Shown piece by piece: positions 1 to 64,000 of a stretch of DNA of 64,000 bases (its first letter is position 1; each line of letters begins with the position of its first letter). Made by a program: the position numbers and the translations under genes. The notes under the pieces were generated by a model that did not search any database, was not told the DNA's origin, and was given only the letters and a program-made list of their open reading frames with translations. The stretch spans positions 1 through 64,000 of the forward strand of contig PNAG01000006.1 of assembly GCA_003169845.1 (NCBI GenBank), written 5' to 3'. This DNA comes from Candidatus Dormiibacterota bacterium. Its GTDB lineage: Bacteria; Chloroflexota; Dormibacteria; Dormibacterales; Dormibacteraceae.

Positions 1-622
1 CCATCCGCTTCTCTCGACAACGACCGTCGTGCTTGTCTGACCGGCGCGCCAGTGGCTCCAGTGCGGTCCGAATCGAAGCCCCGCCGACGGGGTCGAAAAC
101 ACTATTGATCCAGACCGCCCCGTCCTCGCCGGTTGAGATCCAGAGCTTGCGGTTCTCCACCAGGTCCGCTTGCTCGCCCTCATAGCCTTTGCGGTCGGCC
201 GAGTGACGGTAGTGGTTGCAGAGGTAATAGAACTTGCCTGGCGAATTCTCCCGCGCCTTGGCCAGCAACACAGACTCCTCGAATTTGGCCCCGACGGCAT
301 TGGCCGTCCGGACCATGGCCTTCAGGTGAGCAAAGCCGATCTCGCCGTTGGAAACCGCCTGGGTGCTCTCCGGAACCCGCTCCAGCTTCTGGCCGACTGC
401 AATGAGGTCAGCGGCAACAGTGCTGGTCTGGTGGCAGTTGAAGCGAATCCAGTCGATCGGGCTCGCGTAGCCCCATCTGTCGTACTCCTTGGTGGCGGCA
501 AAGCGAGCCGCCACGCGGGAAGCGCGGATGAGCAACAGATCGACCTGGTGGAGCAGCTGCTCGAGCTCTTCGCCGGCCTCCGCACCGGGCGTTCGAGTCT
601 GCAGGTCTTGCGTCGCAAGCAT
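1..622 (-). CDS. DUF222 / HNH endonuclease (13E12-like) family protein, 3' part beyond left edge
   Basis: Reading the minus strand from ATG at 622 gives an uninterrupted frame of about 207 codons that runs off the left edge. It carries the DUF222 pattern seen also in the intact copy at 13037-14233: a helical N-terminus (residues 1-60, with WGYASPIDWIRF), a repeated KLERVPESTQAVSNGEIGF-type helix, NHYRHSADRKGY, and near the edge VFDPVGGASIRTALEPLARR. The C-terminal HNH motif would lie outside the window. No function is firmly established for the family; members resemble mycobacterial 13E12 repeat proteins with a C-terminal HNH nuclease fold. The sequence is diverged from the copy at 13037 but has the same promoter layout. 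The start is supported by a -10-like TAGTGT 6 nt upstream, suggesting a leaderless message. Confidence 0.85.
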   Translation of the reverse strand, partial: MLATQDLQTRTPGAEAGEELEQLLHQVDLLLIRASRVAARFAATKEYDRWGYASPIDWIRFNCHQTSTVAADLIAVGQKLERVPESTQAVSNGEIGFAHLKAMVRTANAVGAKFEESVLLAKARENSPGKFYYLCNHYRHSADRKGYEGEQADLVENRKLWISTGEDGAVWINSVFDPVGGASIRTALEPLARRSDKHDGRCREKRM

Positions 623-635
623 GAAGACACACTAC

Positions 636-681
636 CAAACAGACGTTCGATTGTTATAGATTTGATCGTAAAAAAGGTCAA
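636..681 (-). promoter_or_regulatory. Promoter and LexA-like palindrome of the truncated DUF222/HNH gene
   Basis: On the minus strand CGAACGTCTGTTTG (636-649) is followed by TAGTGT and, 6 nt later, the ATG at 622. Just upstream lies an alternative strong core promoter, TTGACC (676-681), 17 nt, TATAAC (653-658). The CGAAC-N4-GTTTG palindrome recurs at the other two DUF222/HNH loci (12827-12840 and 45359-45372) and resembles the Gram-positive LexA box. The regulator is inferred. The rest of the 623-799 gap is C-rich and holds nothing else recognised. Confidence 0.6.
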
Positions 682-799
682 AAACGAACCAATTTCTCAG
701 GCCAATCACCCCGCCTCCGAGCCCTCCCCGACACCCCCTTCGCAGTCCCTATCCGAGCGTCGCCGCTCTCCCAAACGCGCCCCTACCGCCCCCTACCGC

Positions 800-1111
800 C
801 TACGCCGCCCGCACCGCCCGGGCAAGCAAGACCACCCCCACAAGAATCAGAACCACCCCCACGAAACCCAACACCACAAAATTCAACGAATCGGCCAGCC
901 CGAGCCCCACAGCGCCCGCACCAAGGGTCAAAAGCGCCGCCGCCCAAGCCCTCTCTCGCCCAACCGGCAATCGCTTCGCGCTCAACCAAGGCGGCCGGCG
1001 CTCCCGAATCGCAGCCCACGCCCCCAGGCCAACCGCCGACACCCCAACCACCACCAACACAACCCCCATGACTTCGAGGGCCCCACTCACAGCGGAATGT
1101 TTCCGTGCCAT
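800..1111 (-). CDS. Small membrane protein of unknown function
   Basis: 103 residues with three hydrophobic stretches (about residues 14-34, 58-75 and 79-98), very rich in Gly, Val and Ala, and a short basic loop (RERRPPWLSAKR) between the first two. The ATG at 1111 lies inside the last codons of the upstream carboxyltransferase gene (25 nt overlap), so it is probably the last gene of that operon. No family was recognised. The region also has long open frames on the other strand. The membrane-like composition and the operon position are the only support for this frame. Confidence 0.5.
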   Translation of the reverse strand: MARKHSAVSGALEVMGVVLVVVGVSAVGLGAWAAIRERRPPWLSAKRLPVGRERAWAAALLTLGAGAVGLGLADSLNFVVLGFVGVVLILVGVVLLARAVRAA

Positions 1112-2654
1112 TTCGGGCTCCGCCGCCGCTCCTTACGAAGCGCGATCCTCAACGCCCGAATGAGCTCCCACCGCGTCCGCCCCGGCTCGATCACGTCATC
1201 GATATAACCCCGCTCCGCGGCAATGTACGGATTGGCGAAGCGTTCCGTGTATTCGCTGACGAGCTCGCGCCGGCGGCCCACCGGATCGGCGGCGGCCTCC
1301 AGCTCGCGATGAAAGATGATGTTGACCGCGCCCTCCGGCCCCATCACCGCGATCTCCGCCGTCGGCCAGGCAACGTTGAAGTCCGCCCTGATGTGCTTCG
1401 AGCACATCACGCAGTAAGCCCCGCCGTACGCCTTGCGCGTGATGACCGTGAGCTTCGGCACCGTCGCCTCGCTGTACGCGTAGAGCAGCTTCGAGCCATG
1501 GCGGATGATTCCGCCGTACTCCTGCGCGGTGCCCGGCAGGAAACCCGGCACGTCGACGAACGTCACGAGCGGGATGTTGAACGCGTCGCAAAAGCGCACG
1601 AAGCGCGCGGCCTTCACCGCCGCGTTGATGTCCAGCGCTCCGGCCATCACCTTCGGCTGGTTCGCAACCACGCCCACGGGATGGCCGTCCAGGTGCGCGA
1701 ACCCGACGACGATGTTCATCGCGAAGTACGGCTGGACCTCGAAGAAATCGCCGCTGTCCACGACCATCCGGACGACTTCTTTGATGTCATAGGGCTCTTT
1801 CGGGTTGTCGGGGATGATCGTGGCCAGGCCCGGCGCCGCACGCTCCGGATCGTCGGTCGTCCTGACAATGGGTGGCTGCTGCTCGAAGCTCTGCGGGATG
1901 TACTTGAAGAGCCGGCGCACCTGCGCGAAGCACTCGTCTTCCGACTCGGCCAGGAAGTGCGCGACGCCCGATTTGACGTTGTGCACCTCGGCGCCTCCAA
2001 GCGAGTCGAACGTCACCTCCTCGCCGGTCGTGACGCGAACCACCTCCGGTCCGGTGATGAACATGTAGCCGACCTTGTGGACCATGAATGTGAAGTCGGT
2101 GATCGCCGGAGAGTAGACCGCGCCACCGGTGGACGGGCCGAGGATCAGGCTCAGCTGTGGGATCAATCCGCTGGCTTCGACGTTGCGCCAGAAGATCTCC
2201 GCGTAGCCCGCCAGCGACACGACCCCCTCCTGGATTCGCGCGCCGCCCGAGTCGTTGATGCCGATGATCGGGATCCGGTTGCGCATGGCGAGGTCCATGA
2301 CCTTGATCACCTTCTCGGCGAACACCTCGCCGAGCGACCCTCCGAAAACCGACGCGTCGTGGCTGAAGAGGACCACGTCCCTCCCGTCGATCTTTGCCAT
2401 GCCGGTGACAACTCCGTCGCCGGCCACCCTTCTGCTCTCGAGGCCGAAGCCGCTGGCACGATGCTTGGCGAAGATGTCGATCTCCTCGAACGAGTTGCGG
2501 TCGACCAGGCGATTGATGCGCTCGCGCGCCGTCAGCCTGCCCTTGGCGTGCTGCCGGTTGAAGGCTTCGGCGTCTCCATGGCCCGCCTCGTACTTGCGCT
2601 GGCGCAGCTCGTTGAGCGGATCGACCTTTCGCCGCCTGGGTGTTGGTGATCCCA

Positions 2655-2655
<1 letters not shown>
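1087..2655 (-). CDS. pccB: Acyl-CoA (propionyl/methylmalonyl) carboxylase carboxyltransferase subunit
   Basis: 522 residues, the usual length for the PccB/AccD5/MmdA carboxyltransferase family. This subunit moves CO2 from biotin to propionyl-CoA, giving (S)-methylmalonyl-CoA, or works in reverse in decarboxylases. The two crotonase-like halves are visible: FGGSLGEVFAEKV and GINDSGGARIQEG in the first half, then DVPGFLPGTAQEYGGIIRHG and RKAYGGAYCVM in the second. The ATG at 2655 overlaps the stop of the mutase gene by one base (TGATG), indicating translational coupling; a longer upstream reading of this frame is only the shadow of the mutase gene. No biotin carboxylase or biotin carrier gene occurs in the window, so partners must be elsewhere. 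Propionyl-CoA carboxylase is the best guess because mutase and epimerase are in the same operon. Confidence 0.9.
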
Positions 2656-4219
<1,564 letters not shown>

Positions 4220-4223
<4 letters not shown>

Positions 4224-4618
4224 CCTTCGACGAACTCCGTCAGTACGCCACCCATGCTCTTCGGGTGCACGAACGCGATGCGCCTCCCGTGAAGACCGAT
4301 GCGGGGCTCGGAGTCGATAAGCTCGAGCCCCGCCTCACGAGCTCCAGCCAGCGCGACGTCGATGTCGGTGACGCGATACGCGACGTGATGCAGGCCTGGT
4401 CCTCGCTTCGCGATGAACTTTCCGACCGGCGAGTCCTCGCGCAGCGCCGACATGAGCTCGATCTCGTCATCGCCGACGCGCAACACGGCAGCCTCCAGAC
4501 CCTCCGCCTCGCTCGCGGCGCGATGGACGAGCTCTGCTCCCAGCGCGTTTCGATAGAGCCGGATGGATTCGTCCAGGTCGGCCACTGCGACTCCGACATG
4601 GTGGATCTGGTTCGGCAT
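4220..4618 (-). CDS. mce: Methylmalonyl-CoA epimerase
   Basis: 132 residues, a single vicinal-oxygen-chelate (glyoxalase-like) protein of normal length. It interconverts (S)- and (R)-methylmalonyl-CoA, linking the carboxyltransferase to the mutase encoded next to it. Two beta-alpha-beta-beta-beta repeats can be seen, starting at IHHVGVAVADL (residue 5) and GLHHVAYRVTDI (residue 76). Likely metal ligands are His7, Glu54, His78 and Glu128, in the positions expected for the family. It follows the dehydrogenase gene after 8 nt and overlaps the mutase start by 4 nt (ATGA). Confidence 0.93.
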
Positions 4619-4626
4619 CGAGCTGC

Positions 4627-5475
4627 TCAGTAGCGGTACCAGCCCTCTTTGGTCTTGCGGCCGAACTTCCCGGCCCTGACCTTCGCCTCCAGCTGAGGCG
4701 AGGGACGGAATCGCTCTTCTCCAGTCGACTCGTACATGTGGCTTCGCGCTTTGAAGGTCACGTCCAGGCCGGTGAAGTCGCCGAGCCGGAAGGGACCCAT
4801 CGGCCAGTTGAGGCCCTTCTCGACCGCTACGTCGATATCTTCGAAACTGGCAACGCCGGCGTCGAGGAGCCGGTATGCCTCCTGGGTCGCGGCGTAGAGG
4901 ATGCGGTTGACGATGAAGCCGTCGATCTCCTTGTTGATCAGGACCGGCGTGCGGCCGATCTCGCGCGCCACCGACATCGCGCGCTCCGCCGTCTCGTCAG
5001 ATGTTTGCGGCCCGCGCACGACCTCGACGAGGTCCATCACCAGTACCGGGTTGAAGAAATGCATGTTGACGCACAGCTCCGGCCGCGAAGTCGCGCCGGC
5101 AAGCTTGCTGATGCCCATCGTCGACGAGTTGCTCGCGAGGACCGCGTCCGGTGGCGCGGCCTGGTCGAGCGCGGCGAACACTGAACGCTTCACCTGCATG
5201 TCCTCGAACACCGCCTCGATCACGAAGTCGGCGCGCGACACGGCCTCCAAGAGGTCAGTGGTCTCACGCACGCCTGAGAGCGCCTTTTCGGCTGCGACAG
5301 CGTCGAGCCGCCCCTTCTCGACGCGCCGCATGAGATGGCCGCGGTTGGAGCTGCGCGCCTTCTCGAGCTGCTCGGCACTCGTGTCGTGGAGCCATACATC
5401 CACTCCGGCGAGCGCGGCCTGCTGCGCGATCTGAGCGCCCATGCTCCCCGCCCCAATCACCGCCAGGCGCGTCAC
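4627..5475 (-). CDS. 3-hydroxyacyl-CoA dehydrogenase (3-hydroxybutyryl-CoA dehydrogenase type)
   Basis: 282 residues, the length of single-function HBD/PaaH dehydrogenases. It oxidises 3-hydroxyacyl-CoA to 3-ketoacyl-CoA with NAD+, or the reverse. The N-terminal Rossmann motif VIGAGSMGAQIAQQAALAG is at residues 5-23; NMHFFNPV carries the catalytic His; DGFIVNRIL and PMGPFRLGDFTGLDV belong to the C-terminal helical domain. The start is GTG at 5475, overlapping the upstream SCP2 stop as GTGA, which also places the Rossmann motif correctly. A longer upstream extension of the frame is shadow sequence. Together with SCP2 proteins and the methylmalonyl-CoA enzymes it points to fatty-acid or branched-chain/propionate catabolism. 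Confidence 0.92.
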   Translation of the reverse strand: MTRLAVIGAGSMGAQIAQQAALAGVDVWLHDTSAEQLEKARSSNRGHLMRRVEKGRLDAVAAEKALSGVRETTDLLEAVSRADFVIEAVFEDMQVKRSVFAALDQAAPPDAVLASNSSTMGISKLAGATSRPELCVNMHFFNPVLVMDLVEVVRGPQTSDETAERAMSVAREIGRTPVLINKEIDGFIVNRILYAATQEAYRLLDAGVASFEDIDVAVEKGLNWPMGPFRLGDFTGLDVTFKARSHMYESTGEERFRPSPQLEAKVRAGKFGRKTKEGWYRY

Positions 5476-5927
5476 TGAACAGAAAAGATCCGCGTGACGC
5501 GGTTCAGGGTTGCGATGTTGGGCAGCAGCCCGTTGATCTTCAGCTTCCCCTGCAGGAGCTTGAGCGCAACTCCCCGGCCGTTTTCGTCGTAGTACACGGG
5601 AAGGCCGAAGAGCCCGATCTTGAGGTTGCTCAGGCTCATGATGGTCTCGGCCTCCGCGCGGATCGTGATCGTGCGCCGGGGCTCGAGGCCGTTGTAGACC
5701 GTGAGCCGTCCGGAATCGAATTCCAGGCTCACCCCCTCGTCGATGTCCGTGACCCAAACGCCGACGCGGGCCGACAGCGAATCGAAGTCATGCCGCTTTT
5801 TCGAATTGGCCTTGACGTTGGCTTCGATCAGGCCGCCGAGCATCTGCGCGAACGCGCTCGGCTCGTCGCCGGCGTATGCGACCAGCTGTGGGCGGTCCAA
5901 TGCGAGCTTTACGCCTCGTCTGGCCAT
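5472..5927 (-). CDS. SCP2 sterol/lipid-binding domain protein (second copy)
   Basis: 151 residues of the SCP2 sterol-transfer fold: a strand-rich first half (RVGVWVTDIDEGVSLEFDSG) and the typical end, GRGVALKLLQGKLKINGLLP, which forms the lipid-binding tunnel in known members. Start ATG at 5927 overlaps the end of the neighbouring SCP2 gene by 19 nt. Such domains bind or shuttle acyl-CoAs and are often encoded with beta-oxidation enzymes. The gene lies between another SCP2 gene and a hydroxyacyl-CoA dehydrogenase. Its ligand is not predictable. It is clearly diverged from its neighbour, so the pair is not a recent duplication. Confidence 0.8.
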   Translation of the reverse strand: MARRGVKLALDRPQLVAYAGDEPSAFAQMLGGLIEANVKANSKKRHDFDSLSARVGVWVTDIDEGVSLEFDSGRLTVYNGLEPRRTITIRAEAETIMSLSNLKIGLFGLPVYYDENGRGVALKLLQGKLKINGLLPNIATLNRVTRIFSVQ

Positions 5928-6331
5928 TCGACCGGGACCCGGGTCGTGCACTCGGTCATTTCCTGTGACGCCCTTGTGTAGCGCACGATCGTCGGCAGGT
6001 CGCCCTTCAGCTTGAGCTTGCCCTGGAGCATCCCCTTCGTCGCGTCCAGCTCCTTGGTGGCGACCTGCTTCCAGCGCGAGTACGGAGCCGTGATCACGAA
6101 GTCGCATTTCTGCGCATCGCTCGCCGGCCCGACGGTGATTTCACGCGCCTCCCCGTCGAAGAGGTCCATCACCACGCCGCGAGACTCCGGGAAATGCTTG
6201 TTCGGCTCGGCCTCGACGACCAGCCCGACCGTCCACTTCCATCCCTTGCCCGCCGCCTTGTAGACGCTGGACTTGTTGATCTCGTCCTTGAACTGCGCCG
6301 CCCAATCGCTCGAGAACGCCTTGACCGCCAT
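5909..6331 (-). CDS. SCP2 sterol/lipid-binding domain protein (first gene of the operon)
   Basis: 140 residues, a stand-alone SCP2 domain with the signature KGMLQGKLKLKGDLPTIVRY near residues 100-120. Two ATGs lie at 6334 and 6331; the AGGAGG at 6336-6341 is better spaced (4 nt) from the second. It heads a minus-strand run of seven genes down to 800. The divergent WS/DGAT gene starts 99 bp away at 6431, so this short gap (6332-6430) must hold both promoters; no clear -35/-10 pair was seen there. A role in acyl-CoA binding for the downstream enzymes is inferred from context. Confidence 0.82.
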   Translation of the reverse strand: MAVKAFSSDWAAQFKDEINKSSVYKAAGKGWKWTVGLVVEAEPNKHFPESRGVVMDLFDGEAREITVGPASDAQKCDFVITAPYSRWKQVATKELDATKGMLQGKLKLKGDLPTIVRYTRASQEMTECTTRVPVEWPDEA

Positions 6332-6430
6332 CATGCCTCCTGGTTTCGTGAACAGCAGCCGCCCGGGACAAGGTTACCTACACCGGCTGCGCTTGGTCAC
6401 GGCCGCCCGCGGCCCCAGTCCGCACTTACC

Positions 6431-7855
6431 ATGAGCGCCGTGGCTTCCGGGGGCGGGGCGGCGCCCTTCTACCAGCCGCTCTCTGCGCGCGACGCGTGGT
6501 TTCTCTACGCCGAGCGGCCGCCAACGCCACTCGACATCGGCACGGTTTACGTGTTCGAGGGCGGGTCGCAGGTGCCGGGCGGACGAGGCGCGCTTGGAGT
6601 CGAGGAGACGATCAAGGAGAGGATCCACCTCGTTCCGCGCTACCGGCAGCGGATCCACCGCGTGCCGTGGAACCTCGCGCATCCCGTCTGGATCGACGAC
6701 CCGCATTTCGACCTCGGCGCGCACATCCGCCGTGAGGTGCTGCCGCCGCCGGGAAACGGCGCGTCGCTCAGGCGCCTGGTGATGCGGATCCTGGCGCGGC
6801 CGCTGGACATGCGCCGGCCGCTGTGGGAGATGACGATCGTCACGGGTCTGCGCGGCGGCCGGGTGGTGATCGTCAACCGTGCACACCACGCCATGGTCGA
6901 TGGCGTGTCATCGGTCGACATCCTGGCGCTGTTACTTGACCCCGACCCGGAGGGCTACACGCCCGAGCCGCCGGCGGACGGCTGGAAGCCGCGGCCGGAA
7001 CCATCCAGCTGGGACCTGATCCGGCCGGTACTGTGGAACTTCCATCCAACTGAGAAGGGAGAGCGAACCCGGCTGCCGGCGCTGTGGCGCTCGCGACGCC
7101 TGCCGTGGACCGGCATGCTGAAGTTGAGCGGCACGATTTTCAGGCCGAGTCCCGACCTATTCTTCAACCGAAAGATCGGCACCCAGCGCACCGGACGGGG
7201 GTTGAAGGTTCCGCTTGCAACCTTCAAGGCGCTGAAAGACCGCTTCGGCTGCACCGTCAACGACGCCGTGCTTGCAGTGGTCTCGGAGGGCCTTCACCGA
7301 TGGTTCAAAGGCCGCGGCGAGAGCGTGCCCGAGAAGGTACGCGTCTTCTGTCCCGTGAGCGTCCGGAGTGACGACGGGCGTGGCCGGCTCGGGAACCAGA
7401 TCAGCGGCATGGTGCTGGAACTGCCCACGGGCGACCTGACGATCGAGCAGCGGCTGCGCCAGATCAATGTGACGACCGGCGATTTGAAGCGCACGCGGCA
7501 GGCCGTCGCCGCCGACAAGCTGGCCGGGCTGGCGGACTGGGCTCCGGCATCCTTGCTGGTCCTGGCCGGCCGGCTGATGTCGAACCCACAGGCCGGCGCC
7601 AACATCAACGTCACCAACATTCCCGGTCCACAGTTCCCGCTGTACTCGGGCGGGGCCCAGCTCCTCGAGGTGTGGCCCTTTGCGCCGCTCTACCCGTCGA
7701 TGGGCCTCGGCGTCGCGATCGTTTCCTACAACGGCGATGCGTATTTCGGGCTCACCGCCGACCCAGGCATCGTCCCTGACGTTGAGGAATTTACGGCCAG
7801 GCTTGAAGAGGCCGCCGTGCAGTGCACGGAGCTGGCGGCTAGCTCTCCAGGGTGA
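6431..7855 (+). CDS. Wax ester synthase / diacylglycerol acyltransferase (WS/DGAT)
   Basis: 474 residues, the usual length for the bacterial WS/DGAT (Tgs/AtfA) family. These enzymes join acyl-CoA to fatty alcohols or diacylglycerol and make storage lipid at the membrane. The catalytic HHxxxDG motif is intact (H152-H153-A-M-V-D-G158), preceded by a PLDMRRPLWEM motif; downstream are the family NDAVLAVVSEGLHRW and NINVTNIPGP blocks. The ATG at 6431 gives the standard N-terminus (PLSARDAWFLYAE). It is divergent from the SCP2/beta-oxidation operon and overlaps the 3' end of the S9-FHA gene by 17 nt. Triacylglycerol storage is the likely role; the substrate is not decided by sequence. Confidence 0.92.
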   Translation: MSAVASGGGAAPFYQPLSARDAWFLYAERPPTPLDIGTVYVFEGGSQVPGGRGALGVEETIKERIHLVPRYRQRIHRVPWNLAHPVWIDDPHFDLGAHIRREVLPPPGNGASLRRLVMRILARPLDMRRPLWEMTIVTGLRGGRVVIVNRAHHAMVDGVSSVDILALLLDPDPEGYTPEPPADGWKPRPEPSSWDLIRPVLWNFHPTEKGERTRLPALWRSRRLPWTGMLKLSGTIFRPSPDLFFNRKIGTQRTGRGLKVPLATFKALKDRFGCTVNDAVLAVVSEGLHRWFKGRGESVPEKVRVFCPVSVRSDDGRGRLGNQISGMVLELPTGDLTIEQRLRQINVTTGDLKRTRQAVAADKLAGLADWAPASLLVLAGRLMSNPQAGANINVTNIPGPQFPLYSGGAQLLEVWPFAPLYPSMGLGVAIVSYNGDAYFGLTADPGIVPDVEEFTARLEEAAVQCTELAASSPG

Positions 7856-10800
7856 AGCGGATCGTGTTCTGGCCGATGGCGATCAGGTCGCCATCCGACA
7901 GCTGCTTCTCGATCACCGGCTCGCCATTGACCAGCGTGCCGTTCGTGCTGCCCAGGTCGCTGATCCAGAAGAACCCGCTGCGCACCTCGATCTGGCCGTG
8001 ATGACCGGAGGTCGCCGGATCGCCGACCACGACGTCGTTGTCGGGCGCGCGGCCGACTGACACGATCTGGCTTGGAAGCGCGACCATCCGTCCGGCAAAC
8101 GGGCCCGACTCGAAGGTCAACATGGCCGCGAAGGCCGTGCCCGCGGCGATCTGGTCGATCGGCAGCGCCTGGAGCGACACGGTGCGCCTGGAATCTGAGG
8201 GTGCCTCGGAGTGCTGCCATGCGGGGATGATCGAGGTCGCTTCCTCGAAGGTCTCGGGCTGCTGCGGGTTAGGTGTTCCATTGCCGGGAGAGGTGCCTCC
8301 CGGCCAGCGCAGCATCGTGGATTTGACGGGGTCCGGGTCGGGCGCGGGTGGGCGCGTGACCTGGGTCGACTGCGCCGACGGCACAGGGTCGGCGGCCAGC
8401 TTTTCCCCATCCCCTGTCAGGGGGAGGGCTGGGGCGGGGAGCGCCTCGACCTCTTGACCCGGCTCCGGTTCCGGCTCAGCCTCGGACTCGTCGGCCGCGA
8501 CAAGCGGCTCGGGTGCCGGCTCCGGTTCAGGTTCGTGCGCCACCTCCGGCTCGCGGCCGGGATCTGAGTCCTGCTCAGCCTGCAGCCACGGCTCCGAAGG
8601 TTCGGGCTCTATCGCCTCCCCAGCCACGGCTGCCGGGATCGGGGGCGCCTCGACCTCCTGAGGCCGTTCCCAATCCACCGCAGGTGGGACTGGGGGCGCC
8701 TCGAGCTCCTCGACCATCGGGGCAAGCTCCGCTTCAGCGACGAGCGGTTCGGGCTCCGCCTCCGCTGCGGGCTCCGCCTCCGCTGCGGGCTCCGCCCCCG
8801 CTTCGGGCTCTGCCCCCTCCTCCGCGACGGGGAGGGCTGGGGTGGGGGGCGCCTCGAGCTCTTCAACCAGCTTGGGCTCTGGCTCGGGGAGATCGGGGAG
8901 CGCCTCTGGTTCGGCGAGCTCTGCCTCTGACGCCGCCTCTTCGGCCACCGGCTCGACCGGAGCCAGGGTCTGGAGCACCATCGTGTCCGTCTCGATCTCC
9001 GCGTCCGCCGCGGGAGCCGGCAGCTCCGCGACGGCGAGGGGCTCGGCCGCAACTTCGTCAACGAGGTGCGCCGCCACGGGCGGCTCCGAAGGCAGCTCGC
9101 GCGTGGCGAAGGCCGGCACGGGAAGCACCTGCGTAGCGGCCTCGCTGACGCGATCCGTCGCCGCCGTCCCGAGGAATCGCTCGTACCACGCGGCGATCCG
9201 GCGGAGCCGCTCCACGCGACGGTCCGGCCGTCCGCTGCGCGACAGATCGTGCGACTCCTCCGGAAATCGGACCATCTCAACGGTCTTGCCCAGCAGCCGC
9301 ATCGCGCCGAAGAGCTCTTCCGACTGGGAGATGGCACAGCGCAGGTCCATCTCACCGCACGTCAGCAGGAGCGGCGTCTGGATGTTCTTCACGTAACGGA
9401 TCGGAGATCGCCTCCAGAGCTCGTCGAGGTCCGGCCAGGGCGGAGGCCCGAGCTCGAGAGTGCCCCAGAGCACGATGTCGTGCTGGGCGTACTCGCTCAC
9501 CAGGTTGGAAAGCGACCGCATGGCAACCGCGGCGGAGAACCGGTTCGTCTGGCCGATCGCCCAGTTGGTCATGTAGCCGCCGTAGGAACCACCACCGATT
9601 CCCATTCGGTTCGTGTCGATGTAACCGGTCCGTTCGATGATCTGGTCGAGCGCGCTCATCAGGTCGACGTAGTCCTTGCCGCCCCAATCGCGGACCACCT
9701 CGCGGCGGAAGCGCTCGCCGTAGCCGTCGGATCCACGCGGATTGACGTAAAGGACCACGTATCCCATGCCGGCCAGCACCTGCAGCTCGTGGAAAAACGC
9801 CCAGCCGTACTGGCCGTGCGGACCGCCATGCACCTCCAGCACCAGCGGGTGCAGCTTTTGCGGGTCGAGGCCCTGGGGTTTCAGCACCCAGCCCTCGATC
9901 AACCAGCCGTCGGGCGCTGTGAACTGGTGGCGCTCTGGTTGGGCCACGTAGCGGTCGTGCAACCACGGGTTGAGGTCCGTCAGGCGCGCCTCCGCTCCCT
10001 GCGTCAGGATATGGAGCTCTCCCGGCTGATTCGAATCGGAGGCAGTGAACGCGACCACCCCGGAAGCCAGGTCGAAATCAAAGATGCGCCGCTGGCCGCC
10101 GACCTCCTGGCGAATGCCGCCCTCCAGGTCACAGGAGTAGAGACCGGCCACGCCGGGACCGCTGGCGACGAAGTAGACACGGTCTCCTTCTTTGGACCAG
10201 CAGAGCCGGCCGCCGTGACCGGCGCGCATGTCGGTGATCAGGCTGTCGGACACGGACTGGTCGAAACCGGCCGTCAGGCAGCGCGGTCCCTCGCCCGTCA
10301 GTGGCACCACCCAGAGGCGCTCCAGGAACCCGCCGTCCGGGCCGTTGGCGGCGATGAAGGCGATGAGGTCGCCCCGCGGCGACCAGGCGGGCGACGCCAG
10401 GGTGAGGCCGCCTCCAAGCCGGTGCCGGTTGCCCGTGAGATCGACCAGGTAGAGGTTCGCGTCGCGCTGCAGGTCAGCGCCGGGCTCCGCGTTTCCGGAC
10501 ACGACCAGCCTGGTGCCGTCGGGCGACCAGTCGAAGCCGGTGACGTCCCAGGCGCCAGTGGTCAGCTGAATAACGTTTCCACCCACGGCCGGCACTACAA
10601 ACAGGTGGTGATACCGGCCGTCGACAAAACCCAGGCCGTCGTGCTTGTAGTCGAGCCGTCGCGCAATCCGCGCCACGGGGGTGCGGCGGAGCTGGTCTTT
10701 TCCTTCCGGCGGCCGTGGATCGTCCACCACCCCCTCGGGGTCGGAGAGCACGGTGCCGATGAATGCGATCCAGCTCCCGTCGGGAGACCACAACGGGTTC

Positions 10801-11135
10801 GCGGCGCCTTCAAGGGTGGAGCTCACCTGCCGGGTCTCACCCCCGCCCGCGATGTCGAGAACGAAGAGTTGATCGGCCGCGCCGACTTTGCTGACGAACG
10901 CGAGGCGGCGCCCGTCAGGCGACCATTCCGGGGAATGATCCCGCCGCGGCGCGCCTGTGGGCTCGATCGGCTCCGGCTCCAGAAGCCTGCGGACCACGAC
11001 CCTGCTCCGGCTCTGTCGCGACTCCGCGTCGGCCCATCCGAGCTGGTAGGCCACGCGTTCGCCATCGCGACTCAGCCGGACGTGGTCGATCCAGCGAAAT
11101 CGATAAATGTCTTCGGCGCCGATCGGGGCGGGCAC
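7839..11135 (-). CDS. S9 family prolyl-oligopeptidase-like peptidase fused through a Pro/Glu-rich linker to a C-terminal FHA domain
   Basis: 1098 residues, far longer than ordinary acylaminoacyl peptidases (about 620-680). Residues 1-420 form the WD40/TolB-like beta-propeller (repeats such as HSPEWSPDGRRLAFVS and ANPLWSPDGSWIAFIG). Residues about 430-660 are the alpha/beta-hydrolase peptidase with GGGSYGGYM (Ser near 516), an Asp in EMDLRCAIS (near 600) and His in EESHDLS (near 628). A roughly 340-residue acidic Glu/Pro/Ala linker follows. Residues about 1008-1098 are an FHA phosphothreonine-binding domain (VSVGRAPDNDVVVGDP, SGHHGQIEV, DLGSTNGTLVNG). No signal peptide is seen, so a cytoplasmic enzyme is likely. 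The start is GTG at 11135. The FHA end suggests recruitment to a phosphorylated partner, which is inference. Confidence 0.9.
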   Translation of the reverse strand: MPAPIGAEDIYRFRWIDHVRLSRDGERVAYQLGWADAESRQSRSRVVVRRLLEPEPIEPTGAPRRDHSPEWSPDGRRLAFVSKVGAADQLFVLDIAGGGETRQVSSTLEGAANPLWSPDGSWIAFIGTVLSDPEGVVDDPRPPEGKDQLRRTPVARIARRLDYKHDGLGFVDGRYHHLFVVPAVGGNVIQLTTGAWDVTGFDWSPDGTRLVVSGNAEPGADLQRDANLYLVDLTGNRHRLGGGLTLASPAWSPRGDLIAFIAANGPDGGFLERLWVVPLTGEGPRCLTAGFDQSVSDSLITDMRAGHGGRLCWSKEGDRVYFVASGPGVAGLYSCDLEGGIRQEVGGQRRIFDFDLASGVVAFTASDSNQPGELHILTQGAEARLTDLNPWLHDRYVAQPERHQFTAPDGWLIEGWVLKPQGLDPQKLHPLVLEVHGGPHGQYGWAFFHELQVLAGMGYVVLYVNPRGSDGYGERFRREVVRDWGGKDYVDLMSALDQIIERTGYIDTNRMGIGGGSYGGYMTNWAIGQTNRFSAAVAMRSLSNLVSEYAQHDIVLWGTLELGPPPWPDLDELWRRSPIRYVKNIQTPLLLTCGEMDLRCAISQSEELFGAMRLLGKTVEMVRFPEESHDLSRSGRPDRRVERLRRIAAWYERFLGTAATDRVSEAATQVLPVPAFATRELPSEPPVAAHLVDEVAAEPLAVAELPAPAADAEIETDTMVLQTLAPVEPVAEEAASEAELAEPEALPDLPEPEPKLVEELEAPPTPALPVAEEGAEPEAGAEPAAEAEPAAEAEPEPLVAEAELAPMVEELEAPPVPPAVDWERPQEVEAPPIPAAVAGEAIEPEPSEPWLQAEQDSDPGREPEVAHEPEPEPAPEPLVAADESEAEPEPEPGQEVEALPAPALPLTGDGEKLAADPVPSAQSTQVTRPPAPDPDPVKSTMLRWPGGTSPGNGTPNPQQPETFEEATSIIPAWQHSEAPSDSRRTVSLQALPIDQIAAGTAFAAMLTFESGPFAGRMVALPSQIVSVGRAPDNDVVVGDPATSGHHGQIEVRSGFFWISDLGSTNGTLVNGEPVIEKQLSDGDLIAIGQNTIRFTLES
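8410..8865 (-). repeat. Imperfect repeats in the Pro/Glu-rich linker of the S9-FHA protein
   Basis: The linker contains at least four spaced copies of an (E)[VL]EAPPxPA motif (EVEALPAPALPLTG, EVEAPPIPAAVAG, ELEAPPVPPAV, ELEAPPTPALPVAEEG) and a short tandem AEAEPAAEAEP run. At DNA level 8421-8455 and 8829-8863 share a nearly identical GC-rich string of about 35 nt containing GGGGAGGGCTGGGG, so part of the linker grew by copying DNA. Confidence 0.7.
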
Positions 11136-11227
11136 AGGCGTCCACCGATGCTATCAGCAGGCAACATGCTTTCGGTAAGCGGCTGCTTGACCCCCGCGCC
11201 GTATCGTCTCCGGGTAACCCACCTGTG

Positions 11228-12733
11228 ATGACTGGACTCAGCCGCCGCCAGGCGGCCATCCGCGGCTTCGGCTGGGGCGCGATCGCCGGGCTGGCGTTCG
11301 TCGCCTTGATGTACCTGGCGAACCTGCTGCTCGGTCTTCGAACTCTGCCTCAGCTGCTCAACCAGCCGCTCCTGTCGATCATGCCCGGCTTTGTGTTCGG
11401 GTTTCTGATCGACACGCTCCAGCACGCCGGCAAGGTCGTCGAAGAATTCGGATTGATCGTGGCCATGGTCGTCGGACTGGCCGTGCTCGGCGCGGCCTGG
11501 GCCGTGGCGAGCCTTCGCTGGAACATGCAGTACCTCGCCCTCGCGTTCGCCGGCGTCGGCTGGCTGGTCGTGGCCGCCATCTTGCTGCCGCTTGGCGGCG
11601 CCGGCTTCCTGGGCTTGAACGATGGGCCGGCCACGCCGTTGATCTGGGCCGCGCTGTTCGCGGTCTACAGCGTCGTGCTCCAGTTGGGTCGGGACGCTGG
11701 CGCCGACGCGCCAGCTGACATGGGCCGCCGGCGTTTGCTTGGCACCCTGCCAATCACGATCGGGGCCATCAGCCTCGGCGTGCTCGCGTACAGGCTGTTG
11801 CCCGACTGGTATCAGGCGATCTTCAACCCGCCGGAGTCCGGACTGCGGGGTCCGGCGCCAGAGATCACTCCAGTGGGGAACTTCTACGTCGTTTCGAAGA
11901 ACTTCGTCGACCCTGTTGTGGACGCGCAGGGATGGAGCCTTGCCGTGGGCGGCCTGGTCGACCGGCCGCTCAAGCTGTCCCTGACCGACCTTCGGGCGCT
12001 GCCTGGGGCCAGCGAGTACGTGACTCTGGAGTGCATCAGCAACGACGTAGGCGGGGGGCTGATGAGCACCGGGAGCTTCACCGGGGTCAGGCTGGCCGAC
12101 CTCATTGCGATGGCTGGGGTTCAGGCGCAGGGCACGTGGGTCGCGTTCACGGCTCGAGACGGGTATACGGAGAGCGTGCCGGTCAGCCTCGTCCGCGCCT
12201 CACCCGAGATCATCGTCGCGTACGACCTCGACGGTGCGCCCCTGCCGGTGAGCCATGGTTTTCCGGCGCGCATGGTGATCCCGGGCCTCTACGGCATGAA
12301 GGGGCCGAAGTGGCTCGACCGGATCGATCTCGTCAACCACGAGAGCGGCGGCTACTGGGAGCAGCAGGGCTGGGATCACAACCCCATCGTCAAGACCACC
12401 TCGCGCATCGATATGCCCAAGGACGGCGACGTCATCAAGCTCGGTCCGGTATCCGTCTCCGGCGTGGCGTTTGCGGGGACGCGGGGGATCGTCAGGGTGG
12501 ATTTGAGCACCGACAGCGGGGCTAGCTGGAGCGCGGTGCCTTTCCGGGCGGCGCTGTCGCCTTTGACGTGGGTGCTGTGGACGGCGGATTGGACGCCCCC
12601 GAACGAGGGCGCTTACCGGCTCATGGTCCGGGCCACGGACGGTGCGGGCGCGCTGCAGACCCAGCAGGCCGCGGCGAGCTACCCAAGTGGGGCCAGCGGG
12701 TATCACTCAATCCACGTGGATATCAGTAGATAA
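11228..12733 (+). CDS. Membrane-anchored sulfite-oxidase-family molybdopterin oxidoreductase
   Basis: 501 residues. Roughly the first 190 hold five hydrophobic helices (about 15-38, 52-66, 76-98, 102-122, 130-150); a sixth near 165-185 precedes the catalytic part. From about residue 215 the sulfite-oxidase Mo-cofactor domain begins (NFVDPVVDAQGWSLAVGG); Cys269 in TLECISND is the expected molybdenum-ligating cysteine. The last ~110 residues form the Mo-co dimerisation (Ig-like) domain. Heme-binding motifs are absent, so electrons probably leave through a partner not encoded here. Start ATG at 11228, with GTG at 11225 as an alternative. The substrate is unknown; many members of this clade are not true sulfite oxidases. 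The gap to the divergent S9-FHA gene is 92 bp. Confidence 0.88.
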   Translation: MTGLSRRQAAIRGFGWGAIAGLAFVALMYLANLLLGLRTLPQLLNQPLLSIMPGFVFGFLIDTLQHAGKVVEEFGLIVAMVVGLAVLGAAWAVASLRWNMQYLALAFAGVGWLVVAAILLPLGGAGFLGLNDGPATPLIWAALFAVYSVVLQLGRDAGADAPADMGRRRLLGTLPITIGAISLGVLAYRLLPDWYQAIFNPPESGLRGPAPEITPVGNFYVVSKNFVDPVVDAQGWSLAVGGLVDRPLKLSLTDLRALPGASEYVTLECISNDVGGGLMSTGSFTGVRLADLIAMAGVQAQGTWVAFTARDGYTESVPVSLVRASPEIIVAYDLDGAPLPVSHGFPARMVIPGLYGMKGPKWLDRIDLVNHESGGYWEQQGWDHNPIVKTTSRIDMPKDGDVIKLGPVSVSGVAFAGTRGIVRVDLSTDSGASWSAVPFRAALSPLTWVLWTADWTPPNEGAYRLMVRATDGAGALQTQQAAASYPSGASGYHSIHVDISR

Positions 12734-12805
12734 GACGACGGCTGTGAAGGGGGTGTTGGGGGTGGGTCTGGAGGATGGACGGACGGGCTGGTGGGCGGCG
12801 AGTTT

Positions 12806-12854
12806 TGTAAATTAGGGCTTGACATACGAACATTCGTTTGGTAAGCTATTTCTC
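12806..12854 (+). promoter_or_regulatory. Leaderless promoter with LexA-like palindrome of the intact DUF222/HNH unit
   Basis: TTGACA (12819-12824), a 17-nt spacer and TAAGCT (12842-12847) form a near-consensus core promoter. The spacer holds CGAACATTCGTTTG (12827-12840). The start codon GTG at 12855 lies 7 nt after the -10, where transcription should begin. The 29 nt at 12806-12834 are identical to the reverse complement of 45365-45393 in front of the decayed copy. The rest of the 12734-12805 gap shows no feature. Confidence 0.75.
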
Positions 12855-13040
12855 GTGTCGCGGAAAGGGGAAACCGCCCTCGCAGAGTTGCAGGCGGCGG
12901 TTCGTGAATTCTTGCAACGTGAGGAACGCGCCGTCGATCTGCCGGCGCTCTGGGCTGTCATCCAGACCCTCAAGCATGATGTGGCAACTCGTTCTCCCGC
13001 ATCAAATGAGAGTGTTGGGGATGCCGAGGTGGAGGAGTGA
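12855..13040 (+). CDS. Small ORF preceding and overlapping the HNH gene
   Basis: 61 residues from GTG at 12855 (an upstream TTG at 12819 would lie inside the -35 box and is unlikely). Mostly helical and charged: SRKGETALAELQAAVREFL, then QREERAVDLPALWAVIQT. Its TGA overlaps the GTG of the HNH gene as GTGA, so translation is probably coupled. A shortened relative (reading LEDVEATVRAFLSRK then stop) can be read at the same place in the decayed copy at 45345, so the ORF is part of the repeated unit. No known family was recognised; it could be a partner or regulator of the nuclease-like protein, or just a translational leader. Confidence 0.65.
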   Translation: MSRKGETALAELQAAVREFLQREERAVDLPALWAVIQTLKHDVATRSPASNESVGDAEVEE

Positions 13041-14233
13041 TTACGTCGGCGCTGTCAACACTGGAAGGAGCGGTTAGCGATTTCAATCACCGCGACCTAG
13101 ATCCGAGCGACGACGACCCGAAGCGCATGCGTGCCGTGATAGATGCGCTGGAGCTTGAATTCGCTTCCATGGTGCGGCGAACCCAGCAGCGAGGTGAGCA
13201 CCTGGTCTGCGGCAACATCACCGCGGCCTCCTGGATCGCTCGCACTTGCGGCATGTCTGTCACCTCTGCCGCCGACCGGCTCTGCGTCGGCGAGCAGCTG
13301 GAATCCTTGACCAAGGTCGCTACGGCTCTGGCCTCAGGTGAGGTCGGTTACCAGTCGGTCACTGCGCTCTGCCACCTGCGCGAACAACTTGGCGAGAAGG
13401 GACGACTCTTCGACGAAGAGGAGATGCTCGGGTTTGCTCGCGAGTACTCGGTGTCGGAGCTCCGCAAGATCTGCAACTACGCCCGCCACGTCGCCGACCC
13501 GGACGGCTTCTTCAACGACGCCGAGGAGTGCTTCAGGCGCCGGCGGCTGCACATCAGCCAGATGTCAGATGGCCTCTATGCGGTCGATGGCGTACTTGAC
13601 CCGGTGGCCGGTGCTGCTTTCAAGACGGCGGTAGATGTGCTGGCCAAGCCCAAAGGACCGGAAGACGAGCGAACCCCGAAGCAGCGCAGAGCGGACGCCG
13701 TAGGTGAGCTGGCGCTGCACGCGATGGAGCAAGGCACCTTGCCTCGGCGCCACAGCGTCAAGCCGCACATCAACCTGACCATGACGCTGGAAGGCCTCAA
13801 AGGCGAGCTTGGCGTGCCGCCGGCCGACCTCGAGCTCTCGCTTCCCATCTCGACTCGCACCGCCGAGCGCATCGCCTGCGACTGCACGATGTCGCGGGTG
13901 CTGATGGCGGACTCGATGGTGATCGACGTGGGGCGGGCGACGCGAACCGTGTCGGCGCCCACCATGCGGGCGCTGCGAGTGAGAGATAAGGGCTGCCGGT
14001 TCCCCGGCTGCGATCGCCAGGTGAACTGGTCGAGTCCTCATCACATCATTTATTGGTCAAGAGGCGGGCCGGGGAAACTGCCCAACCTGGTGCTGCTCTG
14101 CTACTTCCATCACCGGCTCGTGCACGAAGGTGGGTGGCAGGTGATCAAGTCGGGTCGCGAGTTCCGCTTCCTTCCACCTGATCGAGTGGTGATGCGGCGG
14201 GCGCGCGGGCCGGGTATGCGCTGGGCGGCTTAG
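13037..14233 (+). CDS. DUF222 / HNH endonuclease (13E12-like) family protein, intact copy
   Basis: 398 residues. The N-terminal ~250 residues are DUF222 (GNITAASWIARTCGMSVTSA, SGEVGYQSVTALCHLREQL, YARHVADPDGFF, VDGVLDPVAGAAFKTAVDVL). The C-terminus is a zinc-type HNH nuclease domain from about residue 318: CRFPGCDRQVNWSSPHHI, then GGPGKLPNLVLLCYFHH and LVHEGGW, with the cysteines and histidines all present, so it could be active. Start GTG at 13037 with GGAGG just upstream, overlapping the small ORF. It ends 10 nt from the convergent fixC-like gene. Family members are often multicopy in high-GC Gram-positive genomes; their function is unsettled. Confidence 0.9.
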   Translation: MITSALSTLEGAVSDFNHRDLDPSDDDPKRMRAVIDALELEFASMVRRTQQRGEHLVCGNITAASWIARTCGMSVTSAADRLCVGEQLESLTKVATALASGEVGYQSVTALCHLREQLGEKGRLFDEEEMLGFAREYSVSELRKICNYARHVADPDGFFNDAEECFRRRRLHISQMSDGLYAVDGVLDPVAGAAFKTAVDVLAKPKGPEDERTPKQRRADAVGELALHAMEQGTLPRRHSVKPHINLTMTLEGLKGELGVPPADLELSLPISTRTAERIACDCTMSRVLMADSMVIDVGRATRTVSAPTMRALRVRDKGCRFPGCDRQVNWSSPHHIIYWSRGGPGKLPNLVLLCYFHHRLVHEGGWQVIKSGREFRFLPPDRVVMRRARGPGMRWAA

Positions 14234-14243
14234 TTCGCCATCC

Positions 14244-15557
14244 CTACTTCATAGTCCACAGGGCTTTTAGCGTGTCCCAGCCCATCCTGAACATGCCCTC
14301 TTTGCGAAGCATCTTCAAGATCTTCGATTGCTTCTCCCATTTCGAGGCGCCGTCCACCCGGAAGAACTCATCCAGCATTCGGTCCAGGACCTGAGGGTAC
14401 TTGGTCAGCATCTGTGGGTTGTGCTCGAGCAGCGGCACCGCCCCGTCGTACTTGCGCATGTCGGCCATGATCCACGAGTGGTCGAGCCTGCCTTTGTACT
14501 CGGCCAGGCGGCGCTCCGAGAAGTCTTCGATCTCTTTGCAGTGCACCACCGTAAGGCCTGCCAGGCGGCCTGACTCCATCGCCAGGTTCGAGCCTTCGCG
14601 GTGCACCGGGTTGGAGAGCATCGCCGCGTCGCCGCACACCAGGTAGCCCGGGCCGTAGACCTTCGGGATTCCGCGATGACCGCCCTCGGGGATCAGGTGC
14701 GCCAGGTACTCCACCGTCTCGGCGCCGCGCAGCAGCGGCTTCACCGCGGGATGGTTCTTGAAGTGCTCCATCAGGTCGTTGGGGCTGCGCAGCGTCTGGT
14801 TGAACTCGCTCAACAGCGCACCTCCTCCAACAGAGAGCGTGTCCTTGTTCGTGTAGATGAACATGAAGCCGGACATGCCCATCGTCGAGTCGCCGAAGCA
14901 CTCGATCGTGCACCCATCGCCGGGGTCGCAGTTGAACCGTTCCTCGATCAATCCGGTGTCAAGCTGCATGATCTCCTTGACGGCCATGGCCACCTCGTTC
15001 GGGCGCAGCTTGCGGCGGAGTGGCTTGCCGTTGATCAAGGTTTTCTCCAGCAGGCCCACGCCCAGCCCGATGCCCTCGCAGACGATCGTGACGTCGGCGT
15101 AGACGTCGTCGCCGCGGCCCGTGCCGGCACCAATCACGCGGCCGTTCTTCACGATTAGCCGATCGACCACCGTTTCGGGCACGACCACCGCGCCCGCCTT
15201 CTCCGCCTGCTCGGCAAACCACGCATCGAACCGAGCCCGCAGGACCGAGTAGGAGTGCGGCTTCGCCTTGTTGCGCAGGTTCTTGTAGTCGAGACCGATC
15301 GCGGCGTCGGACGTCATCAACCAGCGGCGCTCTTCGATGATCGGACGCTCCAGCGGAGCCTCCTTCCACGCGTCGCCTACGATCTCTTCGAGGTAGTGGT
15401 TGTAGAGGATGCCGCCCATCACGTTCTTCGAGCCCGGCCTGGCACCCCGCTCCAGCAGGGCGACCTGTAGCCCGGCCTTGGCCATAGTGATCGCGGCGGC
15501 CGAGCCTGCCGGACCGGCGCCGACGATCACGGCGTCGAACTTTTCCTCGTCAGCCAT
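14244..15557 (-). CDS. fixC: FAD-dependent oxidoreductase of the FixC / electron-transfer-flavoprotein dehydrogenase type
   Basis: 437 residues, the length of FixC. N-terminal FAD-binding GAGPAGSAAAITMAKAGLQV (residues 12-31) and LLERGARPGSKNVMGG; C-terminal GYLVCGDAAMLSNPVHREGS is the second FAD motif. In FixABCX the protein takes bifurcated electrons from the ETF (FixAB) to quinone via the ferredoxin-like FixX. Here neither fixA/fixB nor fixX is adjacent: the flanks are the convergent HNH gene and the divergent coaE gene (9 bp away). It therefore acts with partners encoded elsewhere, or is a related geranylgeranyl-reductase-superfamily enzyme. FixC is favoured by length and by the VMGGILYNHYLEEI motif. 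Confidence 0.8.
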   Translation of the reverse strand: MADEEKFDAVIVGAGPAGSAAAITMAKAGLQVALLERGARPGSKNVMGGILYNHYLEEIVGDAWKEAPLERPIIEERRWLMTSDAAIGLDYKNLRNKAKPHSYSVLRARFDAWFAEQAEKAGAVVVPETVVDRLIVKNGRVIGAGTGRGDDVYADVTIVCEGIGLGVGLLEKTLINGKPLRRKLRPNEVAMAVKEIMQLDTGLIEERFNCDPGDGCTIECFGDSTMGMSGFMFIYTNKDTLSVGGGALLSEFNQTLRSPNDLMEHFKNHPAVKPLLRGAETVEYLAHLIPEGGHRGIPKVYGPGYLVCGDAAMLSNPVHREGSNLAMESGRLAGLTVVHCKEIEDFSERRLAEYKGRLDHSWIMADMRKYDGAVPLLEHNPQMLTKYPQVLDRMLDEFFRVDGASKWEKQSKILKMLRKEGMFRMGWDTLKALWTMK

Positions 15558-15566
15558 TTACGCAAA

Positions 15567-16163
15567 TTGAAACTCATTGGGCTGACGGGCGGCGCCGGCT
15601 CAGGCAAGTCGACCGTGTCCGCGATGCTTCGGGAGCTCGGCGCGACCGTCATCGACGCCGATGACGCTGCCCACGCCGTGTACGAGCCCGGCAGTCCTGG
15701 CTTCGACGCGGTGATTCACGAGTTCGGGCCAGAGTACGCCCGTGATGGGCGCATCGATCGCGCGCGGCTGGGCGCGCTCGCCTTCCACGACGCCGGCGCC
15801 CGCGGACGCCTGAACGCGATCGTGCACCCTCTCGTTCGCGATTGGATGGCCGCCCGTACCGTCGAAGTGGTTGACCGCGGCGCGGAGGTCGTCGTCCACG
15901 ACGTGCCCTTGCTGTTCGAGAACGGGCTCGAAGGACTCTATTCGACCCTCCTGCTCGTCTACGTCCCCGAGGACGTGCTGCTGGAGCGCCTCGTTCAAGG
16001 CCGCGGCCTGACCGAAGACAGGGCCCGCGCGATGATCGCCGCCCAGATGCCCATCGAGGAGAAGCGCAAGCTCGCGCATCACGTGATCGACAACAGCGGC
16101 AGCCGCGAGGCGACCCGACAGCAGGTGGAGCGGATCTGGAGAGATGACCTCGCGGTCAGATGA
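15567..16163 (+). CDS. coaE: Dephospho-CoA kinase
   Basis: 198 residues, normal for CoaE, which phosphorylates the ribose 3'-OH of dephospho-CoA in the last step of CoA synthesis. P-loop GGAGSGKS at residues 8-15, then DADDAAHAVYEPG (the DxD/DADxxxH region) and DVPLLFENGLEGLY. The start is TTG at 15567, the only one that places the P-loop at the usual distance from the N-terminus. The gap to the divergent fixC-like gene is 9 bp, so each promoter must lie inside the other's coding region. It overlaps the convergent CoA-transferase gene by 8 nt. Confidence 0.93.
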   Translation: MKLIGLTGGAGSGKSTVSAMLRELGATVIDADDAAHAVYEPGSPGFDAVIHEFGPEYARDGRIDRARLGALAFHDAGARGRLNAIVHPLVRDWMAARTVEVVDRGAEVVVHDVPLLFENGLEGLYSTLLLVYVPEDVLLERLVQGRGLTEDRARAMIAAQMPIEEKRKLAHHVIDNSGSREATRQQVERIWRDDLAVR

Positions 16164-17253
16164 CGCCCGTGCGCTGCAGCTCCTGGTAGCGCGATGAATC
16201 GACCCCGAGCTCGGCCAGCACCAGCGCTGTGTGCTCGCCGAGCCGCGGCGCCTCGCCGCCGACGTGGCGAAGCCTCTGGCGCGCCGCAACTTGAGGATGT
16301 GACATCACCTCGTCCAGCTCCAGCACCGGTTCACAGCAAACGTCGGATCCCGCGAGCTCCTTCTCCCACTCGGACCGGGTACGTGATGCGAACAGCTCCT
16401 CGAATGCGCGGTGGACCCCTTCGCCGTCTTTACCTTCCGCGAACTGTTGATCGATGAGCTCCGGACGGCCGACCGTGCTGCACAGAGTGGCCCAGAACTT
16501 CGGTTCCAGCGCGGCGACGCTGTAAAAGCCGCCGCCCTGGCATGCGTAGACGCGGTAGCAGGCGTACCGGCCGGTCAGCCGCTGGTCTCCTCTCCCGACT
16601 GCCTCGCCACCCGCTCGCGCGGCGAACGCCAGCGCGAGCCAGCTGACCGCGCCGTCGGTCATCGATACGTCGATCCAGCGCCCCTCGCCTCCTCGTTGGA
16701 CCGCCACCAGCGCTCCAAGGATTGCCACCGCCGGCTGAAGTCCGCCGCCGCCGATATCCGCCACCTGGACGGGCAGTGGCACGGGCGGCCCCTCTTTCTC
16801 GCCGTTGAGACCCAGCGCGCCGGCCGTTGCCATGTAGTTGAGGTCGTGCCCGGCGCGGGATGCGAACGGACCGTCCTGCCCGTATCCGGTGATCGAGCAC
16901 ATGACCAGGCGTGGGTTGCGCTCGTGCACGACATCCCAACCGAGGCCGAGGCGCGCCATCACACCGGGCCGGTTCCCCTCGACGAGGACGTCGGCGTGCT
17001 CGACCAGGAGGAGCAGCAGCTCACGCCCCGCCTCTGACTTCAAGTTGAGCGTGATGCTTCTCTTATTGCGATTGATCGCATCGAACAGGGTGCTCTGGCC
17101 TTGCACCAGCGGCGGCGTCCAGCGCATGTAGTCGCCGGCGCCCGGTTCCTCGACCTTGATGACGTCCGCCCCCATGTCCGCCAGGAGCATCGTGCAGAAA
17201 GCGCCAGGCAAGAGCCGGGTGAGATCGAGAACCCGGATACCACTCAAAGGCAT
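16156..17253 (-). CDS. CaiB/BaiF family (class III) CoA-transferase or alpha-methylacyl-CoA racemase
   Basis: 365 residues, the size of alpha-methylacyl-CoA racemase-like members. Motifs: VLDLTRLLPGAFCTMLLADM, GADVIKVEEPGAGDYMR, ITGYGQDGPFASRAGHDLNY with the conserved Asp that forms the acyl-aspartyl intermediate in transferases or acts as base in racemases, and GGRWIDVSMTDGAV-like residues. Start ATG at 17253; a much longer upstream frame is shadow of the opposite gene. The methyl-branched-acyl theme (methylmalonyl-CoA enzymes at 800-6331) makes the racemase reading attractive, but sequence alone does not separate the two activities. Confidence 0.85.
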   Translation of the reverse strand: MPLSGIRVLDLTRLLPGAFCTMLLADMGADVIKVEEPGAGDYMRWTPPLVQGQSTLFDAINRNKRSITLNLKSEAGRELLLLLVEHADVLVEGNRPGVMARLGLGWDVVHERNPRLVMCSITGYGQDGPFASRAGHDLNYMATAGALGLNGEKEGPPVPLPVQVADIGGGGLQPAVAILGALVAVQRGGEGRWIDVSMTDGAVSWLALAFAARAGGEAVGRGDQRLTGRYACYRVYACQGGGFYSVAALEPKFWATLCSTVGRPELIDQQFAEGKDGEGVHRAFEELFASRTRSEWEKELAGSDVCCEPVLELDEVMSHPQVAARQRLRHVGGEAPRLGEHTALVLAELGVDSSRYQELQRTGVI

Positions 17254-17316
17254 GCGCCAATTCTGGCAACCCAGCTCGAAGGAGGACAAATCCGGTCCCC
17301 CGTGCGTTAATACGCC

Positions 17317-17856
17317 ATGAAAGGCCCACGTTCCAGGATGCGTCCCAGCAACCCACGACTCGGCGAGATGACGATCAAGGTCCCGGCACCCTTCGCCGGG
17401 ATCTCCGACCTGGGCTTCACGGCGCAGTACCGCGCCCAGCAGTTCAACGAACCCCAGCGCGACGTTCCGTTCCTCATCGAGGGCCCGCAGCCGCCGATGC
17501 GAAGGCTTGCCGAGCTCCTGCAGCTGCTCAGCGGAACCGACTCGTCGGCCTACGAATGGAGCGACCCGGTGATGCTGAGCGACGAGGTGGTCGTCCTCGC
17601 TTTTCGCGACCGCATCGCGAAGGGCACCACGTTGTCGGACGGCGCCGGTGCCGCCGAATATGTGATGAACCTCGTTCGCCCGGTGGTCTTCACCTTCCTG
17701 CGCGACTGCGCGATGGTCGCCCACCTGCGCCTGTCCGAGGTGATCGAGATGCGCGTCAGCGCCGACAGGAAATCAGTCGCGGAGCTCACGATGCCGCTCG
17801 AAGATATCGTGCAGCCAAACGGCGAGCGGCTGCTCTGGGGCCTCTCCGGGGGCTAG
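17317..17856 (+). CDS. Hypothetical protein
   Basis: 179 residues, no recognised domain. The middle is mixed alpha/beta (DPVMLSDEVVVLAFRDRIAK, YVMNLVRPVVFTFLRDC) and the end has alternating strand-like segments (SEVIEMRVSADRKSVAELTM). No signal peptide or membrane segment. In-frame ATGs at 17341 and 17371 are alternative starts. It stands alone between two minus-strand genes. GC-rich third codon positions support it being real. Confidence 0.55.
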   Translation: MKGPRSRMRPSNPRLGEMTIKVPAPFAGISDLGFTAQYRAQQFNEPQRDVPFLIEGPQPPMRRLAELLQLLSGTDSSAYEWSDPVMLSDEVVVLAFRDRIAKGTTLSDGAGAAEYVMNLVRPVVFTFLRDCAMVAHLRLSEVIEMRVSADRKSVAELTMPLEDIVQPNGERLLWGLSGG

Positions 17857-17862
17857 GTCCCT

Positions 17863-18069
17863 CTAAGGAGTCGGAGAGACTCTCGCGGGGCTCGCGGTCT
17901 GCGCGGAGCTCGCCCGTGCGCTGCTGGCCGTCGTCACAGGCGATGCGGCGATCGCCGCCGGTCCCTGGTTCGTGAAGTACAGAGCCAGAGGCACGACGAT
18001 CATGCCCACGATGACGGTCAGGACGAATGTGACCGCACCCCACTCCCGGCGCAGAACAGACCAGTTCAC
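17863..18069 (-). CDS. Small single-pass membrane protein
   Basis: 68 residues: a short N-terminus (MNWSVLRREW), one strong hydrophobic helix (about 11-32, GAVTFVLTVIVGMIVVPLAL) and a Ser/Ala/Thr/Pro-rich tail that would face outside. No family recognised. Its promoter region overlaps the 24-bp tandem repeat at 18086-18133. A protein of similar build (37 residues) is read at 35551-35664. Confidence 0.5.
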   Translation of the reverse strand: MNWSVLRREWGAVTFVLTVIVGMIVVPLALYFTNQGPAAIAASPVTTASSARASSAQTASPARVSPTP

Positions 18070-18085
18070 GAGCGCAGAATTCTAC

Positions 18086-18133
18086 CGAGACTCGGAAGTC
18101 GACTAATAGCGAGACCTGGAAGTCGACTAATAG
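18086..18133. repeat. Tandem direct repeat, two 24-bp units
   Basis: Units 18086-18109 and 18110-18133 share 22 of 24 bases (core GGAAGTCGACTAATAG). The second unit covers the last codons and stop of the 90-residue gene at 18127; the first lies in the gap before the small membrane protein. It looks like a local slip duplication that copied the 3' end of the gene. Confidence 0.8.
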
Positions 18134-18399
18134 TCGTCGTTGTCGGCCGAGCCGGCGAGGCCTTCCTCTTCCTTCTTCCTGCGCTGGTTCAGGAGGCGGA
18201 TGAAGTCCTGCGCCCGCGCGAGGGCCTTCCAGCGCTCCGGGAAAAAGTCCTGGACCAGGATCTGCTTGTCCGGCAGCTGATAGACCGTGACGCACCACTT
18301 CTGGAGGGTGCGCGAAACCTCAACCTCGAAGTCCTTCTCCGCGGTCTCATACTTGACAACTTTGTCGTCGTCGAACCTTCTTCTTCCTGATACAGCCAT
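18127..18399 (-). CDS. Small hypothetical protein
   Basis: 90 residues, soluble, charged at both ends: SGRRRFDDDKVVKYE at the start, a central strand pair (CVTVYQLPDKQILVQDFFP) and a lysine/glutamate-rich tail (NQRRKKEEEG). No family recognised. ATG at 18399, with a perfect -10 hexamer TATAAT on the minus strand at 18444-18449 giving a leader of about 35-40 nt. Its last codons are included in the 24-bp tandem repeat. Confidence 0.6.
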   Translation of the reverse strand: MAVSGRRRFDDDKVVKYETAEKDFEVEVSRTLQKWCVTVYQLPDKQILVQDFFPERWKALARAQDFIRLLNQRRKKEEEGLAGSADNDDY

Positions 18400-18443
18400 A
18401 GGTAATTCACTCGGGTGGGCATTCGGCTCATTGAGCGCAATTG

Positions 18444-18449
18444 ATTATA
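18444..18449 (-). promoter_or_regulatory. -10 hexamer TATAAT upstream of the 90-residue gene
   Basis: Perfect TATAAT on the minus strand, 44 nt before the ATG at 18399. The expected -35 position (GCCGGG) is poor, so the promoter is tentative. Confidence 0.4.
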
Positions 18450-18476
18450 GACCCCGGGTATGGAGGCCCGGCGGTC

Positions 18477-19358
18477 TCAGTCGGCGTCGAGGAGCTCGCG
18501 CAAAAGGGGCGCCAGCTCCTCTCGCAGCCCCTCCCGCTTCATGGCCAGAGTGAGGTTGGCGCGCAGGTATCCCGGCACGGTGCCCGTGTCGTAGTAATCG
18601 CCCTCGAACTCGAGCGCCACGACCGGGTGGGTCCCCAGCGTCCGCTTGATGGCGTCGGTCAGTTGGATCTCCTGCCCGGCGCCCGGTTCTGGGTGGCCGA
18701 GCTCGGCGAAGACCGCGGGGGTGAGAATGTAGCGTCCGATGATCGCCAGGTTCGATGGAGCCGAGGCTTGAGACGGCTTTTCCACGAGGTCCTCGACCTC
18801 GTGGAGCGGCCCCCCAGAAGACTTGACGGCGAAAATGCCGTAGCGACTCACCTGGTCTGGTGGCACCCTGCGGGCGGCAATTACCGTCGCACCTGTGTGG
18901 GCGTATGCGTCGATCAGCTGCTTCAGGCAGGGAACTTCGCCAAGAATCACGTCGTCCGGCAGGACGACCGCGCAGGGTTCGTTACCTATGAGTGGGTACG
19001 CCTGGTAGATCGCGTGGCCCAACCCCAAGGGCTCCTTCTGTTGAACCCACGCCATATGCACGCGATCGCTCAAAGCGTCGACCTCTTCCAGGATCTTGAG
19101 GAGGTCGAGCTTGTCGCGCTCGCGGAGGTAGAACTCGAGCTCGAGGTTGCGGTCGAAGTGATCGACGATGGCGCGCTTGCCCCCGCCGGTGACAAAGATG
19201 ACCTGTTCGATCCCGCTGGCGATCGCCTCTTCGACGCTGTACTGGATCGTGGGCTTGTCCACGAGCGGCAGCATCTCTTTGGGCTGTGCCTTGGTGATTG
19301 GCAAGAACCGCGTGCCGAGGCCCGCTGCCGTGATCACCGCCTTGCGGACTTCCGGCAT
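18477..19358 (-). CDS. galU: UTP--glucose-1-phosphate uridylyltransferase
   Basis: 293 residues, typical for bacterial GalU, which makes UDP-glucose from UTP and glucose-1-phosphate. N-terminal nucleotide-binding motif KAVITAAGLGTRFLPITKAQ (residues 5-24) and PKEMLPLVDKPTIQYSVEEA follow the family closely; VLPDDVILGE holds the metal-binding Asp, VEDLVEKP and GRYILTP the sugar site. Start ATG at 19358 with GGAGA upstream; a GTG at 19403 would give a 15-residue extension. On the minus strand TAGATT (19404-19409) lies just before 19403. Supplies UDP-glucose for polysaccharide or glycolipid synthesis. Confidence 0.93.
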   Translation of the reverse strand: MPEVRKAVITAAGLGTRFLPITKAQPKEMLPLVDKPTIQYSVEEAIASGIEQVIFVTGGGKRAIVDHFDRNLELEFYLRERDKLDLLKILEEVDALSDRVHMAWVQQKEPLGLGHAIYQAYPLIGNEPCAVVLPDDVILGEVPCLKQLIDAYAHTGATVIAARRVPPDQVSRYGIFAVKSSGGPLHEVEDLVEKPSQASAPSNLAIIGRYILTPAVFAELGHPEPGAGQEIQLTDAIKRTLGTHPVVALEFEGDYYDTGTVPGYLRANLTLAMKREGLREELAPLLRELLDAD

Positions 19359-19413
19359 CGTCACGCGGGGATCTCCGAACGGGACGATGTAGTCATTCAG
19401 CACAATCTATCTG

Positions 19414-19779
19414 TTGACAACACTTGACGGCATCCAGCCCGGTGTGGAGGGACGCCTCGAACGCGTGGTGGAGGGCCAGCTCATCACCCACCACGTCGGT
19501 GGCGCGGGCACGTTTGCCACGCCGGCGATGATCGGCCTGATGGAGATCACCTGCCACCGCTCCGTGGAGCGTTTGCTCCCCGAAGGACACACCACCGTCG
19601 GCTATGAGGTGCACGTCCGCCACCTGGCCCCCGCGGCCCCTGGGAGCACCGTGGTCGTCACCACCAGGCTGGCCGAGGTAAAGGGCAACAAGCTTTATTT
19701 CGACGTCGAGTGCTCTCAGGGCGGGAGGGTCATCGGTTCCGGCATGCACAAACGGGCGATCGTGCCCGCAAGCTTCTAG
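19414..19779 (+). CDS. Hotdog-fold thioesterase, fluoroacetyl-CoA-thioesterase-like
   Basis: 121 residues, a single hotdog domain of the FlK-like group: THHVGGAGTFATPAMIGLME (residues 25-44) with the Thr/Glu active-site arrangement, and GYEVHVRHLAPAAPG containing the His of the triad. Such proteins hydrolyse small acyl-CoAs or serve as housekeeping thioesterases; the fluoroacetyl-CoA activity itself is not implied. The start is TTG at 19414 (TTG at 19423 possible). The next gene begins 2 nt after its stop, so they are co-transcribed. Confidence 0.8.
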   Translation: MTTLDGIQPGVEGRLERVVEGQLITHHVGGAGTFATPAMIGLMEITCHRSVERLLPEGHTTVGYEVHVRHLAPAAPGSTVVVTTRLAEVKGNKLYFDVECSQGGRVIGSGMHKRAIVPASF

Positions 19780-19781
19780 CC

Positions 19782-20750
19782 ATGCCTTACTGGGACATGA
19801 TCACGCGTTCGTTCGCCATCGCATGGCGCCATAAGTACCTGTGGCTGCTGGCTTTGTTTGCGGGCGAGGGCGGGGGGGCCAGCGCCAACTACAGCTCGTC
19901 GGGCCAGTCGAACCCGACGCCTGGAAACGTCCCCAACTTCGCCTCCTTACCACAGCAGGTTGCGGACTGGTTCAGTCACAACTTGGGTGTTGTGGTGGCG
20001 GTTGCGGTGCTGATCGTGCTCCTGTCGATAGCATTTTTCGTGCTGGCTGCCGTTTGCGAGGGGGCCCTGGTGCGGGCATCCGCAGAGCACGACCACGAGC
20101 GGCCCTTCGGCCTGCGCACGGCCTGGCAGTGTGGGGTTGCGACGATGGGTGCCATCATCCGTTTCCGGCTCCTTCTGATCGCGCTGGGACTCCCCGTGTT
20201 CATCGTCCTGTTCGGCCTCGTAGCCGGATTGGTCCTGGCGATCCTCAACCGCAACACCGGTCTGGCGATCGCGCTTGGCGGGCTCGCGCTGCTGGTCTTC
20301 CTCGCGGCTTTCGTCTTCGCGATCTACCTGTCCTTTCTGGATCGCCTCGGAATCCGAGCGGCCGTGCTCGAGGTGCTGGGGGCGCGCGCCGCGCTGGTGC
20401 GAGGCCACCGGTTGCTTGTGAAACGCCTGGGTCGGGTGCTCCTGGTCTGGCTCCTGTCCATCGCCACATCGATCGTCGTCGGCATCTGCGCCGCCATCGT
20501 GCTGGCGATCCTGGTGTTGCCGGCGATATTCCTCGGGGTCTCCGCCTACACCTCCGGATCGGGGTTGTTCTGGCTGGTGCTCGTGGTCGCCGTCGTGATC
20601 CTCTTACCGATCGTCCTGGTGGTGGAGGGATTCATCGTGGCGCAGAGCTCCACCTACTGGACGCTGGCCTTCAGGCGATTGGAGATCGACCCGGCGCCGT
20701 TCTACGCCTACCAGCAGGTGCCGGCGCCGTCGCCGGGGCCCGCAACGTGA
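19782..20750 (+). CDS. Multi-pass membrane protein of unknown function
   Basis: 322 residues with about six membrane helices: one near residues 20-28 (WLLALFAGEG), then about 65-90, 118-145, 150-185, 217-245 and 255-285. A Gly/Ser/Asn-rich stretch (SANYSSSGQSNPTPGN) follows the first helix. The layout resembles glycerophosphodiester-phosphodiesterase membrane-domain proteins, but no catalytic motif is present. Start ATG at 19782, 2 nt after the thioesterase stop. Probably a structural or transport-accessory membrane protein; function unknown. Confidence 0.7.
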   Translation: MPYWDMITRSFAIAWRHKYLWLLALFAGEGGGASANYSSSGQSNPTPGNVPNFASLPQQVADWFSHNLGVVVAVAVLIVLLSIAFFVLAAVCEGALVRASAEHDHERPFGLRTAWQCGVATMGAIIRFRLLLIALGLPVFIVLFGLVAGLVLAILNRNTGLAIALGGLALLVFLAAFVFAIYLSFLDRLGIRAAVLEVLGARAALVRGHRLLVKRLGRVLLVWLLSIATSIVVGICAAIVLAILVLPAIFLGVSAYTSGSGLFWLVLVVAVVILLPIVLVVEGFIVAQSSTYWTLAFRRLEIDPAPFYAYQQVPAPSPGPAT

Positions 20751-20771
20751 ACGGATTGAGACGCTTTCGCG

Positions 20772-20930
20772 TCAGCCCTTCCGCTTCTTGGTTCGTTTGT
20801 CGGCCAGGTGCTGCGCGAGCTTCTTCAGACCAGGATTGACCGCGATCACCTTGGGTCCCCTGACCTTTTTGTCCCGCGCTTTGACGTGCGCGCTTTCGCT
20901 CGGGGAGACGCGGTCCAGCTCGTCGCTCAC
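20772..20930 (-). CDS. Possible small basic protein
   Basis: Reading minus from GTG at 20930 gives 52 residues with a plausible protein-like composition: a mixed N-terminus (SDELDRVSPSESAHVKARD), KVRGPKVIAVNPGLKKLAQH and a strongly basic tail (LADKRTKKRKG). Codon third positions are GC-rich as in neighbours. It fills most of the 186-bp gap between two plus-strand genes and is divergent from the threonine dehydratase gene. No ribosome-binding site was seen and no family recognised, so it is tentative. Confidence 0.35.
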   Translation of the reverse strand: MSDELDRVSPSESAHVKARDKKVRGPKVIAVNPGLKKLAQHLADKRTKKRKG

Positions 20931-20936
20931 GCGCTG

Positions 20937-21899
20937 ATGGTAGTCACGCCCGCCGACGTCGAGCGAGCCGCCCGGGAGCTACGGCCATACCTCTCACCCA
21001 CGCCGCTTCAATATTCGCGCGCCTTCACCGACAAGGCGCGGTGCCACGTGTACCTGAAGATCGAGTCGATCCAGCCGATCCGCGCCTTCAAGGTTCGCGG
21101 CGCGCTCAACAAGCTGATCCGCATGACCGGCGAGCAGCGTGCCGCGGGGGTGATCACGGCCTCGGCGGGAAACCACGGCCTGGGAGTTGCCTACGCCGCC
21201 GCGACCTTCAAGGCGCCCGCCACGGTCTATGTCCCCGAGACGGCCAACCAGCTCAAGGTCGAAGCGATTCGGAGGATGGGCGCCAAGGTGGTTGCCGCGG
21301 GCCGGAACTACAGTGGCGCGTACGTCGAGGCCGCGGCCGCCGCCCAGAAGGACGGTGGCGCCACCTTCGTGCACGCGTACGACGACCCCGACGTGGTGGC
21401 CGGGCAGGGAACCATCGCGACCGAGCTCCTGTCCGACCTCGAGGACTTCGACACCGTGCTGGTACCGATCGGTGGCGGCGGTTTGATCGGCGGCATCGCC
21501 CTCTACCTCAAGTCGAGGCAGCCGAGGATCAAGGTCATCGGGGTCGAGCCCTCCGGGGCGGACGCGATGTCTCGCTCGCTGCGGGCGGGAAGCATCGTCA
21601 CCCTGGACCGGGTAAGCACCATCGCCGACGGGCTTGCCGCCTCGGCGCCTGGAGAGCTCACATTCCAGCTAGCGCAAAAGTATGTGGATGAGGTGATCCT
21701 GGTCGAGGAGCTCGAGATGCTGCGCGCGATCCGGCTGCTGTTCGAATGGGAGCACCTGCTGGCCGAGCCCGCCGGAGCCGCCGCGCTCGCCGCCCTCCTC
21801 TACCACCACCGCCCGGTCCCGAATGAAAAGGTGGTGGTCATCCTGTCGGGCGGCAATGTCACCGAGGACGTCATGCTTCGCGCGCTAAAAACGCGCTGA
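20937..21899 (+). CDS. Threonine/serine dehydratase (threonine ammonia-lyase), catalytic domain only
   Basis: 320 residues, a fold-type II PLP enzyme without the C-terminal ACT-like regulatory domain of biosynthetic IlvA, so it matches the short catabolic/serine-racemase type. The Schiff-base Lys is in IRAFKVRGALNKL (residues 47-59), the SAGNHGLG loop and the phosphate-binding GGGGLIGG loop are intact, and SGGNV lies near the end. Start ATG at 20937; an upstream extension is not conserved-looking. It would convert threonine to 2-oxobutyrate and ammonia. 2-Oxobutyrate leads to propionyl-CoA, the substrate of the pathway at 800-4618. The lone Lrp/AsnC-type effector domain gene follows 53 nt later. 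Confidence 0.9.
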   Translation: MVVTPADVERAARELRPYLSPTPLQYSRAFTDKARCHVYLKIESIQPIRAFKVRGALNKLIRMTGEQRAAGVITASAGNHGLGVAYAAATFKAPATVYVPETANQLKVEAIRRMGAKVVAAGRNYSGAYVEAAAAAQKDGGATFVHAYDDPDVVAGQGTIATELLSDLEDFDTVLVPIGGGGLIGGIALYLKSRQPRIKVIGVEPSGADAMSRSLRAGSIVTLDRVSTIADGLAASAPGELTFQLAQKYVDEVILVEELEMLRAIRLLFEWEHLLAEPAGAAALAALLYHHRPVPNEKVVVILSGGNVTEDVMLRALKTR

Positions 21900-21952
21900 C
21901 GCGAGTACCCTGAAGCGGTTCCAGACCGAACTGCTGGTGGAGGGGTTAGACG

Positions 21953-22180
21953 ATGAAGGCTTACGTCCTCATCAACGCGTCGCCAGGGCGCGCGCTCGAG
22001 GTGGCCAAGAAGATGGAGGGGACGAGCGGCATCACCGCCGCCGACGCCATCACGGGTGAATACGACGTGATCGCGGTCTGTGAGGCGCCGGACGTGAACT
22101 CGATCGGCTCCCTGATCGTCGACAAGATCCAGAAGATCGACGGAGTCTTCAAGACGATCACGTGCTTGGCGGTGAAGTAG
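21953..22180 (+). CDS. Stand-alone Lrp/AsnC effector (RAM) domain protein
   Basis: 75 residues: only the C-terminal ligand-binding/oligomerisation domain of Lrp/AsnC regulators (AYVLINASPGRALEVAKKME, GEYDVIAVCEAPDVNSIG, VDKIQKIDGVFKTITCL). There is no DNA-binding helix-turn-helix. Such domains bind amino acids and form decamers in known structures. GGAGG is at the proper distance before ATG 21953. Placed directly after the threonine dehydratase gene, it may sense an amino acid for it or for a metabolic complex; this is inference. Its 3' end overlaps the convergent epimerase gene by 23 nt. Confidence 0.88.
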   Translation: MKAYVLINASPGRALEVAKKMEGTSGITAADAITGEYDVIAVCEAPDVNSIGSLIVDKIQKIDGVFKTITCLAVK

Positions 22181-23114
22181 GAGTCATCTGGGCGGCGGCG
22201 GCGAGCGCGGCGGCAACTTCCGGCATCCTCGAAAGCCACGCGGTCATGCGGGGCATCTCCTGTTCGAAGCTGCCGACCGAGGGCGACCACGTGAGCTCGC
22301 GCCTGGAGTGAGAATCGTCGTAGAAATGGTGCCTGCCCAGCACGTCCACCGCATAGGTACCGGGCCAGAGGGGCGCGCCAGGCGCCGTTGCCGTCTCCGT
22401 CGCGAGCGCTCGCAGGTAGAGCAGGTCGTACGGTAGGTCGACGATCGTGCCGCCGACGCCGACGGCACGCACCGCGGATTCGAGTAGGTCGCGCCAGCTC
22501 GAGTCGAACCCTCCGACCAGGTAGCTGTGGCCCGGCCGGCCGCGGTCGGAGGCCGCCAGGCACGCCCGGCCGACGTCAGACGCGGACACGAAGGTCTGCC
22601 TGGCGCGACCCCCGGCCGGCAGCCAGACGCGGCCCTTGGCGAGCGAGCCCATGAGGCGGGGCAGGATCCAGTCTTCTCCCGCGCCGAAGATGCGGGCCGG
22701 CCGCAGGACGACGACCTCCAGGTCGGCGGCCGACTCCAGCAGCCACTGCTCCTCCCAGAGCTTGAGGCGCTCGAAAGCATGGACGGGCCGCAACTGGGAA
22801 TTCTCGTTTGCCTGTCCCGGCTGACCAGGGCCGTAGACATCCGCGGTGGACACGTGCACGATGCGCCGGACCCGCGCGCGGCGCGCCGCCGCGACTATGC
22901 GCTGCACGAGCGGCGGCGGGCTCTTCCTGAACTGCAGCCGGCGCGCCGGCGACCAGGCCTGGGAGCAGTTGAGCACGACCTCGACGGCGCTGATCGCGTC
23001 GGCCATCGTCTCGTCGTCGGCGTCCGCGTTGAGCTCGATGATCGGTACGTCAGCCGCCAGCGCACGCGAAACTTGATCGCCCAGAAATTCCCCCGCGCCG
23101 ATGACGAGATACAC
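22158..23114 (-). CDS. NAD-dependent epimerase/dehydratase family protein (extended SDR)
   Basis: 318 residues. N-terminal Rossmann motif VYLVIGAGEFLGDQVSRALA, central RIVHVSTADVYGPG followed by HAFERLKLWEEQWL where the usual YxxxK catalytic pair is replaced (FERLK), and VVLRPARIFGAGEDW. It binds NAD(P) and a sugar-nucleotide or isoprenoid/steroid-like substrate, but the missing catalytic Tyr makes activity uncertain. Start GTG at 23114; the longer upstream frame is shadow of the acyltransferase gene, whose stop is 11 nt away. Likely co-transcribed with it. Confidence 0.75.
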   Translation of the reverse strand: MYLVIGAGEFLGDQVSRALAADVPIIELNADADDETMADAISAVEVVLNCSQAWSPARRLQFRKSPPPLVQRIVAAARRARVRRIVHVSTADVYGPGQPGQANENSQLRPVHAFERLKLWEEQWLLESAADLEVVVLRPARIFGAGEDWILPRLMGSLAKGRVWLPAGGRARQTFVSASDVGRACLAASDRGRPGHSYLVGGFDSSWRDLLESAVRAVGVGGTIVDLPYDLLYLRALATETATAPGAPLWPGTYAVDVLGRHHFYDDSHSRRELTWSPSVGSFEQEMPRMTAWLSRMPEVAAALAAAAQMTPTSPPST

Positions 23115-23125
23115 GGCGCCCGATT

Positions 23126-23854
23126 CTAAGGGCGGCGGCCCCTCAGGCCCTTGGTCAGGGCGAGCCGGACGTTCTCGACGATCTTGGTCACGCGGCTGCT
23201 GAGCTCCCACCAGGCGGGAAAATCGGGCTGAATCGGCGGACCGATCGTGACGTCGATCCGGCTGAACGGACGGAGCACGTCGGTGCCGCGCACCGCCACG
23301 GGGCAGATCGGCACGCCGGCCTGCAGCGCGAAGTGCCCGATTCCCACTTTCAGCGGCCGCAGGGCCCGGCCGCGGGAGTAGCGGCCCTCCGGAAACATCA
23401 GCACGACCCCGTGCCGGTCGAGCACCTGGTAGACGGTCCGCAGCCCGGCCTCGTCGAGCTCGCCGCGGTGCGGAGAGATCGGAAACACGCCGATCAAGGG
23501 CAGCAGCCTTTGCTTCCACGCCCGGTTGAACACCGTCTCCCGTTTCGCCATCGTGTAGATCATCGGCACGTCCGGGAAGAACGGGATTATGAACGCGGGA
23601 TCGAACCACGCCTGGTGGTTGGCGGCGATGATGTAGGGCGGCGCCGGGATGTTCTCGAGGCCGCTCACATCGACGCGAAAGAACATCAGGACCAGCCTCC
23701 TGACCATGCGGCGCACCACGCGGTAGAGCCGCGGCGGCCGCATCGGGTACGGGTGGACGAGCGGGTCGAGCGGGCCGGCCACAAGCTCCCGGTACTCCGG
23801 GCTTGTGTACTGCTTCCGATCCCTTGCCGGGTCAAGGGGTCCACGCGAACTCAC
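23126..23854 (-). CDS. 1-acyl-glycerol-3-phosphate acyltransferase-like protein (PlsC family)
   Basis: 242 residues from GTG at 23854. Acyltransferase block I NHQAWFD (NHxxxxD), block III FPEGRYSRGRAL, and block IV VPICPVAVRGTD are all present. A hydrophobic segment (YRVVRRMVRRLVLMFFRVDV) anchors it to the membrane. It should transfer an acyl chain to lysophosphatidate or a related lipid. The first start lies inside the stem-loop 23836-23883, and the first dozen codons have less GC-rich third positions, so translation may really begin further in (for example ATG at 23743, 205 residues). Confidence 0.85.
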   Translation of the reverse strand: MSSRGPLDPARDRKQYTSPEYRELVAGPLDPLVHPYPMRPPRLYRVVRRMVRRLVLMFFRVDVSGLENIPAPPYIIAANHQAWFDPAFIIPFFPDVPMIYTMAKRETVFNRAWKQRLLPLIGVFPISPHRGELDEAGLRTVYQVLDRHGVVLMFPEGRYSRGRALRPLKVGIGHFALQAGVPICPVAVRGTDVLRPFSRIDVTIGPPIQPDFPAWWELSSRVTKIVENVRLALTKGLRGRRP

Positions 23855-23883
23855 GGCGGGAACACTCGTGAGTTCGTGGGGCT
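23836..23883. terminator. Stem-loop, terminator-like, related to the one at 52781-52825
   Basis: CCACGCGAACTCACG (23841-23855) pairs with CGTGAGTTCGTGG (23867-23879) except for a 2-nt bulge. It lies directly after the stop of the alpha/beta hydrolase gene (minus strand). The same flanks (GGGGTCC before, GGGGCT after) and most stem bases recur at 52781-52825. No run of T follows. Confidence 0.55.
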
Positions 23884-23887
23884 CAGA

Positions 23888-24787
23888 TCAGGCGTCGAGG
23901 AATCTGCGGAGGACGCGGTTGAACTCCTCTGGCCGTTCGGCCTGGGGCGTGTGTCCGGCCCCCTTGATCACGGCGAGCTTCGAGCGCTCGATCATCGCGT
24001 GGGCCCGTTCAGCGTGTGCGACGGGGAACAGCGGGTCGTCCGCGCCCCAGATGAGCTGAACCGGGATCTGCAGCTCGTTCAACCGCCTCGTCACGTCGTG
24101 TTGACCGCCGAACAGCGCCTTCGGCGTCACCAGCGAACGAACCGTGGCGAGATACGCGTCGTGGTAGCCCTCGGCCGCGTAGAGCTCACGGAGATCGTCC
24201 AGGTATGCGTCGTCCATCGTCCGTTTGAGGTCGTGGCTGGCCCCCGCAAGCCGGCCGGCCACTCGCCGGATCAGTTGAGACGGGGCCCAGTGCAGCGCGT
24301 CGCGCGCAACGCTCATGACCGCCTCACCAAGGCGCGGAATCGTGACCAGGCCGTAGGACATGTGAACGTTGGGGCGCCCGAAGCCCAGGGCGTTCACGAG
24401 CACCAGCTTGCTCACGCGGCGAGGATTTTCCAGCGCCAGCTCGAGCGCTATCCGGCCGCCCAGGGAGGCGCCGACGACCGCGGCCGATCGCAGCCCGCGA
24501 GCCTGCATGTAGCGTTCGATGAACCGCGTGAAGTACGGGACGCCGTAACGGGCACGAGGCTTCTCGGTGCGACCGAAGCCCGGGAGGTCCGGCGCATAGA
24601 CTCGATGCCGCTCCGCCGTCGCCTCCAGGTTGAAGCGCCACTCGATGTAGCCGGATGAGCCCAGCCCGTGGATGAACAGGACGGGCGATCCGCGGCCTCC
24701 ATGCGTGTGGTGCACGCGCAGCGAGCCGAGCTCGGTAAATCCAGAGTGGAGGGTCTTGCGGGGCGCACGCTTCAAAGACTCGATCAC
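23888..24787 (-). CDS. Alpha/beta-fold hydrolase
   Basis: 299 residues. The oxyanion region FIHGLGSSGYIEWRF (about residues 36-50), nucleophile elbow GASLGGRIAL with the catalytic Ser, an acid in IWGADDPLFPVAHAE and GAGHTPQAERPEEF with the catalytic His complete the triad. A lid of about 70 residues follows the elbow. Start GTG at 24787 overlaps the stop of the peptidase gene as GTGA; the longer upstream frame is shadow. Resembles epoxide-hydrolase/meta-cleavage hydrolase relatives; the substrate is unknown. A stem-loop follows its stop. Confidence 0.85.
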   Translation of the reverse strand: MIESLKRAPRKTLHSGFTELGSLRVHHTHGGRGSPVLFIHGLGSSGYIEWRFNLEATAERHRVYAPDLPGFGRTEKPRARYGVPYFTRFIERYMQARGLRSAAVVGASLGGRIALELALENPRRVSKLVLVNALGFGRPNVHMSYGLVTIPRLGEAVMSVARDALHWAPSQLIRRVAGRLAGASHDLKRTMDDAYLDDLRELYAAEGYHDAYLATVRSLVTPKALFGGQHDVTRRLNELQIPVQLIWGADDPLFPVAHAERAHAMIERSKLAVIKGAGHTPQAERPEEFNRVLRRFLDA

Positions 24788-25506
24788 CGCTTGGGAAGGA
24801 TACGGAGCGGCGCCCGCAATCCCGTGATCTTTGAGCCTGACGGGAATCGCGAGGTCTTCGAGCCCTTGATCACGATCACCGATCCAGGACCGACCGCCCT
24901 CCACTCTTCCTCCACCCACACCGCTGCGCTGCGCTCGTCGATGCCGAGCAGCGTGTGGCCGGGAAGAGCGGCTTGGGCCGACTCGATCCAGCGGTGGCCG
25001 AACGTCTCGAAATGTGGCAGCACCGCCGTCTTCGACATCAACCCCAGGGCATCGATCGCCCTGCGGTTGAATCGATTGGGCCAAGTCGCGCGAACCAACG
25101 TGTCGCTGCACAGGGCCATCGCGCCGGCCGACGAGCCCGCGAGGGCGGCGCCGTCTCGCCAGGCCTGGAACATGGACCGCCAGACCGCGGAGTCGCGCAG
25201 CACCTGGGCCACCAGGCCCGGGTCGCCGCCGACCAGGTAGAAGAATCCGCCCTTGCGCGCCTGCTCCGCCAGCACCGCCGATTCGGCGTCCTTGCGCTTG
25301 AGGACCGGCAGCTCCAGGAGCTCCACCCCGAACTGCTTGAACCACGCGATCGCGTGCTGGACCGACCGTCCCGGCGCCTGGCGCGCGGCGGCCGTCGGCA
25401 CGACGAAGGCGGGTCCTGGCCGGGCCGCCGAAGCGAGCATGCGGTCCTGCTCTTCGTTGCCGGGATTGAACTCGTCGCCCCCCACGAGAGCCAGTGCTCC
25501 GGCCAT
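24784..25506 (-). CDS. Peptidase S51 / cyanophycinase-like protein
   Basis: 240 residues of the S51 fold: LALVGGDEFNPGNEEQDRML at the start, the nucleophile motif LAGSSAGAMALC (Ser in GSSAGA, near residue 120), and HFETFGHRW with LLGIDERSAAV supplying the expected His and acid region. Related enzymes cleave aspartyl dipeptides or cyanophycin. The ATG at 25506 is 7 nt downstream of TATGCT, part of a symmetric -10 shared with gltX; an ATG at 25518 would overlap that -10. No cyanophycin synthetase is in the window, so a dipeptidase role is equally possible. Confidence 0.78.
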   Translation of the reverse strand: MAGALALVGGDEFNPGNEEQDRMLASAARPGPAFVVPTAAARQAPGRSVQHAIAWFKQFGVELLELPVLKRKDAESAVLAEQARKGGFFYLVGGDPGLVAQVLRDSAVWRSMFQAWRDGAALAGSSAGAMALCSDTLVRATWPNRFNRRAIDALGLMSKTAVLPHFETFGHRWIESAQAALPGHTLLGIDERSAAVWVEEEWRAVGPGSVIVIKGSKTSRFPSGSKITGLRAPLRILPKR

Positions 25507-25512
25507 GATCCG

Positions 25513-25519
25513 TAGCATA
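25513..25519. promoter_or_regulatory. Symmetric -10 (TAGCATA/TATGCTA) shared by gltX and the S51 peptidase gene
   Basis: TAGCAT on the plus strand is followed 6 nt later by GTG 25525; TATGCT on the minus strand is followed 7 nt later by ATG 25506. One 7-bp element could therefore start leaderless transcripts both ways. Clear -35 boxes were not seen. Confidence 0.5.
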
Positions 25520-25524
25520 TGGTC

Positions 25525-26919
25525 GTGCCCGACGCATCCATGGTTCGGGTGCGAATCGCGCCCAGCCCCACCGGCTTCGCTCACCTGGGCACGGCCAGCA
25601 CCGCCCTCTACAACATCCTCTTCGCCCGCGCCAACGGCGGGACCTTCGCGCTGCGCATCGACGACACCGACGCCGAGCGCAACCGCCCCGAGTACGAGCT
25701 CCTCATCTATGAGTCCCTGCGGTGGCTCGGCCTCGATTGGGATGAAGGCCCAGACAAAGGCGGCCCGTACGCCCCGTACCGCCAGTCCGAGCGGCTGGAC
25801 CTCTACAAGCAGCACGCTGCCCAGCTGCTCGCGGACGGGAAGGCGTATCGCTGCTACTGCACCCCGGAAGAGCTCGACGCCGAACGCAAGCAGGCGCAGG
25901 CGGAGAAGCGGCCCTACAAGTATTCGCGCCGCTGCTTGACCAATCCTCCGACGGGACGGGCCGAGTTCACCGTGCGCTTCAAGGTCCCCGGCGGCGAGGT
26001 GAAGTTCAAGGACATGATTCGTGGCGACATGAGCTTCGACTCGGACCTGATCGGCGACTTCATCATCGTCAAGTCAAACGGCTATCCGGTCTATCAGTTC
26101 GCCAGCCCTGTGGACGACGCCGTCATGAAGATCAGCCACGTGATCCGCGGCGAAGAGCACCTTTCGAACACGCCTTACCACCTGATGTTGATCGACGCGC
26201 TCGGCTACGAGCGACCGACTGCGTATGCGCATATGCCTCTGATCCTGGCGAAAGACGGGACCAAGATGTCGAAGCGCAAGCATCCCGAGACCAACCTCGC
26301 CCTCTATCGCGAGCAGGGCTACTTGCCCGAGGCGCTGATCAACTATCTGGCTCTGCTGGGCTGGAATCCTGGCACGTCGCAGGAGATCTTCACGTTCGAC
26401 GAGCTCGTCCAGGCTTTCTCGTTCGACCGCGTGCAGCATGCGGGAGCGCGCTTCGATTGGGAGAAGCTCAACTGGATCAACGGCGAGTACATCCGCAGGC
26501 TCGACGACGAGGAGCTCGTGCGACGGCTTCAGCCGTTTCTCCCGAATCTCGATGAGGCGACGATCAGGCGCGCGGTGCCGGCTCTCAAGACCCGCATGGC
26601 GAAGCTGGCCGATGCGGCGACCCTGCTGGAATACCTCTGGACCAATCCTCCGGCCCCAGCCCTCGAACCCGAAGCACTTGAGCGTGTGCGCGCCGCGATC
26701 GCGGTTTTGAACGACGTGCCGTGGGAACAACAGGCGATCCACGACTCGCTGATGGGAGTGGTCGAAAAATCCGGCCTGGGCCCCAACAAGACCTTCATGC
26801 CGATCCGCCTCGCCGTGACGGGCAAGAAGATCTCACCGCCGATCGACTACACGCTTGCGCTCCTGCCCAAGGAAGTTGCGATGTCGCGGCTGCAGCGCGT
26901 GGCGGGAGTGACCGCATAA
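25525..26919 (+). CDS. gltX: Glutamyl-tRNA synthetase
   Basis: 464 residues, normal for bacterial GluRS. RIAPSPTGFAHLGTASTALY carries the HIGH-equivalent (HLGT), GTKMSKRKHPE is the KMSKS loop, and CYCTPEELDAERKQAQ lies in the zinc-knuckle region. The C-terminal anticodon-binding helices are complete. Three starts are in frame: ATG 25519, GTG 25525 and ATG 25540. GTG 25525 fits the 6-nt spacing from TAGCAT; ATG 25540 gives the classical MVRVRIAPSP start. It charges tRNA-Glu (and possibly tRNA-Gln for later amidation). lgt begins on the base after its stop. Confidence 0.95.
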   Translation: MPDASMVRVRIAPSPTGFAHLGTASTALYNILFARANGGTFALRIDDTDAERNRPEYELLIYESLRWLGLDWDEGPDKGGPYAPYRQSERLDLYKQHAAQLLADGKAYRCYCTPEELDAERKQAQAEKRPYKYSRRCLTNPPTGRAEFTVRFKVPGGEVKFKDMIRGDMSFDSDLIGDFIIVKSNGYPVYQFASPVDDAVMKISHVIRGEEHLSNTPYHLMLIDALGYERPTAYAHMPLILAKDGTKMSKRKHPETNLALYREQGYLPEALINYLALLGWNPGTSQEIFTFDELVQAFSFDRVQHAGARFDWEKLNWINGEYIRRLDDEELVRRLQPFLPNLDEATIRRAVPALKTRMAKLADAATLLEYLWTNPPAPALEPEALERVRAAIAVLNDVPWEQQAIHDSLMGVVEKSGLGPNKTFMPIRLAVTGKKISPPIDYTLALLPKEVAMSRLQRVAGVTA

Positions 26920-27747
26920 ATGCCGCTCACCATCGTCATCGACCTCAACCCAAACCTCTTTCGCATCGGGCCCTTCCTGATCACGTGGCACGGAGTGTTC
27001 GCGGTGCTGGGCATCCTTGCCGGCGCGCGACTTGGACTGTGGCTCCTGGAGAAGGACGGCGTCGACACCACGCGCAGCGCGGATGGCGTGGCCTGGATGG
27101 TGGTCGTCGGTCTCGTTGGGGCGCGGCTCCTCTACGTCTGGGAGAACTTCAAGCTCTTCGCCGGCGGGCAGATCCTTCGGGTCTTTGCCTTGACCGAGGG
27201 CGGAATCAGTCAGTGGGGCGGGCTCTTCGGCGCCGCGGCCGGCGCGTACATCTGGTCTCGCCGCGCGAAGTTCTCCTACTGGAAGCTCATCGACGCCAGC
27301 GGCGCCGCCGCGATGATCGGCCTGGCCATCGGCCGCATCGGCGACGTGATCAACGGCGAGCACCACGGCACAGCGACCAGCGTGCCATGGGGCGTCGAGT
27401 ACGTGAACCCGGCCACGCTGGGTGAGCCTGGGTTGGTGGTGCATCCCGAGGTCGCCTACGAGATGGTCCTCACGCTTGCGCTGCTGGGAGCCTTGCTTCC
27501 ATTTCACCAGCGCTTGAAGGCGCGGCTGCCGGATGGCGTGCTGGGGCTGATCTATCTCGGTCTCTACGCGATTGGGCGGTTCTTCCTCAGCTTCTATCGC
27601 ACCGATCCGGCGGTGTTCCTCGGACTGCGGCAGGCGCAGCTGGCGTCGCTGCTCATGGTGGCGATCGCGGTCGTCGCCATCCCTCTGCTCTACCGGCGAG
27701 CGCGTGCCGCCGGCAAGCCCACCGTTACCGAGGCGGCTGCGGTCTAA
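26920..27747 (+). CDS. lgt: Prolipoprotein diacylglyceryl transferase
   Basis: 275 residues, seven membrane helices, standard Lgt length. It attaches diacylglycerol from phosphatidylglycerol to the lipobox Cys of prolipoproteins. The family signature GRIGDVINGEHHG (about residues 138-150) is intact, as are FLITWHGVFAVLGILAG near the N-terminus with the conserved His and YRTDPAVFLGLRQAQ near the C-terminus. ATG follows the gltX TAA with no gap, so the genes are coupled. It overlaps the end of the convergent DUF72 gene by 23 nt. Confidence 0.95.
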   Translation: MPLTIVIDLNPNLFRIGPFLITWHGVFAVLGILAGARLGLWLLEKDGVDTTRSADGVAWMVVVGLVGARLLYVWENFKLFAGGQILRVFALTEGGISQWGGLFGAAAGAYIWSRRAKFSYWKLIDASGAAAMIGLAIGRIGDVINGEHHGTATSVPWGVEYVNPATLGEPGLVVHPEVAYEMVLTLALLGALLPFHQRLKARLPDGVLGLIYLGLYAIGRFFLSFYRTDPAVFLGLRQAQLASLLMVAIAVVAIPLLYRRARAAGKPTVTEAAAV

Positions 27748-28426
27748 CCGCTTTCACCAAGCGCTGGGCCAGACCTGGCGCCTCCGGGTCGTGCTTGAAG
27801 TACACGTGGACGTCCTCGTGCGCGGCGGCCGCCGACCGCACCTCCTCGATCCACGGGCGAAGAGACGCGGTCGTGTAGCCGCGCCGAAGGCGGAAGTAAG
27901 CCACCGGCCCGAGGTCCATCACGGGCGCCCGCGGCCACTTCTCCTCGTCGGTGACGACCAGCGCTCCGCGGTGCGCGCGTATCACGCGATAGGTCTGTTC
28001 GCAGAACCACGATTCATGGCGGAACTCCGCGGCGGCCGGACGCGCGAGCGCGGCGAGCAACGAGTCGAGCAGACCGAGGTTCAGCTGGCGCGCCGGCGGA
28101 AACTGCAAGAGGATCGGACCAAGGTGCTCGCCCAACGGTGCCAGCCGCTTGCTGAAGATGCCGGCGAGCCCAACCCGATCGAATCCTTCCGCGGAGTAGG
28201 TCAGGCCACGAGCGGCCTTCATGCAGAATCGAAAGCCGGGGGGCGTGGTCGCAGCCCAGTTCGACAGCGCGTTCTCTGGCGGGGTGCGATAGAAGCTGCC
28301 GTTGAGCTCGACCCCGTTGAGACGCTCCGCGTAGTAGGCGAGCATCCGCGAGCCAGACAGCGTTGCGGGATAGAACTTTCCCTTCCAGCCTGGGTAGCTG
28401 AAGCCGGACGTCCCGGCGTAGATCAA
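27725..28426 (-). CDS. DUF72 (YecE-like) protein
   Basis: 233 residues with the DUF72 TIM-barrel-like pattern: IYAGTSGFSYPGWKGKFYP at the start, YYAERLNGVELNGSFYRTP, LLQFPPARQLNL, and AYFRLRRG near the end. Start TTG at 28426 overlaps the rlmN stop as TTGA; this places the AGTSGFSYPGW motif at the usual N-terminus, so the upstream extension is not needed. The biochemical role of the family is unsettled. Last gene of the minus-strand run from the kinase. Confidence 0.88.
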   Translation of the reverse strand: MIYAGTSGFSYPGWKGKFYPATLSGSRMLAYYAERLNGVELNGSFYRTPPENALSNWAATTPPGFRFCMKAARGLTYSAEGFDRVGLAGIFSKRLAPLGEHLGPILLQFPPARQLNLGLLDSLLAALARPAAAEFRHESWFCEQTYRVIRAHRGALVVTDEEKWPRAPVMDLGPVAYFRLRRGYTTASLRPWIEEVRSAAAAHEDVHVYFKHDPEAPGLAQRLVKAVRPQPPR

Positions 28427-29484
28427 GAAACCGCGACCTTGCCGCGCATCACGCGCTCGTGCAGCTGGCCGCACGCCGCGTCCGCTTCACGCCCGCGGGT
28501 GTCGCGCACCGTGACGTTGAGGCCCTGAGCCTCGACCATCTCTTTGAAGCGCCGGATCGCGGCACGGTCGGGGGCTTTGAAGGGCGTGTCCTCAACCGGG
28601 TTGAATGGGATCAGGTTCACGTGCGCGAGCTTCCGGCGCAGCAGCGACCCGAGCTCCTTCGCGTCCTGCTCGGTGTCGTTGACGCCGGCCAGCAGCACCC
28701 ACTCGTAGCTCACGCGCCGGCCCGTCTTGGTCGCATAGCCCTGGGCGGCGCCCACCAGGTCACGCACCGGGTACTTGCGATTGATCGGCACAAGCACGTC
28801 GCGCAGCTCATCCCGAGCCGCATGCAGTGAGATGGCCAGCGTCACGGGCAGCCCCTCACCGGCAAGCTGCTCGATCCTCGGGATCAGGCCGCTGGTCGAC
28901 ACGACGATGCGACGCGGGCTGATGCCGAGCAGCTGCGGGTCCGCCATGCGGCGTACCGATTCGAGCACCGCCGCGTAATTGGCCATGGGCTCGCCCATGC
29001 CCATGAAAACGACATGCGACAGGCGCCGCTCCTCTGCGGTCAGGACGCGGACGGCGTCGACCGCCTGCTCAACGATCTCGTGCGCTTTGAGGTTGCGGCC
29101 GAAGGGAAACTTGCCGGTCGCGCAGAAAGGGCAGCCGATGGGGCATCCCGCCTGAGAGGAGATGCACAGCGTGGAGCGATCGGAGTACCGCATCACGACC
29201 GCCTCCACCGAATGCCCGCCGTCGAGCTCGAAGAGCGTCTTGGTCGTCAGCGCGCCGTCGGCCTGGTTGAGGGCGACCGGTCGCAGCGAGGTGATCCTGA
29301 AATCTCGCTCCAACGCCTCGCGAAGCGCCTTGGGCAGATCGTGCATCTCCTGGAACGAGGCTGCCCCGCGGGCCAGCCATCCCCAGATCTGCCGTCCGCG
29401 ATACACGGGCAGATCGTTGGTCACCAGCCACGCTTCGAGCTCGTCCGGTGACAACGACAGAATTGCCGGCTTCAGGTCGACCAC
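28423..29484 (-). CDS. rlmN: Dual-specificity 23S rRNA/tRNA adenine-C2 methyltransferase
   Basis: 353 residues, the RlmN length. Radical-SAM cluster motif CPIGCPFC at Cys114, Cys118 and Cys121; GMGEPMANYAAVLESVR is the SAM-binding glycine-rich part; SLHAARDELRDVLVPINRKY and DTRGREADAACGQL with the C-terminal catalytic Cys are intact. It methylates A2503 of 23S rRNA and A37 of some tRNAs. The Cfr-type resistance variant is unlikely: the typical RlmN N-terminus (YRGRQIWGWLARG) is present. DUF72 overlaps its end by 4 nt. Confidence 0.95.
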   Translation of the reverse strand: MVDLKPAILSLSPDELEAWLVTNDLPVYRGRQIWGWLARGAASFQEMHDLPKALREALERDFRITSLRPVALNQADGALTTKTLFELDGGHSVEAVVMRYSDRSTLCISSQAGCPIGCPFCATGKFPFGRNLKAHEIVEQAVDAVRVLTAEERRLSHVVFMGMGEPMANYAAVLESVRRMADPQLLGISPRRIVVSTSGLIPRIEQLAGEGLPVTLAISLHAARDELRDVLVPINRKYPVRDLVGAAQGYATKTGRRVSYEWVLLAGVNDTEQDAKELGSLLRRKLAHVNLIPFNPVEDTPFKAPDRAAIRRFKEMVEAQGLNVTVRDTRGREADAACGQLHERVMRGKVAVS

Positions 29485-29489
29485 GGCGC

Positions 29490-30266
29490 CTACGATACCG
29501 GCGCCTCGAAAGTTTCCCCGTCTCCGTGGCCGGTCGAGCGGACCGCGCCGTCGTCGATCAGCTTGCGCAGGTGCGCGCGCATCGTCATCTCGGCGGCGAC
29601 CAACAGCTGCTGGTCCAGATCACCATAAACGCGGCGGGTCAGCTCCTGTGCGGTGCCGCCACCGCGCCTCACCTGCCACAGCACCTGGGCCTCCCGTTCG
29701 AGGCGGTGCTCGCGGTACTCGTGGATCTTTCCCATCGCATCTTCGACCGGGTCCCAATGGCCGGGAAACAGGAGCCGGGGGCGCAGCGCGGCGACCCTGT
29801 CGAGCGAGCGCAGGTAGGCGGCCACGTCGCCTTCCGGGTAGGTAACCATCGAGCTCCCGCGGCCGAGGATGAGGTCGCCGGTGAACAAGACCCGGTCCTC
29901 CGCAAGCCAGAAGCACAGATGGTCGGCACTGTGTCCAGGCGTATGGAGCGCGGTCACGTTCAACGTGCCGACGCGAACCACGTCATCGTCGGCGAGCTCG
30001 GGAAACCGACGGACCGAGGCATGGTGCGCGGCGGCAACGCGCTCCGCGAGGGGCAGGTGATCGGGATGTGAGTGCGTGACCAGCACCACGCCGACCGTCG
30101 CCGCCCCGATCCGTTCGTTGATCGCCGCGAGATGACTCTCATCGTCGGGCCCGGGGTCGATCACGGCGAGGACCGGTCCCGCCTCGACGATCCAGGTGTT
30201 CGTCCCCGGACCGGTGTACGGCCCCGGATTGGGGGCAACAACGCGATGCACTAGAGCCACGGCCAC
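29490..30266 (-). CDS. Metallo-beta-lactamase-fold hydrolase with C-terminal winged helix (LACTB2-like)
   Basis: 258 residues. Metal-binding motif THSHPDHLP (HxHxDH), HTPGHSADHLCFWL, FTGDLILGRGSS and LLFPGHWDPVED supply all the usual ligands for a two-metal site. The last ~70 residues (QELTRRVYGDLDQQLLVAAE, MTMRAHLRKLIDDGAV) form a winged helix as in the LACTB2 group, which includes RNA-cleaving enzymes. It lies 5 nt upstream of rlmN and 13 nt downstream of the kinase-like gene. The substrate is unknown. Confidence 0.88.
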   Translation of the reverse strand: MAVALVHRVVAPNPGPYTGPGTNTWIVEAGPVLAVIDPGPDDESHLAAINERIGAATVGVVLVTHSHPDHLPLAERVAAAHHASVRRFPELADDDVVRVGTLNVTALHTPGHSADHLCFWLAEDRVLFTGDLILGRGSSMVTYPEGDVAAYLRSLDRVAALRPRLLFPGHWDPVEDAMGKIHEYREHRLEREAQVLWQVRRGGGTAQELTRRVYGDLDQQLLVAAEMTMRAHLRKLIDDGAVRSTGHGDGETFEAPVS

Positions 30267-30279
30267 GGCTCCTCAGTCA

Positions 30280-31026
30280 TCAGCGGGAATGATGGGCCGG
30301 CAGGTAGATGTCCGCCCCATCACGCCGGGCGGTGTCGAGCCAACCGTCGAGGTGCGTGTCAACGATCAGCCGCAGGAGCGGTTCGCCCATCTCGGGCACA
30401 GGCATGGGGCGCCGAGGGCGAGCGGCATCGATGCGCACCCTCCACCACGAGCCCATGGGCTCGGCCGCGATGCTCAGGCCGTCCGGACCCAGCCAATCCT
30501 TGGCGCGGGTGAAAGCTTCGACCAGCGCGGGCTCCGACCCGAGCACCACGGCGCTTGCGGGTAGATCGCGCGCAGCAAAAGGGGTGGCCAGGTTGAGCAC
30601 CGCACCGAGCACGACTCCGCGCGCACCGTCCTTCGACTGGACCGCCGCAGCCTCCAGGGCGGCCGCCCGGCGCGCGACCTCCTGCGCCTGCTCGTACACG
30701 GCCTCGAGCATTTCCGGCCGGCCGAAGGCGGACTGGCGCGCCGACTCCTGCAACGCGAGGACTGCCGAACGGAGCTTGTGGCCAAGCCGCGCGAGGAGGT
30801 AAGCGCGATGCTCGTCGACCATGAGCTGGCCGAGCTCGGCGCTGCGCCGCGCAGGGCCGAGGCCTCCTTCGCCGGCCCAACCGACGAGGCGGCCACCGAG
30901 GCTGAGGGGCTTCCACGGCCCACCCGGCGGCGGAAAGTCGAAGTCGGCGGGTCCGTGACGCCGGTGGTCGGGGATCGACTCCATTCCACCGCCGACTCTC
31001 ACCCACATCGGCGCGGCGGCGTTCAT
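30280..31026 (-). CDS. Degenerate histidine-kinase-like protein lacking an ATPase domain
   Basis: 248 residues from ATG at 31026; more N-terminal sequence of the open frame is shadow of the kinase gene. Residues about 78-130 look like a HisKA dimerisation hairpin (LARLGHKLRSAVLALQESA) followed by helical YEQAQEVARRAAALEAAAV. The remaining 110 residues are strand-rich (SAVVLGSEPALVEAF, GSWWRVRIDA) but lack the N, G1 and G2 boxes of kinases. It follows the giant kinase gene by 35 nt. It may pair with that kinase, in the manner of degenerate phosphotransferase-like partners; this is inference. Confidence 0.6.
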   Translation of the reverse strand: MNAAAPMWVRVGGGMESIPDHRRHGPADFDFPPPGGPWKPLSLGGRLVGWAGEGGLGPARRSAELGQLMVDEHRAYLLARLGHKLRSAVLALQESARQSAFGRPEMLEAVYEQAQEVARRAAALEAAAVQSKDGARGVVLGAVLNLATPFAARDLPASAVVLGSEPALVEAFTRAKDWLGPDGLSIAAEPMGSWWRVRIDAARPRRPMPVPEMGEPLLRLIVDTHLDGWLDTARRDGADIYLPAHHSR

Positions 31027-31061
31027 TGGTTGCTTAACGGTAGTGGAGTGGGACCCCGGGG

Positions 31062-34000
31062 TCAGCGCGGCATCCGTGCAGGTACCGTGAACTTGAACGT
31101 CGTGCCGTTGCGGTCGCTCGACGCGACCCAGATCCGTCCGCCGAACGATCGCTCGACGACGAGACGGCAGAGATACAGGCCCAGGCCGAGCCCCCCCTGG
31201 GAGCGGTTGCGCCCGGCCGGCCCGGTCTTCTCGAACAGCGACTCGAGGCTGGCGGAGGGCAGGCCCTGGCCATGGTCGGCGACCGTGATCTCGAGCCAGC
31301 CGCGGTTCAGCTGTCGCGCCTCGACGCGCACGGGCCCATCGGTGTACTCCAGCGCATTGCCGATCAGGTTGGTGAGCACCTGGCCCAGGTGGGTGGATTC
31401 GCATTGGGCAGGCGCCAGACCCGGGGGCAGGCTGACCTCAACCGCGGCCGAACGCTCCTGGTATCGATGCAGCAGGACGCCCATCACGCCTTCGATCGCG
31501 GAACCCAGATCCACCGCCTCGGGGGTGGGCTCGAAATGCCTCGTCTCGAGCTTGGCGATGATGAGCTGGCTTTCGACCAGGCTGAGCAGGCGGTCCGACG
31601 ATTCGTAAGCCTCCTGCAGCAGCTCGCGCCGGCCGGCCGCGTCGATCGTGTTGTCCCACTGCATGATCCCGGCCAGCGTGTTCTTCATTGCGGCGGCCGG
31701 GCTGCGGACCTCGTGGCCGATGGCTCTCAGCATCAGGTCCTTCGCTTCCAGCGCGATTCGCTGCGCGGTCACGTCTTCGTGCAGCGTCAGGATGCCCGCG
31801 GGCTCTCCCTCGAGCCCGGGGATCACGACACGGCGGACGTGGACCGTGCGGTCCGGGTCGTGCATGTGGAGCTCGAGCGTGCCGTCCGACTCGCCGTTCT
31901 CGCTGAGGATCGCGCCGGCCGCCGAGTAGATCTCGGCCGGTTTCCGCCCCGGCATCTCCGATGCCTGGAGGTTGTAGATCGATTCGACCTCCGGGTTCGC
32001 GTATACGATGCGGCCGGCGGCATCCTCGAGCATCACGCCCACCGGCGAGTGGCGGAGGATCGCGTTCATCATCCGGCGCTCTCGATCCAGCGCGTCGACC
32101 AGCTCCAGCTGGCCGATCAGGACCGCGGCCTGGCCGGCGAGAACCGCGCCGAGGCGCCTGGTCTCAGCCCCGCCGCCGGTCATCCTCGCGACCAGCAGTC
32201 CCGCGAGCCCGCCCTCAACCTGGATCGGGATGGCGAAGGCATCCGGCGGAGCGCCAAGTAGGTCAAGCAGCGCGCGCAGCCGGCGACTTCCGGCAGGCGA
32301 CGAGACCGCACGCAGCAGCTGCCCGCTGTCGCTCACCGGGACTTTCGGGGTCTCCTCGCCGTCGTCGGAGCGCCGTACCAGCTGTCCGTCCTCGAGCAGC
32401 CAGAGCTCGCCCTGCGAACCGGCCAGCGCGTTGCTGACCAGCCTTCCCATCTCCGAACGCGCTCGTTCCGGCTCGGTCGGGGTCAGCTTGGCGAACGCGG
32501 CCACCGCTTCCAGCGTGCGAATGCGGCCTCGGGTTTCCGCGACAAGCCTGGAGTTCTCGATAGCGACCGCCGCGTGACGGGCAAAGTCGAGAGCGGCCGA
32601 GGTCGGTTCGGCGAGGTGAGTCGAGGCGTGTACCGACCCGATGGCTCCGACGAGACGGTCGCCATACCACAACGGGATCAGGCTCCACGCATGTCCGTGC
32701 GTGGTGCCGCTGACGAGACCTGTTGGTGCATCGCGCCAGCTGTCCTCTGAGCTGAGCCCGGCCCAGGACAGGACCTGCTCCGCCGCCGAGTCGCCTGTGC
32801 CACGTGTGCCGCTGATCCGGCCCTCGAGGTCGAAAGCCCAGCACACCGCGCCCGCGCACTCGAGCATCGTCCGCGCCTGTTCGGCGATGTTTGCCACCAC
32901 GCTCATGAGCTCGTGGCCCGCAAGCGCCGCCAGCTCCTGGATGCGCACCGACTGTGCCAGGGCCAGTTCGTTGGCGTGGTGGAGGCGCATCGTGCGCAGC
33001 GCGATGCCGACCACGGGTGCGGCTGTCTCGAGCAGCTTGAGGTGTGCCGGCTGGAAACGGCCGCCGTCGTTGCGGATCGCGGCGATGCCCGCGACAACTC
33101 GCTCGTCTTGCGTGATCGGCACCCAGGCGACATGGCTTGGCGACCGGCTGAAGATGTAGCCTCCGATCGGACCGTCGAGGTCGGCGGGCTCGGCCGGCCC
33201 GACGTCGAGCACCATCCCTCCGTGTTCGATCATCCTGCGGAAGAACGGCGCCTGAGACATCGAAACCGGCCCGACGGCGGCCGCCTCGCCGCCCCGCTCG
33301 CCGGTAAACCCGGCCATGTCGCCGGCCACATCGAGGTACGCGAGGGCCATTTGCGTCGCCTCGAGGTACTCGGAGACGACCGAGAAGATCGCCTCTGCGA
33401 TCTGGCGCTCGTCAGCCGCCCCGGCGACGCCCATCTCGAGGACGTGGAGCGCCTCGAGCCGCGCCCGCTCGGCCTGCGCCTGGGCGAAGTGGTCGGCGTT
33501 CGCAAGCGCCAGGCTCACGTGCGCGGCGACGTCCTGGAGAAGCTTGACGTGCCATTCGTCGAACGCTCCCTCTCGATACGACTGCAGGGATAGCATGGCC
33601 GTGATGCGGTCGCCGCTCAGCACCGGCACCCAGACGAACGAGCGCGAAACCATGCGGCGGCCCGTCGGCGGTCCGGACACGAAAACGGCGGCCCCGCGCC
33701 CGACCGTCCACCGCTCCCGCTCCAGGTCTTTGCGCTGGAACGTGCGCGCCCATGGCGAGACGCGAACCAAGACTGGCTTTCCAGTCTCGTATGCCTCGCG
33801 CGATGGACCGGTGACCGCGAGGGCCACAGGCGGCACCACCTCTTCGACGCCGGCGACGTACTGATAGCCCTCGGCGACCGGCCCGTCCGGAGTTTGCGTG
33901 ATGGTGGCGAGAATGAAGCCGTCGAACTTCAGGAAGGTCGAGAGCTCCTCGCGAAGGGTGCGCATGATCGACCAGCGGTCGAGGCTCGAAGCGAGCCTGC

Positions 34001-35090
34001 GTCCGATCGAGTTGACGACCTCGAGCCTTCGCCTCTGGTCCTCGATCGCCTCGTAGCTGCGCGCGTTGCGCAGGGCAAGCGTGACCTCGTCCGAGACCAG
34101 CTCGAGGAAAGCCGCCGTCGAATCCTCATACGCATACGGCCGAGAGCACCGGATGCCGAACGCCCCCTTCGCCACGCCACCCTCTTTGATGGGCACCCAC
34201 AGCGACGAGGACGGCTGGTGGACGATCAAAGGTTTCGAGTCGCGCATCACAGTCCGCGCGGCGGCGTTGATCGGAGACCGCGTTGGAAGCCAGCGTGCGG
34301 TCGGGGCCGAATCCGCTTCGACGTGCATCAGCCGCACGCGGTCCGTCCCGTCGTCCTGCATCGCAACCATCTCGAGAGCATCCACCGGCAGTAGCTCGCG
34401 CAACGTGGTGTGGAGCCCGGTGATCACGCTCGCCTCGTCGAGGGTCGACGCCATGGCGCGCGCAATGCTGTTCAACGCCTCCAGGCGGCGGGCCTGGTTG
34501 CGCGTCAGCTCGTTGAGCGACGCATTCTTGAGGAGCACACCCACGCGGCGGTGGACCTCTTCCAGGAAGGCGACCTCAGTGGGCGGTACGCGGCGCTTGC
34601 GATAGCACTGGTAGATGACGCTGCCGATCAGCTCGCCCTGGTGCTCGACCGGGATCCAGACCGCCGTCTTGGTGTTGCGCCCGACGCCTGGCCCCTTGCC
34701 CACCTGCTGGCCCCTGGATGCGCCCCCGAGGACAGCCGAGCGGGGATTGGCGTACTGCCGGGCGAAGATGGAGTCGCGCAAGGGGCGCCGGCGAACGTCC
34801 TGGAGCACCCCGGAGTCGATCGCCAGCGATCGAAACCAACCCTCGCGTTCCAGCACGTGCAGGTTGATGACGTCGTAGGCGAACCTCGGATGCAGCCCGC
34901 GGTACAGGACCTGCACCAGGTCTGCCTCAGTGACGCAGCTGCCGAGCTCGTGGATCAGCGCCGACGACGAGGGCCCCAACCCGTCCTTCGACCGTCGCGG
35001 CGCCGCTTTGGGCCTTGACGGGGCGCCCTTCACCGGCCTGGAAGGCGCATGCGACCTGGCGCCTGGCCGGGCTGAACTGGGCATTGCCAC
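31062..35090 (-). CDS. Giant multi-GAF sensor histidine kinase
   Basis: 1342 residues, no membrane segment or signal peptide, so a soluble sensor. Several GAF-type modules in tandem occupy about residues 45-970, each with helices such as LARNARSYEAIEDQRRRLEV and ALANADHFAQAQAERARLEA linking them. A PAS domain follows (about 1000-1110, SPVGVMLEDAAGRIVYANP). The kinase core has the H-box AIGHEVRSPAAAM (near 1125), N-box NLIGNALEY, G1 DHGQGLP and G2 GGLGLGLY. Start GTG at 35090 (ATG at 35084 possible). It is divergent from a receiver-domain gene 15 bp away, its probable partner. Signals are unknown; GAF modules often bind cyclic nucleotides, heme, bilins or small aromatic ligands. Confidence 0.92.
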   Translation of the reverse strand: MAMPSSARPGARSHAPSRPVKGAPSRPKAAPRRSKDGLGPSSSALIHELGSCVTEADLVQVLYRGLHPRFAYDVINLHVLEREGWFRSLAIDSGVLQDVRRRPLRDSIFARQYANPRSAVLGGASRGQQVGKGPGVGRNTKTAVWIPVEHQGELIGSVIYQCYRKRRVPPTEVAFLEEVHRRVGVLLKNASLNELTRNQARRLEALNSIARAMASTLDEASVITGLHTTLRELLPVDALEMVAMQDDGTDRVRLMHVEADSAPTARWLPTRSPINAAARTVMRDSKPLIVHQPSSSLWVPIKEGGVAKGAFGIRCSRPYAYEDSTAAFLELVSDEVTLALRNARSYEAIEDQRRRLEVVNSIGRRLASSLDRWSIMRTLREELSTFLKFDGFILATITQTPDGPVAEGYQYVAGVEEVVPPVALAVTGPSREAYETGKPVLVRVSPWARTFQRKDLERERWTVGRGAAVFVSGPPTGRRMVSRSFVWVPVLSGDRITAMLSLQSYREGAFDEWHVKLLQDVAAHVSLALANADHFAQAQAERARLEALHVLEMGVAGAADERQIAEAIFSVVSEYLEATQMALAYLDVAGDMAGFTGERGGEAAAVGPVSMSQAPFFRRMIEHGGMVLDVGPAEPADLDGPIGGYIFSRSPSHVAWVPITQDERVVAGIAAIRNDGGRFQPAHLKLLETAAPVVGIALRTMRLHHANELALAQSVRIQELAALAGHELMSVVANIAEQARTMLECAGAVCWAFDLEGRISGTRGTGDSAAEQVLSWAGLSSEDSWRDAPTGLVSGTTHGHAWSLIPLWYGDRLVGAIGSVHASTHLAEPTSAALDFARHAAVAIENSRLVAETRGRIRTLEAVAAFAKLTPTEPERARSEMGRLVSNALAGSQGELWLLEDGQLVRRSDDGEETPKVPVSDSGQLLRAVSSPAGSRRLRALLDLLGAPPDAFAIPIQVEGGLAGLLVARMTGGGAETRRLGAVLAGQAAVLIGQLELVDALDRERRMMNAILRHSPVGVMLEDAAGRIVYANPEVESIYNLQASEMPGRKPAEIYSAAGAILSENGESDGTLELHMHDPDRTVHVRRVVIPGLEGEPAGILTLHEDVTAQRIALEAKDLMLRAIGHEVRSPAAAMKNTLAGIMQWDNTIDAAGRRELLQEAYESSDRLLSLVESQLIIAKLETRHFEPTPEAVDLGSAIEGVMGVLLHRYQERSAAVEVSLPPGLAPAQCESTHLGQVLTNLIGNALEYTDGPVRVEARQLNRGWLEITVADHGQGLPSASLESLFEKTGPAGRNRSQGGLGLGLYLCRLVVERSFGGRIWVASSDRNGTTFKFTVPARMPR

Positions 35091-35093
35091 GGA

Positions 35094-35100
35094 TACACTA
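35094..35100. promoter_or_regulatory. Symmetric -10 (TACACTA/TAGTGTA) between kinase and receiver genes
   Basis: TACACT (35094-35099) lies exactly 6 nt before the receiver GTG at 35106; on the minus strand TAGTGT lies 4 nt before the kinase GTG at 35090. With only 15 bp between the genes, one symmetric -10 probably serves both, giving nearly leaderless messages. Confidence 0.5.
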
Positions 35101-35105
35101 ACCCC

Positions 35106-35546
35106 GTGCCGTTCACTCCGCCCAAACCGATCGCGCCCACGCCCGAGGATCTGAAGGGCTCAACCGTGTTGGTCGTAGACGACGAGCGAGCCTGGCGGGT
35201 GATCCTGGAGACGGACCTGCGAATGCTCGGCTACAAGGTGTCGATGGCCGAGGACGCCGACCAGGCGCTGGAAAAGGCTGAGTCGGACCAGCCCGAGGTT
35301 GCCATCATCGACCTGATGCTCCCCGAGCCGATGGACGGATGGGGCCTGCTCAACGAGCTGAGATCTCGCGGACAGAAGGTGCCGGTCATCTTCTACACCG
35401 CGTATCCGGTCTTCCCCTCCGGGACCGACGACCCGGACGTGGTCGGATACATGAGCAAGGCCATCGACCGGGCGGACCTGTACGCGCTGCTGCCCGCGGC
35501 GATCCGGCGCTCGCGGGAGCGCCGAACGACAGAGGCGAACTCTTAG
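35106..35546 (+). CDS. Single-domain response regulator (receiver) protein
   Basis: 146 residues with one CheY-like receiver and no output domain. Acidic pair in VLVVDDERAW (about residues 22-31), phospho-acceptor Asp in VAIIDLMLPEPMDGW, Thr in FYTAYPV and Lys in VGYMSKAID are all present. Start GTG at 35106, consistent with the -10 TACACT 6 nt upstream. It is divergent from the multi-GAF kinase and likely receives its phosphate; as a single domain it would relay to another protein or bind a target directly. Confidence 0.92.
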   Translation: MPFTPPKPIAPTPEDLKGSTVLVVDDERAWRVILETDLRMLGYKVSMAEDADQALEKAESDQPEVAIIDLMLPEPMDGWGLLNELRSRGQKVPVIFYTAYPVFPSGTDDPDVVGYMSKAIDRADLYALLPAAIRRSRERRTTEANS

Positions 35547-35550
35547 CTTG

Positions 35551-35664
35551 CTACCAGCTGAGGTAAGACATGGCGTCCTGCCAGTTCGCGCCCGATGCGA
35601 GCGCCAGAACTGCGATGACCGCCAAAGCGAAGGCCACGCCTCGAATCTTGTTGCCCCAAGTCAT
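35551..35664 (-). CDS. Possible 37-residue membrane peptide
   Basis: From ATG 35664 on the minus strand: a short polar start (MTWGNKIRG), one hydrophobic helix (VAFALAVIAVLALASGA) and a polar end (NWQDAMSYLSW). A purine-rich GGGG lies just upstream. A longer frame to 35757 has an atypical N-terminus. It shares its build, not its sequence, with the peptide at 17863-18069. The rest of the gap (35665-35786) is relatively AT-rich and probably contains the promoter of the next gene. Confidence 0.45.
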   Translation of the reverse strand: MTWGNKIRGVAFALAVIAVLALASGANWQDAMSYLSW

Positions 35665-35786
35665 CCCCAATGTACCCCTTTGTTTTTCCAACCGATGCCA
35701 GGACCGACTGAGAGTATGGGCTGAGCGATTCGTATTAGCGTGTTCGCATTTAGTCAATAATCGTTAAAAATCATGTACAGGTATCC

Positions 35787-36590
35787 TTGGAAAAACCAAG
35801 CATAACGGGCCGCGGACGCGGACAAACGCGGAGCCGCGAGGTTCGGCTGCCGCCGCTGCCGCCCGGCCTCGAGGTCTACCGCCCGGCCGACGTGCTCGGT
35901 TCGTCTGTCCTGGTGGTCGAGGACGAGGCCGCCATGCAGCAGCAGCTGAGGATCGACCTGCACGACCTCGGGTACCGGCCCTCGGCCGCCTCATCGGCGC
36001 CCGAGGCGCGCCAGCTGCTCGAGCGGGAGCGGGTTGCGGCCGTCCTGCTCGACCTCGTCCTGGACGAAGGCGAGGATTCGGGTTTCGAGCTGCTGCAGTG
36101 GATCCGCCACCATCATCCCGGCCTGCCCGTCATCGTCCTCTCCGCGGCCCAGGTCAACTCCGCGTCGATCCGCAAGGCTTACGAGCTGGGCGCGAGCTCG
36201 TATTTCGTCAAGGGCAACGTTCCGATGGCCCACATCTACTCCGACCTCGCGGCCCGGCTGGTCGAGCGCGGGACGGGCCGCCCCGGCAGCTATCGCTTCG
36301 GGGGCCTGGAATTCGATCCGACCGGGCGAACGGTCAAGTTCGGTCGTGGGGAGATCCACCTCACGCAGCAGCAGACCGCCATCGTGCTCTTTCTCGCCCA
36401 GGGCTCAAAGTCCGCGACGGCGCGCGACCTGATCGAAGCCGGGCTCTTTCGAAGCAACGCCGCGCACTCGACAGTGCACTCCGCGCTGCTGACGCTGAGG
36501 CGGCGCCTCGACGAGCTCGAACCAGGCCTTGGGCAGAAGTTCGTGCGGGCGACGGCGCGTGGCTACCATCTGGTCGCCCTTCATGACTGA
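35787..36590 (+). CDS. Winged-helix (OmpR-type) response regulator
   Basis: 267 residues: a receiver (about 38-155; VLVVEDEAAMQQQL, phospho-Asp in AVLLDLVLDEGED, Lys in YFVKGNVP) and a C-terminal winged helix (about 170-265; EIHLTQQQTAIVLFLAQGSK, VHSALLTLRRRLDE, VRATARGYHLV). It should bind DNA when phosphorylated. The start is TTG at 35787; no better in-frame start precedes the receiver. The AT-rich 35740-35786 stretch is the likely promoter. Its stop overlaps the M20 amidohydrolase gene by 8 nt, so it leads a long plus-strand run. The nearby giant kinase is a candidate partner. Confidence 0.88.
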   Translation: MEKPSITGRGRGQTRSREVRLPPLPPGLEVYRPADVLGSSVLVVEDEAAMQQQLRIDLHDLGYRPSAASSAPEARQLLERERVAAVLLDLVLDEGEDSGFELLQWIRHHHPGLPVIVLSAAQVNSASIRKAYELGASSYFVKGNVPMAHIYSDLAARLVERGTGRPGSYRFGGLEFDPTGRTVKFGRGEIHLTQQQTAIVLFLAQGSKSATARDLIEAGLFRSNAAHSTVHSALLTLRRRLDELEPGLGQKFVRATARGYHLVALHD

Positions 36591-37767
36591 AGAACAGGGA
36601 ACGACGCCGCTGCCGAGCCGGTCGGTCATCGACGAGGTGATCGAGCTCAGGCGTCACTTCCACCGCCACCCGGAGGTGAGCTTCGGCGAGCACGAGACGA
36701 GCCGGCAGCTCGGTGAACGGCTGCGCCAGCTCGGCCTCGAGCTCAAACGGTGTCCGACCGACACCGGAGTCGTCGCGCTGCTCGACACCGGCAAGCCGGG
36801 AAAGACGGTGATGCTGCGCGCGGACATAGACGGGCTGCCGATTCACGAGGAATCGGGCGTGGACTTCTCGTCGCGGACCGACGGGAGGATGCATGCGTGC
36901 GGGCACGACGCGCACATGGCGATCATGATCGGCGTCGCGCGGACGATCGTCGACCGCATCTGGGACGTGACTGGCCGCTACCTCTTTGTGTTTCAGCCGG
37001 CCGAGGAGATAGTCGAAGGCGCGAAGGCGATGATCGCGAAGGGACTGCTCGACGAGCACCATCCCGACTCGGTCATCGGGCTTCACATCGCGAGCTTCCT
37101 CGAATCCGGGACTGTCATCTCAAAGCCGGGTCTGATGTGGGCGGGATCAGATGCCTTCGAGATCGGGTTCTCCGGACCCGGTGGACACGGCGGCATGATG
37201 GGACGCCGCGGCAACGTCCTGGCGGCGCAGGCGTTTTTCATCGAGCGCTTGCACACCGTCGTCGAAGGGCTCGAGCAGGACGGAGTGCAGTGCCACACGA
37301 CGGTCGGCGACATCAGGAGCGACGGAGCCTGGAACATCGTGCCGCGCGGCGTGGTCGTCAAGGGCAGCCTGCGCACTTTCAACGCGCCCCTCCGCGAGCA
37401 GGCGCTCGTGCGCTTGAACGACCTGCTGCGTGAGACCGACAGCGAGTTCGACGTGCACTCGAGCCTCGACCTGGTTCATGGAACGGTGCCGCTGATGAAT
37501 GAACCGAACGTCACGAGAACGGTCCTCGACGTGGGGCGATCGCTGATCGGCGACCGGGCGAGCATCCTCGGCCGTCCGCTCACCGTGAGCGACGACTTCG
37601 CGGAGTTCCTCACCCGCATCCCGGGCTGCTACTTCATGCTCGGTGCGATGCCCAAAGGCGAACCTCCGACCGCGCACCACTCGCCCGGGTTCCGCATCGA
37701 CGAGGAGGCCCTGCCCATCGGCGTCAAGGTCCTGGCGGGAGCGGCTGCTCGACTCGCGGCTGAGTAG
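36583..37767 (+). CDS. M20D family amidohydrolase (hippurate/N-acyl-amino-acid hydrolase type)
   Basis: 394 residues, usual for the HipO/AmhX/IAA-amino-acid hydrolase group. LRRHFHRHPEVSFGEHETS opens the protein, MHACGHDAHMAIM carries the metal ligands, FVFQPAEE the catalytic Glu pair, and PGGHGGMMGRRG the lid-domain motif (usual PGGHGA..P, here altered). It hydrolyses N-acyl amino acids or similar amides with a two-metal centre. Start ATG at 36583, inside the last codons of the regulator gene. The next gene begins 6 nt after its stop. Confidence 0.9.
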   Translation: MTEEQGTTPLPSRSVIDEVIELRRHFHRHPEVSFGEHETSRQLGERLRQLGLELKRCPTDTGVVALLDTGKPGKTVMLRADIDGLPIHEESGVDFSSRTDGRMHACGHDAHMAIMIGVARTIVDRIWDVTGRYLFVFQPAEEIVEGAKAMIAKGLLDEHHPDSVIGLHIASFLESGTVISKPGLMWAGSDAFEIGFSGPGGHGGMMGRRGNVLAAQAFFIERLHTVVEGLEQDGVQCHTTVGDIRSDGAWNIVPRGVVVKGSLRTFNAPLREQALVRLNDLLRETDSEFDVHSSLDLVHGTVPLMNEPNVTRTVLDVGRSLIGDRASILGRPLTVSDDFAEFLTRIPGCYFMLGAMPKGEPPTAHHSPGFRIDEEALPIGVKVLAGAAARLAAE

Positions 37768-37773
37768 CCGGCG

Positions 37774-38340
37774 GTGCTCTGGATCGGCGCTCTTGGGATC
37801 GGCCTGGTCGCGGGCTTCGCGAGCGGAGGGCGCATCGACAACCTTGCCCGCCTTCGTTTTCGATGGCCATGGTTGGTCGTGGCCGTGCTCATCGTGCGGG
37901 AGGCTGGGCTCGTGACTCCGCTCCGCAATGTCGACGGCATTCAGTACGTCTACGCGGCCGCGCTCGCGGCGCTGGTCGCCTGGACGGTCTGGCAGATCCC
38001 CCGAATCGCAGGGATCGGGCTCGTCACGGCCGGCAGCGCTCTCAACCTGCTCGTGATCGCGGCCAACGGAGGCCGCATGCCGGTGGCGGCGGACCTGGCC
38101 GGCTCGCTGGCACAGCTCGGACACATCGGCCAGTACACGCTCATGTCGTCGAACACCCAGCTCAACTGGCTCGCGGATTGGATCGCCCTTCCGGGCACCA
38201 TCGGTCGGTTGCTGCCCGAGGCGTACAGCCCGGGGGATGTGATCGTCGCGATTGGAATCGGGGTCATCGTCGCCCTCGCGATGCGATCTCGCGCGGGGTC
38301 CGCGGAAACCCGGGCACGTATAGTGAGTGACCCGCCGTGA
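37774..38340 (+). CDS. DUF5317-like membrane protein
   Basis: 188 residues with about six short hydrophobic segments and the pattern typical of DUF5317: VAGFASGGRIDNLARLRFRW near the start and NLLVIAANGGRMPVAADLAG in the middle, with NWLADWIALPG near the end. Start GTG at 37774. It overlaps the FtsH-like gene by 4 nt (GTGA). Function unknown; the tight pairing suggests it works with the membrane protease. Confidence 0.75.
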   Translation: MLWIGALGIGLVAGFASGGRIDNLARLRFRWPWLVVAVLIVREAGLVTPLRNVDGIQYVYAAALAALVAWTVWQIPRIAGIGLVTAGSALNLLVIAANGGRMPVAADLAGSLAQLGHIGQYTLMSSNTQLNWLADWIALPGTIGRLLPEAYSPGDVIVAIGIGVIVALAMRSRAGSAETRARIVSDPP

Positions 38341-40460
38341 TCATCTTCTGGATCTTCACGCTCTTCGTCGGAAGCTCAGCCTTCGCCTTCGCGCTGATCT
38401 GGCTGCAGCTTGGCATCGGGTGGTCGCTCGTCTACGCGCTTGTCGCCATGCTCGTCTGCCGCGGGCTGCTGAGCATCGTCCGGCGCTGGCTGATCGTGCG
38501 CGAGCGGGTCACACCAGAAACCGACGTCCTGCAGCGAACCGTCGAAACGAACCGGGCGATCTTCTGGAAGCGAGCGCTCTGGCTCACGGTTGTGCCCGGC
38601 CTCTATTTCGCCGTCATGTACCTCATCTTCGGATCGACGCCCCTGGACGCTCTCGCCGTCCTTCCAACGCTCGCCCAGTCCATATTCACCAACCTGCTCT
38701 ATGTCCTGTTCCTGATCGTGGCCCAATTCATGATCTTCTTCCTCCCTATCTACATCTACACGCGCATCGGCAAGACGATGATCAACCCCGACGACGCGAA
38801 CTTCGGAGTGAGCATCGAAGACGTCCGCGGGCAGAAGCCCGCAGTCGAGGAGATGCGGCGCATTTTGAGGTTGATCGAGCACGGCAGGCTGTACGTCAAG
38901 GCGGGCGGGAAGCGCGAGCGCGGCGTGCTCATGGTCGGACCTCCCGGCACCGGGAAGACGATGCTGGCTAAAGCCATCGCCTCGTCGCTGCACGTGCCCA
39001 TCTACATCGCCGCGGGTGGTTCGTTCGCCGGCATGTTCCTCGGCATCGATGCGCTGAGCGTCTACCTGATGGTGCGCGCGGCGCGCAAGCGGGCCAAGAT
39101 CTGGGGCGGCTGCATCGTCTTTATCGACGAGATCGACGCCCTCGGCCAGGCGCGATCCGGTACGGGGGGCGCCGGCGGCGGAATGATGGGTGGCATGGGC
39201 GGGATGTTCGGCGGCGGCCAGCTCGGTTTGAACATGCTGCTGGTCCTAATGGACGGCATCGACAACCCGGGGATGATGGTCAGGCAGGCTCGCGCGCTCG
39301 TGAACCTGACGCTGGACGGGCTGTTCCTTCCCCGCCTGATCGCATTCAACGGCACCCGCTTGAACCTGCGAATCAAGGCGCTCAAGGCGCCGGCCTACAA
39401 CATGCTGTTCATCGGCGCGACCAACCGGGCTTCGGTGCTTGACGAAGCGCTGACGAGGCCCGGCAGGTTTGGACGCCAGATCGTCTTCTTGAGACCGAAC
39501 CGCGAGAGTCGCAAGGACATTGCCGACCTGTATTTCGCAAAAAAGCAGCACGACCCTTCTCTGGACACGCCCAGCCGGCGCGAGGAGTTCGCGCGCATCA
39601 CCGAGGGCTACTCGCCCGCTGACATCGAGCAGGTGCTGTCGTTGGCGCTGCTGTACGCATTCGAGGAAGGACGGGATTCATTCCAGTGGAAGGATCTCCG
39701 TGAAGCTATGGGCAACGTCGAAGCAGGCCTCGCGATCCCGGTCGAATACAACGAGAAGGACAAGATCCGCATCGCTCGCCACGAGCTCGGGCATGCGATC
39801 GCATCGCACTTCTTCAAGACCGACCACGGCCACGTCCGGCTCTCGGTTCGACGCCGCGCGGACCCGCGCCTCGGCGAGATCGGTGGGTATCACCTCTCGA
39901 TTCCGACCGAGGAGCAGTACTCGAAGTTCCGATCACAGTTCGCCGCGGACATCCGCCACGCCCTCGGCTCAATTGCATGCGAACGCGTCTTTTACGGCGA
40001 GAACACGGCCGGAGTTTCCGAGGATCTGCGGATGGCCACTGCCGCCGCCTCCCGCATGGTGGGAATCATCGGCATGGGCGCAGAGGATCTCGATCCTAAG
40101 CAATCCATCCAGGCGGCCAACTTCGGTGAGCAGATGATCTCCATCGCGGAGATCTCGAAGGGCATGCACGAACAGTCCACGTGGGAAGGGGCGGTGCTGA
40201 GCAATCCCCGGTCGCGTCGAGTCGTCGCGCAAATCTTGGGATCGGCCTATATCGACGACTGGCGCCTCATGTACGTCAACAAGGACGCCATCGACCTGGC
40301 GGCCGAGGCGCTGCTCAACCAGGGCGGCGAGCTGGTGGGCGACGAAATCGCGGGCGTGCTCGACTCCGTCGGCCTTCGCGCCCCTACCGCGGCGGACCCA
40401 TACCCCGAGGACATGCCCTCCGTCCCCGACCGTCCCGTCGCGATCTCGGAGAGCGCCTGA
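38337..40460 (+). CDS. Membrane-anchored FtsH-like AAA+ zinc metalloprotease with an unusual insertion
   Basis: 707 residues. Four hydrophobic helices precede the ATPase (about 3-25, 28-48, 80-102, 115-143) instead of the two of FtsH. AAA+ core: Walker A GPPGTGKT (201-208), Walker B CIVFIDEID (261-269), sensor/arginine-finger region GATNRASVLDEALTRPGRFG. A Gly/Met-rich insert (GGAGGGMMGGMGGMFGGG, about 278-295) and a further ~50-residue insert separate Walker B from the sensor. Protease motif HELGH (482-486) keeps HExxH; the third zinc ligand is probably Asp in GVSEDLRMAT. It should unfold and degrade membrane or cytosolic proteins. It overlaps its neighbours on both sides. Confidence 0.87.
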   Translation: MIIFWIFTLFVGSSAFAFALIWLQLGIGWSLVYALVAMLVCRGLLSIVRRWLIVRERVTPETDVLQRTVETNRAIFWKRALWLTVVPGLYFAVMYLIFGSTPLDALAVLPTLAQSIFTNLLYVLFLIVAQFMIFFLPIYIYTRIGKTMINPDDANFGVSIEDVRGQKPAVEEMRRILRLIEHGRLYVKAGGKRERGVLMVGPPGTGKTMLAKAIASSLHVPIYIAAGGSFAGMFLGIDALSVYLMVRAARKRAKIWGGCIVFIDEIDALGQARSGTGGAGGGMMGGMGGMFGGGQLGLNMLLVLMDGIDNPGMMVRQARALVNLTLDGLFLPRLIAFNGTRLNLRIKALKAPAYNMLFIGATNRASVLDEALTRPGRFGRQIVFLRPNRESRKDIADLYFAKKQHDPSLDTPSRREEFARITEGYSPADIEQVLSLALLYAFEEGRDSFQWKDLREAMGNVEAGLAIPVEYNEKDKIRIARHELGHAIASHFFKTDHGHVRLSVRRRADPRLGEIGGYHLSIPTEEQYSKFRSQFAADIRHALGSIACERVFYGENTAGVSEDLRMATAAASRMVGIIGMGAEDLDPKQSIQAANFGEQMISIAEISKGMHEQSTWEGAVLSNPRSRRVVAQILGSAYIDDWRLMYVNKDAIDLAAEALLNQGGELVGDEIAGVLDSVGLRAPTAADPYPEDMPSVPDRPVAISESA

Positions 40461-41296
40461 TCCGACTTCCTGCGGCAGCCCTGATTGCCGTGCTCTTCGC
40501 GCTTCCAGCGCAAACGGTCCACGCCCAGGATCCCGGTGCCGGCCCGAATCCACATCACGAAGCCGCTCGCATCATCGCCGCGGAGCTCGCGATGAGCCAT
40601 GCCTCAGGCGACCTCGCCATCATTGCGGCACAGCAGCCATCCGGCTTGATGGAGACGCTGCGCAAGGAGCTCGCCACCGACCGTGCGACTTATGCGTTCA
40701 GGGTGGCGGCCCGCCAGGAAGAGCTGCGGGTCTACGAGCTCGCCGGTTACGCGAGCGTCGAGAGCGCTGTCATTCCGCTGCTCCCGCCGGCCGTGCAGAA
40801 CCCGGTTGAGAACACCATCGCCGGGCTGCACTCCCTCTACATCCTCAGCGGCATCGACCAGTACTACCTGGTCAACGTCCACTTCACGCACCCCTACTCC
40901 GACGCCAGGTCCGTGACCCTGCTGCGGTCCTACTACGCCGAGGCCTCGAACCTGTACGGCGTCGACGCGAGCTACCTTGCCTCGATCAACTTCATCGAAA
41001 GCAACTTCGGCCGTATCAACGGCCCCTCATCCGCCGGGGCCATCGGGCCGATGCAGTTCGAACCCGGCACCTGGACCGAATACGGGCAGGGCGGGAACAT
41101 CAACGACCCGCACGACTCCATCCTGGCGGCGGCTCGCCTGCTGGTGCACAACGGCGCGCCGTACGACATGCGGAACGCGATCTTTCACTACAACAACGAC
41201 TTCGACTATGTCGACGCGGTCGAGTCCTTCGCCCGGGCCTATCGCACCGACCCGGGATGGCTCGACCGGATGTACTACTGGAACACCTACGGATAA
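40457..41296 (+). CDS. Secreted lytic transglycosylase-like protein
   Basis: About 279 residues. A signal peptide is clear (LIRLPAAALIAVLFALPAQT, cleavage after VHA). The C-terminal 120 residues are a goose-lysozyme/SLT-like domain: YLASINFIESNFG with the catalytic Glu, SSAGAIGPMQFEP, then DSILAAARLLVHNGAPYD. It would cut peptidoglycan glycan strands. No ATG, GTG or TTG exists in the right place; the frame most plausibly opens with CTG at 40457, overlapping the protease stop as CTGA. GTG inside the signal peptide would ruin it. The first ~130 mature residues are helical and unassigned. Confidence 0.82.
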   Translation: MIRLPAAALIAVLFALPAQTVHAQDPGAGPNPHHEAARIIAAELAMSHASGDLAIIAAQQPSGLMETLRKELATDRATYAFRVAARQEELRVYELAGYASVESAVIPLLPPAVQNPVENTIAGLHSLYILSGIDQYYLVNVHFTHPYSDARSVTLLRSYYAEASNLYGVDASYLASINFIESNFGRINGPSSAGAIGPMQFEPGTWTEYGQGGNINDPHDSILAAARLLVHNGAPYDMRNAIFHYNNDFDYVDAVESFARAYRTDPGWLDRMYYWNTYG

Positions 41297-41307
41297 CGCC
41301 CGACCAT

Positions 41308-41321
41308 TAGAGTAAGTACTC
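41308..41321 (+). promoter_or_regulatory. Palindrome and -10-like element before the MerR gene
   Basis: GAGTAAGTACTC (41310-41321) is a perfect 5-bp inverted repeat around AG, ending on the base before the ATG at 41322. TAGAGT (41308-41313) overlaps it and could be a -10. MerR proteins bind such dyads; autoregulation is inferred. Confidence 0.45.
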
Positions 41322-42014
41322 ATGGAGTATCGGATCGAACAGTTGGCCCGCTCGGCGGGCGTCGCGGTGGACACGATCCGCTTCTATCAAGGGAAGGGGC
41401 TGCTGGAAGCTCCTCGGCGTGAGGGTCGCGTCACCTGGTACGGCGAGAGCCACGTGGACCGGCTGCGGCGGATCAAAGAGCTGCAGCAGCAGGGCTTCAC
41501 CCTGACGGTGATCCAGCGGTTCCTCACTGGAGAGCTGGAGGCGTCGGATGAAGCGCTGGTCGCGGCGGTCACCCGCCCGGCGGCGCCTCAAACCCTCACG
41601 CGGCGCGAGCTCGCCGAGCGGAGCGGCGTGGCGGAGCCTCTGCTCATGAGCCTGGAACAGGCCGGGCTCCTGGTCTCGGTCGAAGGCGGCGACGAGCCGC
41701 TGTACCCGGCTGACGACCTGGACGCAATCGCCGCCGGGATGAAGCTGATCGCCGCCGGCGTTCCGCTGGGTTCGTTGATGGAGCTCGGCAAGGACTACGC
41801 CGCCGCGGTCGACCTGACCGCGCGCCGGGCCGTCGACCTGTTCGACCGTCACGTGCGCGAGCGCATCCAGTCCGAAGGCGGCGCGACCGAGGCGGCGGAG
41901 CGCCGGCTGCTGGAGACGTTCAACGAGCTGCTGGAGGCAAGCGGCACCCTGGTTCGGCATCACTTCCAGCGCACCTTGTTGCGCGCGGCGCGAGAACACA
42001 TAGAAAACCGATGA
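41322..42014 (+). CDS. MerR family transcriptional regulator
   Basis: 230 residues. N-terminal MerR winged helix: YRIEQLARSAGVAVDTIRFY (residues 3-22), YQGKGLLEAPRREGRV and RLRRIKELQQQGFTL. A second helical region (TRRELAERSGVAEPLLMSLE, PLYPADDLDAIAAGMKL) looks like a duplicated DNA-binding-like half, and a C-terminal dimer helix follows. No metal-binding Cys cluster is present, so it is not a metal sensor of the classic type. It overlaps menF by 4 nt (ATGA) and may control menaquinone genes; this is inferred from position. Confidence 0.87.
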   Translation: MEYRIEQLARSAGVAVDTIRFYQGKGLLEAPRREGRVTWYGESHVDRLRRIKELQQQGFTLTVIQRFLTGELEASDEALVAAVTRPAAPQTLTRRELAERSGVAEPLLMSLEQAGLLVSVEGGDEPLYPADDLDAIAAGMKLIAAGVPLGSLMELGKDYAAAVDLTARRAVDLFDRHVRERIQSEGGATEAAERRLLETFNELLEASGTLVRHHFQRTLLRAAREHIENR

Positions 42015-43321
42015 TCACCGCCACGCCGGTCCGCACGTGGGAGCTTGACCGCACCCCGGACCTGATCGACCTCGTCAGTGCCGCCCGAGACAACGGCCAC
42101 GAGGTGCTCCTGATCGAGAGGCCCATGCCGGACGCCGTCAGCATCGCCGCGCTGGGAAAGGCGTTCGACCTGGTGGCCGCCAAAGGCGGCGTCGCGCTCG
42201 AAGACGTCAATGGCAACCCTGTCGACTTCGAGCCCGGCGAAGACCGGCTCATGGCCGCGTCGCGGCTGTGGCGAAGGGTTTGCGAGTCGCTGGTCGGAGC
42301 AATCGCGGTCGGCGGGTTTGCCTACCGGCCGGATCGCGAGCCGGGCGGGCCATGGTCAGGCTTTCCGTCGCTCCTGCTGCGGGTGCCTGCGCTGGCTGTG
42401 ACGAGGGTCCGCGGCCGCACCTACGCCACCGCCATGACGGATGACGCCGACGCATTGCTGGAGCTGAATGCCACGGGAGTCCGTGCGCCCGCGGCGCGCA
42501 AGCTCGAGGTGACGTCTGTTCGCAACCCTATCGCCTGGACCGCCGCGGTGGGAAGCGCCTCGGCCCGTCTTCGTGCAGGCGAGGCGCAGAAGGTTGTGCT
42601 CGCGCGCGAGGTGCTCGCGCGCGGAGACGGGGTCGTGTCGGCCGCGATGGTCGCCCGCTCGCTTCGGGCCGCGTACCCGTCGTGCTTCACGTACCTCATT
42701 ACAGGCGCCGACGGGACCGCATTCGCGGGCGCGTCACCCGAGCTGCTCGTCCGGCGGTCAGGAGACCGGGCCTTCGCGCAGCCGATGGCCGGGTCGGTCG
42801 CGCGCGGCGCCACGGATGCGGAGGATGAGCAGCTCGCCCGCCAGCTCGAAGAGAGCGCGAAAGACGCTGTCGAGCACCGCATCGTGTCGGAGTTCGTCGT
42901 CGAGGCGCTGCGTCCATTCGCGCGTTCGGTTTCAGCCCGACCGGCTGAGGTCGTGCGCTTCACGAACATCCAGCATCTCGCCACCTGCGTCAACGCAGAG
43001 CTGACACACCCGCCGGCGAGCGTCCTGGAGCTTGCCGCGGCCCTCCACCCCACTCCGGCCGTCGGTGGGTGGCCGCGCGAAGCAGCCGACGCGCTGATCG
43101 ACGAGCTGGAGGGAATGGAGCGTGGATGGTATGCGGGCGCGGTGGGATGGATCGACTGTCGCGGCGACGGCGAGTTCGCGGTGGCGCTGCGATGTGGGTT
43201 GCTGTGGGAGGACGGCGCGCGCCTGTACGCGGGAGTCGGCGTGATGCCGGACTCGGATCCCGCGCGGGAGCTCGAGGAAACCGACCTGAAGTTCAAAGCG
43301 CTGCTGACGGCGCTCGTCTGA
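42011..43321 (+). CDS. menF: Isochorismate synthase
   Basis: 436 residues of the chorismate-binding family: KVVLAREVLARGDG, AFAGASPELLVRRSGDRAF, AQPMAGSVARGATDAEDEQL, EHRIVSEFVVEAL and HPTPAVGGWPREAA match the MenF/DhbC/EntC pattern with the conserved Glu and Lys residues. It converts chorismate to isochorismate, the first menaquinone step. With menD, menH, menB and menA in the next 8 kb, MenF rather than a siderophore enzyme is the natural reading. It overlaps the MerR gene by 4 nt and the following hydrolase by 1 nt (TGATG). Confidence 0.9.
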   Translation: MITATPVRTWELDRTPDLIDLVSAARDNGHEVLLIERPMPDAVSIAALGKAFDLVAAKGGVALEDVNGNPVDFEPGEDRLMAASRLWRRVCESLVGAIAVGGFAYRPDREPGGPWSGFPSLLLRVPALAVTRVRGRTYATAMTDDADALLELNATGVRAPAARKLEVTSVRNPIAWTAAVGSASARLRAGEAQKVVLAREVLARGDGVVSAAMVARSLRAAYPSCFTYLITGADGTAFAGASPELLVRRSGDRAFAQPMAGSVARGATDAEDEQLARQLEESAKDAVEHRIVSEFVVEALRPFARSVSARPAEVVRFTNIQHLATCVNAELTHPPASVLELAAALHPTPAVGGWPREAADALIDELEGMERGWYAGAVGWIDCRGDGEFAVALRCGLLWEDGARLYAGVGVMPDSDPARELEETDLKFKALLTALV

Positions 43322-44109
43322 TGGACGTCACCCTCAACGGGGCGCGCATGCACTACGAGCGATCCGGGGCGGGCTTTCCGGTGCTCTTCATCCATGCGGG
43401 AATCGCGGATTCCCGCATGTGGGAACCGCAGGCCGTCGCGCTCGCGGAGCGCTTCGACATGATCCGGCCGGATCTCCGCGGCTTCGGCAACTCCGAGCTG
43501 CCGCCGGTGCCTTATTCGGGCGTGGACGACATGATCGCCCTCCTGGACGACCTGGACGTGGACCGCGCCCACGTCGTCGGCTGTTCGATGGGCGGCACGC
43601 TCGCGATCGACCTTGCCCTCGAACATCCGGAGCGCGTGAAGCGGCTCGTGCTGGTCGCCGCGGGCATCAGCGGCTCGAACCTGGGCACGGCGGACGCCGC
43701 CTTGTTTACCGACATCGAAGCTGCCGAGAAGGCGAACGACATGGCTGCCGTCAACAAGGCAGAGGTGAGGCTGTGGGTGGACGGACCTCGCCGGCCAGAA
43801 GGAAGCGCGCCGGCTGCGATGCGCGACCTCGTGCTCGACATGAACGGTCGCTCTCTCAACACTGATTGGAGCTCGGCAAAGAGTCAGCAGATTGACCCGC
43901 CGGCGATCAACCGGCTGAAGGACATCGCAGCGCCAACTCTGGTGATCGTCGGCGACCAAGACCTCCCCCACGCCTCAGCCAACGCGGACGTAATGGTGTC
44001 GAAGATCCACGGAGCGCAGCGTGTGGAGATCAGAGACGCGGCGCACCTGCCAAGCCTGGAACGACCAGAGGAGTTCAACCGCGTGCTGCTCGACTTCTTG
44101 ACTCGATAG
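43321..44109 (+). CDS. Alpha/beta hydrolase, tandem copy 1
   Basis: 262 residues. Oxyanion motif LFIHAGIADSRMWEPQ, nucleophile elbow VGCSMGGTLAIDLALEHPER (catalytic Ser), acid in VIVGDQDLPHA and His in DAAHLPSLERPEEFN. Start ATG shares its A with the menF stop (TGATG). It is closely related to the next gene (same motif order, same GCSMGG elbow, same DLPH/DLPN acid region), a tandem duplication. Homologues resemble 3-oxoadipate enol-lactonase/MenH-type hydrolases. The true MenH candidate is at 48135, so the role here is unknown. Confidence 0.87.
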   Translation: MDVTLNGARMHYERSGAGFPVLFIHAGIADSRMWEPQAVALAERFDMIRPDLRGFGNSELPPVPYSGVDDMIALLDDLDVDRAHVVGCSMGGTLAIDLALEHPERVKRLVLVAAGISGSNLGTADAALFTDIEAAEKANDMAAVNKAEVRLWVDGPRRPEGSAPAAMRDLVLDMNGRSLNTDWSSAKSQQIDPPAINRLKDIAAPTLVIVGDQDLPHASANADVMVSKIHGAQRVEIRDAAHLPSLERPEEFNRVLLDFLTR

Positions 44110-44113
44110 ATAG

Positions 44114-44905
44114 ATGCAAACGATCATCAACGGCGCGCGGATCAATTACGAGCGCTCGGGAGCCGGCTTTCCAGTGATCTTCCTGCACGCTGGTATCGCC
44201 GATTCGCGCATGTGGGAGCCACAGGTCCCTGCATTCGCGAAGCAATTCGATGTCATCCGGCCGGACCTACGCGGCTTTGGAAAGTCCGAGCTGCCGCCTG
44301 ATCCATGGTCGCCCGTCGAGGACCTGCTGGCGCTCATCGATGACCTCGGGTTGAAGCCCGTGCACCTGATCGGCTGCTCGATGGGTGGCGCGCTCGCCAT
44401 CGATTTCGCCCTCGAGCATCCGGAAAGGCTTTCCAAGCTGGTGTTGGTCGGCTCGGCCATCCATGGATTCTCTGGCCGGCCAGAGCACGCTCACCTGTAC
44501 GCCGAGTCCGCTGCGGCGCGCAAGTCGGGCGACCTAGACGCCCTCAAGGAAGCTCTGATGTACCTGACGCTCGATGGACCGGCACGTCCGCGAGGTTACG
44601 TCGCGGAACCGCTTAGAACTCTCTTCTTGGACATGAACAAGCGACAGCTAAGCGCTGACTTTGAAAAGGCTCCGCCCAGATGGTCCGAGCCGCCCGCTGC
44701 AACGCGCCTCAATGAGATCACCGCGCCCACGCTGGTGATGATCGGGGACAGGGATTTGCCGAATGTGTTGGAGGTAGCGGATCTCCTCGTGGAATCGATT
44801 CCGGATGCACGCAAGGCTGTCATCAACGACGCAGCGCATCTGCCGAACCTGGAGCACCCGGAAGAATTCAACCGCCTCGTACTCGACTTTCTGCAGGCGG
44901 ACTAA
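44114..44905 (+). CDS. Alpha/beta hydrolase, tandem copy 2
   Basis: 263 residues, aligned over its whole length with copy 1: NGARINYERSGAGFPVIFLH, HAGIADSRMWEPQVPAFAKQ, IGCSMGGALAIDFALEHPER, MIGDRDLPNVLEVAD and DAAHLPNLEHPEEFNRLVLD. The catalytic triad is complete. It begins 4 nt after copy 1 and ends the long plus-strand run from 35787. Its stop touches the end of the decayed HNH copy (44902). Third codon positions are somewhat less GC-rich than in copy 1. Substrate unknown. Confidence 0.87.
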   Translation: MQTIINGARINYERSGAGFPVIFLHAGIADSRMWEPQVPAFAKQFDVIRPDLRGFGKSELPPDPWSPVEDLLALIDDLGLKPVHLIGCSMGGALAIDFALEHPERLSKLVLVGSAIHGFSGRPEHAHLYAESAAARKSGDLDALKEALMYLTLDGPARPRGYVAEPLRTLFLDMNKRQLSADFEKAPPRWSEPPAATRLNEITAPTLVMIGDRDLPNVLEVADLLVESIPDARKAVINDAAHLPNLEHPEEFNRLVLDFLQAD

Positions 44906-45345
44906 GCTGCCCAGCGAAGGCCCGGTCCGCGCGCCCGTCTCATCACAACCCGTCCCGGCGGAAGGAACCTGAACTCACGACCGGCTTTGATCACCTGCCA
45001 TCCACCCTCATGCACCAGCCGATGGTGAAAAAAATGAGAAGCACGAGGTTGGGCAGGTTGTTCGGTCCACCTCGCGCCCAATGAATGATGTGATGCGGAC
45101 TCGACCAGCAGAGGTGACCGACATGCCGCAGGTGCGAGCGATCCAGGAAGCAGCTGTGATGTTGCCGGAGACGAGATGCTCGCCAGACTTCTGGGCGTCT
45201 CGAGCCTCTGAGCTGAAGTCGCCGTCCAGTGCATCGATTACGCCGCGGTACCGGACCAGATCAACGTGCCGCGTTACTTGCGGGACAGGAAGGCGCGAAC
45301 CGTCGCCTCGACATCCTCCAGGCAGATCTCCCCTTCCCCCAACAC
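44902..45345 (-). pseudogene. Decayed DUF222/HNH copy with a large internal deletion and frameshifts
   Basis: Read on the minus strand: GTG at 45345 opens a short ORF (LGEGEICLEDVEATVRAFLS) related to the small leader ORF of the intact copy. DUF222 N-terminal sequence follows (GNITAASWIARTCGMSVTSA, identical over 20 residues to the intact copy). Then about 760 nt are missing and the text resumes directly in the HNH motif (SPHHIIHWARGGPNNLPNLV). The junction shifts the frame, and a run of seven T (minus strand, near 45026-45036) causes another shift before HHRLVHEGGWQVIKAGREF. The last 40 residues match the intact copy almost perfectly, so decay is recent. Confidence 0.88.
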
Positions 45346-45351
45346 GAGATA

Positions 45352-45393
45352 AGCCTACCAAACTAATGTTCGTATGTCAAGCCCTAATTTACA
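45352..45393 (-). promoter_or_regulatory. Promoter with LexA-like palindrome of the decayed DUF222/HNH copy
   Basis: Minus strand: TTGACA (45375-45380), 17-nt spacer, TAGGCT (45352-45357), then 6 nt to GTG 45345. CGAACATTAGTTTG lies at 45359-45372. The 29 nt at 45365-45393 are identical to 12806-12834 in front of the intact copy, showing that promoter and gene were copied together. Confidence 0.7.
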
Positions 45394-45472
45394 CGAATCG
45401 CGCCACTCCGAACGTGCTTCTAGCCTCCAACCCCACCCCCGGCACCCCTTCCCAGTCCTTCCCGCCGTACGC

Positions 45473-45495
45473 ACTATATCGATTAATGATATAGT
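45473..45495. promoter_or_regulatory. Perfect inverted repeat, probable PadR operator
   Basis: ACTATATC (45473-45480) and GATATAGT (45488-45495) are exact inverted repeats with a 7-nt AT-rich spacer, ending 8 nt before the PadR ATG at 45504. The AT-rich core stands out in GC-rich DNA and could also include the -10. PadR proteins bind such dyads and repress their own operon. Confidence 0.65.
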
Positions 45496-45503
45496 TGCGA
45501 ATC

Positions 45504-45854
45504 ATGAGTCGCGAGCGCCAGTTCACCAAACCCGGCTCCCCCTTGACCGCCCCCGTCTTCTACATCCTGCTGTCGCTCAGCATTCGAGACCGCCACGGCT
45601 ACGACATCCTCAAGCACGTAGAGGAGAGCTCAGAAGGTCGCATTCGATTGGGCCCGGCCACGCTCTACACCGCCCTCAAGAGGCTGCTGGACGCCGGCCT
45701 CATCGCCGAGCTTGAACCTGACCCTGAACAAGATCCGCGGCGCCGCAGCTACCGACTGACACCCCCCGGCCGCACAAAACTAAAGGCAGAGCTAACGCGA
45801 ATGGACCAGGCCATCGTCCTCGCCGGGGCGCGCCGCATCCGGGCCCGATCGTGA
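45504..45854 (+). CDS. PadR family transcriptional regulator
   Basis: 116 residues. PadR winged helix: APVFYILLSLSIRDRHGYDI (residues 15-34), LKHVEESSEGRIRLGPATLY and TALKRLLDAGLIAELEPDPE, then RRSYRLTPPGRTKLKAELTR. The short C-terminus is a dimerisation helix. Start ATG at 45504 (a TTG at 45495 lies in the operator). It overlaps the membrane-protein gene by 4 nt (GTGA). Pairs of PadR and a membrane protein usually act as a repressor with its own regulated transporter-like partner. Confidence 0.9.
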   Translation: MSRERQFTKPGSPLTAPVFYILLSLSIRDRHGYDILKHVEESSEGRIRLGPATLYTALKRLLDAGLIAELEPDPEQDPRRRSYRLTPPGRTKLKAELTRMDQAIVLAGARRIRARS

Positions 45855-46453
45855 CCACGCGCTGGGCCAATCGCGTGTATGCGCTCATCGTCGCCTTCTA
45901 CCCGAGAAAGATTCGAAAGAAGTACGCCGCAGCCATGAAGCTCCTGTTGGACGACATGCTCGAAGATCCCGGCACGCCGAAACGCAGAGTGTGGATGGCC
46001 CTCCTGAACGACGTCGCCAACCTGGTGGGCGGCTTGCGCTTCGGGGCGCTCCTGGGCGCGCTTTTCGGTGTCCTCGTCGTCCTCATCTGGTATGTCGGGC
46101 GTTCCGACATCGTTCCGCTGGACACAATGATGGGCCTGGTTCTGATGTCAGCGCTTTTCGTCGCGGCAGGGTTTACCGGCGCGCGACGTTCGGGCACTCT
46201 CGCCGGTGGAATCTGGGTCGGTTTCGTTGCGGGCCTGGTGAGCGCCGTCACCGTGCCCGGCGACTACCTGCTGTTCCACAACTTTCCGTTCTACGACCCC
46301 ATGTCCTTCGTGTTTACGATGGCCATCTCAGTAGTGGTCGTGATGCTGTTCGTACTCCTCGGCGCGTCGGCGCCTGGCTTCTCGAGGTACCGGCACCGCG
46401 TCGGGCGGAGCGCCGGCGCATTCGCCGGCGCGTGGCGACAGGAACCGGACTAA
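45851..46453 (+). CDS. Membrane protein encoded with PadR regulator
   Basis: 200 residues. The N-terminus (ANRVYALIVAFYPRKIRKKY, residues 5-24) resembles the short prefix found in PadR-linked permease proteins; four hydrophobic helices follow (about 63-82, 90-108, 115-135, 153-175). The basic tail is cytoplasmic. No transporter motif is seen. Start GTG at 45851, coupled to padR. It overlaps the convergent menD gene by 4 nt. Function unknown. Confidence 0.75.
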   Translation: MTTRWANRVYALIVAFYPRKIRKKYAAAMKLLLDDMLEDPGTPKRRVWMALLNDVANLVGGLRFGALLGALFGVLVVLIWYVGRSDIVPLDTMMGLVLMSALFVAAGFTGARRSGTLAGGIWVGFVAGLVSAVTVPGDYLLFHNFPFYDPMSFVFTMAISVVVVMLFVLLGASAPGFSRYRHRVGRSAGAFAGAWRQEPD

Positions 46454-48126
46454 GACCGAAGCGCCGCCGCCGCCGCCTCCCAACACAACCGATGCCCATT
46501 CACGCTGTCCTCGCGCTTGAAGCGCACGACGACCATGGTCGGCGTGGGCGCGGCAATGGCATCTGCAATGGCGGGCTCGAGACCCGAACGATCGGTGACC
46601 GGGCTGTACACGAGACCGTAGAGTCGCGCCACCTGCGAAAGGTCGAGGCTCAGCGGAGTCACGAACAGCTCCTCGAAAACGTCCTGGTGCTCGGCTTGCG
46701 GGAGGAAGTTGAAGATGCCGCCCCCATCGTTGTCACACACGACGAGCGTGGCGCGAATGCCGTGCCGCCGGAGGGCCCACAGCCCGTTCATGTCGTGGTA
46801 CAGCGACAGGTCCCCGAGCAGCAGAATCGTCGGAACGTTTGGACGTCCCGCAGCCAGGCCCAAGCCGCTCGACACGAGCCCGTCGATCCCGCTCGCCCCC
46901 CGATTGCCGAAGAACCGCTGCTGAGGCCGCGCCTGCGGCCAGAAGGCTTCGGCCGCCCGAATCGGCATGCTCGATCCGATGAAGACCTGTCCCGGGTCTG
47001 GAAGCCGGGAGCTCAGCGCCCGCACGACATGTCCTTCGTGCAGCGGCGTCGAGACCAGGGTCGCCGCGATGGCCGCGGTCGCGCGCTTTCCCGCCGCGAC
47101 CCACTGGTCCCGCCATCCCACCCGGTCCAGCGGCGGCAGCGCCTCGAGCAGAGGCTGGGGATCACAGTCGACGATGTTGGTGGAGACGTGGTCCTGGTCA
47201 CGCCAGGAACGGTCGGGGTCGAGAAGGAACGTCGGGGCTGAAGCGGCGGCGAGCCACTTGTTCAAAGCTCTCGACGTCGGCATGCCGCCCAACCGGATCA
47301 CCAGGTCCGGTCCGTGCTGCAGCGACCAGCCGGCTCTCAACAGCGCCTCGTAAGACTCGATCGACGCACCCGTCTCCGGGCGTCTCAGCTGCGAGCCCGG
47401 CTCAGCGAGCACCGGGAGACCGAGCCGGTGCAGCGCGGGGGCCAGCCGATCGCCGTCGCGCATCTCTCCCGCAATCACGAGCGGGCGCTGGGCTCGCTGG
47501 AGCGCCGACGCCAGCGCGGTCACCTGGCCGGGCGTCGGCATGGTGCGGCCCCGGCTGACGGACTGCCCGCTGACCCCGATCGGAACCGGGACCTGGCCCG
47601 CCGGCGGGACGAGCGGTTCGCGGAAAGGAAGGTTCAGGTGAACCGGGCCACCGCTCGCCTCCGCCACCGCGCGCGCCGCAATGCGCCGCCACAGGCGAGC
47701 CGCGTTAGGCAGTTCGACCGGGGCGCCCGGGTCGAAGAACCACCTGACCGCAGAGCCGTACAGGCGCTGCTGGTCGATCGCTTGATTGGCTCCTGCTCCC
47801 TGCAGCTCAGGCGGCCGGTCGGCGGTGAGGACGATGAGCGGGGTATGTGAGTAAGACGCTTCGACCACCGCGGCGTGAAACTCGGCCGCGGCCGTCCCGG
47901 AGGTACACAGCAGAACGACCGGCTTGCCTGTCGCTTTCGCGACGCCGACCCCGAAGAAGGAGCCCGAGCGCTCGTCGATGTGCATGAGGACCCTGATCTT
48001 GGGATGGCGCTGAAACGCCATGGCAAGCGGGGCCGAGCGCGAGCCTGGAGACACGCACGCGTACTCGACTCCTTGCGCGGCCAGCTCGTCCACGAAGGTT
48101 GCGGCGAAGGACTGCGTTACATCCAT
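46450..48126 (-). CDS. menD: SEPHCHC synthase (2-succinyl-5-enolpyruvyl-6-hydroxy-3-cyclohexene-1-carboxylate synthase)
   Basis: 558 residues, normal for MenD, a ThDP enzyme joining 2-oxoglutarate (as succinyl semialdehyde) to isochorismate. N-terminal VSPGSRSAPLAMAFQ, DERSGSFFGVGVAKATGKPV with the activating Glu, CTSGTAAAEFHAAVVEAS and TADRPPELQGAGANQAIDQ are family landmarks. The ThDP/Mg motif is GDLSLYHDMNGL through CDNDGGGIFNFLPQ near the C-terminus. ATG at 48126 gives the normal N-terminus; menH starts 8 bp away in the opposite direction. Confidence 0.95.
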   Translation of the reverse strand: MDVTQSFAATFVDELAAQGVEYACVSPGSRSAPLAMAFQRHPKIRVLMHIDERSGSFFGVGVAKATGKPVVLLCTSGTAAAEFHAAVVEASYSHTPLIVLTADRPPELQGAGANQAIDQQRLYGSAVRWFFDPGAPVELPNAARLWRRIAARAVAEASGGPVHLNLPFREPLVPPAGQVPVPIGVSGQSVSRGRTMPTPGQVTALASALQRAQRPLVIAGEMRDGDRLAPALHRLGLPVLAEPGSQLRRPETGASIESYEALLRAGWSLQHGPDLVIRLGGMPTSRALNKWLAAASAPTFLLDPDRSWRDQDHVSTNIVDCDPQPLLEALPPLDRVGWRDQWVAAGKRATAAIAATLVSTPLHEGHVVRALSSRLPDPGQVFIGSSMPIRAAEAFWPQARPQQRFFGNRGASGIDGLVSSGLGLAAGRPNVPTILLLGDLSLYHDMNGLWALRRHGIRATLVVCDNDGGGIFNFLPQAEHQDVFEELFVTPLSLDLSQVARLYGLVYSPVTDRSGLEPAIADAIAAPTPTMVVVRFKREDSVNGHRLCWEAAAAALRS

Positions 48127-48134
48127 ACCATTCA

Positions 48135-49019
48135 GTGCGAGTGATTCTCGACTGTCCCGACGTGCGATTGAACTACTTCGTGAGCGGAGAAGGAACGCCG
48201 GTCACGCTCCTTCACGGGTTCACCCAGAGCGGCCGCAGCTGGCTCGAGGTCATTTCCAGGATGCCGCAGGGCTGGATGTGGATCGTGCCAGACCTCCGCG
48301 GGCACGGCGAGACGCGGACGCAGCCGGGCGCCCCCTGCAACATGGACGCCTGCACTCGAGACCTCGAGCTGCTGTGGGACCACCTCGGCGTTCCGCGCAC
48401 TCACCTCGCCGGCTATTCGATGGGCGGCCGGCTGGCGCTCCACGTCGCCGCCCGCCGTCCCGAACGCGTCCTTTCGCTCCTCACCATCGGTGCGCACGCC
48501 GGCCTCGAGGAAGACGCTCGAGAGGGGCGCCGGCGAGGGGATGAAGCGCTGGCGCAGCGGATTGAAAAGGATGGCCTCGAAGCGTTCGTCAACTACTGGA
48601 GCGGCCTGCCCCTGTTTGCAGGTCTCGAACGCCGCGGCCCCGCCTTCGTGGCCCAGGTCCGCGCGGAAAGGATGACCAACCACGTCGCGGGCCTTGCGTG
48701 CTCCCTGCGTGGAATGGGCGCCGGGTCCATGGACCCAGTGTGGGATGACCTCGCGCACGTCACGTTTCCCACCACGTTTGTGGCGGGACAGCTCGATCAC
48801 GGCTATGTCAGCTCGGCCCGCCGGCTTGCCGCCACCGTGCCCTACGGCCGGGTCGAGGTCGTCCCCAGGTCCGGCCATACCGTGCACCAGGAAAAGCCCG
48901 AGGCCTTCGCTCGCGTTCTGGAGGATCACCTGGTTCGGGCGACCGCAGGCGCGCCGGCGCCAGCGCCCGAAGACGCGCCGACCGGCGACGACTGGCCCTC
49001 CAGCTCGACCTCAGCCTGA
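48135..49019 (+). CDS. menH: SHCHC synthase (MenH-type alpha/beta hydrolase)
   Basis: 294 residues. Nucleophile elbow AGYSMGGRLALHVAARRPER is the MenH form; LLHGFTQSGRSWLEV, PDLRGHGET, the acid in AGQLDHGYV and the His in RSGHTVHQEKPEAF complete the site. It eliminates pyruvate from SEPHCHC, the step after MenD, whose gene is divergent 8 bp away. GTG starts occur at 48135 and 48141. The protein has a 30-residue Ala/Pro-rich tail (APAPAPEDAPTGDDWP) beyond the normal fold; that tail overlaps the small antisense gene at 48926-49180. Confidence 0.88.
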   Translation: MRVILDCPDVRLNYFVSGEGTPVTLLHGFTQSGRSWLEVISRMPQGWMWIVPDLRGHGETRTQPGAPCNMDACTRDLELLWDHLGVPRTHLAGYSMGGRLALHVAARRPERVLSLLTIGAHAGLEEDAREGRRRGDEALAQRIEKDGLEAFVNYWSGLPLFAGLERRGPAFVAQVRAERMTNHVAGLACSLRGMGAGSMDPVWDDLAHVTFPTTFVAGQLDHGYVSSARRLAATVPYGRVEVVPRSGHTVHQEKPEAFARVLEDHLVRATAGAPAPAPEDAPTGDDWPSSSTSA

Positions 49020-49180
49020 ATCCCGGCGGCGTAGCGAGCCGCCCCGAGACGCTCGAGGTCGAGCATCCCTCCACCATCGAGCTCCTGGAGCAGGAACCTG
49101 CCGCATCCGGCTTTCAGCTGTGACTCGACCTCGCGCGCGACGTCGACCGGCGTGCGGGCCGTGATGTAGGCCGTCGTCAC
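48926..49180 (-). CDS. Small protein coupled to menA, unknown function
   Basis: 84 residues from GTG 49180, whose GTGA overlaps the menA stop. N-terminal ~58 residues look folded (TTAYITARTPVDVAREVESQ, CGRFLLQELDGGGMLDLERL, GAARYAAGIQAEVELEG); the rest is low-complexity Ser/Gly/Ala. The 3' half is antisense to the tail of menH (94 nt overlap). No known family was recognised. The exact 4-nt overlap with menA argues for a real gene in the menB-menA operon. Confidence 0.55.
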   Translation of the reverse strand: MTTAYITARTPVDVAREVESQLKAGCGRFLLQELDGGGMLDLERLGAARYAAGIQAEVELEGQSSPVGASSGAGAGAPAVARTR

Positions 49181-50076
49181 AGCAGCAACCCCAACGAAAA
49201 CAGAAGGGCGTAGGCGAGCTCGGCCGTCGCCGTCCGCTTCAAGGCCCGTACCAGCTCGGGGGCCTCGGGCGTCGCGAACGCGATGCGAACCGGGGCCGCC
49301 GCGATCGGGATCGCCAGCAGGACGAGCACGACCGAGAGCGCGGCCAGCTTGAGCACGACAACCACGATCGGGATTGCAAACGCGCCGCACACCAGTCCCA
49401 GGAGCAGAGCGCGCGTGCGCCCGCGACCGATGCGCGTGGCGAGCGTCAGCTTGCCGGCCGCGAGGTCCGTATCCAGGTCGCGCAGGTTGTTGAGCACGAG
49501 GATGGCGGTGGCGAAGCATCCCATCGCGCAGGCCATGAGGATGGCAAGAGGTGTGACGCGCAGCGTCTCCACATAAACCGTTCCAACGGTCGCGACCAGG
49601 CCGAAAAACAGAAAAACGAAAACCTCGCCGAGCCCCAGGTACCCATAGGGTCGCGGGCCTCCGGTGTAAAGCCACCCGGCAAGAAGGCATGCCACCCCGA
49701 CCACCACCAGCCTCCAGTCCGTGACGAGGCTGAGGACCAGGCCCCCCACTGCTGCCACCCCGAACGCTGCGATCGCGGCGCGCCTGACGTCTGCCGGAGC
49801 GACGACCCCGGACGCGGCGGCCCGCACCGGACCGACTCTGCGCGGTGTGTCGGCGCCGCGTACAAAGTCCGAGTAGTCGTTGGCGAAGTTCACGCCGACC
49901 TGCATCGCGATCCCGGCCAGCAGGGCCAGCAGGCCCGCGCCCAACCGCGGTCCCCCGTCGTGAACTGCGATGGCCGTGCCCGCCAACACCGGCGCGACCG
50001 AGGCGGCGAGCGTCGCGGGACGCACCGCCGACCACCACACGCGAGCGGGTGTCAGGGCGCGCGCGGTGGCGACCAT
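49177..50076 (-). CDS. menA: 1,4-dihydroxy-2-naphthoate polyprenyltransferase
   Basis: 299 residues of the UbiA superfamily with eight to nine membrane helices. The first Asp-rich motif NFANDYSDFVRGAD (about residues 64-77) and the second NNLRDLDTD (about 196-204) bind Mg2+ and the prenyl diphosphate. SAVRPATLAASVAPVLAGTA at the start is typical for MenA. It attaches the prenyl tail to DHNA to give demethylmenaquinone. The ATG shares its A with the menB stop (TGATG), so menB-menA are coupled. Confidence 0.93.
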   Translation of the reverse strand: MVATARALTPARVWWSAVRPATLAASVAPVLAGTAIAVHDGGPRLGAGLLALLAGIAMQVGVNFANDYSDFVRGADTPRRVGPVRAAASGVVAPADVRRAAIAAFGVAAVGGLVLSLVTDWRLVVVGVACLLAGWLYTGGPRPYGYLGLGEVFVFLFFGLVATVGTVYVETLRVTPLAILMACAMGCFATAILVLNNLRDLDTDLAAGKLTLATRIGRGRTRALLLGLVCGAFAIPIVVVVLKLAALSVVLVLLAIPIAAAPVRIAFATPEAPELVRALKRTATAELAYALLFSLGLLL

Positions 50077-50897
50077 CAGGGTCGCTTGGGAAACCTGGAG
50101 AAGTCCGGCTTGCGCTTCTGGACGTACGCGTCCCGGCCCTCCTGCGCCTCTTCGCTCATGTAATAGAGCAGCGTCGCGTCACCCGCTAGCTGTTGAATAC
50201 CGGCCAGGCCGTCGTCCGCAGCGTTGAGACCGGCCTTCAGCATGCGGAGCGCAAGCGGGCTCAGCTCGAGCATCCGCCGGCACCAGACGATCGTTTCCTT
50301 TTCCAGGTCGGCGAGCGGTACGACCTTGTTGACGAGGCCCATGTCGAGGGCCTGCTGTGCGTCGTACTGCTCGCAGAGGAACCAGATCTCGCGTGCCTTC
50401 TTCTGTCCCACGATGCGAGCGAGAAACCCCGCACCGTAGCCCCCGTCGAAGCTGCCCACGCGCGGGCCCGTCTGCCCGAATCGCGCGTTGTCTGCGGCGA
50501 CGGTCAGGTCGCAGACGACGTGCAGCACGTGACCGCCCCCGATCGCATAGCCGGCGACCATTGCAACCACAGGCTTGGGCAGCCGGCGGATCTGGATCTG
50601 GAGGTCGAGCACGTTGAGCCGCCCGGTGCCCTTCGGGTCGATATAGCCGTCGTCACCGCGTATCCGCTGGTCGCCGCCGGAGCAGAACGCTTCCGTCCCC
50701 GCTCCCGTGAGGATGACCACGCCGATCTCGGGATCGTCTCGGGCGGCCTCGAAAGCCTTCGACATCTCGGAGACGGTGGCCGGGCGGAAGGCATTTCGGA
50801 CTTCGGGTCGGTTGATCGTGATCTTGGCGATCCCGTCCCAGGTCTCGTAGAGGATGTCTTCGTACTCGCCGGCCTTGCGCCAGCCTCGATCTTTCAA
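50076..50897 (-). CDS. menB: 1,4-dihydroxy-2-naphthoyl-CoA synthase
   Basis: 273 residues, a crotonase-fold enzyme with MenB-specific blocks: [16 protein letters not shown]-like loop, [40 protein letters not shown] and the C-terminal [19 protein letters not shown] that closes the neighbouring active site. It cyclises o-succinylbenzoyl-CoA. The start is TTG at 50897 with GGAGTGAAAGC just before it. It heads the menB-menA-small-protein operon. menC, menE and menG were not found in the window. Confidence 0.94.
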
Positions 50898-50944
50898 GCT
50901 TTCACTCCGAGAGCGATCACTAGCACGATTCAGATCCTACGCGC

Positions 50945-51886
50945 CTAGGCTCGCTGGCGGGGCTTCCCGCGCGGGAAGAGCTTGACGATCTTGGCGTAGT
51001 CGTCAGGCGTGTCGATGTCGTCCGGGCGTCCGGGCGCGGGCACCATGTCCAGGAGCTCCGGGTGTCCCTGCAGGATCTGGCGCGCGCCGGCATCGCCCTT
51101 GAGCGCCATCAGCTCGGCCCACAGCTCGCGTGCCAGGACCACCGGAGGCGTCCACTCGCCCTTCGACTGGGCGACAGCCACGGCCGGCCGCGAACCTTCG
51201 CGGCGCCACGCCCGCATCAGAGCGGCGATGGTGCGGGTGCCGACCAGCGGCTGGTCGCCGAGGACGATCACCGCCGCCTCGATCTCCGGGCGCATCGCGC
51301 GCAGGCCGGCCTGCAGAGACGAAGCCATTCCAGTCCTCGCCTTCGGGTTGTGTACCAGCTCCGCAGCACCGTCCACCGCGTCGCGGACATCGTCAGACGA
51401 GTAGACGACGACGACCTGGTGGCAGCCCCCCTCAGACGCAGACTCCATCGCATGGCGGACCATCGGCTTGCCCTTGACTTCGAGCAGCATCTTCTCCGAT
51501 CCGGGCATTCGCGAGCCGGAGCCTGCCGCCATGACGATGGCGCCGACCGGCAGGAGGGCGGCGGCGAGCCGTTCGAACGGGGGTCGCGCGGATCGGATCC
51601 ACTCGACCTCGATGCCCGCGCGGATGGCGCTTTCCGCGTATTTCCGAAGCCGCTCGTTGTCGCCGTCAACGAGCATGAGGCGCCGGCCGGCAAGCGCCGC
51701 CATGTCGGTAAGGCTTTCCGGCAGGCCGACCACCGCAAGGGCGCGGCAGTCGGCGCGGGAGGCCAGGTGCTGCAGGGCGGAGTCGAGGTCCCGGCCGCGC
51801 ACGACCAGGCTGTGGGGTCCTTCCGGCTCGCGATAGGTGCGTCCCCTGACAGCCAGGTCGAGGTCGCCCATCACGAAGATTGCCAT
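50945..51886 (-). CDS. MocA/MobA-like molybdenum-cofactor nucleotidyltransferase with N-terminal extension
   Basis: 313 residues. From residue ~113 a nucleotidyltransferase domain is plain: AIVMAAGSGSRMPGSEKMLL (GxGxR nucleotide loop), VKGKPMVRHAMESASEGG, AVIVLGDQPLVGTRTI and DIDTPDDYAKIVK, as in MocA, which makes molybdopterin cytosine dinucleotide for xanthine-dehydrogenase-family enzymes. The first ~110 residues (GDLDLAVRGRTYREPEGPHS, CRALAVVGLPESLTDMAAL) are an extra domain of unknown role. The CO-dehydrogenase-type enzyme encoded at 57104-60800 needs exactly this cofactor. It is divergent from nfo. Confidence 0.82.
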   Translation of the reverse strand: MAIFVMGDLDLAVRGRTYREPEGPHSLVVRGRDLDSALQHLASRADCRALAVVGLPESLTDMAALAGRRLMLVDGDNERLRKYAESAIRAGIEVEWIRSARPPFERLAAALLPVGAIVMAAGSGSRMPGSEKMLLEVKGKPMVRHAMESASEGGCHQVVVVYSSDDVRDAVDGAAELVHNPKARTGMASSLQAGLRAMRPEIEAAVIVLGDQPLVGTRTIAALMRAWRREGSRPAVAVAQSKGEWTPPVVLARELWAELMALKGDAGARQILQGHPELLDMVPAPGRPDDIDTPDDYAKIVKLFPRGKPRQRA

Positions 51887-51918
51887 GTACGTTCCAGCAT
51901 GCCAGAAGGGACCCGCCT

Positions 51919-51924
51919 TACTCT
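51919..51924 (+). promoter_or_regulatory. -10 element of nfo, leaderless arrangement
   Basis: TACTCT ends 6 nt before the ATG at 51931, and the intervening bases (TTTTCT) contain no ribosome-binding site. A -35 hexamer is not obvious. Confidence 0.45.
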
Positions 51925-51930
51925 TTTTCT

Positions 51931-52773
51931 ATGCCGCTGCTCGGAGCTCACGTCGACTCTTCAGGGGGCCTGCACCTGGCGTTCGAACGCGCGGCGGCGA
52001 TGGGTGCCGAAGCGATCCAGGTCCACCCCACGCCGCCCGGGTTCTGGGGTTCGCCCAAGCTCGACGAGGCGCGCATCGCCACTTTCAAGGAGGCGGCCTC
52101 CAGGCACGGCCACCCGCCCTTTTACTTTCACGCCGTCTACCTGATCAACCTCGCCGGCGACGACCCGACTCTGCGCCAGCGCTCCGAGAGCACGCTCGCC
52201 GGCTACCTCAAGGCCGCCGACGACCTCGGCGTGAACGGCGTCATCTTTCACACCGGGTCGCACAAGGGGGCCGGCTTCGAGGCCAGGCTGCCCTCGATCG
52301 TGGAGCACCTCAAGCACGTGCTCGAACGCGCGAATCCGAGCTCGGCCCGGCTGCTGATCGAGAACAATGCCGGGCTGGGTGGATGCGTTGGCGCCCGCTT
52401 CGAAGAGATCGCCCAGATGCTGTCCGCGCTGAATGATCCCCGCGTGTCGGTGTGCTTCGACACCTGCCACGCCTTCGCCTCGGGCTACGACGTACGCACT
52501 CCGGCAGAGGTGTCGAAGACCCTGGACGAGCTCGACCGCGTCATCGGCCTCTCGCACGTCGAGGTCATCCACTGCAACGACTCCGTGACCGGCCTCGGCT
52601 CCAACCGGGACCGCCACGCGAACATCGGAGCCGGAGAGATCGGTGAAGAAGGGTTTCGCGCCCTCCTTCACGAGCCGCGCCTCGCGCGGCTCCCGTTCAT
52701 CCTCGAAGTGCCCGGCGCCGGGGGCGGTCCCGACACTGAGCAGGTCGCGGTGTTGAAGCGCCTGTCGGCCTAG
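51931..52773 (+). CDS. nfo: Endonuclease IV (AP endonuclease)
   Basis: 280 residues, standard for Nfo. It cleaves DNA 5' of abasic sites in base-excision repair. The trinuclear zinc site residues appear in order: GAHVDSSGG, FYFHAVYLINLA, IFHTGSHKGAG, LLIENNAGLG, CFDTCHAFASGYD, VEVIHCNDS and DRHANIGAGEIGEEGF, ending with FILEVPGAGG. ATG at 51931 gives the normal N-terminus (PLLGAHVDSSGG). It ends 60 nt from a convergent small gene with a stem-loop between them. Confidence 0.94.
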   Translation: MPLLGAHVDSSGGLHLAFERAAAMGAEAIQVHPTPPGFWGSPKLDEARIATFKEAASRHGHPPFYFHAVYLINLAGDDPTLRQRSESTLAGYLKAADDLGVNGVIFHTGSHKGAGFEARLPSIVEHLKHVLERANPSSARLLIENNAGLGGCVGARFEEIAQMLSALNDPRVSVCFDTCHAFASGYDVRTPAEVSKTLDELDRVIGLSHVEVIHCNDSVTGLGSNRDRHANIGAGEIGEEGFRALLHEPRLARLPFILEVPGAGGGPDTEQVAVLKRLSA

Positions 52774-52780
52774 GGCAATA

Positions 52781-52825
52781 GGGGTCCCCGCGACCTCAGG
52801 GCGCAGCCTCTGAGTTCGTGGGGCT
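52781..52825. terminator. Stem-loop between convergent genes, probable bidirectional terminator
   Basis: CCCCGCGACCTCAG (52786-52799) pairs with CTGAGTTCGTGGGG (52810-52823) at 12 of 14 positions around a 10-nt loop, followed by CTTTC. It lies between the nfo stop and the convergent small gene and matches the element at 23836-23883 in flanks and stem. Confidence 0.65.
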
Positions 52826-52832
52826 TTCAGAC

Positions 52833-53066
52833 CTAAGCCACATCCGACGCGGCGGTCTCCTCGTAATCGATCTGCTCCAGGCTCGGGCGGCGACGCGGCG
52901 CCCGGCGCATGGCGAGGCCGGCGAGCCACCAGGCGCGGGCCGCCAGGTTGCGGACCAACTTGCCCAGGCCTGCAATCGAGTCGGCCGTCATGCGGCTGTT
53001 CTCCATCTCGCGCTGAAGGTCCTTCAGCCGCTCGAAAGCCACGTCCTCATTCGCGTACTGGTACAT
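52833..53066 (-). CDS. Small hypothetical protein
   Basis: 77 residues: YQYANEDVAFERLKDLQREM at the start, helical middle (TADSIAGLGKLVRNLAARAW) and basic then acidic tail (RRAPRRRPSLEQIDYEETAA). No family recognised. ATG at 53066 is preceded by AGGAGGAG at ideal spacing. A TATAAT box lies on the minus strand at 53107-53112, about 41 nt upstream, inside the dyad region shared with the divergent CGNR gene. Expression is therefore likely and possibly co-controlled. Confidence 0.65.
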   Translation of the reverse strand: MYQYANEDVAFERLKDLQREMENSRMTADSIAGLGKLVRNLAARAWWLAGLAMRRAPRRRPSLEQIDYEETAASDVA

Positions 53067-53106
53067 CGCAGCTCCTCCTCTAACCGTCATATTGAGTACG
53101 CTAGTT

Positions 53107-53147
53107 ATTATAACCGATGTTAGCCGATAACAGGTTATGGATATACT
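53107..53147. promoter_or_regulatory. Divergent promoters and nested dyads between the small gene and the CGNR regulator
   Basis: Minus strand -10 TATAAT at 53107-53112. ATAACC (53110-53115) and GGTTAT (53133-53138) form an outer inverted repeat; GTTA (53119-53122) and TAAC (53127-53130) an inner one. Plus strand -10 TATACT at 53142-53147 lies 6 nt before the ATG at 53154, so that message is probably leaderless. The dyad is a good candidate operator for the regulator. Confidence 0.55.
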
Positions 53148-53153
53148 TCTCGC

Positions 53154-53711
53154 ATGGCCGACCGTCAGACCGCCACCGGCGACATCGGCCTCGTCCAGGC
53201 ATTCGTCAACACTGCCGACCTTCAGGACGGCCCAGAGGAGCTCGAGGACTCAAACACTCTGCAGGCCTGGTTGGTTGCAAAGGGACTGCTCGACAGCTCC
53301 CAGACAGCCGACGCCTCGGACCTGAAGCACGCGATCGCCTTGCGCGAGGCGATCCGCAACGTGATCGGCGCCAGCTCCGGGTTGTCGCGGATTTACCCCG
53401 TCGACGTCGCAACGCTCAACGGAACTGCCTCCGCCAGCGGGTTACGCATGCGGTTCGGCGCTGAGGGCAAGGCGCGGCTCGAGCCGGAGTCGCCTGGGGT
53501 CGTGGGCGCGATGGGACGCATCGTGGCCACCCTGTACTCGGCCATGGAAGACCCGGACTGGACCCGGCTCAAGCTGTGCAGCTCGCCGCCCTGCCGTTGG
53601 GCGTTTTACGACCGCTCGAAGAACCACTCGAGCCGCTGGTGCACGATGGCTTCCTGCGGAAATCGCGAAAAAGCCCGGCGATTCAGGAGCCACACGAAAA
53701 CCGACTCCTGA
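53154..53711 (+). CDS. ABATE/CGNR zinc-finger transcriptional regulator
   Basis: 185 residues. The N-terminal ABATE domain (about 10-125; LVQAFVNTADLQDGPEELED, ALREAIRNVIGASSG, VVGAMGRIVATLYSAME) is a putative ligand-binding part. The C-terminal CGNR zinc finger is complete: CSSPPCRWAFYDRSKNHSSR, then WCTMASCGNREKARRF, with four cysteines and the CGNR signature. Such proteins are thought to bind DNA and act as stress regulators. ATG at 53154 is exactly 6 nt after TATACT. The dyad upstream suggests autoregulation. Confidence 0.9.
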   Translation: MADRQTATGDIGLVQAFVNTADLQDGPEELEDSNTLQAWLVAKGLLDSSQTADASDLKHAIALREAIRNVIGASSGLSRIYPVDVATLNGTASASGLRMRFGAEGKARLEPESPGVVGAMGRIVATLYSAMEDPDWTRLKLCSSPPCRWAFYDRSKNHSSRWCTMASCGNREKARRFRSHTKTDS

Positions 53712-53741
53712 CCCCCGCTACGGTTCGCCTACGGGCTGACC

Positions 53742-54059
53742 ATGACGTCGATGTCGATTGCGTTCAGCGTGTTCAACCTCTATGCGCGACGCCTCGGGCC
53801 GACCATGGTCCCTCTTGATTGGCTTGCCTTTTTAACGGGTCTCATGCGGTGGCCGCTCGCGACATTGGCCTCATTCGTAAGCCTGGGCGTTGCGCTTGCG
53901 CTCTACGCCTTCATCGTCCTGTTCTACGTGGCGATGCCGATTCTCCGCGAGAATCGCGGCCCGGCCGCCGGCTCAGCACAGACCCGATCGAACCCCGTCG
54001 CGCTTGGAGGCGCCCGAACCGCCGAACCGGGCAGCGGTGATCTCGGCCAGGATCCCTAG
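53742..54059 (+). CDS. Possible small membrane protein
   Basis: 105 residues: amphipathic start (TSMSIAFSVFNLYARRLGPT), then two hydrophobic stretches (about 24-34 and 40-66, including LATLASFVSLGVALALYAFI) and a polar tail. The tail overlaps the convergent xdhC gene by 87 nt, so the true end may be part of shadow reading. No family recognised. The hydrophobic core lies outside the overlap, supporting a real, perhaps short, membrane protein. Confidence 0.4.
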   Translation: MTSMSIAFSVFNLYARRLGPTMVPLDWLAFLTGLMRWPLATLASFVSLGVALALYAFIVLFYVAMPILRENRGPAAGSAQTRSNPVALGGARTAEPGSGDLGQDP

Positions 54060-54944
54060 GGCCGTCTCGTCCGCGCCGCGACTGCCCAGGTCGAGGCCGA
54101 TCGGTCCATGCACGCGTGCGAGCTGCTCCTCCGTGAAACCCTCCGCGCGCAGTGCATCGAATCGATTCTGGTTTGTCTTCCGGCTGCCGATCGCCCCGAT
54201 GTAGCCCGCATCCTTCGCCAAGACCGAGCGCAGGGCGGGCAGGTCGAACTTCGGATCGTGGGTCAGGATGACGACGTACGACGAATTGTCGATCGCGAGC
54301 CTTGCCATCGCCTCGTCGGGCCAGGCGACGATGAGCTCGTCGGCGTCAGGAAATCGCTCCCTGGTGGCGAACTTCGCACGCGCGTCGACCACGGTGATGC
54401 GGTAGCCCATCAGCTTCGCGAGACGGTGAAGCGGGATCGCGATGTGGATCGCACCGACGATGATCAGGTGTGCCGGGCGGCGGAACGGCTCGGTGAACAT
54501 GTCTCCGTCACGTCGCGCCAGCTCTGTGCCCGGCGGAGTGCCAAGGACCAGGTCGGCTGCACCGGTCGCGAGGTTGGTGCGCAAGGTCGCCGGCTCGTTG
54601 CGCTGAAGCATCTCGATCAGCTGCCTGTGCGCGGGCCCCAGAGGTTCGACGAACACCTCGATATGTCCGCCGCAGGCCAGGCCGACCTCGAACGCGACAT
54701 CGTCCGCCACGCCAAAGGCGGCCACCTTAGGTTCGCGGCTCTTCAAGACCTTCTGAGCCTCTTCGAAAACCGCACTCTCGATGCAGCCGTTCGAAACGGA
54801 GCCGGCCATTTTGCCGGAACGCGTGACCACCATCTTCGAGCCCAGCGGCCGCGGGCTCGAACCCCACGTCTCGACGACGGTAGCGAGCGCGATGTCTTCG
54901 CCCGCCGTCGTCCATTCAGCGAGCTCGCCGAGGACCTCGCGCAT
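53973..54944 (-). CDS. xdhC: XdhC/CoxI-type maturation factor for molybdenum hydroxylases
   Basis: 323 residues. N-terminal XdhC domain: TVVETWGSSPRPLGSKMVVT, MAGSVSNGCIESAVFEEAQK, GLACGGHIEVFVEPL. C-terminal Rossmann domain: LIIVGAIHIAIPLHRLAKLM, VVDARAKFATRERFPDADEL, AGYIGAIGSRKTNQNRFDAL. These proteins insert sulfurated Mo cofactor into xanthine dehydrogenase/CO dehydrogenase enzymes. Start ATG at 54944, 2 nt after the coxE stop; the long upstream frame is shadow. It closes the cox accessory operon. Confidence 0.92.
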   Translation of the reverse strand: MREVLGELAEWTTAGEDIALATVVETWGSSPRPLGSKMVVTRSGKMAGSVSNGCIESAVFEEAQKVLKSREPKVAAFGVADDVAFEVGLACGGHIEVFVEPLGPAHRQLIEMLQRNEPATLRTNLATGAADLVLGTPPGTELARRDGDMFTEPFRRPAHLIIVGAIHIAIPLHRLAKLMGYRITVVDARAKFATRERFPDADELIVAWPDEAMARLAIDNSSYVVILTHDPKFDLPALRSVLAKDAGYIGAIGSRKTNQNRFDALRAEGFTEEQLARVHGPIGLDLGSRGADETALGILAEITAARFGGSGASKRDGVRSGLC

Positions 54945-54946
54945 CG

Positions 54947-56113
54947 CTATCGAAACCTCGAGCGCCGGTTCAACCCGGCGAGCAGGCGACCGAGATCGTC
55001 CAGCGCTTTCAGGTTGTGGGCGGCAAGAAAGTCGTCGCAGTGTGGGAGCGCGGCGGCCATGCCACGTGTCAGCGGCTGGTAGCCCTCTGAGCCAAGGAGC
55101 GGGTTGAGCCAGATCAGACGGTGCGACGATCGGCGGAGGTGGATCAGCTCGGCGGTGAGCCGGGCCGGGTCTCCTCGATCCCAGCCGTCGCTGACGATGA
55201 TCACGACGGCACCATGTCCGAGCACCCGGCGAGCCCAATGCCGGTTGAAATCCGAGAGCGCGTCTCCGATCCGGGTCCCTCCGCTGAAATCGTGGACGCC
55301 CTTGCTCACCGAGTCGAGCGAGCGGTCCAGGTCGCGGTAGCGAAGCAGGCGGGTGATCCGCGTGAGCCGCGTCGAGAACACGAATGCCTCCAGGTCTTCG
55401 CGGCGCGCGATCGCGTGCGCGAAGATCATCAGCAACCGCGAGTAGCGCTCCATCGAACCGCTCACGTCGCAAATCAGGACCAGGGGCCGCCTGCGGACTC
55501 GCGGCCGGCGATGGAACAGCTGTATCAGCTCGCCGCTCGACCGGATCGCGTGGCGCGCGGAGCGGCGCAGGTCGATCCGGCCCGCATGCGCCGGGCGCAG
55601 GCGGCGCGTCTTTCGCTCGGCCACACGCCACGGCGCCTGCTCGAGGAGCTTGCGTACCTGTTCGGTCTCCTGCCAGGTCATCTGGTCGAAGTCCTTGTGA
55701 CGCAGCAGTTCCTCGGCGCTGTATCCGCTCGAGCTCGCGGGCACCGTGCTTGGGTCCTGCTCGCGGTTCATCTGCGAGGTGTTCAGCCGGAGCGCGGCGG
55801 ACCATGCCTTTGCCCTTTCCGGTGACATCGGCAGGCTGCGGCTCCGTCCAGGCATCACGCCGGCGGAGGCTCGCGGATCGGGCGGCGCCCAGAAGATGTC
55901 GAAGGCCGCTTCGAACACCGGCAGCTCGTCCTTTCGGCTGACGAAAACGGTGCGAAGGGAGTTGCGAAAGTCGGCCTGTCGTTTGAGGTCAACGCAGGCC
56001 AGCGCACGCGTCGCATCCGTCAGACGCCGGGGCCCGGCCTCCATTCCGGCGTCGTGCAGCAGCCGCGCGAAGGCCCCCAGCCTCGGTAGAAGATCTGGAG
56101 CCTCCTCAGGCAC
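54947..56113 (-). CDS. coxE: CoxE-like von Willebrand factor A protein
   Basis: 388 residues. The VWA domain (about 205-370) has the MIDAS motif LICDVSGSMERYS (DxSxS) and later GGTRIGDALSDFN and VIIVSDGWDRGDP. The N-terminal half is the CoxE-specific helical part (LHDAGMEAGPRRLTDATRAL, YSAEELLRHKDFDQMTWQET). With the MoxR ATPase CoxD it forms a chaperone pair needed for assembling the copper/molybdenum active site of CO dehydrogenase. It overlaps coxD by 8 nt and is 2 nt before xdhC. Confidence 0.9.
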   Translation of the reverse strand: MPEEAPDLLPRLGAFARLLHDAGMEAGPRRLTDATRALACVDLKRQADFRNSLRTVFVSRKDELPVFEAAFDIFWAPPDPRASAGVMPGRSRSLPMSPERAKAWSAALRLNTSQMNREQDPSTVPASSSGYSAEELLRHKDFDQMTWQETEQVRKLLEQAPWRVAERKTRRLRPAHAGRIDLRRSARHAIRSSGELIQLFHRRPRVRRRPLVLICDVSGSMERYSRLLMIFAHAIARREDLEAFVFSTRLTRITRLLRYRDLDRSLDSVSKGVHDFSGGTRIGDALSDFNRHWARRVLGHGAVVIIVSDGWDRGDPARLTAELIHLRRSSHRLIWLNPLLGSEGYQPLTRGMAAALPHCDDFLAAHNLKALDDLGRLLAGLNRRSRFR

Positions 56114-56990
56114 CCCGCGCCTTCTCGACCAGCGCGGGCACCTGCTCCCTCACTCGCTCGAGGTCCTCCTGGTACTTGAGAGCCGCGCCGATGGTCGCGT
56201 TGACCAGCGTCGGGTCGATGCGCGTCGCGCCCAACGCGGCCAGCGAACGCGCCCAATCCAGCGTCTCCGAGACGCCGGGCACCTTGTAGAGATCCATCCC
56301 GCGCAAACCCTGGACCAGTGCGGCGACCTCGCGCGCCAACTCGCCGGCAGCCTCCGGAGCACGCGCGCGCACAATCTCGACCTCCTTCTCGAGGTCCGGG
56401 TAGTCGATCCAGTGATACAGGCATCGCCGCTTGAGAGCGTCGTGCACCTCGCGCGTCCGGTTCGACGTGATGACCACGAACGGGGCGCGCTTCGCCTTGA
56501 TCGTGCCGATCTCCGGGATGGAGACCTGGAAGTCCGAGAGCAGCTCGAGCAGGAATGCTTCGAACTCCTCGTCGGAGCGATCGATCTCGTCGATGAGCAG
56601 GACCGGCGGCGTCAGGTCGTCGTTGTCGATGGCGTCGAGGAGCGGGCGGCGGAGCAGAAATTCGGGGCTGTAGATCTCACGCTCGGCGACCCGGCGGTCG
56701 TCGCCGGCGTCCAGGAGCCGTATATGCAGAAGCTGCCGTGGATAGTTCCACTCATACACGGCATGGGCGAGGTCGATCCCCTCGTAGCACTGGAGCCTGA
56801 TCAGCCGCGCACCGAGCACGTCGGCCATGACCTTGGCCGCCTCGGTCTTGCCGACACCCGCTTCGCCTTCGATGAAAAGAGGCTTCTCGAGCTTCAACGC
56901 AAGAAAGATCGACGTGGCGAGAGCGCGATCGCCGATGTACTTGCGCTCGCGCAGCCGCTGCTCGACGTCCTCGATCGTGGCAGGAGTCAC
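56106..56990 (-). CDS. coxD: CoxD-like MoxR AAA+ ATPase
   Basis: 294 residues. Walker A FIEGEAGVGKTEAAKVMADV, the MoxR-specific RLQCYEGIDLAHAVYEWNYP, Walker B PVLLIDEIDRSDEEFEAFLL, sensor SNRTREVHDALKRRCLYHWI. In Oligotropha CoxD works with CoxE in active-site maturation of CO dehydrogenase. The GTG at 56990 is preferred; a TTG at 56996 is possible. It is separated from coxM by about 110 nt containing a hairpin. Confidence 0.92.
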   Translation of the reverse strand: MTPATIEDVEQRLRERKYIGDRALATSIFLALKLEKPLFIEGEAGVGKTEAAKVMADVLGARLIRLQCYEGIDLAHAVYEWNYPRQLLHIRLLDAGDDRRVAEREIYSPEFLLRRPLLDAIDNDDLTPPVLLIDEIDRSDEEFEAFLLELLSDFQVSIPEIGTIKAKRAPFVVITSNRTREVHDALKRRCLYHWIDYPDLEKEVEIVRARAPEAAGELAREVAALVQGLRGMDLYKVPGVSETLDWARSLAALGATRIDPTLVNATIGAALKYQEDLERVREQVPALVEKARGA

Positions 56991-57074
56991 GCCCAAAGGT
57001 TACGAGGTTCCCCTACCCCACCAGTGGGTCCAGGGTGGGGGGCCGTCCGGCATGTTCTACCTACGCGAATGAGA

Positions 57075-57096
57075 GGCCCGGCGCGAACGCCGGGCC
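57075..57096 (-). terminator. Perfect hairpin after coxM
   Basis: GGCCCGGCG (57075-57083), CGAA loop, CGCCGGGCC (57088-57096): nine G/C-rich pairs with a stable tetraloop, 8 nt beyond the coxM stop on the minus strand. No U-run follows, so it may attenuate transcription into coxD or protect the coxSLM message. Confidence 0.65.
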
Positions 57097-57103
57097 CCAG
57101 CCA

Positions 57104-57910
57104 TTACTCCGCCTGTTCGATGGCTCGCTTGGTCAACACCCGAGCCAGGTGCTTCTTGTACTCCGGGCTCGCTCGCAAGTCGCCCGACGGGTTCAATCCG
57201 TCGGATGCGTGCTGTGCCGCCTCTTCTGGCTTGGCACCGTCGTGCAGTGCCTTCTCGACGGCTGTGGCGCGGACCGGCGTTGGTCCGACGTTGGTCAGCC
57301 CGATCCGCCAGCCGCCGTTCATCTTCTGGGCCGCGGCTCCGACGATCGCCCAGTCGAAAAGCCGGCGGCGGAACTTGATGTACTTGTGGGGGCCGTTCGC
57401 TACGGGAAAGACGACCTCGATGACGATCTCGTCCGGCGCGAGCGGCGTCGTGAAGATGTCCTTGAAGAAGTCCTTGGCGGCAATCGTCCGCTGGTTGGTG
57501 ACGATCTCGGCGTCGAGCATCAGGGCGATGGTCGGGTAGTCACCCGCGGCGTCGGCGTGCGCCATCACCCCTCCGATCGTGCCCATGTTGCGGACCTGGT
57601 TGTCCCCCACCTCGCCCGCCACCTCGGCGAGGATGGGCAGATTCTGCTTCACCACTGCTGAGTTCTGGATCATCACGTGACGCGCCAGCGCGCCAACGTG
57701 GAGCTTGGACCCACTTTCCTTGATGTGGTCGAGGTCCTTGATGCCGTTGATGTCGACGAGCGCTTTGGGCTGCGCGAGACGCAGGCGCATCAGGGGGATC
57801 AGGCTGTGTCCGCCCGCCAGCACCTTGGCGTCCTCGCCGTACTTTTTCAGCAGCTTGGAAGCCTCCTCGACGGAGGAGGCGCGGGCGTATTCGAATGCGG
57901 CGGGGATCAC
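57104..57910 (-). CDS. coxM: CO-dehydrogenase-type medium (FAD-binding) subunit
   Basis: 268 residues, the usual length. FAD motifs KVLAGGHSLIPLMRLRLAQP (residues 28-47) and NMGTIGGVMAHADAAGDYP (about 108-126) match the AGGHS and TIGG(x)xxHAD signatures. It carries FAD and passes electrons from the iron-sulfur subunit to the acceptor. The ATG overlaps the coxL stop by 4 nt, and the order coxS-coxL-coxM is unlike the classical coxM-S-L order of form I operons. Confidence 0.93.
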   Translation of the reverse strand: MIPAAFEYARASSVEEASKLLKKYGEDAKVLAGGHSLIPLMRLRLAQPKALVDINGIKDLDHIKESGSKLHVGALARHVMIQNSAVVKQNLPILAEVAGEVGDNQVRNMGTIGGVMAHADAAGDYPTIALMLDAEIVTNQRTIAAKDFFKDIFTTPLAPDEIVIEVVFPVANGPHKYIKFRRRLFDWAIVGAAAQKMNGGWRIGLTNVGPTPVRATAVEKALHDGAKPEEAAQHASDGLNPSGDLRASPEYKKHLARVLTKRAIEQAE

Positions 57911-60279
57911 TTACGTGCCTCCTTTCCATGGTTTGAGCCGGCCTGGGCATCGTGGATCAGCTTCCAGATCCGGTCCGGGCTGGCCGGCATGTCGACATGC
58001 TTGATTCCAAACGGCGAGAGCGCGTCGCAGACGGCGTTGATGATCGCAATAGAGCTTGCGATCGTGCCGGCCTCACCGATGCCCTTGACGCCAAGCTCGT
58101 TGGTTGGCGATGGGGTGATGGTCCTGCCGAGCTCAAAGACAGGGAACTCGTTGGCGCTCGGGACCAGGTAATCGGTGAACGTTCCTGTCCTCATCTGCCC
58201 CGATTCGTCGTCATAAATGATCTCTTCGTAGAGGGCCTGCGAAATTCCCTGCGCAACTCCGCCATGGATCTGGCCGTCGACGATCATCGGGTTGATGATG
58301 TTGCCGCAGTCGTCGACCGCGATGTAGCGCTTGAGATCGACGTGGCCGGTTTGGGTATCGACCTCGACCACGGCGATGTGAGTCCCGAATGGCCACACGA
58401 AGTTGCTCGGGTCGTAGTACGCGACAGCTTCGAGGCCCTGCTCCATCCCTTCGGGAAGGCCGGCGCCGTACGAGGCGAACGCCACCTCGCCGAACGCCTT
58501 GCGTTTGTCGGGACTGCCCTTGACATAGAAGTGGCCCTGGTCGAAGGCCACGTCCTCTTCAGCCGCTTCAAATAGGTGCGCCGCGATCTTTCGCGCCTTG
58601 TCGACGACCTTCTTGCTCGCCTTGTGCACCGCCATGCCGCCCACCGCGAGCGAGCGGCTGCCGTAGGTTCCATAGCCGAAAGCCGGCCCCTCAGCGGTGT
58701 CGCCGTGCCTCAGCTCGATGGAGTCGTAGGGCACGCCGAGAGTGTCGGCGACGATCTGGGGGAAGGTGGTGTCGTGGCCCTGGCCGTGCGAATGGGTGCC
58801 GACGTAGACCGCGACCGAGCCTGTTGGAAACACGCGAACCTGCGCCGATTCGACCAACGCTATGCCTCCGGTCGCGGGCGCTGTGGCCGCGCTCGGCCCG
58901 AAGCCGCAAATCTCGATCCAGCTCGACATTCCGATACCGAGGTACTTGCCCTTCTTGCGGCCCTCTTCCTGCTCCTTGCGAAGCTTCTCGTAACCCGCGA
59001 TCCCCATGGCCATGTCCATCGCCTTCTCGTAGGCGCCTGAGTCGAAGACCAGGCCGAAGTGATTGGTGTGCGGGAAAGTGGTAATGAAGTTCTTGCGACG
59101 AAGCTCCGCCGGATCCATCTTCAGCTCGCCCGCGAGCAGGTCGATCGCCCGCTCACACAGGTGGGTCGCCTCCGGACGACCAGCGCCTCGATACGGATCG
59201 GTCGGGACCTTGTTGGTCAGGACGCCCACCGTGCGCGCCGCCACATGCTTCCAGTTGTAAGCGCCGCCCGCGAGCAGGCACGCGCATGCCTGGAACGCCG
59301 CGAACGTGCCCATGTACGCACCGATGTCCAGGTACTGGGTCGCCTTGATGAAAACCAGGGTCCCGTCTTTCTTGGCTCCCGCCTCGACTTCGAAGACCTG
59401 GCCTCGGCCGTGGGTGGTGGTCAGGAGCGATTCGGTGCGCGACTCGATCCATTTCACCGGACGACCGCTCAGCTTTGCCGCCGCGGGGACCAGCCAGTCT
59501 TCTGAATACGGGCTGATCTTGGCGCCGAAACCTCCGCCCACGTCGGGCGAGATGACTCGGAGCCGGTTTTCAGGTATCCCCATTGCCCCGCCAAGGAACA
59601 GCCGCACGAAGTGCGGGCTCTGGCTCGACATCCACACGGTCATGGTGCCGTCCGGCTTGGAGTACTCGGCAAGCACGCCGCGGGTCTCCATCGAGGTCGG
59701 CGCCAGCCGCTGCTGGAGGATGCGCGCTTTGATGACCACCTCGGCCTCTTTCATAACCGCCGGGTCATCCGGGATGTAGGTGAGGTCCCAACCGAGATTG
59801 TCCGGTCCGTCCGAGTGGACTTTGGGACTCTTGGCCTCGAGGGCCTTGTCGAGGTCCATCACGGCTGGAAGCTGCTCGTACTCGACGTCGATCAGGTTGG
59901 ATGCGTCGGACGCCTGGTACTTCGTCTCGGCCAGCACCACAGCGACTGGTTCGCCCTGGTACACGACCTCTTTTTCCGCGATCGGAAACCTGGGCGGGAT
60001 CTGCTTCTTCTCCGCCACGAAGGATGGGGTGACGGGCATCGTGCCTGAGAGCACCTTGGCGAAATCCTTGTAGGTGTAGACGGCAACCACTCCAGGCGCC
60101 TTGGTCGCCTGGGTGATGTCGATGCTCTTGACCAGGGCGTGGGCGAACGGGCTGCGAACCACCGATAGGAAGACGGTGCCCGGCCGGGTGAAGTCGTCCA
60201 CGTAGCGACCTTCACCGCTCACAAGGCGCGGGTCTTCGCGGCGATGGATCTTGGCTCCAATCATCGTTGTGACGGCCAT
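57907..60279 (-). CDS. coxL: CO-dehydrogenase-type large (molybdopterin) subunit, form II-like
   Basis: 790 residues, the right length for CoxL-type hydroxylases. Mo-cofactor motifs include DVGGGFGAK, GTHSHGQGHDTTFPQIVADT and GVKGIGEAGTIASS with the catalytic Glu near residue 736. The active-site loop reads PYRGAGR (362-368). Form I CoxL has AYxCSFR with the copper-binding Cys; form II has AYRGAGR, so this protein is form II-like and lacks the copper ligand. Its substrate may be CO at low activity or another small molecule or aldehyde. Start ATG at 60279; 2 nt after the coxS stop. Confidence 0.92.
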   Translation of the reverse strand: MAVTTMIGAKIHRREDPRLVSGEGRYVDDFTRPGTVFLSVVRSPFAHALVKSIDITQATKAPGVVAVYTYKDFAKVLSGTMPVTPSFVAEKKQIPPRFPIAEKEVVYQGEPVAVVLAETKYQASDASNLIDVEYEQLPAVMDLDKALEAKSPKVHSDGPDNLGWDLTYIPDDPAVMKEAEVVIKARILQQRLAPTSMETRGVLAEYSKPDGTMTVWMSSQSPHFVRLFLGGAMGIPENRLRVISPDVGGGFGAKISPYSEDWLVPAAAKLSGRPVKWIESRTESLLTTTHGRGQVFEVEAGAKKDGTLVFIKATQYLDIGAYMGTFAAFQACACLLAGGAYNWKHVAARTVGVLTNKVPTDPYRGAGRPEATHLCERAIDLLAGELKMDPAELRRKNFITTFPHTNHFGLVFDSGAYEKAMDMAMGIAGYEKLRKEQEEGRKKGKYLGIGMSSWIEICGFGPSAATAPATGGIALVESAQVRVFPTGSVAVYVGTHSHGQGHDTTFPQIVADTLGVPYDSIELRHGDTAEGPAFGYGTYGSRSLAVGGMAVHKASKKVVDKARKIAAHLFEAAEEDVAFDQGHFYVKGSPDKRKAFGEVAFASYGAGLPEGMEQGLEAVAYYDPSNFVWPFGTHIAVVEVDTQTGHVDLKRYIAVDDCGNIINPMIVDGQIHGGVAQGISQALYEEIIYDDESGQMRTGTFTDYLVPSANEFPVFELGRTITPSPTNELGVKGIGEAGTIASSIAIINAVCDALSPFGIKHVDMPASPDRIWKLIHDAQAGSNHGKEARK

Positions 60280-60281
60280 GG

Positions 60282-60800
60282 CTATTCCCCTCCCGCGGTT
60301 ACGGCCTGATGGCCCGTGGGCTTCGCCCTGGCGCCGCCCATGGTTTTCGCGGCAGCCTGCACGGACTTGACGATGTTCACGTATCCGGTACACCGGCAGA
60401 GGTTGCCTTCGAGGCCTCTCCGGATCTCATCTTCGGTCGGGTTTGGGTTCTGTTCCAGGAGATAGGCCGCGGCCATGATGAAGCCGGGCGTGCAGTAGCC
60501 GCACTGCAGACCGTGCTCGTCCCAAAACGCCTGCTGCAGCGGGTGGAGCTCCCCGTCCTTGGCCATGCCCTCGATCGTGGTGAGGTTCTTGCCTTCGGCC
60601 TGGACGGCGAACATGGTGCAGCTCTTGACCGCCTTGCCGTCGACGAGGATGGTGCACGCGCCGCACTGGCTCGTGTCGCACCCGATGTGTGTGCCGGTGA
60701 GGCCGACTACGTCGCGCAGGTAGTGCACGAGCAGAAGCCGCGACTCGACCTCGTGCTCGCGCCGGGTTCCGTTGACTGTGGTTGAGACCTTGTGCTTCAT
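60282..60800 (-). CDS. coxS: CO-dehydrogenase-type small (2Fe-2S) subunit
   Basis: 172 residues. The plant-ferredoxin-like cluster is bound by Cys41, Cys46, Cys49 and Cys61 ([17 protein letters not shown]); the second cluster by Cys100, Cys103, Cys135 and Cys137 ([16 protein letters not shown]). All eight ligands are present. The AGGAGGAG before ATG 60800 is a strong ribosome-binding site, and this gene heads the coxS-L-M operon. The C-terminus has a short extension ([16 protein letters not shown]). Confidence 0.95.
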
Positions 60801-60976
60801 ACGCTCCTCCTAATCCCCTGCCCGGTCGGCCTTGCGGCGCCGGAAGGCCTGACGAGTGGCGAATTGATTCTGTCGACGGGGCTACCTCGCAGCCAGACCT
60901 TTGTGGCGAGCCTTGCTGACTCCCGCCGCCACCCATCCAGACGCGACTCCGATATTGCGCTACTTTTAGCGGCGAA
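60801..60976. promoter_or_regulatory. Divergent intergenic region between coxS and coxG
   Basis: 176 bp must contain both promoters. On the minus side only the AGGAGGAG ribosome-binding site of coxS is clear. On the plus side TACTTT (60961-60966) lies 10 nt before the coxG ATG and is a possible -10. No convincing operator or riboswitch was found. Confidence 0.35.
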
Positions 60977-61582
60977 ATGCAACTAGAAAATTCATTCAGC
61001 GTCGGCGCGCCGCCAGATCGGGTGTTCGCCTACCTGCTGGATGTCAACAAGATCGTGGGCTGTGTCCCGGGTGCGGAGCTCTCCGAGGTCGTGGATCCGA
61101 CCACGTTCAAAGGCAAGGTCAAGATCAAGGTCGGCCCGATTACGGTGGCGTACAACGGCACGGCCAAGATCGTCGACCGCAACGACGCGCAGCGCTCGGC
61201 GACCCTGGAGGCCGAGGGGCGGGAGACCACCGGGCCGGGATCAGCACGCGCCAAGGCGTTGATGAGCGTCGAGCCCGAAGGCGCCGGCTCGACGGTCAAG
61301 ATCGTGACTGACTACAACGTCGCCGGGCGCGTGGCTCAGTTCGGGCGAGGGGTGATGGAAGACGTCTCGCGCAGGATCGTCAACGACATGGCCGCGTGCA
61401 TCAAAGCGAATGTCGAGGCGGCGGAGCCGGCTGCCGACCGCGGGCCTGGGGCCTCGGCCGCGGCCGCCGCGCCGGCGAGCCCGGCGCAACCGGTCACGGC
61501 GAAACCGGTCAATGCGCTGTCGCTCTTCTTCCAGGTCATGTGGTCGGGAATCCGGCACGCGTTCGGAGCGAAGACGACCTAG
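60977..61582 (+). CDS. coxG: CoxG-like SRPBCC protein
   Basis: 201 residues. The CoxG/SRPBCC domain occupies about 1-145: FSVGAPPDRVFAYLLDVNKI, VGCVPGAELSEVV, GKVKIKVGPITVAYNGTAKI, GPGSARAKALMSVEPEG. An Ala/Pro-rich linker (about 148-180) leads to a C-terminal helix (LSLFFQVMWSGIRHAF). In Oligotropha CoxG recruits CO dehydrogenase to the membrane, and recent work links the family to menaquinone delivery to CO dehydrogenase; the menaquinone genes nearby fit that. It is divergent from coxS. Confidence 0.9.
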   Translation: MQLENSFSVGAPPDRVFAYLLDVNKIVGCVPGAELSEVVDPTTFKGKVKIKVGPITVAYNGTAKIVDRNDAQRSATLEAEGRETTGPGSARAKALMSVEPEGAGSTVKIVTDYNVAGRVAQFGRGVMEDVSRRIVNDMAACIKANVEAAEPAADRGPGASAAAAAPASPAQPVTAKPVNALSLFFQVMWSGIRHAFGAKTT

Positions 61583-61590
61583 ACGCGCCT

Positions 61591-62100
61591 CTAGCCGAGA
61601 TAGAGGGCGAGCATCAGGTCGCGGTTGACCATGATCATGGGCTGCGTCCAGCTCTTGGAGTCCACGCCGAAGATCGTGATCGTAGCGTCCACCACCGGGA
61701 AGAATCTCGACTTCAACAGGATCTCGTTGTGCATGGCCGGCTCGGTCGCCTTTGGGAACTCGACCGCCCCGGTCACGAGGAACGTGTCCGCCTGGAACAT
61801 GATGTACCGCCGGATCTGCTCCATGATCTGGTCCGGGGGAGGTGGCTCGGGTTCGATCGTGCGTATGCCGCCGACGAGCGTTTTGCTGAAGAGTCCTTCC
61901 GGGACCCCGTTGAGCGCGACGGCGCCGGGAATCAGCGGCTCCGCGCTTACGTTGCGCAGGTGAAACACCGGCTCTGGATCGTTGATGGTGTCGCGCAGGC
62001 GCCCCCGGATCTGGATCTCGGCGGTGATCCGCTGCGACGGGGTCAGCACGTCGACCTTGCTCCAGGCGATCGAGACACCAAGCGCGCCAGCAGTTTGCAT
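61591..62100 (-). CDS. Hypothetical protein
   Basis: 169 residues, strand-rich with no membrane segment: GALGVSIAWSKVDVLTPSQR, ITAEIQIRGRLRDTINDPEP, YIMFQADTFLVTGAVEFP and ILLKSRFFPVVDATITIFGV. No family recognised. ATG at 62100 is 7 nt after the -10-like TATCCT (minus strand, 62108-62113), suggesting leaderless transcription. It is convergent with coxG (8 nt gap) and divergent from the amidase gene. Confidence 0.6.
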   Translation of the reverse strand: MQTAGALGVSIAWSKVDVLTPSQRITAEIQIRGRLRDTINDPEPVFHLRNVSAEPLIPGAVALNGVPEGLFSKTLVGGIRTIEPEPPPPDQIMEQIRRYIMFQADTFLVTGAVEFPKATEPAMHNEILLKSRFFPVVDATITIFGVDSKSWTQPMIMVNRDLMLALYLG

Positions 62101-62107
62101 GGCGGGC

Positions 62108-62113
62108 AGGATA
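62108..62113 (-). promoter_or_regulatory. -10-like element of the gene at 61591-62100
   Basis: TATCCT on the minus strand, 7 nt before ATG 62100, the same layout as other leaderless-looking starts in this window. Confidence 0.35.
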
Positions 62114-62149
62114 GCGCGGCGGACCCTCCCCACACCTGAGAATTGGCCC

Positions 62150-63307
62150 GTGGAACTGCGCGAGGCGCGCCGGCGGATCGAGGAGCGTGCCGAGCTTCAC
62201 GCCTTTATCTCGATCTCGTCGGAAGAGGGCGCCGGGACGGTGGTCGCAGTCAAAGACCTGGTCGACGTCGCCGGCATGGTCACGACCGCCGGGGGCGTCA
62301 TCCTTCCGAATCAACCGGCCAAGCGGGACGCGCCCGTGGTCCAGCGCATCCGCTCGGAAGGCTGCCTGATCGCCGGCAAGACCAACCTGCACGAGTTCGC
62401 GTTTGGCGTGACCAGCACCAATCCCCACTACGGGAACGTCCTCAACCCACACGATCCAGGCCGCGTGGCGGGCGGCTCGTCCGGCGGCTCGGCGGTGGCC
62501 GTGGCGGCGGCCATGTGCGATTGGGCGGTCGGCAGCGACACGGGCGGCTCGATCCGCATTCCGGCGTCCCTGTGCGGGGTGGTGGGTTTCAAACCGGCGC
62601 TCGGCACGATCGACCTCACCGGGGTGGTGCCGCTCAGCTGGTCGCTGGATACGCTCGGCCCGATGGCGCCGGACGTGGAGCGCGCGGCGCGAGCCTTCTC
62701 CATCATGTCCGGGGAGGCAGTGAGCACCGAGCACGTGGCGAGGCCACGGCTCGCGGTGCCGGCCGGGTGGGTCACGGACCTGGACGCGCCGACCGAGCGC
62801 GCCTGGCGCCTGGTCTCTGAAGGCGTTCCCGAGATCGATTTCGTCGATCGCGCCCGGCTTTTCAGCACCGGCCTGACCATCCTCCTGGTCGAGGCGGCGA
62901 CCTTTCACCGCCGGTGGGCGGGCGAATTCCCGGAGAAGTACGGCTCGGACGTCCTCGCCCACATCCAGCGCGGGCTTGGCGTGCTGGCCGTCGACTTCGA
63001 GGAGGCGCTGCGCGAGCGCTCGCGGCTGGTGGAAGCGTCAGCGCGCGCGATGGAGGGCGTGGACGCTCTCCTGCTGCCCGCGACCGCGATCGTCGCGCCG
63101 CCAGTCGACTCCGGGAACGAGGTGCGCGAGCCGCTCTCGCGATTCACCCGGCCGTTCAACACGACCGGACAGCCGGTCGTCGCTCTTCCCGCGCCTGTAC
63201 GCCGCGGCGGGCTTCCCGTCGGGATGCAGGTCGTCGGGCGCACCAACGCGGACACGCTGCGGGCTGCGTTGTGGTGTGAGCGCGAGTGGCGGAATCTCAC
63301 GCCTTGA
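62150..63307 (+). CDS. Amidase signature family amidase
   Basis: 385 residues. The Ser-cisSer-Lys triad is visible: Lys in TVVAVKDLVDVAGM, cis-Ser in VGSDTGGSIRIPASLCGVVG and nucleophile Ser in GGSSGGSAVAVAAAM. It hydrolyses a carboxamide; the substrate is unknown. The family ranges from indoleacetamide hydrolases to allophanate hydrolase and GatA; the short length and lack of gatB/gatC nearby exclude GatA as a firm call. Start GTG at 62150. Its stop overlaps the methyltransferase start as TTGA. Confidence 0.88.
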   Translation: MELREARRRIEERAELHAFISISSEEGAGTVVAVKDLVDVAGMVTTAGGVILPNQPAKRDAPVVQRIRSEGCLIAGKTNLHEFAFGVTSTNPHYGNVLNPHDPGRVAGGSSGGSAVAVAAAMCDWAVGSDTGGSIRIPASLCGVVGFKPALGTIDLTGVVPLSWSLDTLGPMAPDVERAARAFSIMSGEAVSTEHVARPRLAVPAGWVTDLDAPTERAWRLVSEGVPEIDFVDRARLFSTGLTILLVEAATFHRRWAGEFPEKYGSDVLAHIQRGLGVLAVDFEEALRERSRLVEASARAMEGVDALLLPATAIVAPPVDSGNEVREPLSRFTRPFNTTGQPVVALPAPVRRGGLPVGMQVVGRTNADTLRAALWCEREWRNLTP

Positions 63308-64000
63308 AATCCAAACAGCTGTTCCCGGCGATCTTCAGCCGGCATGCCCTTGAGTACCAGGAACGCCTGGAGCAGGTCATGGCGCGCGGCGAGGCCCGAG
63401 GCAGGATGCGCGTTCTCGAGCTGGTCGACGCGCAGCCAGGCACGCGCGTGCTCGACCTGGCCTGTGGACCGGGGACCCTGAGCCGGTGGCTCGCGCGGCA
63501 CGTCTCGCCGGGCGGCGAGGTCGTCGGAGTTGACCTCGCGGCCGGGATGATCGAGGTGGCCCGGGCGGCCCGGATTCCGAACGCGCGATTCGAAGTCATG
63601 GACATCGAGCAGCTGACGTTCGCCGACGCGTCGTTCGACTTGGCGGCATGCGGGCATGGCCTGCAGTTCGCGCCACAGCTGCCGGTGGCGCTGCGGGAGG
63701 CTCGGCGGGTGCTGCGTCCGAGCGCGCGTTTTGCCGCCAGCGTTCCGGTCGAAGGAACCGATGAGTCGGTCTGGTCGCTCCTCGAAGGTGTCATCGACCG
63801 CTGGCTCCCGCCCGCCGCGCAGGCAGTCGACCAGGGACGCACGCGCGCCCTTGTGTCGGACTTGTACGAGTTTGGGCAGGCCGCGCTCGAAGCAGGATTC
63901 GCCACCGCGCGCGTCGAGCTGATCGAGGAGCAGGTGAGATGGGAATCGGCGGAGCAGCTAGTTTCGATGTTCACGAGCTGGTGGAGCTGCGCATCGCGGC
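63304..64000 (+). CDS. SAM-dependent methyltransferase (UbiE/Methyltransf_11 type), cut by right edge
   Basis: The open frame from TTG 63304 runs off the right edge after 232 codons. SAM motif I is VLDLACGPGTLSRWL (about residues 50-64), motif II EVVGVDLAAGMIEVARAA, post-motif DIEQLTFADASFDLAACG and REARRVLRPSARF, as in UbiE/COQ5-like enzymes. The start overlaps the amidase stop. A menaquinone methyltransferase (MenG) role is conceivable given the menaquinone genes, but its pairing with an amidase argues for something else. The C-terminus is outside the window. Confidence 0.88.
   Translation, partial: MKSKQLFPAIFSRHALEYQERLEQVMARGEARGRMRVLELVDAQPGTRVLDLACGPGTLSRWLARHVSPGGEVVGVDLAAGMIEVARAARIPNARFEVMDIEQLTFADASFDLAACGHGLQFAPQLPVALREARRVLRPSARFAASVPVEGTDESVWSLLEGVIDRWLPPAAQAVDQGRTRALVSDLYEFGQAALEAGFATARVELIEEQVRWESAEQLVSMFTSWWSCASR

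What the first reader, a model, noticed from the sequence alone, without database searches (positions are those of the whole stretch)
636..649. LexA-like palindrome with the same position in all three DUF222/HNH promoters
CGAACGTCTGTTTG (636-649), CGAACATTCGTTTG (12827-12840) and CGAACATTAGTTTG (45359-45372) sit directly upstream of a TANNNT -10 and a start codon 6-7 nt further on. The coding regions of copies 1 and 2 have diverged, yet this site is kept. It is close to the Gram-positive/mycobacterial SOS box CGAAC-N4-GTTCG. From memory, several 13E12-family genes of M. tuberculosis are LexA-regulated. DNA-damage control of a repeated HNH nuclease-like family would fit a mobile or genome-plastic element.
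Basis: partly seen in the sequence, partly recalled or inferred. Interest (0 to 1): 0.75.

Follow-up and report, generated by a model that had tools for sequence, protein, structure and literature searches.

The report
SOS-box promoters of HNH gene repeats
A repeated family of nuclease-like genes in a soil bacterium (phylum Dormibacterota) carries the same DNA-damage control site as its repair genes, and relatives of the family in other phyla carry whichever DNA-damage control site is native to their host, which suggests that damage-triggered expression is a selected property of these genes.

Summary
Observation confirmed and extended. The three 14-mers lie where stated, each just before a TANNNT -10 and a leaderless start. 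Every DUF222 gene found in this genome (12 PF02720 hits, five promoter families, plus a deleted remnant in the window) carries the box at the promoter. The same box precedes recA, lexA, uvrB and an imuA-like gene, so it is the genome's own SOS box. The LexA reading is supported by sequence, but the host is Candidatus Dormibacterota, not an actinobacterium.

Beyond the finding, DUF222/HNH promoters elsewhere carry the local damage operator. Gram-positive LexA box: 51/52 in the window's family, 23/31 in Actinomycetota. RecA-NDp (PafBC-type): 10/31 in Actinomycetota. TACTG-N10-CAGTA: 8/12 in Gammaproteobacteria. Shuffles give 0-2 expected per group. A second Dormibacterota family mostly uses an ACAGCTGTC operator shared with radA, recJ and a gene upstream of recA.

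Copy 2 (12739-14233) is insertion-polymorphic: a same-genus genome has the empty site.

LexA control of 13E12 genes is already known in M. tuberculosis; the breadth and operator switching were not found in the papers I could search. LexA binding, induction and nuclease function are untested.

The parts
636..649 (-). SOS (LexA) box of copy 1, CGAACGTCTGTTTG
629..634 (-). -10 element of copy 1 (TAGTGT), followed by gtcttc and ATG
   Evidence: sequence
1..622 (-). DUF222 gene copy 1, 5' part, leaderless ATG at 622-620; cut by the end of the contig at base 1
731..748 (-). G-rich 5' end motif of copy 1 (GGACTGCGAAGGGGGTGT)
12739..12756 (+). G-rich 5' end motif of copy 2; 5' boundary of the repeated and inserted unit
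12819..12824 (+). -35 TTGACA of copy 2
   Evidence: sequence
12827..12840 (+). SOS (LexA) box of copy 2, CGAACATTCGTTTG, inside the 17-bp spacer
12842..12847 (+). -10 TAAGCT of copy 2; GTG start 7 nt further on
   Evidence: sequence
12855..13040 (+). 61-codon leaderless leader ORF resembling the N-terminus of sibling copies (no Pfam match); its stop overlaps the next start (GTGA)
13037..14233 (+). DUF222 (PF02720) + HNH (PF01844) gene copy 2, 398 aa, intact HNH residues
12739..14233 (+). whole inserted unit of copy 2: absent from the same site in G001, internally deleted in G002
45359..45372 (-). SOS (LexA) box of copy 3, CGAACATTAGTTTG, between TTGACA (45380-45375) and TAGGCT (45357-45352)
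44902..45345 (-). copy 3 remnant: 5' part fused to the 3' HNH end by an internal deletion
45441..45458 (-). G-rich 5' end motif of copy 3 (GGACTGGGAAGGGGTGCC)

Best explanation
The 14-mer is a LexA operator (SOS box) placed on the core promoter of a repeated DUF222-HNH nuclease gene. Intact LexA should block RNA polymerase; when RecA on single-stranded DNA makes LexA cleave itself, all copies should be transcribed as leaderless mRNAs together with recA, lexA, uvrB and the other SOS genes. Damage control is a selected property of the gene family and not a leftover of recent duplication, because relatives carry whichever damage operator their host uses. The gene with its promoter forms a 1.5-kb unit that inserts, recombines and decays, so SOS-timed nuclease expression probably serves its spread or conversion. 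Shown here by sequence: operator, promoter layout, shared box at recA/lexA, conserved HNH residues, insertion polymorphism. Inferred: LexA binding, induction, nuclease activity. Speculative: the purpose.
For: All 12 PF02720 hits in the genome carry the box at the promoter; it is also at recA, lexA, uvrB, an imuA-like gene and DEAD helicases. Half-sites and -10 invariant in 11 copies while flanks are 41-46% identical. Dormibacterota family f1: 51/52 DUF222 promoters with the box, 2.15 expected; inside the gene 1/65, 400-700 bp upstream 1/48. In some f1 genes the box has moved onto the start codon (CGAAC-ATG-N-GTTCG) and still overlaps the core promoter. Other phyla carry other damage operators at the same place: Actinomycetota 23/31 LexA and 10/31 RecA-NDp, Gammaproteobacteria 8/12 TACTG-N10-CAGTA and 0/12 Gram-positive box. 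HNH residues invariant in 54 proteins; dN/dS 0.10-0.37 between paralogues, 0.10-0.17 between the closer pairs. Empty site in a same-genus genome.
Against: No binding or expression data. Paralogues share ancestry, so copies within one promoter family are not independent. The right half-site is GTTTG, not GTTCG, in most own copies (lexA itself also has GTTTG). No inverted ends or target duplication seen at the one empty site read, so the route of insertion is unknown. A damage-repair role for the host is not excluded.
Confidence: 0.85

Rival explanations
1. The box is only hitch-hiking: copies are recent duplicates of one promoter and LexA control has no importance for the gene.
For: Copies within promoter families A, B and C are clearly homologous over 1.3 kb including promoter and gene. 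Decayed copies (remnant c5c, frameshifted c23 and c14a) still carry the box.
Against: Five promoter families with unrelated flanks keep the box. The box sits 5' of the -10 in some lineages and over the start codon in others. The operator type changes at least 10 times on the protein tree; one f3 gene nested among f1 genes with LexA boxes carries the f3 operator instead (FastTree, long branches present).
Confidence: 0.07
2. The site is a LexA operator, but the gene is a host SOS repair nuclease (for instance part of a substitute mismatch-repair pathway) and not a selfish or mobile unit.
For: Proposed for M. tuberculosis 13E12 genes (PMC4181829). Purifying selection between paralogues. The f3 operator is shared with radA, recJ and the yajQ gene upstream of recA.
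Against: Copy number varies from 0 to 12 between related genomes; pseudogenes and 3' fragments are common; insertion is polymorphic within a genus. A core repair enzyme should be stable and single-copy.
Confidence: 0.3
3. The genes are damage-triggered defence or self-killing nucleases.
For: HNH nucleases occur in defence systems; the nearest solved HNH domains by sequence are IscB, Cas8f-HNH and McrA.
Against: No PADLOC model matches; copies are scattered singly through the genome.
Confidence: 0.15
4. In Dormibacterota family f3 the ACAGCTGTC site is the operator of an unknown palindrome-binding regulator and not a PafBC/RecA-NDp promoter.
For: It is palindromic (GACA-N-RCAGCTGTC), whereas the RecA-NDp motif is not (PMC6789036); the DUF222 -10 starts with C (CANNNT); a full TTGTCRGTG-type match is rare in f3 (1/46).
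Against: TGTCR and the distance to the -10 equal the published tTGTCRgtg-8nt-TAnnnT (PMC5656591), and its other targets are DNA repair genes with TANNNT.
Confidence: 0.45

Closest known systems
LexA-regulated 13E12 (DUF222/HNH) genes and REP13E12 repeats of Mycobacterium tuberculosis
   Same: Multi-copy DUF222+HNH genes with a CGAAC-N4-GTTCG SOS box; described as having characteristics of mobile elements (PMC5005354, PMC4181829); gene-conversion hotspots (PMC13061034)
   Different: Different phylum (Dormibacterota); copies are only about 65-87% alike in DNA; right half-site mostly GTTTG; a G-rich 5' end motif; polymorphic insertion shown by an empty site; operator type varies between lineages
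Gram-positive / mycobacterial SOS box (TCGAAC-N4-GTTCGA)
   Same: Half-site, spacing, and position at recA and lexA of the same genome
   Different: One changed base (GTTTG) in the right half of most DUF222 copies and of lexA
RecA-NDp / PafBC promoter (tTGTCRgtg-8nt-TAnnnT)
   Same: Found before some actinobacterial DUF222 genes (10/31); TGTCR and the distance to the -10 are shared by the f3 operator
   Different: The f3 operator is a palindrome, and its DUF222 -10 begins with C
Gammaproteobacterial LexA box (TACTGT-N8-ACAGTA)
   Same: Found at gammaproteobacterial DUF222 promoters (8/12); recA of the Halioglobus genome has a similar site
   Different: Unrelated sequence to the window's box; same gene family
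HNH homing endonucleases and IscB-type HNH domains
   Same: HNH domain with invariant C and H residues (profile match to IscB HNH, E 2.3e-5)
   Different: The DUF222 part has no convincing structural match in the PDB (best E 0.04); no intron, intein or guide RNA was noticed

Membership tests
LexA (SOS) operator, Gram-positive type | CGAAC-N4-GTTCG palindrome | tested here: met
   CGAAC-N4-GTTYG in all copies, reversed asymmetry in two; one base off perfect in most
LexA (SOS) operator, Gram-positive type | same box at recA and lexA of the same genome | tested here: met
   recA CGAACACTTGTTCG, lexA CGAACAAAGGTTTG
LexA (SOS) operator, Gram-positive type | overlaps the core promoter | tested here: met
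   immediately 5' of TANNNT, with a TTGACA-like -35 upstream in most of families A and B
LexA (SOS) operator, Gram-positive type | LexA binds; gene induced by DNA damage | not testable with these tools
   needs gel shift and RNA-seq
13E12 / DUF222-HNH family | PF02720 domain followed by an HNH domain | tested here: met
   PF02720 E 7.7e-31; PF01844 at its cut-off, 21.4 bits
13E12 / DUF222-HNH family | conserved HNH metal and catalytic residues | tested here: met
   C320, C325, H335, H336, C355, H359 invariant in 54 proteins; model pLDDT 92
13E12 / DUF222-HNH family | nuclease activity | not testable with these tools
   none
REP13E12-type dispersed repeat | dispersed multi-copy unit with defined ends | tested here: met
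   12 hits plus remnants and contig ends; ends at the G-rich motif and the stop codon
REP13E12-type dispersed repeat | close sequence identity between copies, as the gene-conversion hotspots of M. tuberculosis suggest | tested here: not met
   copies are about 65-87% identical in DNA
REP13E12-type dispersed repeat | carries a prophage attachment site | not tested
   attachment site not looked for
insertion sequence / transposon | terminal inverted repeats and target duplication | tested here: inconclusive
   none seen by eye at the empty site of copy 2; only one site examined
RecA-NDp / PafBC promoter (f3 operator) | TGTCR, 11 nt, TANNNT, before DNA repair genes | tested here: inconclusive
   about 65 hits against 2 in the reversed control in 8 genomes, at radA, recJ, yajQ; but palindromic, and CANNNT at DUF222 genes

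The most novel reading that the evidence does not exclude
DUF222-HNH is a family of damage-induced, gene-sized mobile cassettes found in several phyla whose promoter is repeatedly rewired to whichever damage regulator the host uses (several unrelated LexA boxes, PafBC-type promoters), so that the nuclease acts when broken DNA and recombination are available for its own spread.
Probability: 0.4. Interest if true: 0.8.

Novelty: new variant of a known kind. Interest (0 to 1): 0.6.

Why it matters
13E12/DUF222 genes are repeated in many Actinomycetota, including M. tuberculosis, where the repeats are still said to 'lack defined biological function' (PMC13061034). Finding that they carry the host's own damage operator in several phyla, even when that operator has an entirely different sequence, indicates that damage-timed expression is what selection maintains. 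That narrows the possible functions and makes them testable in culturable organisms such as Halioglobus relatives or M. smegmatis.

Tried and rejected
Solo copies of the G-rich motif as a homing target: every hit in the genome is a DUF222 copy or a contig end. PADLOC defence models: none. Phages and plasmids as carriers: 1 phage and 5 plasmid records only, all distant. Foldseek against PDB and BFVD: no whole-fold match (best E 0.04 and 0.0025), only weak ParB/Noc-like and HNH-domain hits. Gemmatimonadota: GAAC-N7-GAAC at 3/6 DUF222 promoters (0.08 expected), but their recA promoters lack the exact motif, so not claimed as LexA. Rokubacteria: no known operator recognised in 3 loci. The primary papers of Davis 2002 and Smollett 2012 are not held, so their content is cited through later papers. 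The f3 LexA count (12/46) is inflated by background (7/47 intragenic matches); about 9 of those sites are properly placed at promoters by eye.

Full report
WHAT IS THERE. Their number alone is weak evidence (3 against 0.54 expected; 3 of 100 shuffles reach 3), but their position is not chance. In copies 2 and 3 the order is TTGACA, 2 nt, box, G, TANNNT, 6-7 nt, start codon, so the box fills the 17-bp spacer and the mRNA is probably leaderless. Copy 1 has the same box, -10 and start but a poorer -35. Copy 1 runs off the contig, whose first base is the first base of the window. Copy 2 is a full DUF222-HNH gene. Copy 3 is an internally deleted remnant.

GENOME-WIDE TEST. The genome (3.69 Mb, 29 contigs) has 12 PF02720 hits. 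All 12 have the box at the promoter; two have the mirror form CAAAC-N4-GTTCG. Two contig ends (C4, C25) stop at a box, and C23 ends at the G-rich motif found upstream of the boxes, probably because repeats broke the assembly. The promoters fall into five families with unrelated flanks. In eleven copies aligned without gaps on the box the ten half-site bases and the -10 TA/T are invariant, while identity is 0.41 upstream, 0.53 in the N4 and 0.46 downstream.

IT IS THIS GENOME'S SOS BOX. The only lexA has CGAACAAAGGTTTG and recA has CGAACACTTGTTCG. Further boxes precede uvrB, an imuA-like RecA paralogue, two DEAD-box helicases and a cytosine methylase.

THE HOST IS NOT AN ACTINOBACTERIUM. The nearest named relatives are MAGs of Candidatus Dormibacterota (filed also as Chloroflexi CF_n). 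That the window's genome belongs to the phylum follows from its sharing a family with G024, G030 and G035.

OPERATORS IN RELATIVES. In family f1, 51 of 52 DUF222 promoters have the box within one mismatch (2.15 expected from dinucleotide shuffles). Natural controls give 1/65 inside the gene and 1/48 at 400-700 bp upstream. Two layouts occur: box before the -10, or box over the start codon (CGAAC-ATG-N-GTTCG right after the -10). In family f3, lexA also has CGAAC boxes, yet most DUF222 genes (33 loci) carry GACA-N-RCAGCTGTC, 12 nt, CANNNT, 6-7 nt, start, while a minority carry a classic LexA box between TTGACA and the -10. A genome pattern for the f3 operator gives about 65 hits against 2 in the reversed control in 8 genomes. 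Hits other than DUF222 precede radA, recJ, yajQ about 1.1 kb upstream of recA, a DUF1232-like gene and a small conserved protein. TGTCR and the distance to the -10 equal the published RecA-NDp/PafBC motif tTGTCRgtg-8nt-TAnnnT (PMC5656591), but the site is palindromic, unlike RecA-NDp (PMC6789036), so the regulator is left open.

OTHER PHYLA. Among named loci from the genome collection, Actinomycetota DUF222 promoters have the LexA box in 23/31 and RecA-NDp in 10/31 (0.7 and 0.65 expected). Gammaproteobacteria have TACTG-N10-CAGTA in 8/12 (0.06 expected) and the Gram-positive box in 0/12. Gemmatimonadota have GAAC-N7-GAAC in 3/6 (0.08 expected). recA of the same genomes serves as reference: Micropruina and an acidimicrobiian recA have both LexA box and RecA-NDp, Halioglobus recA has CTGAGTATATATACAG, but Gemmatimonadota recA lacks the exact GAAC motif. 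Names are those of the record titles, mostly MAGs, and one record filed as Gammaproteobacteria (L317) was grouped with Gemmatimonadota because its promoter and recA resemble theirs. On a quick protein tree of 156 rows the operator type needs at least 10 changes. One f3 gene (L069) nests with f1 genes that have LexA boxes yet carries the f3 operator (FastTree, long branches, so only indicative).

THE UNIT AND ITS MOBILITY. Copies share an upstream end at a G-rich motif, GGACTGNGAAGGGGGTGT, 70-130 bp before the box, and a downstream end at the stop codon. The motif is found with 4 or fewer mismatches before 29/62 f1 DUF222 genes and in 0/62 control stretches, and no solo copies occur in the genome. 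The genes flanking copy 2 lie about 60 bp apart in same-genus genome G001 with no DUF222 between them. G008, G003 and G005 also lack it. G002 holds the 5' motif fused to the 3' HNH end, an internally deleted remnant. No target duplication is evident. Copy 2 has a 61-codon leader ORF resembling sibling N-termini, overlapping the main ORF by GTGA, so it is probably a recombinant.

THE PROTEIN. DUF222 (E 7.7e-31) plus HNH; C320, C325, H335, H336, C355, H359 are invariant in 54 proteins from several phyla. dN/dS between intact paralogues is 0.10-0.37. The AlphaFold model is confident (pLDDT 92, pTM 0.81). By sequence profile the HNH resembles IscB (E 2.3e-5). No whole-fold match was found.

MECHANISM. 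Most likely LexA occupies the core promoter and SOS induction releases all copies at once. The use of unrelated damage operators in unrelated hosts makes selection for damage-timed expression likely. Whether the nuclease serves its own spread, repair or killing is not settled; I lean to spread by recombination because of insertion polymorphism, decay and variable copy number.

KNOWN AND NEW. LexA control of 13E12 genes and their repeat nature are known in M. tuberculosis. I found no paper in the held library describing it outside Actinomycetota, or a change of operator type; the library lacks most subscription journals, including the primary LexA papers.

Noticed in passing
window 12855-13040: 61-codon leaderless ORF in front of copy 2, resembling the N-terminus of sibling copies and overlapping the main start (GTGA); looks like a recombinant or tandem N-terminus.
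   Followed up: partly
L161, L169, L172 (Dormibacterota f3): LexA box about 345 bp before DUF222 with an intervening small ORF whose stop appears to overlap the DUF222 start (ATGA): possible two-gene SOS operon.
   Followed up: no
window 12739-12756, 731-748, 45441-45458: G-rich motif GGACTGNGAAGGGGGTGT marks the 5' end of the repeated unit across f1 genera; role unknown.
   Followed up: partly
L303, L315, L338 (Rokubacteria): A shared CGCGATCGTCGC-like stretch lies just before DUF222 genes; possibly a lineage-specific operator.
   Followed up: no
L294, L307, L327, L317 (Gemmatimonadota-like): CCGAACANNTNCCGAAC-like repeat directly before a -10 of DUF222 genes; some recA promoters there have GAAC-N7-GAAA on the other strand.
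   Followed up: partly
L007 (G000:C9:31391-31404): CGAACATTAGTTTG with no DUF222 gene behind it; chance site or the last trace of a lost copy.
   Followed up: no
L019 (G000:C20:14726-14739): Perfect SOS box between TTGACA and a -10 upstream of a C-5 cytosine methylase gene.
   Followed up: partly
f3 genomes, e.g. L235, L240, L246, L260: GACA-N-RCAGCTGTC operator at yajQ (upstream of recA), radA, recJ and an uncharacterised MGNVIPW protein: a probable damage regulon of Dormibacterota distinct from LexA.
   Followed up: partly
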